A stretch of 38,351 nucleotides of DNA from contig NZ_JACUTS010000017.1 of the NCBI RefSeq assembly GCF_014859695.1, positions 1 to 38,351 of the forward strand. The letters are read 5' to 3'. The position numbers and the translations under genes were made by a program. Shown piece after piece: positions 1 to 38,351 of this stretch (within the stretch, counting starts at the first letter, position 1; each line of letters opens with the position of its first letter). This DNA is from Sulfurimonas sp. (GTDB taxonomy: Bacteria > Campylobacterota > Campylobacteria > Campylobacterales > Sulfurimonadaceae). The notes beneath the pieces were generated by a model. It was not told the DNA's origin. It saw only the letters and a program-made list of their open reading frames with translations, and did no database searches.

Positions 1-3000
1 CACCGTTTGGAAGCAGAGTTTTAACACAATCCGTTCCGGAACAGTATGACTCAAAGTAGATATTTGCAGTACCTGTATCCCCTTGATATCTCTGTCTTGA
101 GGCGTGTGTGCGGCCGTAAACAAATGTAGCATTGCCTCCGATATTTACGCCGCTTACATTGTCTGTGTCTGTTGCGTTGATCTCATTTACGACGACTGCA
201 AAAGGGTTTACGACCTTGCTTGTATTTCTGTCGAAATTTATTTTGTAGTTAAACTCTGCCGTGCCGTTAGTATCGTTGCTGTCAAACTGTGTGCTTGAAA
301 AAGGCAGGTTATACTCAGTTGTTCCAAGTACTAGAGGAATTGAGCCATTGTCATCAGGTGTATAATGGTACCAGAGCAGTTTTGTAAGTGAGTCTGTCTC
401 AGGGTTGTCTTTATTGATCGCATCTGCCAAAGTAAGTTTAAGATTGCCGTTTTTCGCGTAACACTCAGAAGTGTAGTTGCTTGTAACCGCATTGGTAATA
501 AGAGTCTCTGCAGAGATGTTTACATCAAAAGACGCTGAGATATTACGATCAGCATCAAATGGAAACTGCTCAAAGTTTGAGAGGTATGTAAAACCGTTCG
601 AACCGTTCTCAAGACCGCCTGTTATACCAAAATGGTGAGGAACTACCCGTATCTGCTGAAAAAATGGAGTTATGAGGCGTTCGGTTTCATTTGAATCATC
701 GGCATCTACAAGGGCAAACTCGGAGCCGATAGGCTCGTAAATCGTCATATTGAAATCACCAATATTGTTAAGAGCGTAGTTATCGGTTACTGTTCCGTTC
801 GTAAAGTCAACGGATGGGTTGAGTTTGATTGATGGTTCTTGACATAATTTGGTGCTGTCACTTATGTTGACATCTACAACAAACGTGCTGTTCTCGCTCT
901 CATTGTAGTTTTTTGATGGGTCACCGTTGATATCTTCACCCTCAAATGTAATCAAGTAGCCCTGTCCGGCTTTATGTTTAAATGGGTCAGGCAGCATCGT
1001 AGTGTTAAAGTTGTTTGGGCGGATGGCAAATTCATCTTCAGAACAATTGTCTCCCTGCATCGCTCCTGCCAGACACATTGCACATCCTAAGTTGACGTTA
1101 TATTGAGATGGTGAGATATTGCCCTTTGTTCCACCGCAGTTTCCGTAGTAAGCCTCAGATGCACAAGGCGCATCTCCGCCTCCGTCGCCGTATATACATG
1201 TCATAACCGCAGGCTGAAACGCTGGCGGGAAGACTGAGCGGATATTTTGAATATTGTTGAAGCAGGCAGGAACAAGACAAAGACCGCTGTTTAATGCACT
1301 GTTATTACAGTTCAATCCGCTTGCATCGGTAAAGAGCGCGCCCCAATCAAAAGCGGTAATTCTTGTTCTTCTGTTTTTAAAGGCACTCTCTATTATAAGA
1401 TTGAAAATCTCGGTATATTCCGTATTGTGAGCGATAACGCCTTGTCCTAGTATTTTGGGGTCAGAGCAGGTATCCCCGTCAGCGTGTTCTAAAACCACTG
1501 TCATATCTACAACATCGTTTGGTTTATCAGTATACTGACCATCATAAGTTGCGACACTTCCTGATATATCTAAGTATGATGCCCGCAGACCAAACTCTTT
1601 GTTGACTATTTTGGTTTTTATATTTTTGTCTACATCATAGTCAACACCAGGTTCGTTAACTCCGACACTGCTAAAAATAGTAGGGTATATCGGCGGTCCA
1701 CCAGGGCATGCTGAACGGAATGTGACTTCAATGGTGTAGTGGGTAGGATTGTTGTTTGATTTACCCATAAGTCCGACGTAGTAAGTTCCTGCATCTAACA
1801 CCAAGGAGGCGACCTTACTTGGGTAGCCGGCATCTAACTGGCTTGTAGTGCCTTTAGTAAAAATAGTAGGACAGCTATTGCCAAAGTCGTAGTAGAGGAT
1901 GGTTTTATCTGCCTCTACGTCAGAGTTTGTAAGATTAATGTCCAGTACACCATCCTCAGCTAAGACAAATTTATAGTATTGCCCACTGTCTGCAGTTACG
2001 CCGCCTGAAGTTGAGTTTGTGTCGTTAGTAGTACAGTTCGTATCAGTAGACAGAAGGGTTATTGCGTTGGCGCAGTACTCATTGACATAGATCCAAACGG
2101 TTGCCTCATTTGAGACCATACCGTACTGGTTTGTAACTTTATATGTAAATGATTGTGTAGTAACTGAGCCTGGTGCCGCATAACTAAACTCCCCGTCATT
2201 AGGTATATTAAAAGTAAGAGTACCCAGCGTAATAGTGCTATCATCTTTGTAGTTTGCGGTATGGTTATGGTCTGCATAGTTCGGATCTACAGGATGGTCT
2301 GAAATAACATTTCCGTTTAGTGTTCCGCTTGGGATCACGGAGTAGACTTTATCATAGGCAACGGGTATAGGGTAGGTTATGGTAACTGTTGCAGGTGCGG
2401 ATGTTGCATCGTTGTTGTCTTTAACCGTGTACGTAAAGCTGTCGGTTCCAGCAAATGTTACGGGAGTATATGTTATCGCACCGGTAACTGGGTCTATACT
2501 TAATGTTCCGTGTGACGCATTTGTATTTATAGTTACGGAGCTATTGACCAAAGAACCGTCAAGGTCGTAGTCGTTATTGAGTACATCTATGATTGTCGGA
2601 TCAACGCCTTCAGATTCTGCAGTATCATCAACGGCTATCGGAATCTGATTTCCGCTAAATGCAAAAGTCATGCTAAATGTAAAATCTTCACCGCTGGCGT
2701 TGCTAGATAATACCCGCATATTAAAATCATCAGCCGCTACAAATGTTATAGTGCTACCGCTCACTAGTGAAGTTGAAGAAGTTGGAGGACATGCTGAGCC
2801 AGAATAGGAGTATGTTACATTCCCTGTTAGTGCAGTAAATGTAATCGTTCCCGACTCCGGAACTGTAAAATAGTAATATGCTGCTAAGTTGTCTCCATCA
2901 CTGCCTTTAGTATTTCCTGAGCCGTTATAAGGAACTCCGTTTACAAAATTATGAGTAGTTGTTGTAACCGAAGTACACTCATCTGCCGCATTAAGCGAAA

Positions 3001-3043
3001 ACGTAAAAAACAAAACAATTAAAAAAGAGCGAAATAGATTCAT
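1..3043 (-). CDS. Large secreted Ig-like/PPC-like repeat protein, 3' end outside window
   Basis: An uninterrupted minus-strand frame runs from an ATG at 3041-3043 to the window edge, about 1014 codons with no stop. The Shine-Dalgarno GGAGGA lies at 3048-3053. The product begins with a signal peptide (MNLFRSFLIVLFFTFSLNA, then ADEC). About residues 50-140 resemble a bacterial pre-peptidase C-terminal (PPC) domain. Two tandem Ig/cadherin-like modules follow at about 141-330, the first with 'AVDDTAESEG', 'VLNNDYDLDG' and 'DSFTYTVKDNNDATS', typical of Big_9-like domains. A second PPC-like domain contains 'GTYYVGLMGKS'. The remainder is Cys-rich and Asn/Thr-rich. I infer an exported surface or adhesion protein. 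I do not recognise a named gene, and the C-terminal anchor or secretion signal is not in the window. Short open frames on either strand in this stretch are shadows. Confidence 0.85.
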   Translation of the reverse strand, partial: MNLFRSFLIVLFFTFSLNAADECTSVTTTTHNFVNGVPYNGSGNTKGSDGDNLAAYYYFTVPESGTITFTALTGNVTYSYSGSACPPTSSTSLVSGSTITFVAADDFNMRVLSSNASGEDFTFSMTFAFSGNQIPIAVDDTAESEGVDPTIIDVLNNDYDLDGSLVNSSVTINTNASHGTLSIDPVTGAITYTPVTFAGTDSFTYTVKDNNDATSAPATVTITYPIPVAYDKVYSVIPSGTLNGNVISDHPVDPNYADHNHTANYKDDSTITLGTLTFNIPNDGEFSYAAPGSVTTQSFTYKVTNQYGMVSNEATVWIYVNEYCANAITLLSTDTNCTTNDTNSTSGGVTADSGQYYKFVLAEDGVLDINLTNSDVEADKTILYYDFGNSCPTIFTKGTTSQLDAGYPSKVASLVLDAGTYYVGLMGKSNNNPTHYTIEVTFRSACPGGPPIYPTIFSSVGVNEPGVDYDVDKNIKTKIVNKEFGLRASYLDISGSVATYDGQYTDKPNDVVDMTVVLEHADGDTCSDPKILGQGVIAHNTEYTEIFNLIIESAFKNRRTRITAFDWGALFTDASGLNCNNSALNSGLCLVPACFNNIQNIRSVFPPAFQPAVMTCIYGDGGGDAPCASEAYYGNCGGTKGNISPSQYNVNLGCAMCLAGAMQGDNCSEDEFAIRPNNFNTTMLPDPFKHKAGQGYLITFEGEDINGDPSKNYNESENSTFVVDVNISDSTKLCQEPSIKLNPSVDFTNGTVTDNYALNNIGDFNMTIYEPIGSEFALVDADDSNETERLITPFFQQIRVVPHHFGITGGLENGSNGFTYLSNFEQFPFDADRNISASFDVNISAETLITNAVTSNYTSECYAKNGNLKLTLADAINKDNPETDSLTKLLWYHYTPDDNGSIPLVLGTTEYNLPFSSTQFDSNDTNGTAEFNYKINFDRNTSKVVNPFAVVVNEINATDTDNVSGVNIGGNATFVYGRTHASRQRYQGDTGTANIYFESYCSGTDCVKTLLPNG

Positions 3044-3087
3044 TGGGTCCTCCAAGTAAAAGCATAAGCTTAACTTACTAATCTTAC

Positions 3088-3146
3088 ATTATACTATCAG
3101 TTGTGCTTAATAAGTGCTTAATGATTTTAGTGAGGTTAAGAGATTA
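3088..3146. repeat. Direct repeat, copy 1 of 3 (59 bases)
   Basis: This stretch, starting attatactatcagttgtgct, matches 3884-3942 at about 52 of 59 positions in the same orientation. Similarity resumes further right, with ggaactagcg at 3176-3185 against 3959-3968. In the second copy that motif is part of the 3' end of the fic gene, so copy 1 may carry a decayed fic 3' end plus downstream DNA. It lies between the large secreted protein gene and the toxin-antitoxin pair. Confidence 0.75.
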
Positions 3147-3199
3147 TTGTGCGGTTTACTCTTTTGTTTTTTGTAGGAACTAGCGGGCGGGTGTATTTA

Positions 3200-3309
3200 C
3201 TGGATCCTGAATCAAGTTCAGGATGACGTATTTAAGTTCAGGATGACGCACGACGAGCAAGTTTAAGATGACGCACCCACCGTCATTCCAAACTTGATTT
3301 GGAATCCAG
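3200..3309. repeat. Imperfect inverted-repeat element (REP-like)
   Basis: The outer arms are 3200-3228 and 3281-3309, 29 bases each. They are reverse complements of each other with a few changes, mostly transitions. Each arm is itself partly palindromic (tcctgaa/ttcagga on the left, ttccaaa/tttggaa on the right). Between them lie two further degraded copies of the aagttcaggatgacg segment, at 3234-3248 and about 3259-3273. The structure resembles intergenic REP/BIME-like palindromes. No transposase is nearby. On the minus strand it could fold just downstream of the toxin gene and act as a transcription end or mRNA stabiliser. Confidence 0.65.
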
Positions 3310-3321
3310 CTTGAGATTTTG

Positions 3322-3618
3322 TCATAACTCCCACTCATTTTCACTAAAAATACCGAGTATCTCTACTCTTTGCTGTTTGGTGTTTAGACGATAAGGTATA
3401 ACATATCCATAAAAGACCAATTCTCTAAGATTGTTATCTTTCGATTTTAAAGATTGTCGGCATTTGTAGGGAAAATGGGGTAAATCATTGATTTTAGCTT
3501 CTAATTTTTTAGCAAAATTTAAAGCATTTTTAGGATTATCTTTACCGATAAAATCAAGTATCTTATTTAACTCAATTTCGTATCGATGAGAGGTGTCTAT
3601 AAGCATTTTTCTTCCCAT
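3322..3618 (-). CDS. ParE/RelE-family type II toxin
   Basis: This small basic protein has the ParE/RelE toxin pattern: two N-terminal helices ('YEIELNKILDFIGKDNPKNAL', 'FAKKLEAKINDLPHFPYKCRQS'), then a beta-sheet with 'LRELVFYGYVIPYRL' and a C-terminal 'QRVEILGIFSENEWEL'. In the family such proteins either poison DNA gyrase (ParE) or cleave mRNA on the ribosome (RelE); the sequence does not settle which. Two in-frame starts exist: ATG at 3616-3618 (98 residues) and ATG at 3604-3606 (94 residues). The second gives the tighter overlap, ATGCTTATAG, with the antitoxin stop at 3597-3599. The gene is cotranscribed and translationally coupled with the antitoxin upstream. Confidence 0.8.
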   Translation of the reverse strand: MGRKMLIDTSHRYEIELNKILDFIGKDNPKNALNFAKKLEAKINDLPHFPYKCRQSLKSKDNNLRELVFYGYVIPYRLNTKQQRVEILGIFSENEWEL

Positions 3619-3821
3619 TTTGCATATACTCTGCGCATTACATCTGCGTGTGGTATGAGCTCTGCCGTCCCATCATCAATCTCTTTGATGCGTCTCTCAA
3701 GCTCTTGGGCTAAAGGGTCATTTTTTACAGTCTCTATCTTCACTGTATCTTTTAACTGCTCCAAAAACCATATAACTTTGTCGGCTGCTGAGTCTTCTAT
3801 TGTCAACATTAAGGTTTTCAT
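3597..3821 (-). CDS. Antitoxin of the ParE/RelE-type pair
   Basis: This 74-residue acidic protein precedes and overlaps the toxin gene, the usual antitoxin-first order. Its N-terminal 'MKTLMLTIEDSAADKVIWFLEQL' looks like a short beta-strand plus helix DNA-binding or dimerisation segment. The C-terminal part 'LIPHADVMRRVYAKWEEKCL' would be the toxin-wrapping tail. The RBS AAGGAGA lies 5-6 bases before the ATG, which makes the start firm. Similar small proteins in Campylobacterota are often annotated only as hypothetical. The role is inferred from position and pairing. The protein normally neutralises the toxin and, with it, represses the operon promoter. Confidence 0.75.
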   Translation of the reverse strand: MKTLMLTIEDSAADKVIWFLEQLKDTVKIETVKNDPLAQELERRIKEIDDGTAELIPHADVMRRVYAKWEEKCL

Positions 3822-3883
3822 TTTGTTTCTCCTTGGGATTATTTAAAAAGACGTTATCACATCCCCTCTTTACCTAGTCCTTT

Positions 3884-3942
3884 ATTATACTATCAGTTGT
3901 ACTTAATAAGCGCTTAATGATTTTAGCGAGGCTGAGAGATAA
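3884..3942. repeat. Direct repeat, copy 2 of 3 (59 bases)
   Basis: This is the second copy of the repeat at 3088-3146, with about seven differences, mostly transitions. It sits immediately downstream of the fic stop codon at 3949-3951, and the extended similarity reaches into the last fic codons (3959-3968). With copy 1 it brackets the toxin-antitoxin pair. The arrangement suggests a tandem duplication or a recombination-mediated insertion. Confidence 0.75.
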
Positions 3943-3948
3943 TCTATT

Positions 3949-5145
3949 TTATTTTTCTGGAACTAGCGTAGGAAAAAGAAACGATGCCATAGAAGCTCCG
4001 ATTTTTAGTCTGATTGGAGATGCTTTTGAGTCTGATTCTATAAAATTTCGTTTTAACAGCTCAGCCGTAACTCTAGAGGCTGTTCTCTCTTTCATGTCTA
4101 TAATTTGGGCAATTTTTCCTCTTTTACATTCGCCATTAAGCAGTAGATGTTGAAATATCTTATTGCTGTGTTTTGGCAGAGGTTCTATATCTAGCAGACC
4201 GTCATCTGCTTTTTGAACAAATAACTCAATTTTTGATGAAAGAGCATCTAGTCTAAGGTGTTTGCTCATAAAAAGTACTTGATCCAGTGAGGTGTCAAGC
4301 ATAAAATCTACATACTCCTCTAAAGCCTTTGAAGAGAGCGAACCTTTGCCATCAAACTGCCCTTGTTGTGGCATATCGGCAAGAGATAGGTATTTTTTAT
4401 ATTCTAGAGAGTTTCTTGAAAGTCCGCGTGAGATGTTCCACATGCCATAACCACTCATGCCAATACTTGTAAACGCCCCATCTAGTGCTAGTCTAGCGGT
4501 CCTGCCGTTGCCATCCAAAAACGGGTGTATCCACATTAGTCTATGATGCGATGATAATGCATAAATGAGCTTAAGAGCTTTACCTGAGCTTAATGATTTG
4601 TTATAAAGATGTTCAAATTCGTTCATTAAACTTTCAATTATATCATGGCTTGGCGCTATATGGTTTCCTACTTTAACGCTTTGCTTGCGGATAGCTCCAG
4701 GGATTATTACCCCTTCTAAATCATTATGTGCTACATGTAAAAATGGTTCCATGCCCTTTTTGCCATAAAAACTTTTGTGAATGTTTAAAATGAACTCTTT
4801 GTTATACGGTGATGCATCAGGAGTGTTTTTAAAATAGTTTTCACACTCTTTTTGAACTTCTATGTGAGCAAGTGAAAGTATTTGCAAGTTTCTCTCTTTA
4901 GTGTCTTTAGAGTAGTCGTTTTGCATCGCTCTTTCTATATCTATGATGTGGGTACCTTCTGATTCTATTTTGTTGGAGCAGTAGCTGTTGACTGTGTATA
5001 AAAGGTTTTTTACGGCTTGAATAATTTGTGTTGTATGCGTTCCCGTTAGTTTTGCACTTTGGATTAAAAGTTCATCAGCTTTAGATATCAGAGTAGAATT
5101 AATATTCCCGTTTATATCCGTAGGCACTATAGGGGTAAAGTTCAT
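3949..5145 (-). CDS. Fic family protein (predicted AMP transferase) with C-terminal winged helix
   Basis: The 398-residue protein carries the canonical Fic active-site motif HPFLDGNGRTAR at 207-218, with catalytic His207 and nucleotide-binding Gly/Asn/Arg residues. Fic enzymes typically transfer AMP from ATP to a hydroxyl side chain of a target protein. An N-terminal helix contains SNKIESEG at 57-64, in the position of the autoinhibitory (S/T)xxxE(G/N) helix; Ser57 and Glu61 are kept, but the next residue is Ser. The flap region precedes the core ('EGVIIPGAIRKQSVKVG'). The C-terminal region, about 325-380, resembles a winged helix ('GECKRGKIAQIIDMKERTASRVTAELLKRNFI') and may bind DNA. Such stand-alone regulated Fic proteins occur in variable chromosomal regions. 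The target is unknown. Confidence 0.9.
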   Translation of the reverse strand: MNFTPIVPTDINGNINSTLISKADELLIQSAKLTGTHTTQIIQAVKNLLYTVNSYCSNKIESEGTHIIDIERAMQNDYSKDTKERNLQILSLAHIEVQKECENYFKNTPDASPYNKEFILNIHKSFYGKKGMEPFLHVAHNDLEGVIIPGAIRKQSVKVGNHIAPSHDIIESLMNEFEHLYNKSLSSGKALKLIYALSSHHRLMWIHPFLDGNGRTARLALDGAFTSIGMSGYGMWNISRGLSRNSLEYKKYLSLADMPQQGQFDGKGSLSSKALEEYVDFMLDTSLDQVLFMSKHLRLDALSSKIELFVQKADDGLLDIEPLPKHSNKIFQHLLLNGECKRGKIAQIIDMKERTASRVTAELLKRNFIESDSKASPIRLKIGASMASFLFPTLVPEK

Positions 5146-5190
5146 TAAGGACCTTTTTTATATTTCTGGACAAATTATATCATAATTTTA

Positions 5191-5297
5191 TGGCGAGTTA
5201 AATGGCGAGGTGTTTATGCCTTAAAGAGCCCAGTTTAAAGTCAAATAAGAATAAATAAAAATAATTTAAAAGATATATTTGGCGAGTTAAATGGCGA
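5191..5297. repeat. Pair of identical 18-base direct repeats upstream of fic
   Basis: The sequence tggcgagttaaatggcga occurs at 5191-5208 and identically at 5280-5297. Each copy contains tggcga twice, 12 bases apart, about one helical turn. The first copy is 46 bases upstream of the fic start. This is a plausible operator layout, with four half-sites, for autoregulation by the Fic winged helix. The alternative is that the plus-strand reading GELNGE is a remnant of a coding repeat from a decayed gene. No ORF survives around it. Confidence 0.55.
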
Positions 5298-5337
5298 TGT
5301 TTTTTTAAAATTTGCATTTGAAACGCTATTTTTGGAA

Positions 5338-5353
5338 GTGAGGCTGAGAGATT
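5338..5353. repeat. Short third copy of the direct repeat
   Basis: The sequence gtgaggctgagagatt matches the ends of the two longer repeats (3130-3145 and 3926-3941) with two mismatches to each. It lies in the intergenic region between fic and fliW in the same orientation, so the toxin-antitoxin plus fic segment is bounded on both sides by related sequence. At 16 bases a chance match cannot be excluded. Confidence 0.45.
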
Positions 5354-5355
5354 GT

Positions 5356-5380
5356 AGAGCAGGTAGGTAATCGCTGCTCT
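5356..5380 (-). terminator. Hairpin downstream of fliW
   Basis: A perfect 7-base stem (agagcag / ctgctct) with an 11-base loop lies 13 bases past the fliW stop codon. There is no U-tract on the minus strand, so an intrinsic terminator is only one possibility; the hairpin may protect the 3' end of the mRNA. Confidence 0.35.
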
Positions 5381-5392
5381 CTTGAAATGGAA

Positions 5393-5773
5393 TTATTTTT
5401 TTAAAAAGTTAGAGATCTTCTCGCACACGCCGTATTCGTTTGAGTTGCTAATGATGACCTGTGCGGCTTTTTTGTTGTCCGTGTTAAAAATCATGGGACC
5501 TACAAAGTTTACCACGGAGTTTTCTATGGGTGTTTGAATCAGGACAATATTTTGTATGATGAGATTTGAATTTTTGTCTATTTCAAGCAACTCTTGAACG
5601 GTGTCGGGAACTTCAAAATCGTACTCTCTCAGAACAAAAGGGTCTATAAGGGTAAAGGAGATATTCTTCTCATCTACGGAGCTCATCTTCATAAAGATAT
5701 CATCAATTTTTTCCAAAGTTACCTGTTTTACATCTTCAAAGCCTAAAATAGGGACACAAATATCAAATTTCAT
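5393..5773 (-). CDS. fliW: Flagellar assembly factor FliW
   Basis: The product, about 126 residues, matches FliW in length and motifs: 'PILGFEDVKQVTLEKID', 'FTLIDPFVLREYDFEVPDTVQELLEI', 'LIIQNIVLIQTPIENSVVNFVGPMIFN' and 'AAQVII'. FliW binds flagellin and the translational repressor CsrA, so that flagellin made in excess releases CsrA onto flagellin mRNA. I chose the ATG at 5771-5773 because it has an AAGAAGG Shine-Dalgarno and starts at the conserved MKFDICVPILGFE; the open frame extends 15 codons further without RBS support. The gene is divergent from bamD. Its partner csrA lies at 37223-37453. Confidence 0.92.
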   Translation of the reverse strand: MKFDICVPILGFEDVKQVTLEKIDDIFMKMSSVDEKNISFTLIDPFVLREYDFEVPDTVQELLEIDKNSNLIIQNIVLIQTPIENSVVNFVGPMIFNTDNKKAAQVIISNSNEYGVCEKISNFLKK

Positions 5774-5895
5774 AAAAAACCTTCTTGTATATTTTGTTAA
5801 TTGTAGCAGTTTAAGCATAAAATATACCTAGTTTAATGAGTGTTATATATGTTTTGGATAAAATAGCAACCTATTTATAAACAGGAAAAAATTTA

Positions 5896-6651
5896 ATGAA
5901 ATTTAAAACTTACGCAATACTTACGCTGCTGCCTCTAACGCTTCTTCTTACTAGTTGTTCAAAAGAGGTTGAGGAGTATAACAAGCCTGCCATGTATTGG
6001 TACTCAAAGATTACGAAAAGTGTCTCAAAGGGAGATTTGGAAAGAGCGGACGGTTACTACAGCTCACTGCAGGGCGAGCACATCGGCTCTCCGCTTCTTC
6101 CAGAAGCTACTATGATACTTGCAATTGCTCATATGTACCATGAAGAGTATCTCTTAAGCGAGTACTTTTTGGATGAGTATATAAAAAGATATGCGACACC
6201 AAACGAGAAAGAGGAAGCGGAGTTTTTAAAGATAAAAGCAAAATACAAAGCACTTCCGAATCCAAGACGCGATCAGGCACTTATAGATGAGGCAATAGCA
6301 GAGGGGGAGAAGTTTAAACTAAACTATCCGGACTCAATGTACGCCGAAGTGGTAAACACAATGCTTGTTCGTCTCTACCTTGCTCAATATGTTTTAAATG
6401 AAGAGATCTCAGACCTCTACGAGAGACTGGACAAGCCAAAAAGTTCGGAGTACTACCGAAGCATAAATCCGCAGCCGTGGATTGCCTCTTCAGAGGTTGA
6501 CAGGGCGGTCGCTCCATGGTACAGAGCTTGGTTTGAGGGCGATGGCACATCAAGCTGGTATGAGTTTATGATACCCGATACAAAAAGCGTTGTTTCGAGA
6601 AACTCAATAGCAGAAGAAGATGTTCAAGGAGAAGATAATGAAACTAAGTGA
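5896..6651 (+). CDS. bamD: Outer membrane assembly lipoprotein BamD
   Basis: The product is a 251-residue lipoprotein with a lipobox (LLLTSCSK, lipidated Cys21). TPR-like helical repeats follow ('YWYSKITKSVSKGDLERADGYYSSL', 'ATMILAIAHMYHEEYLLSEYFLDEYIKRY'), as in BamD/ComL. BamD is the essential lipoprotein of the BAM complex that inserts beta-barrel proteins such as LptD, also encoded here, into the outer membrane. The start has an AGGAAAAA Shine-Dalgarno. A candidate -10 (taaaat) is about 35 bases upstream. The gene overlaps lon by 14 bases, so the two are probably translated together. The 'NPQPWIASSEVDRAVAPWYRAWFEGDGTSSWYEFMIP' tail is more degenerate than the TPR core. Confidence 0.9.
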   Translation: MKFKTYAILTLLPLTLLLTSCSKEVEEYNKPAMYWYSKITKSVSKGDLERADGYYSSLQGEHIGSPLLPEATMILAIAHMYHEEYLLSEYFLDEYIKRYATPNEKEEAEFLKIKAKYKALPNPRRDQALIDEAIAEGEKFKLNYPDSMYAEVVNTMLVRLYLAQYVLNEEISDLYERLDKPKSSEYYRSINPQPWIASSEVDRAVAPWYRAWFEGDGTSSWYEFMIPDTKSVVSRNSIAEEDVQGEDNETK

Positions 6652-9049
6652 TTATAGTGAATTTCCGGCTGATATCCCTATCATAGCAGAGGATGAGCTT
6701 TTTTTATATCCGTTTATGATTTCGCCGCTTTTTTTGAGCGATGAGAGCAATATAAAAGCCGCTACAAAGGCCATAGAAGAGAGCTCTTTGGTTATAGTCT
6801 GCTCTACAAAACCATCTCATGAGGGAGAGAGAGATTTTGAAGCTCTGTACAGTGCAGGTGTTGTAGGCTCCATAATGAGGAAAGTCGCACTTCCGGATGG
6901 AAGAGTAAAGGTTCTTTTTCAAGGTCTTGCGCGTGCCAAAGTTGCGTATAAAGTTTCTGATGACCCGCTTATTGCACATGTTGAGGTTATTAATGCGACA
7001 AACGTAAACTCTCTAAAGATAGATGCTATCTTGGAAGTTGTACGCGAAAAGGTAAGAACGCTTGCAAGCGTGAGCAACTATTTTCCTCCCGATCTGCTTA
7101 GAACAATTGAGGAGAACCACGACCATAACCGCATTATTGATCTGATTTGCAGCACGGTTAAACTTAAAAAAGAGCAGGCTTATAATCTTTTTGTGGAGTC
7201 GAATACCGAAAAGAGATTTTTGGATCTCATAGAGTACCTCATTGATGAGATAGAAGCTAATAAACTCCAAAGAGAGATCCGCTCTAAAGTGCACAGCCAT
7301 ATAGAGAAGGTAAATAAAGAGTACTTCTTAAAAGAGCAGCTAAAGCAGATACAAAAAGAGCTTGGAACGGATACTTCAAGGGATGAAGAGATAGAGGAGT
7401 ACCGCAAGAAGCTTGAGTCTAAAAAAGAGAAGATGGACGAAGAGGCGTATAAGGAGATACATAAGCAGATAGAGCGATTTTCACGTATGCACCCCGACTC
7501 TTCAGACGCTTCTATGACGCAAACTTATTTGGAGTGGGCTTTGGATGTTCCTTTTGCAGAGCAGAGCAAGAAGAAGCTCAAAATCAGCGAAGTACAAAAT
7601 CAGCTAGATCGTGACCACTACTCTTTGGAGAAACCTAAGCAGAGAATAACAGAGTTTTTTGCGGTAAAAGAGCTTATGGAGCTAAGAGGCATAAATAGTA
7701 ACTCCGGTGCAATCATCTGTTTCTGGGGACCTCCCGGTGTTGGTAAGACGTCACTTGCAAACTCCATAGCAGAGGCACTTAAACGGCCGCTTATAAGAAT
7801 CGCACTTGGCGGACTTGAAGATGTAAACGAGCTAAGAGGGCATAGAAGAACGTATGTCGGCGCAATGCCGGGACGTATTATTCAAGGCATCATAGATGCT
7901 AAAAAAATGAACCCTGTGATAGTTCTTGATGAGATTGACAAGGTTGCAAAAACGGGAAGAGGCGATCCGACTGCTGCACTTTTGGAGATACTTGACCCTG
8001 AGCAAAATAAGGAGTTTAGAGATTACTACCTAAACTTCAATATTGACCTCTCAAAAGTTATCTTTATAGCTACGGCAAACGATGTAGGCAGGATTCCTGC
8101 GCCGCTTCGTGATAGAATGGAGTTTATCGGGATTAGCTCTTATACGCCGCAAGAGAAGTATGAGATTGCATCAAGATATCTTATTCCTCAAGAGCTTAAA
8201 AAGCATGGACTGAGAAAATCAGAACTCAGCATCTCAAAGCCCGCACTCAAAGAGCTTATTCACAGCTATACTCGTGAAGCTGGAGTGCGTAGTCTTCGCC
8301 ACCGTCTTGCAAATATGTCAAGAAAGGTTGCTCGAGAAATACTTGAGCATCCTGAAATAAACAAAGTCTCTTTGACTCTGAAAAACCTTAAAGAGTATTT
8401 TGATAAAACTGTTTTTGAGATTGAAAAAACGACAAAGGTTCCTGTTGTAGGAGTTGTTAACGGTCTTGCATGGACAGCAGTGGGCGGTGATGTCTTAAAG
8501 CTAGAGAGTATCCGCGTAAAAGGCAAAGGCTCTATGCAGTTGACCGGAAGCCTCGGCGATGTCATGAAAGAGTCGGCACTTATCGCATACAGCGTGGTGA
8601 AAACATTAATAGATACGAAAAAATTAAAAATCGATGCGCAAAATATTCCGTTGACATTTAAAGAGAAAGAAGAGAATGCGGAGGTGGACTCTAGCGAGGT
8701 ATATAAACGTTATGATCTACACATCCACGTTCCGGACGGTGCTACTCCAAAAGATGGACCTAGTGCGGGCATAGCTATGGTAAGCGTTATAGCTTCGATT
8801 TTAAGTTCTCGAAAAATACGTTCAGAAATTGCAATGACCGGTGAAGTCTCTCTTAGCGGAGACGTGCTTCCAATAGGCGGACTTAGAGAGAAACTTATTG
8901 CAGCACACAAAGCCGATATGAGCAAGGTTCTTATCCCGGTAAAAAATTATGAGAGAGATTTGGAGGATATACCTAAAGAGGTCAGAGACTCTCTTGAGAT
9001 AATCGGCGTAAGCAGAGTGGAAGAGGTTTTAAAACACGTCTTAGTGTAA
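6638..9049 (+). CDS. lon: ATP-dependent Lon protease
   Basis: Lon is a cytoplasmic AAA+ serine protease that degrades misfolded and regulatory proteins. The product from the ATG at 6638 is 803 residues, within the family range. The order is an N-terminal LON substrate domain, a coiled coil ('HSHIEKVNKEYFLKEQLKQIQKELG'), a AAA+ module with Walker A GPPGVGKT starting at about residue 364 and Walker B 'VIVLDEIDK', then the protease domain. The catalytic dyad is Ser709 (in DGPSAGIAM) and Lys752 (in GGLREKLIAAHK), 43 residues apart as in E. coli Lon. The 6638 start has AAGGAGAA at the right distance; an upstream in-frame ATG at 6620 has none. Confidence 0.97.
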   Translation: MKLSDYSEFPADIPIIAEDELFLYPFMISPLFLSDESNIKAATKAIEESSLVIVCSTKPSHEGERDFEALYSAGVVGSIMRKVALPDGRVKVLFQGLARAKVAYKVSDDPLIAHVEVINATNVNSLKIDAILEVVREKVRTLASVSNYFPPDLLRTIEENHDHNRIIDLICSTVKLKKEQAYNLFVESNTEKRFLDLIEYLIDEIEANKLQREIRSKVHSHIEKVNKEYFLKEQLKQIQKELGTDTSRDEEIEEYRKKLESKKEKMDEEAYKEIHKQIERFSRMHPDSSDASMTQTYLEWALDVPFAEQSKKKLKISEVQNQLDRDHYSLEKPKQRITEFFAVKELMELRGINSNSGAIICFWGPPGVGKTSLANSIAEALKRPLIRIALGGLEDVNELRGHRRTYVGAMPGRIIQGIIDAKKMNPVIVLDEIDKVAKTGRGDPTAALLEILDPEQNKEFRDYYLNFNIDLSKVIFIATANDVGRIPAPLRDRMEFIGISSYTPQEKYEIASRYLIPQELKKHGLRKSELSISKPALKELIHSYTREAGVRSLRHRLANMSRKVAREILEHPEINKVSLTLKNLKEYFDKTVFEIEKTTKVPVVGVVNGLAWTAVGGDVLKLESIRVKGKGSMQLTGSLGDVMKESALIAYSVVKTLIDTKKLKIDAQNIPLTFKEKEENAEVDSSEVYKRYDLHIHVPDGATPKDGPSAGIAMVSVIASILSSRKIRSEIAMTGEVSLSGDVLPIGGLREKLIAAHKADMSKVLIPVKNYERDLEDIPKEVRDSLEIIGVSRVEEVLKHVLV

Positions 9050-9055
9050 AACCTC
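9023..9055. terminator. Hairpin between convergent lon and response regulator genes
   Basis: gaggtttt (9023-9030) pairs perfectly with aaaacctc (9048-9055), and an inner acac/gtgt pairing extends the stem. It covers the last lon codons and lies just before the convergent gene ends. U-tracts are weak on both strands, so a bidirectional terminator is plausible but not certain. Confidence 0.45.
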
Positions 9056-9061
9056 CTCTTT

Positions 9062-9436
9062 CTAGAGAACTATCGAGTTTATTTTCTCAGTAAGATCATG
9101 ATTTCTAATCGGCTTCATTAAGAAACCGTTTGCTCCAAGCTCTAGAGCTTCAGTTTTTTTTGTCTCATCGGTGGTGAGTACAATAATTGGAACCTGTTCT
9201 ATATTTTCATCTGAGCGCACAACTTTTAGCATCTCCAAGCCGTTCATTACAGGCATGATGATATCTAAAAGTATAAGATTTATATCACCTCTCTCTTTTA
9301 TCTTCCCAATCGCATCAGCTCCATTTTTTGCCTCTAAAACCTCTTTTACATCAGGGTTTTTCATAAGCATCGACTTCAGAAGTTTAAGGTTTATCATATC
9401 GTCGTCTACGGCTAATATTACTAATTGTTTCGACAT
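9062..9436 (-). CDS. Single-domain response regulator (CheY-like)
   Basis: The 124-residue protein is a receiver domain and nothing else. The acidic pocket is Asp11-13, the phosphoacceptor is Asp58 (LILLDIIMP), the switch residue is Thr88 (IVLTT) and the conserved lysine is Lys108 (LMKPI). There is no output domain, so it must act by protein contact, as CheY does, or serve as a relay intermediate. It is the last gene of the minus-strand signalling operon, 11 bases after the hybrid kinase gene, which points to that kinase or the Hpt protein as its phosphodonor. It is not clearly the flagellar CheY itself, so I give no symbol. Confidence 0.92.
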   Translation of the reverse strand: MSKQLVILAVDDDMINLKLLKSMLMKNPDVKEVLEAKNGADAIGKIKERGDINLILLDIIMPVMNGLEMLKVVRSDENIEQVPIIVLTTDETKKTEALELGANGFLMKPIRNHDLTEKINSIVL

Positions 9437-9447
9437 TTTTTTACCTT

Positions 9448-12400
9448 TTAAGCGTATTTTTTAAACAGAGATTGAAGTAACTCTCTGTTTACAACATTGT
9501 TAATGATCTCATCTACATGCTCTTGATGTTGCGATGCATCTTTGTGGATGGAGTCATCAATAAGCACAATATGAGAGTCAAGTCCGTTTGCGTTGCTAAG
9601 CTTTCTAATGCTTGATGCAATGGAACCTACATTTAAATCGCTGTACTCCTTGTCGAAAAGCACGACTTTGTAAGAGTAGTTGTCTGTAAGTTCCTCAAAG
9701 TCGACTAATGAGGAAGCGACTTCATAAGTAAGCCCCATCGCCTCTATGATTCTTGTGTAGAGTTTTGTCTCAAAAGAACTCTTCTTGGCTATAAGTATAT
9801 CTGCTCTATATTCAGGTTTTGCGGGGTGTTCTACAGCCTCAGTTAGCTTCTCTATAATCGCTTCTTGCGTGGGAGTGACGTCCTGAGCATGTTTCTCTTT
9901 ACTGATTTTCTTAACATCGCTATTTTTTGCTAAATCGTCAACTTCAACTATATGATTTGCCAAGAAGTAGTTTAAAACAGCAATAATTTCTGAGCGAACC
10001 AGAGGCTTTGTTGTGTACTCATCAAGTCCTGCTGCTAAGAATTTCTCTCTGTCTCCTTTTAGCGCATTTGCAGTCAGCGCTACTATTGGGACGTGAGGCT
10101 GTTTATAATCCTCTTCCCACTCTAAAATCTCTGTAGTTGCTTCGACACCGTCTAAGAATGGCATTTGGATATCCATAAAGATTATATCAAAATTTCCATC
10201 TTTTCTCTTTTGGAACGCATCAAGACCGTTGTTAGCAATCGTTACGGTTAGTCCTAAATCTTCCAATGTTCTTTGGATGAGTTTTTGGTTGATGATATTA
10301 TCCTCAGCAACTAGAACATTTGCTACAAATCTCGAAGTGTTTAAGTCAAATTTCTTGCGAGAGCGCTTTTTGACAACCTGCATAGATGCGTTTGTCATAA
10401 CGTAATTTTCAAGTGTCTGCTTTATTTTTGAAGCGTGTAGCGGCTCATAGAGAATCTTAAATATATCAAGACCAAAACCGTCTACCTTTTTCATTAGATT
10501 TGATTTTGTTAAAACTATAAGCTCTTGAGGCAGTTTTGCAAGTTCCGCTAGCGTCTCTTCGGTCACATAATCATAGTCTGCAAAGATTATGTTATAGTTT
10601 ACATCGTTTTGCAAGAGAGCGACTTTGCTTATGTCTTTAAATGTCGTGTAGCCTACGCCGAAGTAATCAAGATACTCTCTTAAGTACTTGTCTTGCTTTT
10701 TGATCTTCATAGAATCGCTTAGTATAAGTGCCTTAACGGTGTTAAAGCTATCTTTTGAGCTTTCTGCTAGTGTTTCAACTTCATCAAAATCCAAGGTAAA
10801 GAAGAATGTAGTTCCCTCTCCCACTTTACTGTTAAGGTCAAGTTCTCCACCCATTAACTCTACGAAACTGCTAGAAATCGTAAGACCTAGACCTGTACCA
10901 CCGTATTTACGTGTAATAGAAGTGTCTGCTTGAGAGAATGCTTCAAATATTTTTGATTTTTGCTCTTCTGTTACACCGATACCGCTATCTTGAATCTCAA
11001 ACTTGACTCTTGTTTTGCCGATTTCGCTAGATTCTAATCTTCTTATATTAACGTTTATAGAGCCTGCATTGTTTGTAAATTTAACCGCATTAGAGAGAAG
11101 GTTGATGATAATCTCTTTAAGTTTAGTAGGGTCTCCTTTAAGCGGAAACTCAAGACTTGGGTCAATAAAACATCCAAGATTAATATGCTTTTCACTTGCA
11201 CGAACCGCATAAACTTCAACCGCACTCTCGAATTCAAGGATTGGGTTAAAGGCAATGTTCTCAATTTCAAGTTTATTGCTCTCAATCTTAGAGAGGTCAA
11301 GAATATTATTAATGATTTCAAGTAGATTTTCAGAACTTTTTTCAATAATATCGACGAACTCGCTCTGCTCCTCTTGAAGACCTGAGTCTTTAAGAAGCTC
11401 TGTAAATCCGACGATACCGTTAAGTGGAGTACGAATCTCATGTGACATATTTGCGAGGAACATCGATTTTGCTTCACTCGCCTCTTGAGCAGAGATTTTA
11501 TCTCTTTTGGTCTGCTCAATAATCTCTTCAAGAAGTTCGTATGCAAGGTCGGTACCCTGCGCCGTATGGAGGTTAATCTTTCTATCTTGTGAGTCATAAT
11601 CCTCGGCAACTTTTTCAAGAACGTTCTCAAGGTGTTTAATGTTGCTTGCAATCTCATTTGAGAGAATATAACCAAGAATAGCAAGGATAATAGCAATCAA
11701 CCAAGCTCCAAAGGTAATAATCAATATCTGCAGAGACTCTTGCTGAACCTGACGTGCTCTATTGTCCATGGCATCAAGAAGAAGATTTTCAGCCTCTGAA
11801 ATAATATTGATCTTCTCTGAGAGCATAGTAAACCAAATACCTGAAGTAATCTCGTACTCTCCGGTTTCCGCAAGCGTAATAATCGCCGTTCTTTCGCTGT
11901 TTATATCTGTAAAAAGCTCTAAATTATCCTCTGTTTTAAAAATAGAGTCAAGTTGCTGCGCAAGAGCTTTGTTTTGTATTCCTTCGTAATTTATAGAGTC
12001 GGCCTTACCGATAATAGAGATCCATTTACTTAAATCTTCGTCACCAAGCGGAGTTGAACGAGAGATAATATATGATAAATATCCCCGCTCAACACCGGAT
12101 GCCTCTTTGGCGTGAACCATAGAGATGTACAAAGAGTATAACTCGCTGATCTCTTTGTCTATCTGATTTTCGGTTATCTGCTCTAGTTGTTTAATAAGTT
12201 TCTCTTGAGCTGTGACGTAAACACTGTTAAACAGTTCATCAAACTCGATGTTAAGCTCATCCACAAGAACTCTTGCCGATTTTATTTTGTTCATTGAATC
12301 AACAATAGAGTCAATATTGTTACATGCAGCGCAGTCAGCTTCGCTGCCTTCTTTTGTGTGCGTATGCAGAGACTGGTTTAATCTTGCACTCGCTAAGTAC

Positions 12401-12678
12401 TCTTCAACCCTTTTATCAACTATTTTTCTCTGCTCGTTAAGAGATTTCAAGATATTTTCTGTTTTGTTACCCAGGTACATGGCGCTCATACCGCGCTCAC
12501 GAGCAAGGTTACCTACTATTTCATTGATAAGCCTGTTTTCATCAAGCCTAATCTGCAGTTGATCGGCTGCTTTGTATTCCATAAATGAGTTATAAACAAA
12601 GTAACTGCTTAGCGCGAACAGTACAATAATTGGTAAAAGACTTATAAGTCTTAGTCTGTTTTTTAATCCAAGTTGCAT
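9448..12678 (-). CDS. Hybrid sensor histidine kinase with NIT-like periplasmic domain and three receiver-like domains
   Basis: The 1076-residue protein has a transmembrane segment at 11-30, a large helical periplasmic region to about 315 and a second transmembrane segment at 316-339. The periplasmic part carries the signature of nitrate/nitrite-sensing (NIT) domains: 'LARERGMSAMYLG' at about 58-70 and 'VERGYLSYIISRS' at about 196-208. It also has a CAAC motif (Cys116, Cys119). HisKA has phosphoacceptor His413 (MSHEIRTPLNG). The ATPase has an N-box around 527-534, DSGIG at 564 and GGTGLGL at 593. After these come a degenerate receiver (about 647-755), an intact receiver (Glu792/Asp793, Asp836, Thr869, Lys891), and a C-terminal receiver-like domain lacking the acidic pair but keeping Asp1009. 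The ligand is inferred only from the family name. Confidence 0.9.
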   Translation of the reverse strand: MQLGLKNRLRLISLLPIIVLFALSSYFVYNSFMEYKAADQLQIRLDENRLINEIVGNLARERGMSAMYLGNKTENILKSLNEQRKIVDKRVEEYLASARLNQSLHTHTKEGSEADCAACNNIDSIVDSMNKIKSARVLVDELNIEFDELFNSVYVTAQEKLIKQLEQITENQIDKEISELYSLYISMVHAKEASGVERGYLSYIISRSTPLGDEDLSKWISIIGKADSINYEGIQNKALAQQLDSIFKTEDNLELFTDINSERTAIITLAETGEYEITSGIWFTMLSEKINIISEAENLLLDAMDNRARQVQQESLQILIITFGAWLIAIILAILGYILSNEIASNIKHLENVLEKVAEDYDSQDRKINLHTAQGTDLAYELLEEIIEQTKRDKISAQEASEAKSMFLANMSHEIRTPLNGIVGFTELLKDSGLQEEQSEFVDIIEKSSENLLEIINNILDLSKIESNKLEIENIAFNPILEFESAVEVYAVRASEKHINLGCFIDPSLEFPLKGDPTKLKEIIINLLSNAVKFTNNAGSINVNIRRLESSEIGKTRVKFEIQDSGIGVTEEQKSKIFEAFSQADTSITRKYGGTGLGLTISSSFVELMGGELDLNSKVGEGTTFFFTLDFDEVETLAESSKDSFNTVKALILSDSMKIKKQDKYLREYLDYFGVGYTTFKDISKVALLQNDVNYNIIFADYDYVTEETLAELAKLPQELIVLTKSNLMKKVDGFGLDIFKILYEPLHASKIKQTLENYVMTNASMQVVKKRSRKKFDLNTSRFVANVLVAEDNIINQKLIQRTLEDLGLTVTIANNGLDAFQKRKDGNFDIIFMDIQMPFLDGVEATTEILEWEEDYKQPHVPIVALTANALKGDREKFLAAGLDEYTTKPLVRSEIIAVLNYFLANHIVEVDDLAKNSDVKKISKEKHAQDVTPTQEAIIEKLTEAVEHPAKPEYRADILIAKKSSFETKLYTRIIEAMGLTYEVASSLVDFEELTDNYSYKVVLFDKEYSDLNVGSIASSIRKLSNANGLDSHIVLIDDSIHKDASQHQEHVDEIINNVVNRELLQSLFKKYA

Positions 12679-12681
12679 TAC

Positions 12682-14259
12682 TTATCCTCTATAGTTTGAA
12701 ATTAGATTTAATTTTGAGATTATCTTTTCAACAAGATTTTTGATACTCAAGTTATCAGAGGAGTTGATTATAGCCTTTAATTCATCATCAAAGTCGTGGA
12801 TTCTCATATTTTCGCTCATCCCTCTTAGTTTCACTGCAATACCTTTACACGCCTCAATGTTATCTTTTTCTGTAAATTCAAGCATGGAGTTGCTAATATC
12901 TTTTGCTTCATGTATATAATCATTAAAGAGCTCGTTAAAACTATCAATGCCTAAGCCCATCTCGTGGGCTATCTGCTTTTTGTCGTATGTAAATGCAATA
13001 TCAGGAGCACTCTCCTCTTGGAAAAATTCCTCGGCAGCAGCATCTTGTGCAAAATCTTCAAAAGTGTCGATTTGCTCTTCTAGTTCCGGCAACTCTTCAT
13101 CAACAATCTCTTCTTTAGCCATAGCGGTTTGGTTTAAAAATTCGTCATCTGCCAATTCCGGAATCTCTATGGAGTCGGGAACTTCAGAGTCATCTATAGT
13201 TATACTAGGAGCCGGAGCGTCCTCTTTAAAAGAGAGGACGAAATCATCCTCCTCATCTTTATGGCTTTTTGTGTCTGCAACTTCTCCAGCAACAGAAGAG
13301 TCTGCGTTGGAGAGTTTGTTTATGATTCTGTAGAGTCTGTCAAGATTTGTTTTTATCTCAGTGTACTCTTCAAGCGAGTTTATCTTACTGAGTGCATCAA
13401 GCGCATCCTCTATTCTAAGATTTGCTGCAACACCTTTTAGTTTATGCGACTGTATTCTCAAATGGTCTAAATCTTCATTTTTTGCCGATTCATAAAGATC
13501 ACTCTTAAAACTGTTTGCTTGAGCAATAAAATCTTGAATAAACTCCTCTACCAAATCAATTGGCAGACCAAGCTCCTCTGATGCCGTTTGTGGATTGTAT
13601 ACATAGTTTGCAAAAGGGTTCTCATTATCGCTTTGAGCTAACGCTTTTTCCTCTTTTTTCAGGGTCTGTTTCTGAACAACCTCTTTTTTTTCTTCAACTT
13701 CAGGCATGTATCCTAAGTCATCCTCGTCTATCTCGACATCAAGCGAGAGGATCTTTTTTTGTACTTCGGGCTCAATTGCATCGTAATCTTCTTCGTACGG
13801 GTCGTAAGATGTTTGATTTGAAACGCTCTCTATGACTGCCGGTGGATGGTAGAACTCCTCGTGTGAAGGCTTCTCTAGAGCTGCATTTTTTTGAGCAATG
13901 TCGGCGGAGAATTTTTGGCTCTGCTCACCCGTTAATGCTTTTATACTTGGAAGATTGATTCTGTAAGCTTTTTCTGAAGGGTTTTGAACTAAATAAATTG
14001 TTTGAATTTCAACAGGAGTAGCAAAATTTCTGCCTTTTACATTAATGATAACCTTAGCATCTATACCACTCTCATTGCAGGTAATGTAATCAATCCAGTG
14101 CACATGTTTAAAGTTATGGATATAGCCCGGAGTTTTTACAAAAAGGTCTGCAAAATCATCCGCTTCATTTTGAAGTTCTGCCAAGCTGGATAAGCCAAGA
14201 GCTTTTAAGTAGCCCTCATCAATTCCTAAAAATTCTTTTTTATGATTGTAGATTAACAT
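12682..14259 (-). CDS. Double Hpt phosphotransfer protein, second Hpt lacking histidine
   Basis: The 525-residue protein has an N-terminal region (1-105) resembling a PAS-like or ligand-binding fold, then an acidic low-complexity linker. The first Hpt domain, about 225-318, has phosphoacceptor His272 in SHKLKGVAANLRIED. A second acidic linker precedes another Hpt-like domain, about 425-520. The two are visibly duplicated: 'SEELGLPIDLVEEFIQDFI' against 'AHEMGLGIDSFNELFNDYI', and SHKLKGVAANLRIED against AVKLRGMSENMRIHD. In the second copy the histidine is Val476, so it cannot carry phosphate in the usual way and may act in docking or inhibition. The gene is 3 bases upstream of the hybrid kinase and 9 downstream of the PAS gene. 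Confidence 0.82.
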   Translation of the reverse strand: MLIYNHKKEFLGIDEGYLKALGLSSLAELQNEADDFADLFVKTPGYIHNFKHVHWIDYITCNESGIDAKVIINVKGRNFATPVEIQTIYLVQNPSEKAYRINLPSIKALTGEQSQKFSADIAQKNAALEKPSHEEFYHPPAVIESVSNQTSYDPYEEDYDAIEPEVQKKILSLDVEIDEDDLGYMPEVEEKKEVVQKQTLKKEEKALAQSDNENPFANYVYNPQTASEELGLPIDLVEEFIQDFIAQANSFKSDLYESAKNEDLDHLRIQSHKLKGVAANLRIEDALDALSKINSLEEYTEIKTNLDRLYRIINKLSNADSSVAGEVADTKSHKDEEDDFVLSFKEDAPAPSITIDDSEVPDSIEIPELADDEFLNQTAMAKEEIVDEELPELEEQIDTFEDFAQDAAAEEFFQEESAPDIAFTYDKKQIAHEMGLGIDSFNELFNDYIHEAKDISNSMLEFTEKDNIEACKGIAVKLRGMSENMRIHDFDDELKAIINSSDNLSIKNLVEKIISKLNLISNYRG

Positions 14260-14268
14260 TTGAACCCT

Positions 14269-14658
14269 TTAGTTTGTTTTGTTTTTTTGTTGAATATTTT
14301 TTCTTGGAGAAGGCTTGCTTACGGACATAAAACCGGTTATCTGCTCTTGTTTATTGAAAATCGGGGCAATTTCTATATCTACCCAGCAGTAACGTCCATC
14401 TTTTCTGAGATTTTTGAGCATTCCGTTCCAGACTTGACCGCTTTTTAAAGTTTTCCACATTTTTTCAAAAGTGGCTTCTTCAACATCGGGATGTCTAATT
14501 ATGTCGTGGCTACGACCAATTAGTTCATCGCGCGCGTAGCCGGATATTTCACAAAACTTTCTATTTACAAAGGTTATGTTGCCGTCTAAGTCTGTTTGAC
14601 TTACAGCAACCTTGCCTTCAAAAACATACTCTTCATCTTTTGGTACAATTTTGTCCAT
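14269..14658 (-). CDS. Single PAS domain protein, Aer-like (probable FAD redox sensor)
   Basis: The 129-residue protein is one PAS domain with the Aer-type signature: 'VNRKFCEISGYARDELIG', 'HDIIRHPDVEEATFEKMW', 'VWNGMLKNLRKDGRYCWVDIEIAPI'. In E. coli Aer the equivalent Arg, His and Asp of RHPD are needed for FAD binding; here they are Arg55, His56 and Asp58. It has no transmembrane, HAMP or methyl-accepting domain, so it must signal through a partner. Its position at the head of the phosphorelay operon suggests that it feeds redox state into the Hpt protein or kinase. The RBS AAAGG is 6-7 bases before the ATG. The C-terminal tail is short and basic. Confidence 0.88.
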   Translation of the reverse strand: MDKIVPKDEEYVFEGKVAVSQTDLDGNITFVNRKFCEISGYARDELIGRSHDIIRHPDVEEATFEKMWKTLKSGQVWNGMLKNLRKDGRYCWVDIEIAPIFNKQEQITGFMSVSKPSPRKNIQQKNKTN

Positions 14659-14681
14659 AAAAAACCTTTGTATAATATAGT

Positions 14682-14687
14682 ATTATA
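14682..14687 (-). promoter_or_regulatory. Candidate -10 box of the PAS-Hpt-kinase-regulator operon
   Basis: On the minus strand TATAAT lies about 24 bases before the PAS start codon, in a very AT-rich region with T-tracts upstream, as in Campylobacterota sigma-70 promoters that lack a clear -35. It falls in the 68-base gap after uvrC, giving the operon its own promoter. Confidence 0.5.
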
Positions 14688-14726
14688 AATTGCACTAAAT
14701 ATAGCATTAATAATTTAAAAAAAAAC

Positions 14727-16568
14727 TTATTTATAAATATTTTTTATTATATCGGCATCTTTTATGTTTAAAACAGAACTTATATCCTCTATAGTAGCTT
14801 TTTTTAGCATCTCAAACGTAGTGAAGTGTTTTATAAGTTTTATAATTTTTGCTTGAGATATGCCTTTTAACTCTAAAAGCTTGCTCTCTTGGTCCAGTTT
14901 TAGTTTTGTTTTTTTATGGAAGTTTATGGCACATCTGTGAGCTTCGTCTCTTAATTTCTGTACCCACTGAAGTCTTTTGTCACTATCTTTGAGCCTGAAA
15001 ATATCATCTTTTCGAGGAAACTTTGCTTCGCAATCGCTATTGGCTAGTTTTATGTGGATGATATCGCTCGCCTTTCCTTTTGCGCGATGCGCTTTGGCAT
15101 CAATTTTCTCTTTAGATACGGCAATAACATCTAAAAAAGTACCGCTAGATTCTAAAATCTCAAGTGCGAGTTTTAAAAGTGTTGCTCCGCCGTCAATTAT
15201 CCATAAATCCGGAGGAGGGTTTTTTGAAAAGCTCTGGACTCTTCTTGTGAGTGTCTCTCTCATTTGTGAGTATTCGTCTCTGGCTTGAAGATGATAAGTT
15301 CTGTAACTTTTTTTATCAAATTTGCCATCTTCATATACTGCCATGGCGCCGACGGTTGCAACGCCTGACATGTGAGAGTTGTCAAATATTTCTACTCTTA
15401 GGGGAAGTTTTTGCAAGTGTAAAAGCTCTTTGATTTGAGTCGGTATCTCATCTGAATCCTGTTTGCGCTCACGCTTTAAAAGTTCTGCCGCATTGATAAG
15501 TGCGAGGTCGATAAGCTGTTTCTTATCTCCTTTTTTAGGGATGCGTATCTCTGCTTTTTTCTCAAAAATAGTTGTTAGATAACTCTCAATAATCTCTCGA
15601 CCTTCAAACTCTGATGCGACTAAAATGGGTGCAACAATGGGCGGTTTGCCGATAGAGTAAAAATCCATAAGCACTCTTTGGTAAAGCTCATCCTCATCAT
15701 ACCCCTCATGCAGCTGTATGTAGTCATGGGATGAGGAGATTATTCTGCCCTCTCTCATAAAAATGCGCACGACGACGGCTCTGTGTTGTGTGTGTCCAAG
15801 TACAAAGATGTCGTAATTTTCATCGCTTGCAAAATCTATCTCGCTCTTAATCTCTGAGCGCACGATTCTCTCACATCTGTCTCTAACTGTTCCGGCCTCT
15901 TCAAACCTTAGATTTTGGGCATAAAAGTGCATCTTCTCATGCAGTTTTTTTAAGAGTATTTTTTTGTTTTGAATCAACTCTTTTGCCAAATCAAGCTCTT
16001 TTGCATACTCCTCTTTGGAGACATCCTTCTCGCATGGACCAAGACACTTTCCTATCTGGTAGTAGAGGCAGAGTTTTTTTGATTTAAGAGAGCCTTTTTT
16101 TTGTACAAGGCGGCATAGCTCATAAACAGAATCCAAAATATCTCTCGCACCCACGGAGTAGGGACCGTAATATTTGATGTTTTGAGATTTTATGATTTTT
16201 CGTGTTATCTCAAAGCGCGGAAAATCGGCAGAGTTGTCTATATAGATATAGGGATATGTTTTATCGTCTCGAAGCAAAATATTATACTTGGGTGCGAGCT
16301 GTTTTATAAGAGAATTTTCCAAAATAAGCGCGTCATGTTCGGAGTTTACGATGATGTAGTTCATGGAAAAAGTTTGTGAAATCATCTTTGTAATTCTGCT
16401 TGAGAGGTTTGTGTTTGGCTTTAGGCAGGGAGTAAAATTAAAGTAGCTTTTTACCCTTTTTGCAAGACTCTTTGCTTTGCCGACGTAGAGCAGATGCCCG
16501 TCCTTGTCGAAATATTGGTAGATTCCGGCAGAGTCGGGCAGCTGTTTTATAGTCTCTTCAAGATTCAT
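14727..16568 (-). CDS. uvrC: Excinuclease ABC subunit C
   Basis: UvrC makes the two incisions around a lesion in nucleotide excision repair. The 613-residue product has the GIY-YIG nuclease ('[31 protein letters not shown]'), a Cys-containing central part ('[24 protein letters not shown]'), a UVR region, the RNase H-like second nuclease ('[24 protein letters not shown]', '[19 protein letters not shown]') and C-terminal helix-hairpin-helix motifs ('[16 protein letters not shown]'). Length and order are normal. The start overlaps the end of the upstream unknown gene by 11 bases (ATGAATCTTGA), which implies one transcript. Confidence 0.97.
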
Positions 16569-17016
16569 TTATATTTGCTTTTTTTATAATCTCTTGGATA
16601 GAGCGAATCAGAGAGTTTAGTTTCTCGTCATGTACATTTATTTCAAAATTTCCGCTTGAACGCTCTTTATAGACCTGTTTTGTCTCTTTATACTCTTCTA
16701 TACTTTTTTTTGGAGTATGTGTTACAAAAGCTCTTATATCGTCAAAAAGGAGCGAGCCACACTCTTTGCACTCCAAGGGCATATGAAACTTTAAAGCACT
16801 TTTAATGCTTTGTATACTATTATCGAATTCTTGTTTCCCGATGGGATGATTAAATACGAAAAAAAGAGTTTTGTTTTTTATGTAAGCAAAGTTAATCATC
16901 CTCTGCACAGGCGGCGTAAACATTGATTGCACTATTTTTATACATTTATAATAAGATAACTTAGAGAGCTGAGGTCTACTTTGAAGAGAATCTATAATTT
17001 GACTGGCGTTTTTCAT
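16558..17016 (-). CDS. Uncharacterised protein, possible DUF721/DciA-like
   Basis: I do not recognise this 152-residue gene with confidence. The segment '[46 protein letters not shown]' has the pattern of DUF721/DciA-like proteins: a short helical start, 'nKTLFF' beta strands, then an amphipathic helix. DciA loads the replicative helicase in bacteria that lack DnaC. A CKEC motif and a charged C-terminal tail follow. It overlaps uvrC downstream and is translated from the same mRNA. A TATAAT on the minus strand ends 6 bases before the ATG and there is no Shine-Dalgarno, so the transcript may be leaderless. The first 36 bases lie opposite the start of the divergent lipoprotein gene. The DciA link is a motif-level guess. 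Confidence 0.65.
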
Positions 17017-17169
17017 TCGATAATTATAACAATGTTTTTATTAGGTTTAAGTGGATGCGGATATAAAGATGCTCCATATTATCTCGAAGATGCGCCGCAA
17101 AGTGATGAGAACGTAAAGTTTATTATCAAAAAGAGCGAAAATAATGAAAGTGGCAATGAAAATAGATGA
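16981..17169 (+). CDS. Small lipoprotein
   Basis: The product is a short exported lipoprotein with a hydrophobic segment and lipobox LGLSGCGYKDAPYY; about 34 mostly polar residues follow the lipidated Cys. Such LptM-like small lipoproteins occur beside biosynthetic genes, but this assignment is loose. The start is uncertain: TTG at 16981 has GAGG 7-8 bases upstream but overlaps the divergent gene by 36 bases; TTG at 16999 and ATG at 17032 are alternatives, and ATG 17032 would leave only nine residues before the Cys. The stop overlaps the nadB start as ATGA, so the two are coupled. Confidence 0.65.
   Translation: MKRIYNLTGVFHSIIITMFLLGLSGCGYKDAPYYLEDAPQSDENVKFIIKKSENNESGNENR
17023..17028 (-). 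promoter_or_regulatory. Candidate -10 box for the 16558-17016 gene and uvrC
   Basis: On the minus strand TATAAT is followed by six bases and then the ATG at 17014-17016. With usual -10 spacing, transcription would begin at or next to the start codon, giving a leaderless or near-leaderless mRNA. The site lies inside the plus-strand lipoprotein coding sequence. Confidence 0.4.
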
Positions 17170-18617
17170 AATACGATGTAATAATAGTAGGTGCGGGTGT
17201 TGCCGGACTCTACGCAGCCATGCACCTTCCTCGTACAAAAAAAGTCCTTATAATCAACAAAAGAGAGACCTTTAAGTGTAACAGCTTTTATGCTCAAGGC
17301 GGCATAGCTTTGGCGATAGACAAAGAGGATGTTCCTCTGCATATTCAAGATACGCTTGACGCAGGAGCAGGACTTTGCAATGAAGAGGCTGTAAGAGTTT
17401 TGAGCGAAAATTCAAGAGCTACCATTGATGATTTGATAGCTCGCGGATTTAATTTTGACAGAGATAAAGATGGAAAGCTGCTCTACACAAAAGAGGCGGC
17501 TCACTCCAAAGAGCGCATACTTCACGCAGGCGGTGATGCAACAGGCAGACACATGCACTACTTTTTGTTAGAACAAAATCCGCATCCCATGCTAAGCGAT
17601 GCAAGGGTTGTTGACCTGCTTATAAAAGATGGCGAATGTTACGGTGTGACGGTGCTAGACCATAGAGAGAGCAGAAATATATACGCCGATAACGTAATCA
17701 TTGCAAGCGGCGGGGTAGGCTCACTATATGAGTACCATACAAACGCTCCATGTATCAGTGCCGATATGCAGGGACTTTGCGTCTTAAAGGGGATAGAGCT
17801 TGCCGATATGGAGATGATGCAGTTTCATCCAACAGTGTATGTAGATAACGACTCCGCGCAAAAAATGCTGCTTACCGAGGCGTTAAGGGGAGAGGGCGCA
17901 ACCATTGAAGATGAGAAAGGGAGACGATTTCTTTTTGATTATGATGAGAGGGGCGAACTTGCCTCTAGGGATATTGTCAGCAAGGCAATATATGATTACA
18001 GTAAAAAGACTCTCATGCAGACATATCTCGCATTTAAAAATTTTGACCATCTCTATTTTACGAAAAGATTCCCAAACATATACAAAAATCTGCAACTTTT
18101 AGGATTTAACGCACCAAAACAGAGAGTCCCAATATCCCCGGCGTTTCACTATGCAATAGGAGGAATAAAGACCGACATAAACGGTGCGGTTGTAAGTGTT
18201 AAATCACTTTACGCAGTGGGAGAGGTTGCCTCCACGAAAGTTCACGGAGCAAACAGACTTGCTTCAAACTCACTGTTGGAGGGTCTTGTTTTTGGCAAAA
18301 GAGCCGTAGAGGATATTCTTAGAAAAAAGCAGGCAAAAAAAGAGATTGTATTTGAGATTAGCGATGAGGTAATGAGCCTTAAAGAGGACAAAGCCAAAAA
18401 GAACCTGCTTCGCAAAATCATGTGGGAAAACGTCTCTATCGTGAGGACGAAAAGCGGTTTAAACAGCGCATTAAATCAGATTAATGCTCTTTTAAATGAA
18501 AAAATCGGTAAACTTCTCAAATTTCGTTTACTGACTGCAAAAGAGATTATTTTAGCGGCGTTGGCAAGAGATGAGTCAATCGGGGTACATTTTATAGAAA
18601 AGGAAAATAATGATTAA
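17166..18617 (+). CDS. nadB: L-aspartate oxidase
   Basis: NadB oxidises L-aspartate to iminoaspartate with FAD, the first step of de novo NAD synthesis; NadA then makes quinolinate. The 483-residue protein has an N-terminal FAD-binding GAGVAGLYAA, then 'SFYAQGGIALAID', 'HAGGDATGRHMHYFLLE', 'MMQFHPTVY', 'LLTEALRGEGA' and a C-terminal 'VHGANRLASNSLLEGLVFGKRA'. These are the family motifs shared with fumarate reductase flavoproteins; the short length and the lack of a covalent-FAD histidine context favour NadB. It is slightly shorter than E. coli NadB. No nadA or nadC lies next to it; instead nhaD follows with an 8-base overlap. Confidence 0.95.
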   Translation: MKYDVIIVGAGVAGLYAAMHLPRTKKVLIINKRETFKCNSFYAQGGIALAIDKEDVPLHIQDTLDAGAGLCNEEAVRVLSENSRATIDDLIARGFNFDRDKDGKLLYTKEAAHSKERILHAGGDATGRHMHYFLLEQNPHPMLSDARVVDLLIKDGECYGVTVLDHRESRNIYADNVIIASGGVGSLYEYHTNAPCISADMQGLCVLKGIELADMEMMQFHPTVYVDNDSAQKMLLTEALRGEGATIEDEKGRRFLFDYDERGELASRDIVSKAIYDYSKKTLMQTYLAFKNFDHLYFTKRFPNIYKNLQLLGFNAPKQRVPISPAFHYAIGGIKTDINGAVVSVKSLYAVGEVASTKVHGANRLASNSLLEGLVFGKRAVEDILRKKQAKKEIVFEISDEVMSLKEDKAKKNLLRKIMWENVSIVRTKSGLNSALNQINALLNEKIGKLLKFRLLTAKEIILAALARDESIGVHFIEKENND

Positions 18618-19992
18618 ACTGTTAATTATTATGCTTAGTTTTAGTTTTGCATTTGCAAGTTCAGGCGGTAGTGCTGAGGCAATTCCGGACTTGACGTTTA
18701 CATGGGTCGGAATTGGAGCGCTTGTTATATTCGTAATAGGTTATTACTTTGTAGCGATGGAGGAGAAATACCATATAGACAAGGCTAAACCGGCGCTTTT
18801 TATCGGTACGTTTATGTTTATACTTATCGCAGTTTACTACATGATAAACGAGCTGGATATGGATCTTGTTCATACGCAGGCACAGCATTTAATCCTTGAG
18901 ATTGCGGAGATATTTTTCTTCCTCTTTGTTGCAATGACTTACATTGAGACCTTAATCCATATGAATGTATTTGAGAAATTAAAATACAATCTTATCTCAA
19001 AAGGGTACAGCTATAGAAAACTTTTCTGGCTGACCGGATTTTTGGCATTTTTCCTCTCGCCGATCGCGGATAACTTAACTACGGCACTTATCCTCTCAAC
19101 CGTCCTTATTACGATTGAGCGCAGCAAAACATCCTTTTTGGTTCCAGGTGCTATTAATATTGTAGTTGCCGCAAATGCGGGTGGCGCATGGAGCCCATTT
19201 GGAGATATTACGACTCTTATGGCATGGACGGCAGGAAAGGGCGCATTTACAGACTTTATGTTTCTCTTTCCCGCATCAATCGGCGGGTACTTGGTTACTG
19301 CATTTTTGTTAAGCAGGTTTGTTCCTGAGACACAGCCTGATTTTGATGTTTCAACAGAGAAAGTTCCTGAGCTTATGAAGGGGGCAGATAAAGTAATCGC
19401 TCTTGGCGTTATAACAATTGCATCGGCAGTTCTTTCACACCAGCTTCTTCATCTCCCTGCTATGTGGGGTATGATGTTTGGTTTGGCACTTCTTAAAATG
19501 TATCAGTACAGACTTAAGAGAAAATATAATTCAAACCTCAATATCTTTGAATCTATGAGCAAGATAGAGAACAATACGCTTCTCTTTTTCTTCGGTATCT
19601 TAGCTGCTGTCGGTGCGCTCTATTTTATAGGTTGGCTTGGACTTGCAGCGGTGGTTTACGATCCGTCTGTTCTTGGACCTACATGGTCAAATATAGGAGT
19701 CGGTATCCTCTCGGCGATAGTGGATAACGTTCCGGTTATGTCGGCGGTGCTAAAAGCTAGTCCTGAGATGGGTCTGGATCAATGGATGCTTGTAACACTT
19801 ACGGCAGGAGTCGGTGGCTCGCTCATTAGTTTTGGTTCTGCTGCTGGAGTCGGTGTTATGGGAAAACTTCCGGGTATCTATACTTTTGGTTCTCACATGA
19901 GATATTCTTGGACTATCTTTATAGGCTATGTAGTCTCTGTCGCTATTTGGTACGTTCAGTATGAGGTATTGGGTTTCTATATTAAACATTAA
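18610..19992 (+). CDS. nhaD: NhaD family Na+/H+ antiporter
   Basis: The 460-residue membrane protein has an N-terminal signal-like segment (MIKLLIIMLSFSFAFASSGG) and about 11-13 hydrophobic segments. Key stretches are 'EIAEIFFFLFVAMTYIETLIHMNVFEKL', 'FLSPIADNLTTALILSTVLI' and 'AANAGGAWSPFGDITTLMAWTAGKG', all typical of NhaD in the ion transporter superfamily, and 'GVGILSAIVDNVPVMSAVL' in the second half. NhaD exports Na+ (and Li+) in exchange for protons, which suits a marine or saline habitat. It follows nadB by overlap, so it shares that transcript. A double hairpin downstream separates it from guaA. Confidence 0.93.
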   Translation: MIKLLIIMLSFSFAFASSGGSAEAIPDLTFTWVGIGALVIFVIGYYFVAMEEKYHIDKAKPALFIGTFMFILIAVYYMINELDMDLVHTQAQHLILEIAEIFFFLFVAMTYIETLIHMNVFEKLKYNLISKGYSYRKLFWLTGFLAFFLSPIADNLTTALILSTVLITIERSKTSFLVPGAINIVVAANAGGAWSPFGDITTLMAWTAGKGAFTDFMFLFPASIGGYLVTAFLLSRFVPETQPDFDVSTEKVPELMKGADKVIALGVITIASAVLSHQLLHLPAMWGMMFGLALLKMYQYRLKRKYNSNLNIFESMSKIENNTLLFFFGILAAVGALYFIGWLGLAAVVYDPSVLGPTWSNIGVGILSAIVDNVPVMSAVLKASPEMGLDQWMLVTLTAGVGGSLISFGSAAGVGVMGKLPGIYTFGSHMRYSWTIFIGYVVSVAIWYVQYEVLGFYIKH

Positions 19993-20007
19993 TCTTAATT
20001 ATTGTAT

Positions 20008-20036
20008 CCTTTCACATTGTGAAAGGGGTACTCCCC
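20008..20036. terminator. Two overlapping hairpins between nhaD and guaA
   Basis: cctttcac (20008-20015) pairs perfectly with gtgaaagg (20019-20026) around a 3-base loop. An alternative hairpin, gggg-tact-cccc, spans 20025-20036 and shares two G residues with the first, so the two compete. No U-tract follows. They may end the nhaD transcript with Rho or regulate guaA. I see no purine riboswitch. Confidence 0.4.
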
Positions 20037-20085
20037 TCTCAACGCCTCTTTGGCACCTCAAAACACTCTTATTAAAGGCATTTAG

Positions 20086-21636
20086 ATGACAAATGTTAGT
20101 ATCATAGTTTTAGATTTTGGTTCTCAGTATACTCAACTTATAGCTCGCCGTCTGCGTGAGGACAAAATTTATTGTGAGATTCTTCCTTATCACACAACGG
20201 CAGAAGAGATTAAGACGAAAAATCCAAAAGGGATTATATTTAGCGGTGGTCCATCTTCGGTCTACAGTAAAGACGCATATCAGGTAGATCAAGAAGTTTA
20301 CAAGATGGGAATCCCTGTTCTTGGCATCTGCTACGGCATGCAGAGAATTGCGGTTGACTTTGGCGGAAGCGTCATCAGAGCAAGCCATCATGAGTACGGA
20401 AAATCTGAGCTCAAAATTATAAATGTAGGTGAAGAGTGCTCGCCGCTTTTAAAAGATTGTGATGATGAAAGAGTAGTCTGGATGAGCCACAGCGATAAGG
20501 TTGATATTCTGCCTGAAGGGTTTGAGCCTATCGCTACATCTGCAAACTCTCCTTATGCCGCTGTTGCAAATGAGCAAAAACGCATATACGCAATGCAGTA
20601 CCATCCTGAAGTCCAACACTCTGAAGAGGGGTATTTGATGCTTCGCAACTTTGCAAGAAATATTTGCGGAGTGACCGAGAAGTGGAAGATGGAACACTTT
20701 TTAAAAGAGCAGATTAAGATTATTCGCGAAAAAGTGGGCAAAGGAAAAGTTCTTTGCGGACTAAGCGGAGGCGTTGACAGCTCTGTTGTGGCGGCAATGC
20801 TTTATGAGGCAATCGGCGATCAGCTGGTTCCTGTTTTTGTAGATAACGGACTTTTGCGCAAAGGCGAGAGAGAGCAGGTTGAAGAGGTTTTCAAAATCAA
20901 TCTAAAGGTTCCCTTGGTTGTCATTGATGCAAGAGAGAGCTTTTTGAGCAAGCTTGCAGGAGTAAGCGATCCTGAGAAGAAACGTCAAATTATCGGGCAC
21001 ACATTTATAGAAGAGTTTGAAAAAGAGGCAAAAAAGTATGACGGCATTAAATTTTTGGCTCAAGGTACTCTTTACCCTGACGTTATTGAATCAATCTCCG
21101 TAAACGGTCCTTCTGAGGTTATAAAATCGCACCACAATGTGGGCGGACTTCCTGATTGGATGGACTTTCAACTTATAGAGCCTCTTCGTGAACTCTTTAA
21201 AGACGAGGTAAGAAAAATCGGTTTAGAATTGGGACTTCCAGAGTCTATGGTTAACCGTCATCCATTCCCTGGACCGGGACTTGCAATCCGCATTATGGGT
21301 GATGTAAATGAAGCTGATTTGACCCTTCTTAGAGAAGCGGATGTTATTTTACTAGAGGAGTTAAAAGCGAGCGGATACTATGCAAAAACATGGCAGGCGT
21401 TTGTTGTTTTACTAAACGTAAAATCAGTCGGCGTTATGGGCGATAACCGTACGTACGATAATACTGTTTGTGTGAGAGTGGTTGAGGCAGTTGACGGCAT
21501 GACGGCTACATTTGCTCATCTTCCGCATGATCTCTTGGAGAGAATAAGCAGAAGAATTATCAATGAGGTTGACGGTATAAACAGAGTTGTTTATGACATC
21601 AGTTCTAAGCCACCGGCAACAATCGAGTGGGAATAG
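20086..21636 (+). CDS. guaA: GMP synthase (glutamine-hydrolysing)
   Basis: GuaA converts XMP to GMP with ATP and glutamine. The 516-residue protein has an N-terminal class I glutamine amidotransferase with catalytic Cys82 (GICYGMQ), His173 and Glu175 (QYHPEV). The ATP pyrophosphatase P-loop SGGVDSS is at 227-233, and the C-terminal dimerisation domain contains '[14 protein letters not shown]' and ends '[11 protein letters not shown]', the family's usual end. The start follows AAAGG. It begins a gene run with hemD and lies upstream of purD, so purine genes cluster here. The 93-base leader holds the two hairpins listed separately. Confidence 0.98.
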
Positions 21637-21645
21637 TTTAAAGAT

Positions 21646-22281
21646 ATGTCAAAAAAGATCTACCTCTTCGCAACTTCTAAAAGCGAACATGCTATCAATG
21701 TTAAATCTTTAGATGTCAGGTATTTAAAACCTGATATCGATTTTTCCAAGTACGACTATCTCATTATCACATCCAAGCAGACCGTAAAAGCACTCGAGAA
21801 GTATGATAAAAAAGATTTTATAGATATTCCTGCACTTTGTGTTTCTATAAAAACTGCAGTTGCTTATAAAGAGTTCGGCGGTACTGTTTTGGCAGTCGGC
21901 GACGGATACGGAGATAATCTTGCTAAAAATATAAAAGAGTTCCCTAAAGAGACAAAATGGCTCTATTTAAGAGCTGAGCTCATAGCCTCCGATTTCGTCA
22001 AAAGAAGTAAGGATGAGGGGCATAAAATAGATGATGAAATTCTTTATGTCAGTGAGTGTTCCAAAGAGATTTTGCAGACAAGAGTAGATGATGATTCTAC
22101 TCTGATTTTTACATCTCCCTCGTCGGTAGAGTGCTTTTTGAAAAATAACTCTATCCACCCTGATGCCAAAATTATAGTCATAGGCAGTACAACCGCAAGA
22201 AGTTTGCCGGAGGGCATAAGATATATAATTAGCGAAAAAACATCAATAGAGAGCTGCATCGAGTTGGCATTGAGTCTTTAA
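21646..22281 (+). CDS. hemD: Uroporphyrinogen-III synthase
   Basis: HemD closes hydroxymethylbilane to uroporphyrinogen III in tetrapyrrole synthesis. The 211-residue product shows the diverged two-lobe pattern of the family: 'YDYLIITSKQTVKALEKY', 'ALCVSIKTAVAYKEFGGTVLAVGDGYGDNLAKNI', 'LYLRAELIASDF', 'LIFTSPSSVECFLKNN' and 'IIVIGSTTARSL'. Length is usual for Campylobacterota. It starts 9 bases after the guaA stop. HemD is poorly conserved in sequence, so the call rests on these TSxQ/S- and GxxTA-type motifs together. Confidence 0.88.
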   Translation: MSKKIYLFATSKSEHAINVKSLDVRYLKPDIDFSKYDYLIITSKQTVKALEKYDKKDFIDIPALCVSIKTAVAYKEFGGTVLAVGDGYGDNLAKNIKEFPKETKWLYLRAELIASDFVKRSKDEGHKIDDEILYVSECSKEILQTRVDDDSTLIFTSPSSVECFLKNNSIHPDAKIIVIGSTTARSLPEGIRYIISEKTSIESCIELALSL

Positions 22282-22305
22282 AAGAAAATTCAAGAATTTT
22301 TTTTG

Positions 22306-22311
22306 TATAAT
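22306..22311 (+). promoter_or_regulatory. -10 box of the 6S-like RNA
   Basis: TATAAT follows an eight-T run ending at 22304 and lies 5-6 bases before the 5' arm of the RNA's closing helix at 22317. This spacing puts the transcription start at the predicted RNA 5' end. Confidence 0.7.
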
Positions 22312-22316
22312 CATAT

Positions 22317-22519
22317 AAGTAGTCTGGATAGTTCGAGAAACCGCACTAATGAGGGTTCTACATTTTCAAGTAGCGAATACGTAGGATTTTTGTGTGTCGG
22401 TGTTGTCGTTTGAGATACGTTAACTCTGTCGAGACAATGTCGCCGTTATAAAATACTCTCTTCGCCCAAATTCGGCTTTTAGAACCAAGCCAAATGCGAG
22501 ACGGCTGTCTGGGCTACTT
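22317..22519 (+). ncRNA. ssrS: 6S RNA (RNA polymerase-binding regulatory RNA)
   Basis: 6S RNA mimics an open promoter and binds sigma-70 RNA polymerase. The call is from structure. The 5' end (22317-22331) pairs over 15 positions, with GU wobbles, with 22505-22519. Inside, ggttcta pairs with tagaacc (ending near 22485). A small hairpin, ctac/gtag, lies on the 5' side and another, gcc/ggc, on the 3' side of an internal bubble. The apical part folds through cggtg/cgccg, ttgtc/gacaa and gag/ctc. A long rod with a central bubble and about 200 bases fits 6S RNA. It has its own promoter and a terminator, and lies upstream of purD, where I recall relatives also carry it. An alternative would be a purD leader element, but I see no known purine-sensing motif. 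Confidence 0.75.
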
Positions 22520-22522
22520 ATA

Positions 22523-22567
22523 AAATATCCACTTAGGGTGTTACGGCAAGTTAAGTAGATATTTTTT
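22523..22567 (+). terminator. Intrinsic terminator after the 6S-like RNA
   Basis: aaatatc-c-actta (22523-22535) pairs with taagt-a-gatattt (22552-22564) with one internal mismatch, and the six-T run 22562-22567 follows. It ends 20 bases before the purD start codon, so purD expression needs read-through or a promoter within this stretch. Confidence 0.75.
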
Positions 22568-22587
22568 AACTTATTTATGGAGTGTTG

Positions 22588-23853
22588 ATGAAAATTTTAA
22601 TTTTGGGCAGCGGTGGCAGAGAGTACTCTATTGCCAGAGCAATTTTAAACGAAAAAGAGTTTCATGAACTTTTTTTTATACCCGGAAATGGTGCAACAAG
22701 CTCTTTGGGAACAAACCTAAATATTAAAGATTATAACGATTTAGCTGCTTATGCAAAAGAGAGCAGTATTGATTTGACTATTGTCGGTCCTGAAGCTCCG
22801 CTTGTGGATGGAGTAGTTGATATTTTCAAATCACTCGGACTTACTATTTTTGGACCAAGCAAAGAGGCGGCTCAGCTTGAGGGCTCAAAAGTCTACATGA
22901 AGAACTTTTTGGCAAAGTACAACATCCCTACGGCGCGCTACATTGAGACGGCTTCAATTGAGGATGCTTTTAAATTTTCAGATACTCTAACTGCTCCCAT
23001 CGTTGTAAAAGCAGATGGACTCTGCGGTGGCAAAGGCGTTATTATCGCGCAAAATCATGATGAGGCAAAAGTTGCGATATCTGAGATGCTAAGCGGAAAA
23101 AGCTTTGGCAATGCAGGACTCAAAGTAATTGTCGAGGAGTTTTTAGACGGCTATGAGCTCTCCATGTTTGCGGTTTGTGACGGAGATGACTATATTTTGC
23201 TTCCGGCAGCTCAAGACCACAAAAGACTTAAAGACGGTGATGAGGGACCAAATACAGGGGGAATGGGCGCTTATGCTCCTACTCCTTTGGTTGATGAAGC
23301 GCTTTATGAAAAGGTAAGGCAGAGAATAATCCGTCCTACTCTTGATGGAATGAAAAAAGAGGGAGCACCTTTTGAGGGCGTTCTTTTTATCGGTATTATG
23401 GTTGTAAACGGCGAGCCTATTACTTTGGAGTTCAATGTCCGTTTTGGAGACCCTGAGTGTGAAATTCTTATGCCGCTTATGACTTCAAGCTTAAGCGATA
23501 TGTTTTATAAAGCTGCTACAAATAGACTCAGTGAAATAAAAGTAGAGTTTTCAAACCAATATGCAGTAGGCGTGGTTATGGCAAGCGCAAACTATCCCTA
23601 CTCAAGTTCAACACCGGCTGAAATTATAGTAGATGATGTGCATCATGAAGAGATTGAGAAGTATACGCATATCTCTTATGCCGGTGTAAGCATGATTGAT
23701 GGCATACTGTATGCAGACGGTGGAAGAGTCTTGGTTTGTGTCGGTATCGGAGAGAGTATAAAGCAGGCAAGAGATAGAGCATACATGAGATGCGGACAGG
23801 TTCATTTTGCAGGTAAAAAACTCAGAACAGACATAGCCTATCAAGCTCTTTAA
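22588..23853 (+). CDS. purD: Phosphoribosylamine-glycine ligase
   Basis: PurD (GAR synthetase) joins glycine to phosphoribosylamine with ATP, step two of purine synthesis. The 421-residue product begins [15 protein letters not shown] and has the ATP-grasp motifs '[16 protein letters not shown]', '[17 protein letters not shown]', '[24 protein letters not shown]' and '[18 protein letters not shown]'. I chose ATG 22588 over the in-frame GTG at 22582: the ATG begins the conserved [12 protein letters not shown] and has TGGAG upstream. It is not overlapped by hemD; the 6S-like RNA lies between them. Confidence 0.97.
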
Positions 23854-23864
23854 GAAGAATTGAA

Positions 23865-24314
23865 GTGAACGAAGAGATTAACAAAAGACTTTATCAAGAG
23901 GGAATGACATTGGCTCCTATAAAAAAGAGAGGCATGGCATTTTTTATAGATGAGATGCTGCTTTCTCTTTTGCTTATTATTGCACTCGGAGACTCTTTTT
24001 TTGATGCTAAAACAGTTGAAGAGATGATTATCCTTACAAATGCGTTTGTTTTGGAGTACATGGCTGTAAAAGTGGTCTATCAAGCTTTTTTTGTGATGCA
24101 GTACGGCGCAACTTTAGGCAAAATTGTTATGAAGATAAGAGTGATAGAGATTGGGACTATGCAAAAGCCTAACGTAGTCGTAGCGCTAAATCGTGCAGTT
24201 GTGAGAGTCATAAGCGAGATGATGTTTTATCTCGGATTTGTATGGGGAGTAATGGATCCCATGAGGCAAACATGGCATGACAAAAGCGCTAAAACATTGG
24301 TTATAAATGCTTAA
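23865..24314 (+). CDS. RDD family membrane protein
   Basis: This 149-residue protein has two to three hydrophobic segments ('EMLLSLLLIIALGDSFF', 'FVLEYMAVKVVYQAFFVM', 'MMFYLGFVWGVMDP'). It shows the RDD pattern: an Arg in the first segment ('KKRGMAFFIDEML'), 'GATLGKIVMKIRVIE', 'NRAVVRVI' and 'QTWHDKSAKTLVI'. The biochemical role of RDD proteins is mostly unknown. The start is GTG at 23865 with AGAAG upstream. It overlaps lptD by 8 bases, so a link to envelope biogenesis is possible but unproven. Confidence 0.85.
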   Translation: MNEEINKRLYQEGMTLAPIKKRGMAFFIDEMLLSLLLIIALGDSFFDAKTVEEMIILTNAFVLEYMAVKVVYQAFFVMQYGATLGKIVMKIRVIEIGTMQKPNVVVALNRAVVRVISEMMFYLGFVWGVMDPMRQTWHDKSAKTLVINA

Positions 24315-26532
24315 GTTACTACTTCTTTTATCAATACTTCTTGCTTGCGCAGTAGCTAATGATAAAGTCGAAGTCTATGCAACAAGTATGGTCACCAAAG
24401 ATAATATTGTAACGGCCGATGGCGAGGTTGTGGTAATCTATAAAGACTACTACTTAAGTGCAAAAAAAGCGCTATATGATAGAAACAGTGGAGAGCTGGA
24501 GTTATTTGGAAATATTAGAGCAAATCAGGGAGAGAATATTAAACTTCTTGGAGAGTATGCGAAACTTAATATTGCTGAAAAAGAGAGAACATTTAAACCA
24601 TTTTATATGCTTGAGCGAACATCAGATGTTTGGATTAGCGGTGATGGCTCTTACGCAAAAGATACAGAAGTAGAGATAGATACGGGAGTTATGAGCGGAT
24701 GTGATCCCAACAATCCGCTCTGGAAGATGGAGTTTACATCATCGGACTACAACTCCGACACAATGTGGCTAAATCTTTACAATGCAAGAATATATATATA
24801 CGATATCCCTGTTTTTTATACACCCTATTTTGGATACTCTCTTGATACAACAAGAAGAACAGGACTTTTGCCTCCCATGGTTGGCTTTTCCGACAAAGAG
24901 GGATTTTACTATGAGCAGGCGTTATATATTGCAGAGAGTAACTGGTGGGATTTGGAGCTAAAGCCTCAAATAAGAACAAATCGCGGTTCAGGACTTTATA
25001 CTACATTTCGATTTGTTGATAGTAAGGTCTCTAAAGGCTCTTTAACTGCAGGTTATTTTAAAGAGAAGGAAGATTACTTTTTAGAAAATAAACTTGCAAA
25101 TCAAAAACATTACGGATTTAATTTTCTTTATGAAAACTCTGATGTGATAAATGAGTGGTTCGGCACAAGTTTTAAAGGTCAATCAGGTTTATATGTGGAT
25201 GTACTCAACATGAATGATGTTGAGTACATCAATCTTTCAACAAACGATACAACACAAAATGTAACTACAACACAGCTTCTCTCAAGGATAAATCTTTTTT
25301 ACAACACCGATGATGATTATATTGCAACATATTTTAAACATTATAAAGATTTGAATCTAGCAAGCAATGAGACGACTCTGCAAAATCTACCGGCAATCCA
25401 TTACCACAACTATTTAGATACTCTGCTTGATGATCACTTTATATACAGTTTTGACATAGTGAGCAACAACTACTATAGAAGTCTGGGCAAAAGTGCTACC
25501 CAGACAGACATAAATATACCTTTAACGCTTCAGACCAGTGCATTTGACGAACTTTTAAACCTCTCTTATGAAGCCAATTTATATGCACAGCACACGCTTT
25601 TTGCCGGGGATGAAGACTCTGCTAACCCGTCTGTGTATGAATATAAGAATGGAATATTTGCAAGAAACTATCATGTTGTTTCTGCATCGACCCAACTAAC
25701 CAAAGCATATGAAAAGAGTACTCATGTTGTAGATTTTGGTGCCAAATATCAGAGAGAGGGGTCAAAAACAGAGAGCGGTTACTATGAGGATTATAAAGAT
25801 TATGCAGATTTTTGTTCTATATCCACAAACAAATTAAATCCTCTTTGTAGTTCAAGCTACCCTTTTCGTGATTTTTATAATATCTCCGACATTGAGGAAA
25901 ATCTACAACTCTATTTTTCTCACTACCTTTATGACTCTTTAGGCAAGCAGGTGTTTTATCATAGGCTCTCGCAAAATATCTCATACGAGGATGTCGGCGG
26001 CGGTGCAGGAGAGCTGGAAAATGAGCTAGATTTACAGATTACTGATAATGTAAATTTTTACAACAATATGTTTTATAACTACGACGAGAGTGCTTTTTCT
26101 AAAAATTTCAATAAAATATCCTATAATGGAGATAGCTTAAATATAGGGTTGTCTCATATGTATCAAGATAGTTTTCTGCCTCAAACTACTACTTATTCCC
26201 CGAAAACAAGCTACATGACTTCATCTTTAGCGTATAAATATGACAAGCACTACTCTTATAGCTTTAGACTCGATTACGACTTAGAGAGAAGCGAGAAAAA
26301 GAGTTTTGAAGTAGGTTTCTTATACCAAAAAAGGTGCTGGGATTTCGGACTTACCTATCTTGAGAATAACAGACCTATACTTAGTCAAGTAGTTAATCCA
26401 GGAGAAGATCCGGCTTCACATGTATATGACAGATATATATATGTTACTATAAGATTGAAACCTATCATGAAGAGTGATGGAAGCCTGTCTGGTTTTATGT
26501 TTAGACTTCCTGATAAATCGGAGACAAATTAA
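24307..26532 (+). CDS. lptD: LPS-assembly protein LptD
   Basis: LptD (OstA/Imp) is the outer membrane beta-barrel that inserts lipopolysaccharide into the outer leaflet. The 741-residue protein has a signal peptide (about 1-17) and an N-terminal OstA-like jellyroll ('VEVYATSMVTKDNIVTADGEVVVIYKDYYLSAKKALYD', 'GELELFGNIRANQGE'). The barrel region begins 'YNARIYIYDIPVFYTPYFGYSLDTTRRTGLLPPMVGFSDKEGFYYEQALYI', the strongest family signature. It is rich in alternating Tyr/aromatic strands to the C-terminus. Campylobacterota LptD are about this size and shorter than the E. coli protein. Assembly needs BamD, also encoded here. Confidence 0.95.
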   Translation: MLKLLLLLSILLACAVANDKVEVYATSMVTKDNIVTADGEVVVIYKDYYLSAKKALYDRNSGELELFGNIRANQGENIKLLGEYAKLNIAEKERTFKPFYMLERTSDVWISGDGSYAKDTEVEIDTGVMSGCDPNNPLWKMEFTSSDYNSDTMWLNLYNARIYIYDIPVFYTPYFGYSLDTTRRTGLLPPMVGFSDKEGFYYEQALYIAESNWWDLELKPQIRTNRGSGLYTTFRFVDSKVSKGSLTAGYFKEKEDYFLENKLANQKHYGFNFLYENSDVINEWFGTSFKGQSGLYVDVLNMNDVEYINLSTNDTTQNVTTTQLLSRINLFYNTDDDYIATYFKHYKDLNLASNETTLQNLPAIHYHNYLDTLLDDHFIYSFDIVSNNYYRSLGKSATQTDINIPLTLQTSAFDELLNLSYEANLYAQHTLFAGDEDSANPSVYEYKNGIFARNYHVVSASTQLTKAYEKSTHVVDFGAKYQREGSKTESGYYEDYKDYADFCSISTNKLNPLCSSSYPFRDFYNISDIEENLQLYFSHYLYDSLGKQVFYHRLSQNISYEDVGGGAGELENELDLQITDNVNFYNNMFYNYDESAFSKNFNKISYNGDSLNIGLSHMYQDSFLPQTTTYSPKTSYMTSSLAYKYDKHYSYSFRLDYDLERSEKKSFEVGFLYQKRCWDFGLTYLENNRPILSQVVNPGEDPASHVYDRYIYVTIRLKPIMKSDGSLSGFMFRLPDKSETN

Positions 26533-26534
26533 TT

Positions 26535-27197
26535 ATGAAAAAGTACAAACATATACTTAAAGATAGAGAAGACGCGGCAAAAAGACTTCAAGAGATTGTG
26601 CCTATGCAGAAGCTAAAAGATGAAAACTGGAAGATAGTGGCAGTCTCAAGAGGCGGCTTGGAGCTAGCATATCATTTAAGGGGAAAATTTAAAAACAGCA
26701 TAGATTTTCTATTCTCAGAGGCAATCATGGCTCCCAATAACAGCGAGTGCGAGATAGCTAGAGTCTGCGAGAGTGAAGAGATTGTAATAAACGAGAATTT
26801 AGTAGCTTCCTTTGGAATAAAGTATGACTACGTTTACGGTGAAGCGCATAGAAAACATGAAGAGAAGATTCTTGGTTACATATATCAATACAGAAAGGGA
26901 AGACCGTTTGCGTCAATGAGCAACCAGATAGTTTTGCTCGTTGATGAGGGAAGTGAAACCGGAATGAAGTTTCTAACTGCTCTGAAGATGATTTTAGCCA
27001 TGAAACCAAAGGCTGTATATATTGCAGTTGCTGTTATACCCAGCGATGTTTTAGAGTTTTTAGAGCAGTTTACGGACAAAATATTTTTTCTCTACAATAT
27101 AGATGATTATGTGGAAACATCTCTATATTACGAAGAGTTAAATAAGATAGATGAAGATATGATAGAAAAAATATTAGGAGAAAAAAGTGAAGTATGA
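26535..27197 (+). CDS. Phosphoribosyltransferase-domain protein
   Basis: The 220-residue protein has a PRTase-like fold with 'WKIVAVSRGGLELAYHLRGKFKN' at the start and a PRPP-binding-loop-like segment DEGSETG at 137-143, where purine PRTases have DD-G-x-TG. 'PKAVYIAVAVIPSDVLEFLEQFTDKIFFLYNIDDYVETSLYYEEL' follows in the position of the C-terminal part. The acid pair is DE and the usual small residue is Ser-Glu, so substrate use may differ. It follows lptD by two bases and overlaps pnp by 11, in a run with purine genes. The substrate is not evident; a nucleobase salvage or regulatory role are both possible. Confidence 0.8.
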   Translation: MKKYKHILKDREDAAKRLQEIVPMQKLKDENWKIVAVSRGGLELAYHLRGKFKNSIDFLFSEAIMAPNNSECEIARVCESEEIVINENLVASFGIKYDYVYGEAHRKHEEKILGYIYQYRKGRPFASMSNQIVLLVDEGSETGMKFLTALKMILAMKPKAVYIAVAVIPSDVLEFLEQFTDKIFFLYNIDDYVETSLYYEELNKIDEDMIEKILGEKSEV

Positions 27198-29352
27198 TAT
27201 AAATATTGATTTAGAAAATAGAAGTGAAGAGTATTCGTTTGGTGAAGTTGCAAAACAGGCTAATGGAGCAGCTTGGATAAAGAGCGGCGATACCGTTATT
27301 TTGGCAACAATCGTAATAGATGAGACAGAGATAGTAAAAGATGATTTTCTCCCACTGACCGTGCAGTATATTGAAAAAACATACGCTGCGGGTAAAATTC
27401 CAGGCGGATTTTTTAAACGTGAAACAAAACCGAGTGATTTTGAAACCCTTACTTCGCGTATAGTTGACCGCTCTCTTCGCCCGCTTTTTCCTAAAGGATT
27501 TGGTCATCCGACACAGATAACTATCATGACATTTAGCGTTGACGCCGAGGCTGATCTACAGATTCTGGCACTCAATGCGGCATCTGCAGCTCTGTATGTA
27601 AGCGATATTGATATTAACAAATCGGTCTCTGCCGTAAGAGCTGCAAAAATAGATGGTGAGCTGGTTTTAAATCCTACTCTCTCGCAGCTAAAGAACTCGA
27701 CGCTAGATCTTTATCTATCGGGAACAAAAGATGAACTTTTGATGATAGAGATGAGAAGTATCGGTTCGCAAAAGGTAGACACCACTTTAGTTATGGACCC
27801 GTTGCTAGATCCTACGATGAGTGCGCCTGTTATCATGACACACGTTTCAAATGCGTTGGCGGAAGATGAGCTTGTAGATATTTTACAAAAGACACAACAA
27901 CTGCTTTTTGAGAGTAATGCTAAGTATGAAGACTCTTTTAAAGAGTTTAAAAAAGAGACACAAGCTATAGAGTATAAAGCACATGTGATAAATGATGAGA
28001 TGGTTAATTATGTAAAAGAGCATCACTTTTTAGATATAAAAGCCGCTATGAATCAGATGGCAAAATCAGAGCGCTCAACCGCTCTAAGAGCACTCAGAAA
28101 AAAAATTATGCTCATTCAAGAGCATTGGGATGAAGTAGAACTTAAAGATGCTATCGAAAATGTAAAAAAAGAGCAGGTAAGATCACAGATTTTAAATGAG
28201 AAAATCCGTGCTGACGGCAGAGCTTTAAATGAGATAAGACCGATATCCATAAGCACAAACGTTCTTCCGCGCGCACACTCTTCATGCCTCTTTACACGCG
28301 GACAGACACAGGCTCTAGTCGTTCTTACGATGGGCGGACCAAAAGATGCGCAGATGTTTGAAACATTGACGGATGACGGCATTCAAAACGAGAACTTTAT
28401 GGTTCACTATAATTTCCCGGGATTCAGCGTCGGTGAAGCTTCTCCTGTTATGGGCACAAAAAGAAGAGAGTTGGGACACGGAAATTTGGCTAAAAGAGCC
28501 TTAGAGCCAGTTACAGACTTTAATGGACAGACAGTTCGTCTGGTCTCAGAGATACTAGAGTCAAACGGTTCATCATCGATGGCAACTGTTTGCGGCGGTT
28601 ATATGGCGCTTAAGGCGGCAGATATCGAGACGAGCGACACCATTGCGGGGATTGCTATGGGAATGGTTAGCGAAGGCGAGAAGTATGCAATTCTCTCTGA
28701 CATCATGGGGCTTGAAGACCATGACGGCGATATGGACTTTAAGGTAACAGGCTCAAAAGAGGGCATCACTGCCATGCAGATGGATATTAAACTAGGCGGG
28801 GTTAGTTTAAATATACTAAAAGAGGCACTCTACCAAGCAAAAGAGGGAAGAGCGCATATTATAGATATTATGCAAGAAGCTGAGAAAAAAATTGAGTTCA
28901 ATGAGGGTGTATTGCCAAGTACGGACTTTTTTCACATTCATCCAAGTTTTATCGGCGAGATTATCGGTCAAGCCGGTAAAACAATCCGTGAGATAATTGA
29001 GAAGTTTGAAGTAGCAATCGACATAGATAAAAAAGAGGGAAAAGTTAAAGTAACAGGCAAGAGCAAAAACGGAGTGCAGGCTGCCAGAGAACATATCGAG
29101 GGAATTGTCAATGCTCCTAAAGTCCCAAAGATAGAGTACAAAGTAGGCGATACATACAAGGGAATCGTTAAAAAAATAGTTGATTTCGGTGCGTTTATAG
29201 AGTTGCCGGATGGAACAGACGGACTTATCCATATCTCTAAAATATCAGATCAAAGAGTAGATAAGGTCAGTGACGTAGTCAGTGAAGGCGATGAGATAGA
29301 TGTTGAAATCTTGGAATTCAAGGGCAATAAAATTTCTCTAGGACGCGCGTAG
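27187..29352 (+). CDS. pnp: Polyribonucleotide nucleotidyltransferase (PNPase)
   Basis: PNPase degrades RNA 3' to 5' with phosphate and takes part in mRNA decay. The 721-residue product has two RNase PH domains ('AAGKIPGGFFKRETKPSDFETLTSRIVDRSLRPLFP', then 'FPGFSVGEASPVMGTKRRELGHGNLAKRAL'), a KH domain ('HPSFIGEIIGQAGKTIREI') and an S1 domain ('GIVKKIVDFGAFIELPDGTDGLIHISKI') at the C-terminus. Order and length are normal. The start codon is GTG at 27187 with GGAG upstream, inside the end of the PRTase gene. No rpsO precedes it. Confidence 0.97.
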   Translation: MKYDINIDLENRSEEYSFGEVAKQANGAAWIKSGDTVILATIVIDETEIVKDDFLPLTVQYIEKTYAAGKIPGGFFKRETKPSDFETLTSRIVDRSLRPLFPKGFGHPTQITIMTFSVDAEADLQILALNAASAALYVSDIDINKSVSAVRAAKIDGELVLNPTLSQLKNSTLDLYLSGTKDELLMIEMRSIGSQKVDTTLVMDPLLDPTMSAPVIMTHVSNALAEDELVDILQKTQQLLFESNAKYEDSFKEFKKETQAIEYKAHVINDEMVNYVKEHHFLDIKAAMNQMAKSERSTALRALRKKIMLIQEHWDEVELKDAIENVKKEQVRSQILNEKIRADGRALNEIRPISISTNVLPRAHSSCLFTRGQTQALVVLTMGGPKDAQMFETLTDDGIQNENFMVHYNFPGFSVGEASPVMGTKRRELGHGNLAKRALEPVTDFNGQTVRLVSEILESNGSSSMATVCGGYMALKAADIETSDTIAGIAMGMVSEGEKYAILSDIMGLEDHDGDMDFKVTGSKEGITAMQMDIKLGGVSLNILKEALYQAKEGRAHIIDIMQEAEKKIEFNEGVLPSTDFFHIHPSFIGEIIGQAGKTIREIIEKFEVAIDIDKKEGKVKVTGKSKNGVQAAREHIEGIVNAPKVPKIEYKVGDTYKGIVKKIVDFGAFIELPDGTDGLIHISKISDQRVDKVSDVVSEGDEIDVEILEFKGNKISLGRA

Positions 29353-29394
29353 ATAAAATTGCATACATTAAAGTAATTTTTAGCACTTTTTATG

Positions 29395-29400
29395 TATACT
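29395..29400 (+). promoter_or_regulatory. Candidate -10 box of atpE
   Basis: TATACT lies after T-rich stretches in the gap after pnp; transcription would start near 29407, giving a leader of about 107 bases. The leader contains a 7-base hairpin (ctatatc/gatatgg, 29449-29469) whose role is unknown; it could influence atpE translation or stability. Confidence 0.45.
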
Positions 29401-29513
29401 TCGCCATCAAATTTAAGTAGGGAAATCCTTGCATTTATGTATGGGTTGCTATATCTTTTGTGGATATGGTTACGCTAGCCGAAAAGATTTGTAATAATTT
29501 TAATGGAGAAACT

Positions 29514-29828
29514 ATGAAAAAAATTCTTTTCTTAATGGTAGCATTCGCTACTGCTGCACTAGCTGCTGATGGTGATGTTGCAAACCAAACACTTAAAGCG
29601 TACTCAATGATCGCTGCAGGTCTTGGTCTTGGTCTTGCTGCTCTTGGTGGAGCTATCGGCATGGGTCATACTGCTGCTGCTACAATCGCCGGTACAGCTC
29701 GTAACCCAGGTTTAGGTGCTAAACTTATGACTACGATGTTTATCGCTCTTGCGATGATTGAAGCTCAGGTTATCTACGCGCTTGTAATTGCATTAATCGC
29801 ACTTTACGCAAACCCTTACTTAGGTTAA
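29514..29828 (+). CDS. atpE: ATP synthase F0 subunit c
   Basis: Subunit c forms the rotor ring of the ATP synthase. The 105-residue protein has an N-terminal signal-like segment (MKKILFLMVAFATAALA, then ADGD), seen in Campylobacterota AtpE, then two membrane helices joined by a polar loop ('GTARNPGLGAKL'). The ion-binding Glu is in 'ALAMIEAQVIYALV'; Ala follows it rather than Ser/Thr, and no Gln is seen in helix 1, which favours protons over Na+. Start ATG 29514 has TGGAG upstream; an upstream in-frame start at 29460 would add 18 residues with no RBS. It stands alone, away from other atp genes. Confidence 0.97.
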   Translation: MKKILFLMVAFATAALAADGDVANQTLKAYSMIAAGLGLGLAALGGAIGMGHTAAATIAGTARNPGLGAKLMTTMFIALAMIEAQVIYALVIALIALYANPYLG

Positions 29829-29846
29829 TCAACCCAAGTGTCCCTC

Positions 29847-29878
29847 TTGTCGGCTTCTGCCGACAATACTCTTTTTTT
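29847..29878 (+). terminator. Intrinsic terminator of atpE
   Basis: ttgtcggc (29847-29854) pairs perfectly with gccgacaa (29859-29866) around a 4-base loop, followed by tactc and seven T (29872-29878). It ends 19 bases or more past atpE and only two bases before the tRNA-Leu. Confidence 0.9.
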
Positions 29879-29880
29879 AT

Positions 29881-29964
29881 GCGACTATGGTGGAACGGTA
29901 GACACGCAGGCTTGAGGGGCTTGTGCCGAAAGGTGTGAGAGTTCAAATCTCTCTAGTCGCACCA
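29881..29964 (+). tRNA. tRNA-Leu(GAG)
   Basis: The acceptor stem gcgacta/tagtcgc is perfect and is followed by A and an encoded CCA (29962-29964). The anticodon stem caggc/gcttg holds the loop ttgaggg, giving anticodon GAG for CUC/CUU leucine codons. A long variable arm (tgcc-gaaa-ggtg) marks a class II tRNA, and the T-arm is agag-gttcaaatctct like. The D-arm has ggtggaacggtagacac. All match a bacterial leucine tRNA. It is a single tRNA with no other nearby. Confidence 0.97.
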
Positions 29965-29996
29965 TCTCTATAAAAAATCTCTGCACTGCATAAAAG

Positions 29997-30950
29997 CTAT
30001 CTAGAAAATAAAAATCCGAATCCAACTCTGCTTTGGTGCTGATTGTAATCCACTAAACTTGCTCCGTAACCGTTAAATATTTTTAGGTACCAGAAGTTAT
30101 TTTTTGAGTTTCCGGTAGGGTGCGACCAGTCTACTTCAATTGAGCCTCGATTTTCGCCGGTAAAATGAAGATTGTTGCGCCATGTTAAGTCAAACTGATG
30201 CTTTTTGAAAAAATAGTTTAACTTTAAATGTCCATACCCCAGATAAGAGGTTATATCTTTGTTGTCATCTCCTGCATCTGCTACCCATGCCCTAAGGCTT
30301 GTCATAAGATTTCGGCTATAAAAAATAGACTCCAAATAGATTCTGTTCCAGGATCTGGAGAGTGGTGACCCCATTCCGTTTGACTCATGTAAAAAACCAA
30401 ACTTAATAGCTTTCAATCCAAATTCAGAGAACTCTTTATCTTCAATAGGCAAGGTAAGCCATACTTCAGGTCTATAGTTTGTTTCACGAAACGGAGCAGA
30501 ATCGGAGTAGAGCTGCCACCACACTTCTTGCGTGTATCCCAAACTTATTATTTCATTAAAACCAAATAGATTGTAGCTTAAATCTTTTTTTAAACTTATT
30601 TGAAACTCTGCTTCAATATTTTTGTCAAATTGGTAATAGTTTGGGTAGAGGGCAGGATCTTTTTGCTCATAATCTTTTGTTGTATATGCAAAAGGAAGAA
30701 AATAATTTTTTTCATATGGAAGCAAGCCGAAGTTACTAAAAATTTTTGCTATCATTGCATCTCTTGCATCTGAATCTTTTGGCATATCAAGATGTTGAAA
30801 AAGAAAAAGTTTTTTTGCTTCATCCTCGCTGGTTTCAGTAGCTTCAATCTCTTTATTACTACTCGTCTCATGAGCAACAAGATAAGAGCCTGCTATAAAA
30901 AGCAAAGCAATAAAGAGTGTTTTATTTAATAAGAACAACGGAGTCTTCAC
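29997..30950 (-). CDS. pldA: Outer membrane phospholipase A1
   Basis: OMPLA is an outer membrane beta-barrel that hydrolyses phospholipids when membrane asymmetry is lost. The catalytic motif FLHESNGMG has His and Ser two residues apart, and an Asn (in SWNRIY) lies 12 residues after the Ser, exactly the spacing of His142, Ser144 and Asn156 in E. coli OMPLA. Numbered from the GTG at 30950 they are His188, Ser190 and Asn202. The start is uncertain: GTG 30950 gives MKTPLFLLNKTLFIALLFIAG, a plausible signal peptide; the open frame extends to 30992 but deeper into the cupin gene. There is no clear RBS. It overlaps the cupin gene by 29 bases. Confidence 0.88.
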   Translation of the reverse strand: MKTPLFLLNKTLFIALLFIAGSYLVAHETSSNKEIEATETSEDEAKKLFLFQHLDMPKDSDARDAMIAKIFSNFGLLPYEKNYFLPFAYTTKDYEQKDPALYPNYYQFDKNIEAEFQISLKKDLSYNLFGFNEIISLGYTQEVWWQLYSDSAPFRETNYRPEVWLTLPIEDKEFSEFGLKAIKFGFLHESNGMGSPLSRSWNRIYLESIFYSRNLMTSLRAWVADAGDDNKDITSYLGYGHLKLNYFFKKHQFDLTWRNNLHFTGENRGSIEVDWSHPTGNSKNNFWYLKIFNGYGASLVDYNQHQSRVGFGFLFSR

Positions 30951-31278
30951 TATTTGGCACCAAACATAAAAAACTATATGCTTCACTTCCAAGAGTTTTA
31001 TAGCTGTGAGAAAGACCCGCTGGAATTAACAGAATATCGCCGGCATTAGCTTCAAAAGTTTCATCTCCAATCTGGACAAGCGCGCGTCCCGAGAGAACAT
31101 ACTGCTCATGTTCAACTATGTTCGTATGAGGGGGCATATGCCCGCCTGCTTCTATTATGAAGTTGCGCATTGCAAAGTTTGGAGACTCATCTTGAGATAA
31201 AAGCATCTTCATTGAGACTCCTTTACCGGCCTTTTGAGGAGTTGCCTCAATGGAATTAATTTCTTTGTGTAGGTACAC
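30922..31278 (-). CDS. Cupin domain protein
   Basis: The 118-residue protein is a single cupin barrel with the metal-binding pattern 'GGHMPPHTNIVEHEQYVLSGRALVQIG' (His, His, His/Glu) and the second motif 'GDILLIPAGLSHSYK'. It could bind a transition metal and sense or convert a small molecule; the substrate is not evident. It is upstream of and overlaps pldA in a two-gene unit, divergent from the cysteine synthase gene. Functional coupling to phospholipase is unproven. The 69-base gap to the divergent gene holds both promoters. Confidence 0.88.
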   Translation of the reverse strand: MYLHKEINSIEATPQKAGKGVSMKMLLSQDESPNFAMRNFIIEAGGHMPPHTNIVEHEQYVLSGRALVQIGDETFEANAGDILLIPAGLSHSYKTLGSEAYSFLCLVPNSEDSVVLIK

Positions 31279-31347
31279 TATAGCTTCCTATAATAATATT
31301 TTTGGTAGCATATCATAAACTGTGTTTGATTTACTTGGAGAGTGTTT

Positions 31348-32271
31348 ATGAAAATTGCAAATAATATAACGGAACTGATAGGAAATACCCCTTTGGTTAG
31401 ATTAAATAAAGCCTCGGTGCTCACAGGTGCTAATATAATTGCAAAGTGTGAGTTTATGAATCCTACAAGCTCTGTAAAAGATAGAATAGGTTTTAACATG
31501 ATTAGGCGCGCAATAGAGGCAGGGGAGATAATCGAGGGAACTACTATAATAGAGCCTACAAGCGGCAATACGGGAATTGCGCTTGCGGCAAATTGTGCAG
31601 CGCTCAATTTAAAACTTATTTTGACTATGCCTGAATCAATGAGCTTAGAGAGAAGAAAGCTGCTAAAAGCACTTGGAGCCGAGCTTGTTCTGACTCCCGC
31701 ACCTTTAGGAATGAGCGGCGCAATTACAAAAGCGGATGAGCTTCAAAAAGAGATTCCAAACTCAATAGTTCTGCAGCAGTTTAAAAATCCTGCTAATCCT
31801 GAAATTCATGAGCTCACAACAGCGCTGGAGATACTTCGCGATACGGATAAAAAAATAGACGCCTTTGTGGCCGCTGTAGGAACGGGAGGAACGCTTAGCG
31901 GCGTATCGAGAGTTTTAAAAAAAGAGATAGCAAATATTATGATTTTTGCAGTTGAACCCTCAAGCTCTGCCGTACTCTCAGGAGAGAAGGCTGGTCCACA
32001 TGCGATTCAGGGCATCGGTGCAGGATTTATTCCAGACACTTTAGATGTGAGCGTATATAATGAAGTGATAAAAGTGAGCAATGAAGATGCTATAAATACG
32101 GCAAAAATGCTCTCAAGAGAGGAGGGACTGCTTGTGGGTATATCAGCAGGAGCAAATGTATTTGCAACGATGCAAGTTGCCCAAAGAGCTGAGTTTAAGG
32201 GCAAAACTCTTTTGACTATTCTTTGTGATACAGGCGAGAGGTATCTAAGTACAGAACTTTTTGATGAGTAG
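31348..32271 (+). CDS. cysK: Cysteine synthase (O-acetylserine sulfhydrylase family)
   Basis: This PLP enzyme makes cysteine from O-acetylserine and sulfide. The 307-residue product has the PLP lysine Lys44 in 'NPTSSVKDRIGFNMI', the substrate loop 'EPTSGNTGIALAANCAALN', the glycine-rich 'AAVGTGGTLSGVSRVL' phosphate site and 'SREEGLLVGISAGANV'. I chose ATG 31348, with TTGGAG upstream, over the GTG two codons earlier. CysK and CysM cannot be told apart with certainty; the TSGNTG motif and length favour a CysK-like enzyme. It overlaps the PabC-like gene by 8 bases. Confidence 0.92.
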   Translation: MKIANNITELIGNTPLVRLNKASVLTGANIIAKCEFMNPTSSVKDRIGFNMIRRAIEAGEIIEGTTIIEPTSGNTGIALAANCAALNLKLILTMPESMSLERRKLLKALGAELVLTPAPLGMSGAITKADELQKEIPNSIVLQQFKNPANPEIHELTTALEILRDTDKKIDAFVAAVGTGGTLSGVSRVLKKEIANIMIFAVEPSSSAVLSGEKAGPHAIQGIGAGFIPDTLDVSVYNEVIKVSNEDAINTAKMLSREEGLLVGISAGANVFATMQVAQRAEFKGKTLLTILCDTGERYLSTELFDE

Positions 32272-32863
32272 ACTTTTTTTAGAAACTATAAGAGCAGTTG
32301 AGGGAGAGGTTTTTAATCTCCTCTATCACCAAAAAAGATATGAGAGCGTTTTAAAAAAATTTAATATTAAAAATCCTAAAAACCTACTTGAGCATATAAA
32401 TCCTCCAAAAAGAGGAACTTACAGATGTCGTTTGCTCTACAATATATCTCAAGAGGCGCATACTATAGATGTCGCATATTATGAGTATAAAAAAAGAGAG
32501 ATAAGCTCCTTAAAACTTGTATATGATGACAATATAGAGTACTCTTTAAAGTCTGCATGTAGAGATGAGCTGGATATACTTTATGGGCAGAGAGATAAAT
32601 GTGATGATATATTAATAGTGAAAAATTCTCTTATAACAGATACTACGATAGCAAATATTGCTTTTTATGATTCAGGGAGATGGGTAACTCCAGCGCAGCC
32701 GCTGTTAAAGGGTACGACAAGGGAACGGCTTTTGATGGAGAAAAAAATATTTGAGTCTGATGTTTATGTAGATGATTTGAAAAAATTCTCAAAAGTTGCG
32801 CTTATGAATGCTATGATAGATTTTGATATAATTACAAAAAATATAGAGGAGTTTTTTTGCTAG
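32264..32863 (+). CDS. Class IV aminotransferase-fold enzyme, PabC-like
   Basis: The 199-residue protein has the short fold type IV PLP pattern: 'RCRLLYN', 'AYYEYKKREI' with probable PLP lysine Lys76, 'DILIVKNSLITDTTIANIAFYDSGRWVTPAQPLLKGTTRERLLMEK' (the class IV signature) and a C-terminal 'VALMNAMIDF'. The small size and compact start MSRLFLETIRAVEGEVFNL fit 4-amino-4-deoxychorismate lyase-like enzymes of folate synthesis. A branched-chain or D-amino acid aminotransferase is less likely. ATG 32264 is preferred to the TTG before it. It overlaps the next gene by 7 bases. Confidence 0.8.
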   Translation: MSRLFLETIRAVEGEVFNLLYHQKRYESVLKKFNIKNPKNLLEHINPPKRGTYRCRLLYNISQEAHTIDVAYYEYKKREISSLKLVYDDNIEYSLKSACRDELDILYGQRDKCDDILIVKNSLITDTTIANIAFYDSGRWVTPAQPLLKGTTRERLLMEKKIFESDVYVDDLKKFSKVALMNAMIDFDIITKNIEEFFC

Positions 32864-33318
32864 AGAACTTAATAGAAGATAGAGATTTTGTAAAAATAAT
32901 GCAAAAAAATATAGAAAATTTAATTATTCTTCTTTTTGAAAAAGACCAAAATTTCGGTATCTTGTGTAAAATCGAACATGTAACTTTTGAACCCGCTCTG
33001 CCAAAAGAGATAAGTGCCGAGTTTAGACCGATGACACTGTTTTTTCTTGCCGGATACACTTTTGATACTGCGAGTATAGAGGATGATAAATTGGTTTTTG
33101 AAGCAGGTTTTGGAGCAGACAATTTCGGTAGTATAGTGAGTGTGCCTCTTTGGAGTATTAAGCAGATAATTGTAGATGAGACACCGCTATTGATAAATCT
33201 CTCAAACTATAAGAATGAGAGTATAAAGCATATCAAAAAAGCGGATGATGGCGGGGTTGAGAACTCAATGGCATCTTTTTTATCAAACCCTGAAAACTCA
33301 AAGTTTTTAAAAAAGTAA
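32857..33318 (+). CDS. Uncharacterised protein, possible SspB-like adaptor
   Basis: The 153-residue protein starts at TTG 32857 (RBS GAGGAG, 6-8 bases upstream) inside the end of the PabC-like gene. I do not recognise it with certainty. The middle part has an alternating beta pattern: 'ISAEFRPMTLFFLAGYTFDTASIEDDKLVFEAGFGADNFGSIVSVPLWSIKQIIVDETPLLINL'. This resembles the Sm-like core of SspB (LxF...FGG...VsVPlxAVxxI), the adaptor that brings ssrA-tagged proteins to ClpXP. The C-terminus ends in a disordered stretch with 'ASFLSNPENSKFLKK', where SspB has its ClpX-binding tail, but the expected tail motif is not obvious. The call is a motif-level guess. Confidence 0.6.
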   Translation: MLENLIEDRDFVKIMQKNIENLIILLFEKDQNFGILCKIEHVTFEPALPKEISAEFRPMTLFFLAGYTFDTASIEDDKLVFEAGFGADNFGSIVSVPLWSIKQIIVDETPLLINLSNYKNESIKHIKKADDGGVENSMASFLSNPENSKFLKK

Positions 33319-33334
33319 GCCTCTTTTGAGCTTA
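33316..33334. terminator. Small hairpin between convergent genes
   Basis: taagc pairs with gctta and tc with ga around tttt, with a bulged C. It spans the stop codons of the unknown gene and the LysR gene. It is weak, but the position suits a bidirectional end of transcription. Confidence 0.3.
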
Positions 33335-34234
33335 TACTTTATTCAAAGATAGAAGATAGTTTACGACATTGTCGACAAATGCATCATGCTTTCTCTCTTT
33401 TGAGTATGCAATATAGAAGCTTCTCTCTATTTTATAATTTTTAAGTCTTGCTTCAAAAAGCTTTCCTTCGGCAACTTCATTTGCTATAACATGCTTTGAC
33501 ATAACCGAAACTACAGGTCTCTCTGTGGTCGGGTCGGCATGAAGAATCGACTCTTTTATCGCCGTAGGGCTTCCTAAAACACCTAGAACCGTAAAGTTGC
33601 TACACTGAACATTCATTTCATCAAAAACTTCGCTTGTCAATTTTCTTGTATGGGAGGCTTCATCTCTGCATATCCAGTCAAATCCAAGCAGGTCATCTGC
33701 GCTCAAATGTTTTTTTAGAGGTTGGTTTGAAAAAACGACAAGCTCGTCTAACACCCACTCTCTATAGATAATACCGTCTCTAAATTCAGGAGACTCTATA
33801 AGAGCGATATCAATCTTTTTGTCTTGAAGTTGGTCTATCATTTCACATGATAGACCGACATTCATATATACGTTGTTGTTTATTCTCTTTTTTATCTCGC
33901 TGAGATAATTTGGCAGAATATAGTTTCCGATGGCATTTGATGAGCCGATTATAAAAGTGAAGTCTTTATTGATAATCTTGAGTAGCTCTTTTTCGCCGGA
34001 GACGATAGCTTTTTCAAGTCTAGATGCTATTCTATAAAGATCTTCACCCTCTTTAGTAAGAAGAATACCGTTCTTCTTTCTCTCGACTATCTTTGTATCA
34101 AGATAATCCTCAATAAATTTAATCTGTTGTGTAACGGCAGGTTGTGAAATACCCAGTTTTGCAGATGCTTTTGAAAAACTCTTTTCTTTTATGACCATCA
34201 AAAAGGTTTGTAGTTTTGCAAAATCTTTTAACAT
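33332..34234 (-). CDS. LysR family transcriptional regulator
   Basis: The 300-residue protein has the LysR winged helix-turn-helix at the N-terminus ('SFSKASAKLGISQPAVTQQIKFIEDYLDTKIVER', about residues 18-52), a linker helix and a periplasmic-binding-like effector domain ('FTFIIGSSNAIGNYILPNYLSEIKKR', 'IDIALIESPEF', 'VSVMSKHVIANEVAEGKLFEARL'). The ligand is unknown. RBS TAGGA lies 8 bases upstream. It is divergent from the UvrD-type helicase, with 110 AT-rich bases between. It could regulate itself or the nearby cysteine synthase gene, but no CysB-type evidence was found. The gene converges on the SspB-like gene. Confidence 0.92.
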   Translation of the reverse strand: MLKDFAKLQTFLMVIKEKSFSKASAKLGISQPAVTQQIKFIEDYLDTKIVERKKNGILLTKEGEDLYRIASRLEKAIVSGEKELLKIINKDFTFIIGSSNAIGNYILPNYLSEIKKRINNNVYMNVGLSCEMIDQLQDKKIDIALIESPEFRDGIIYREWVLDELVVFSNQPLKKHLSADDLLGFDWICRDEASHTRKLTSEVFDEMNVQCSNFTVLGVLGSPTAIKESILHADPTTERPVVSVMSKHVIANEVAEGKLFEARLKNYKIERSFYIAYSKERKHDAFVDNVVNYLLSLNKV

Positions 34235-34325
34235 AATAATTCCTATAAGTTTAGATAATAAGCAAAAGTATAACTCATTATTATAATTAATGCAATAGTT
34301 TTGTAATAATTTATAACTTTTTGGC

Positions 34326-34331
34326 TATAAT
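34326..34331 (+). promoter_or_regulatory. Candidate -10 box of the helicase operon
   Basis: TATAAT is preceded by aacttttt and lies 13 bases before the ATG at 34345, so the 5' leader would be about 7 bases if that ATG is used. Confidence 0.5.
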
Positions 34332-34344
34332 AATTTAAGCAAAT

Positions 34345-36411
34345 ATGAATAGTGGCAGGGGTATGGAAAAAATATTTAGTAAATTAAATGAGTCGCAAGT
34401 CGGTGCCGTGAAAAAAACAGAGGGACCCGTGTTGATCCTAGCCGGTGCAGGAAGCGGTAAGACTACAACCATAATCTCTCGTTTAGCATATCTTATAGAG
34501 GGAGTCGGCATTCCCGCTTCAAACACGCTTACGTTGACATTTACAAATAAAGCAGCCAAAGAGATGAGAGAGCGTGCATCGGTCATGATGGATAACCCCG
34601 CTTATCCTCCTCTGCTTTGTACCTTTCATAAATTTGGGCTACTGTTTTTAAAGTTTCATATCCATCTTTTAAACAGAGAGAACAATTTTGTCGTCATTGA
34701 TACAGATGATAAAAAAAGAATCATAAAAAAGATAAACAGCGAGATTTCAACGCCTCTAATAGCGAGCGAAATATCAAGATACAAAAGCTCTCTCCTGAGC
34801 CCTGATGACGCATACAAGCAATCAGAACTCTTCAACTATCAGCAAATCGCAAAAGTTTACGAAGAGTACGAAACATATCTTTTGGAAAATAATTTAGTCG
34901 ATTTTGATGATTTGATAGCTTTGACATACAAACTTCTTGATCAAGACAAAGAGCTAGCCCAGGCAACGTCACAGAAGTACCGTTACATCATGGTAGATGA
35001 GTATCAAGATACAAACGAGCTGCAGCTTAAACTCTTGCAAAAACTCTGCAGCGCACACAACAATCTATGTGTTGTAGGTGATGACGATCAGAGTATTTAT
35101 GGCTGGAGAGGTGCGCATATAAGAAATATCATTGAGTTTGATCAGGATTTCGAGGGTACTGCAATCTTTAAACTTGAGGAGAACTACCGTTCACGCGAAC
35201 CGATACTCAAAGTTGCAAATGCGCTTATAGAGCACAATCGTTCAAGACTTGGAAAAAAGCTTATTCCCACAAGAGGCGGCGGCGAGGATGTAACGGTTTT
35301 AAACTCAAATGATGAGAATGAAGAGGCAAGAAAAATTGCCTCAAAAATCACAAAACTTTTAGACTCCGGAGTAAAGGCCGAAAACATAGCCGTACTTTAT
35401 CGCGTAAATGTTTTAAGCCGCTCTATCGAGGAGGGGCTGAACCGCGCAGGCATTGCTTACAAACTTGTCGGTGGTCTTAGATTTTACGACAGAGCGGAGA
35501 TTAAAGATCTTATAAGCTACATAAGAGTGATAACTAATTTTCATGACGACTTTTCTTTTAAACGCATAGTAAATAAACCAAAAAGAGGTTTAGGCAAGGC
35601 AAGCGTAGATAAGATAGAGTTGGCAGCGCATGCGAAGGGCAGCTCTATCTTTGAGTATATTAAAAAAGTTCCATCTGCCGAACTTGAGCAGCTTGTAAGA
35701 CAGAAGAATGCAAAAACACTTAAAAAGTTTGTAAAAGATATTCAATCAGTAGCCAAGTCGGTAACGGAATCGACGTATGACTTTATAGATGTTTTGGAAG
35801 ATACTTTCCATCTCAAAGATATATATAAGGGTATGCCTGATGAAACGGAGAGAGTTTTAAATATGGATGAGTTTTACGGTCTCTTTAGAGATTTTGTGAA
35901 GAACTCACCGGACTCTTCACTTGATGAGTTTTTAAATGAACTCACACTTCAGAGCGAACAAGACCAGGTCGAGGGTGAGAGCATCTACATGATGAGTATC
36001 CACGCCTCAAAAGGCTTGGAGTTTGACCATATTTTTATCATCGGATTGGAAGAGGGATTTTTGCCGCTCGTGGGTGATGGCAGCGACCTTGAAGAGGAGA
36101 GAAGGCTTGGATACGTCTCTTTTACAAGAGCAAAAGAGACATTGACCCTCTCTCATGTAGAGAGCAGGTTTTACAAAGGAAGAAGAAGCGATTTGCAAAA
36201 GAGCAGATTTTTTAATGAAGCCGGACTTTGTGAAGGCTCACTTATTGTTGAAAAAAACACGGTTTTTAAAAAGGGCGACTTGGTACGCCACAAAATCTTC
36301 GGCACGGGCAGAGTAGTCGGCATCAGCAAAGCAGGAAGAGAGTTTAAGCTAAACATCAATTTTGCCGGTACTTCAAGAGATATTTTGGCATCATTTGTTG
36401 AAAGACTATGA
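34345..36411 (+). CDS. uvrD: UvrD/PcrA-type DNA helicase
   Basis: This superfamily I helicase unwinds DNA 3' to 5' in repair and in removing RecA or stalled polymerase. The 688-residue product has Walker A AGAGSGKT (33-40), motif Ia 'TLTFTNKAAKEM', motif II 'VDEYQDTNELQ', motif III 'VVGDDDQSIYGWRGA', motif IV 'LEENYRS', motif V 'MMSIHASKGLEFDHIFIIGLEEGFLP' and motif VI 'GYVSFTRAKETL'. The C-terminal 'KGDLVRHKIFGTGRVVGI' is the PcrA Tudor-like domain. Two starts are possible, ATG 34345 and ATG 34363. The second has AGGGG only one base away, so I keep the first. It overlaps truB by 4 bases. Rep-type function cannot be excluded. Confidence 0.9.
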   Translation: MNSGRGMEKIFSKLNESQVGAVKKTEGPVLILAGAGSGKTTTIISRLAYLIEGVGIPASNTLTLTFTNKAAKEMRERASVMMDNPAYPPLLCTFHKFGLLFLKFHIHLLNRENNFVVIDTDDKKRIIKKINSEISTPLIASEISRYKSSLLSPDDAYKQSELFNYQQIAKVYEEYETYLLENNLVDFDDLIALTYKLLDQDKELAQATSQKYRYIMVDEYQDTNELQLKLLQKLCSAHNNLCVVGDDDQSIYGWRGAHIRNIIEFDQDFEGTAIFKLEENYRSREPILKVANALIEHNRSRLGKKLIPTRGGGEDVTVLNSNDENEEARKIASKITKLLDSGVKAENIAVLYRVNVLSRSIEEGLNRAGIAYKLVGGLRFYDRAEIKDLISYIRVITNFHDDFSFKRIVNKPKRGLGKASVDKIELAAHAKGSSIFEYIKKVPSAELEQLVRQKNAKTLKKFVKDIQSVAKSVTESTYDFIDVLEDTFHLKDIYKGMPDETERVLNMDEFYGLFRDFVKNSPDSSLDEFLNELTLQSEQDQVEGESIYMMSIHASKGLEFDHIFIIGLEEGFLPLVGDGSDLEEERRLGYVSFTRAKETLTLSHVESRFYKGRRSDLQKSRFFNEAGLCEGSLIVEKNTVFKKGDLVRHKIFGTGRVVGISKAGREFKLNINFAGTSRDILASFVERL

Positions 36412-37229
36412 ACAGGCTCTTTGTCGCATATAAGCCAACGGGAGCGAGTTCAAATTTCTTTTTAACAAGCTTGAAAAGAAGGTATAAAACGAAAAAAGCA
36501 GGCTTTTCGGGAACTCTTGACCCGTTTGCGAAGGGTGTGCTTCTTATAGGGATGGGATCGTATACAAAACTTTTTCGTTTTTTAAATAAAACTCCAAAAG
36601 TTTATCGCGCTACTCTTTGGCTCGGTGCAAAATCAGACTCTTTGGATACGGAACTGATTGAGCATGTGGAGATTTTAAAAGAGTTTGAAGAGGCTCAAGT
36701 CTCAGATGTCATTGCATCTTTGGAGGGCAAGCTTGAGTATGAACCTCCGATATTTAGCGCCAAACGCATAGATGGACAACGAGCGTATGATTTGGCAAGG
36801 GCTGCAAAAGAGTTTACGCTCAATAAAATTTGTTCTACAATTTATAAAACAAAACTCATAAGCTACTGTCATCCGTTTGTTACATTTGAAGCAACCGTAT
36901 CGGAGGGGACTTACATCCGCTCACTGGGTCTTATTATAGCAAAGAGGCTCGGCGTAGAGTTTGGAAGCCTTAGCGCTTTGGAGCGGCTTAGTGAGGGGCA
37001 GTTTAGATATGATGACGAAGAGCTGCTTGATATTAAAAAGTCTCTTAATATTCCTGAGAATTTCTATCATGGAGATAAAAATAATCTAAGATATGGAAGA
37101 GTTCTTGCTTTAGATGATTTAGAGATAAAAGAAGATGGGTACTATTGGCTTGATGGCGGCAGTTTCATTTCTGTTATAAACGTAGCGAATGCAGAAGTAA
37201 ATTATGAATTAGGTAGGATTGAATGCTAG
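36408..37229 (+). CDS. truB: tRNA pseudouridine(55) synthase
   Basis: TruB makes pseudouridine 55 in the T-loop of tRNAs. The 273-residue product has the conserved '[22 protein letters not shown]' with catalytic Asp in GTLDP, then '[15 protein letters not shown]', '[24 protein letters not shown]', '[11 protein letters not shown]' and a C-terminal region of usual length. The start overlaps the helicase stop as ATGA, and the end overlaps csrA by 7 bases (ATGCTAG), so helicase, truB and csrA are probably on one transcript. Confidence 0.96.
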
Positions 37230-37453
37230 TACTATCCAGAAAAACAGATGAGGCGATTGTTATCGGAGACGATATTGTACTTAAAATCATCTCCATAGAT
37301 AAAGGTGTCGTAAAGATAGGCATCGATGCTCCTAAAAATATCTCCATAGTCAGACAAGAGCTTCTTGATGATGTCAAAGATGCCAACATAGCCTCTTCAA
37401 AAGAGACGAAGCTAGACGATTTAACCATGCTTAGTGCCATACTTAAAAAATAA
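37223..37453 (+). CDS. csrA: Carbon storage regulator CsrA
   Basis: CsrA is a dimeric RNA-binding protein that blocks translation by covering GGA-containing leaders. The 76-residue protein begins [18 protein letters not shown] and has '[19 protein letters not shown]', the family core with the conserved RNA-binding Arg. The C-terminal extension of about 20 residues is longer than in E. coli CsrA and typical of the species in which FliW antagonises CsrA. FliW is encoded at 5393-5773. RBS AGGATT lies 5 bases before the ATG. In relatives the main target is flagellin mRNA; that target is not in this window. Confidence 0.97.
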
Positions 37454-37464
37454 GAGAGAGCCCA

Positions 37465-38250
37465 ATGAAGCTTTATAAGGCTTACGCAAAGGTAAATATA
37501 TTGTTAAAAATTATCGGCAAACGCGGAAATTACCATGAGATTATCTCAAGATTTATGAGGGTTAATTCTCTTTATGATGAACTCTCATTTGCCCCCAAAC
37601 AAAAGAGCGGAGAGTTTGAAATAGTAGGCGAATTTTCATGCAGTGTGGAGCAAAATACGATATATAAAGCATACATGGCTCTTCTTGAAGCCTTGGATGA
37701 AGAGTCCGCCGCATCTCTAAAAAACCTGATGAACAAGTACGGAGTAAAGGTTGAGAAGAAAATCCCAGCATTTGCCGGACTTGGCGGCGGAAGCAGCGAC
37801 GCGGCGACATATTTAAAGATGTGCAACGAGGTTCTTCATCTAGGTCTCTCTTTAAATGAGCTCTCAGCCATCGGCATAAAAGTAGGTGCCGATGTTCCGT
37901 TTTTTATCTACGGCTATGACAGCGCAAACGTAAGTGGAATAGGCGAGGTTGTCGAAGAGTTTAAAGAGAAGTTGTTAAACCTTGAGATATTTACACCTCG
38001 CATTGAGATAAGCACGCCAAAGGTCTACATGCTATATAGAGAGCAGTTTTACAATCCCATAGACGGATTTGAAGTTGAGCGCCTGAAAAAAACCCCATCA
38101 TTGGATATACTAAAACAGATGAGCGCAGATGAGGCAAACGACCTATTTAAACCCGCACTTCAAGCATACAAAGAGCTAAAAAACCACTACAGACACGGAT
38201 GCTACTTCAGCGGAAGCGGCAGCAGTTTTTTTAGAGTAAAAGATACTTAA
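37465..38250 (+). CDS. ispE: 4-(cytidine 5'-diphospho)-2-C-methyl-D-erythritol kinase
   Basis: IspE phosphorylates CDP-methylerythritol in the non-mevalonate isoprenoid pathway. The 261-residue GHMP kinase has 'AYAKVNILLKIIGKRGNYHEI' at the N-terminus, the ATP loop 'KIPAFAGLGGGSSDAATYLKM', 'IGIKVGADVPFFIYG' and a C-terminal 'GCYFSGSGSSFF'. Length is normal for the phylum. It follows csrA by 11 bases, so it likely belongs to the same operon. No other pathway gene is visible in the window. Confidence 0.95.
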   Translation: MKLYKAYAKVNILLKIIGKRGNYHEIISRFMRVNSLYDELSFAPKQKSGEFEIVGEFSCSVEQNTIYKAYMALLEALDEESAASLKNLMNKYGVKVEKKIPAFAGLGGGSSDAATYLKMCNEVLHLGLSLNELSAIGIKVGADVPFFIYGYDSANVSGIGEVVEEFKEKLLNLEIFTPRIEISTPKVYMLYREQFYNPIDGFEVERLKKTPSLDILKQMSADEANDLFKPALQAYKELKNHYRHGCYFSGSGSSFFRVKDT

Positions 38251-38311
38251 AGGGCACTAAGCTGGAATGAGATAAAAAATTTAAATGTATTAAAATTATT
38301 GATAACTGACC

Positions 38312-38339
38312 TTACGCACTTTTGTAAAAAAGTTCGTAA
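38312..38339. other. Strong hairpin near the right edge
   Basis: ttacg-c-acttttg / aaaagt-t-cgtaa forms a stem of eleven pairs with one mismatch around a four-base loop, 61 bases after ispE. A short T-run is absent downstream. It could be the end of the operon, or the outer end of an insertion element lying beyond the window. The 100 bases after ispE otherwise hold no gene that I can see. Confidence 0.4.
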
Positions 38340-38351
38340 ATACCTCTAATT

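Follow-up and report, generated by a model that had tools for sequence, protein, structure and literature searches.

The intergenic gap between hemD and purD in the window, a 38,351-nt stretch of a Sulfurimonas sp. genome, very probably (roughly 95%) encodes the Campylobacterota 6S RNA, with its own σ70-type promoter and a rod-like fold that would bind RNA polymerase and be released via pRNA. The RNA is real, well conserved and already known from this locus in the phylum, having been described in two relatives. An original prediction of a 6S-like RNA between the two genes is thus borne out by a match to an Rfam model (RF01069), by covariation and by the relatives' published transcripts. We base the 6S-type call on the conserved full-length structure, a positioned −10 element, weak matches to the 6S family model (RF00013), loci that keep the RNA without purD, and those transcripts.

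The RNA gene, its parts and the two flanking genes lie on the forward strand. The upstream gene, hemD (uroporphyrinogen-III synthase, 21646–22281), is recognized by Pfam PF02602 (HEM4, 84.4 bits), its NCBIfam equivalog matches all falling below their cut-offs; downstream, purD (phosphoribosylamine–glycine ligase, 22588–23853) matches NCBIfam TIGR00877 at 471.7 bits (cut-off 288). From the hemD end at 22281 to the purD ATG at 22588 there are 306 bases, which accommodate an RNA of ~203 nt (22317–22519), its 5′ end placed from the −10 element and its 3′ end from the closing stem. Our own covariance model, R1, matches 22321–22516 at 138 bits, the window being among the sequences from which R1 was built. 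Elsewhere in the window, a tRNA gene carries an insert in its variable region (29881–29961; Rfam tRNA, 50 bits).

The RNA has the 6S architecture: a rod of ~200 nt that is held by a closing stem, opens into a central bubble and ends in an apical stem. Folding of 22317–22525 yields −60.6 kcal/mol, compared with −49.4 ± 3.8 for shuffles, of which one in 200 does as well. From alignment A1, which holds 42 of 70 loci and represents 11 of the phylum's 13 observed family groups, RNAalifold gave a consensus structure (minus three isolated pairs) with three elements: the closing stem, the interior helix and the apical stem. A1 omits family f2 except L090, family f7, L044, L063 and L070, so the covariation figures exclude the most divergent members. 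Across the 42 sequences, 94.2% of cells are paired and compensatory changes occur at 25 of the 36 consensus pairs, whereas slid versions of the structure pair at most 48.7% of cells and not one of 500 shuffles attains the real value on any of five measures. Deriving the structure from A1 itself favours it over its slid versions, and the argument is carried by the compensatory changes. A chance fold is ruled out by the shuffle energies and by covariation relative to the controls.

In the closing stem, 22322–22335 pairs with 22502–22514 (13 consensus pairs, eight of them showing compensatory changes; 96.7% of cells paired). The predicted long closing helix is therefore real, and the window's own fold lengthens it by pairing 22317–22321 with 22515–22519. 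The interior helix joins GGUUC (22354–22358) to GAACC (22482–22486), with compensatory changes in three of its five pairs and, again, 96.7% of cells paired. The apical stem-loop (22387–22452) comprises three consensus helices with 87–93% of cells paired and compensatory changes in 14 of 18 pairs. Covariation thereby upholds the central bubble and strong apical stem that had been proposed; the single-sequence minimum-energy fold of the window pairs the interior differently from the consensus. A second alignment, A2, and model R1 are based on 31 of the 42 sequences, including three f5 loci and the window. A possible local hairpin, GGCUU…AAGCC (22474–22491), stands 3′ of the apical stem within the bubble, with GAACC in its loop in the window. 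Its signal is weak: 83.9% of cells are paired (31 sequences) against 62.9% for the best slid control, with eight compensatory cells against up to 11 in slid versions. The hairpin folds in all 42 sequences, but also in 541 of 840 shuffles.

Within the gap, one Rfam family alone scores above its cut-off: RF01069, the purD RNA motif (22381–22514; 81.2 bits, gathering cut-off 41, E 3.8e-14), which Rfam types as Cis-reg. The match is direct and at about twice the cut-off. The model spans approximately the 3′ two thirds of the RNA and leaves the whole 5′ strand of the closing stem outside; its label does not fit the RNA. Listings of snoR23 and MIR6288 in this region are far below their cut-offs and are taken as chance.

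The original prediction proposed a search with the 6S family model as its check and named a missing match as counter-evidence. Taken literally, that is the outcome in the window: RF00013 gives no match in 22200–22700 at E up to 10, and none genome-wide at E up to 0.001. We set this miss aside because the match here is to RF01069, and because RF00013 reaches the locus only weakly and in few relatives. Its gathering cut-off (46.4 bits) is attained in none of 298 genomes of the phylum, and sub-threshold matches (E up to 0.001) occur in six. In the three of these six that we checked (G207, G196 and G210), RF00013 aligns end to end (1–187) over the RF01069 locus. These alignments place CGGC in the 3′ closing-stem strand of all three relatives and of Escherichia coli ssrS; ssrS and two of the three share GUUCG in the 5′ closing-stem strand, the third having GUGCG, and CCUAA on the apical side of the relatives stands where E. 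coli has CCUUAA. In the reverse direction, an R1 search of the E. coli ssrS sequence (L197) did not find 6S at E up to 1. Outside Campylobacter, the C. jejuni 6S RNA shows no sequence-level conservation according to the part of the report available (PMC3656092), so the 6S homology rests on structure and covariance models. The window RNA shares its overall architecture with RF00013 and E. coli ssrS while itself lacking an RF00013 match, and the comparisons reveal a distant homology to 6S.

A −10 element, TATAAT, lies at 22306–22311. To judge its position we used 70 of 101 loci, as for the terminator and purD-distance counts below, excluding L003–L031 (all genus g14), L099 and L100, the last two belonging to the same genomes as L003 and L004. 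In 65 of the 70 loci a TA[TAC][AG]AT hexamer starts 66–82 nt before the RF01069 match, as against 594 of 7,000 shuffles (8.5%); a looser count, of a −10 hexamer 0–25 nt upstream of the closing-stem motif, likewise gives 65 of 70. No −35 was recognized for the RNA gene, and a promoter scan that also requires a −35 reports no site at this position. All seven loci without an adjacent purD keep the −10 in the expected place. The promoter that had been proposed therefore stands, albeit with a −10 element and no recognized −35, and the pattern points to a housekeeping (σ70-type) promoter belonging to the RNA itself.

Distribution is close to universal in the phylum. With RF01069, 282 of 298 genomes have a match at E ≤ 0.001, and in 271 it exceeds the cut-off; the G212 locus (L054) rests on a sub-threshold match of 32.1 bits as its only basis. 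For the 16 genomes missed, R1 recovers the RNA in 14 at E < 1e-5, these E-values being rough and four f5 genomes among the 14 not independent, since R1 holds three f5 sequences. G174 reaches E 0.057 only, and G283 has no match by R1 or RF01069. By one model or the other, the RNA is present in 296 of 298 genomes. An RNA-derived pattern occurs in 81 further stretches, 80 of which we examined; purD begins 189–407 nt past the pattern start in 71 of the 80, and five of the nine stretches without that spacing hold fewer than 230 bases downstream. The metagenome-assembled genome of Sulfurimonas sp. UBA2011 carries two full-length copies on two contigs (L119, DDCH01000010.1; L121, DDCH01000007.1) that are identical at 189 of 196 bases, reflecting either a duplicated 6S gene or a bin that mixes two strains.

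Published work on two relatives describes this RNA directly. In the available part of one report (PMC3847290), the C. jejuni 6S RNA is a 185-nt transcript with a 6S fold, directly upstream of purD, and yields a 13-nt antisense pRNA; an H. pylori homologue lies in the same region upstream of purD, and pRNA is reported there too. A table in the accessible portion of another (PMC8322730) gives RNA polymerase as the target of H. pylori 6S RNA. As far as these sources go, both RNAs share with the window the locus before purD, a σ70-type promoter, the closing stem, the bubble and the apical part, and the length is similar (~203 nt in the window, from its inferred ends, versus 185 nt in C. jejuni). 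The window differs in having hemD upstream and a weak terminator-like hairpin after the RNA; the upstream gene also differs between C. jejuni and H. pylori. The suggestion of growth-phase regulation finds no echo in what is available of the C. jejuni report, where 6S was not significantly regulated from one exponential phase to another, nor in response to acid (PMC3847290). The same text notes that a shorter version of the region had earlier been proposed as a purine riboswitch, which we infer to be the Rfam purD motif. We found no paper on the purD motif, nor on a purD RNA together with 6S RNA.

By analogy with these systems, the window RNA would be transcribed from its own σ70-type promoter, starting at about 22317. 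The rod of closing stem, central bubble and apical stem would imitate an open promoter, and so bind and occupy the housekeeping RNA polymerase holoenzyme; the polymerase would then copy a short pRNA from the bubble, releasing the RNA. The available portion of one account (PMC8876501) sets out this cycle of binding and release: a hairpin in the 3′ half of the bubble aids release in E. coli-type 6S, and in Bacillus subtilis 6S-1 a second such hairpin hinders it. The epsilon RNAs may carry a 3′ bubble hairpin, its strand shared with the interior helix in many lineages, and we suggest that a refolding switch could operate.

An intrinsic terminator had been predicted after the RNA, 20 bases short of purD. 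The spacing is exactly as claimed, 20 bases separating the T run from the purD ATG, and an AU-rich hairpin with a U run is present (22522–22567), the hairpin proper (22522–22565, −10.9 kcal/mol) overlapping a run of six T (22562–22567). This is the weakest part of the RNA gene: 22520–22587 folds at −12.0 kcal/mol with 24 of 200 shuffles as good, and our terminator scan does not list the hairpin. Comparable hairpins occur in L063 and L066 (the window's genus) and L067 (same family). Across the phylum, terminator-like hairpins are found in 13 of 70 loci, some of them far downstream, versus 32 of 350 shuffles; with so weak an excess we reject a phylum-wide intrinsic terminator.

This scarcity bears on whether the 6S RNA also forms the 5′ part of the purD transcript, with purD expressed at least partly by read-through or processing. 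Such a dual role would add to the 6S reading rather than exclude it. In 63 of the 70 loci purD begins 16–167 nt past the RF01069 match, and in 30 of these the distance is 16–50 nt, which leaves little room for a terminator and a promoter; the short spacing and uncommon terminators favour a shared transcript. Against it, the window places a hairpin with six U in between, a TAAAAT at 22521 (one match to a loose pattern) could serve as a −10 for purD, and in G186 an opposing open frame separates the two. On balance we consider the dual role possible, at somewhat worse than even odds. A stronger form, in which the 6S promoter is the main purD promoter in much of the phylum and the linkage was lost or insulated in a few lineages, strikes us as rather unlikely. 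E. coli K-12 (L197) and the window each have a folate- or purine-metabolism gene next after 6S (fau and purD, respectively), a parallel that may be chance or shared logic.

That the RNA is nothing but a cis-regulatory, riboswitch-like leader of purD, as the Rfam type implies and the original prediction allowed for, is very improbable. The same close spacing (63 of 70 loci, 50 nt or less in 30) and the Cis-reg label speak for it, but seven of the 70 loci lack purD in the downstream flank examined and yet keep the RNA with its −10, so the RNA must be more than a leader of that gene. The opposing frame of G186 (L071, G186:C3:238345-240677), a genome of the window's genus, is a reverse-strand open frame of 550 codons, purD starting 1,830 bases downstream; by eye, the arrangement at L182 may be similar. 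G222 has the RNA, and searching it for PurD at E ≤ 0.001 gives no match. Behind the RNA of G261 stands an apparent RDD gene (judged by eye), the gene that follows purD in the window; the best PurD match lies elsewhere on the contig (40% identity). RNA and purD are apart in seven f5 genomes, and adjacent in two f6 genomes (G007 and G117). RF01069 does not include the 5′ closing-stem strand, which covaries, and in the available C. jejuni report the transcript is a separate RNA that starts upstream of the predicted riboswitch (PMC3847290). On the purD-free loci, closing-stem covariation and separate transcript, we reject a purD riboswitch alone.

Protein-only annotation would overlook the gene, and the Cis-reg label of Rfam is misleading; on this evidence RF01069 ought to be renamed as 6S RNA and its model lengthened to take in the full RNA. 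If the 6S promoter does serve as the main purD promoter in much of the phylum, a single transcript would give rise both to an RNA that sequesters polymerase and to the mRNA for an enzyme early in the purine pathway. The 6S cycle would then be coupled to nucleotide supply, by which pRNA synthesis and the release of 6S are driven as well.
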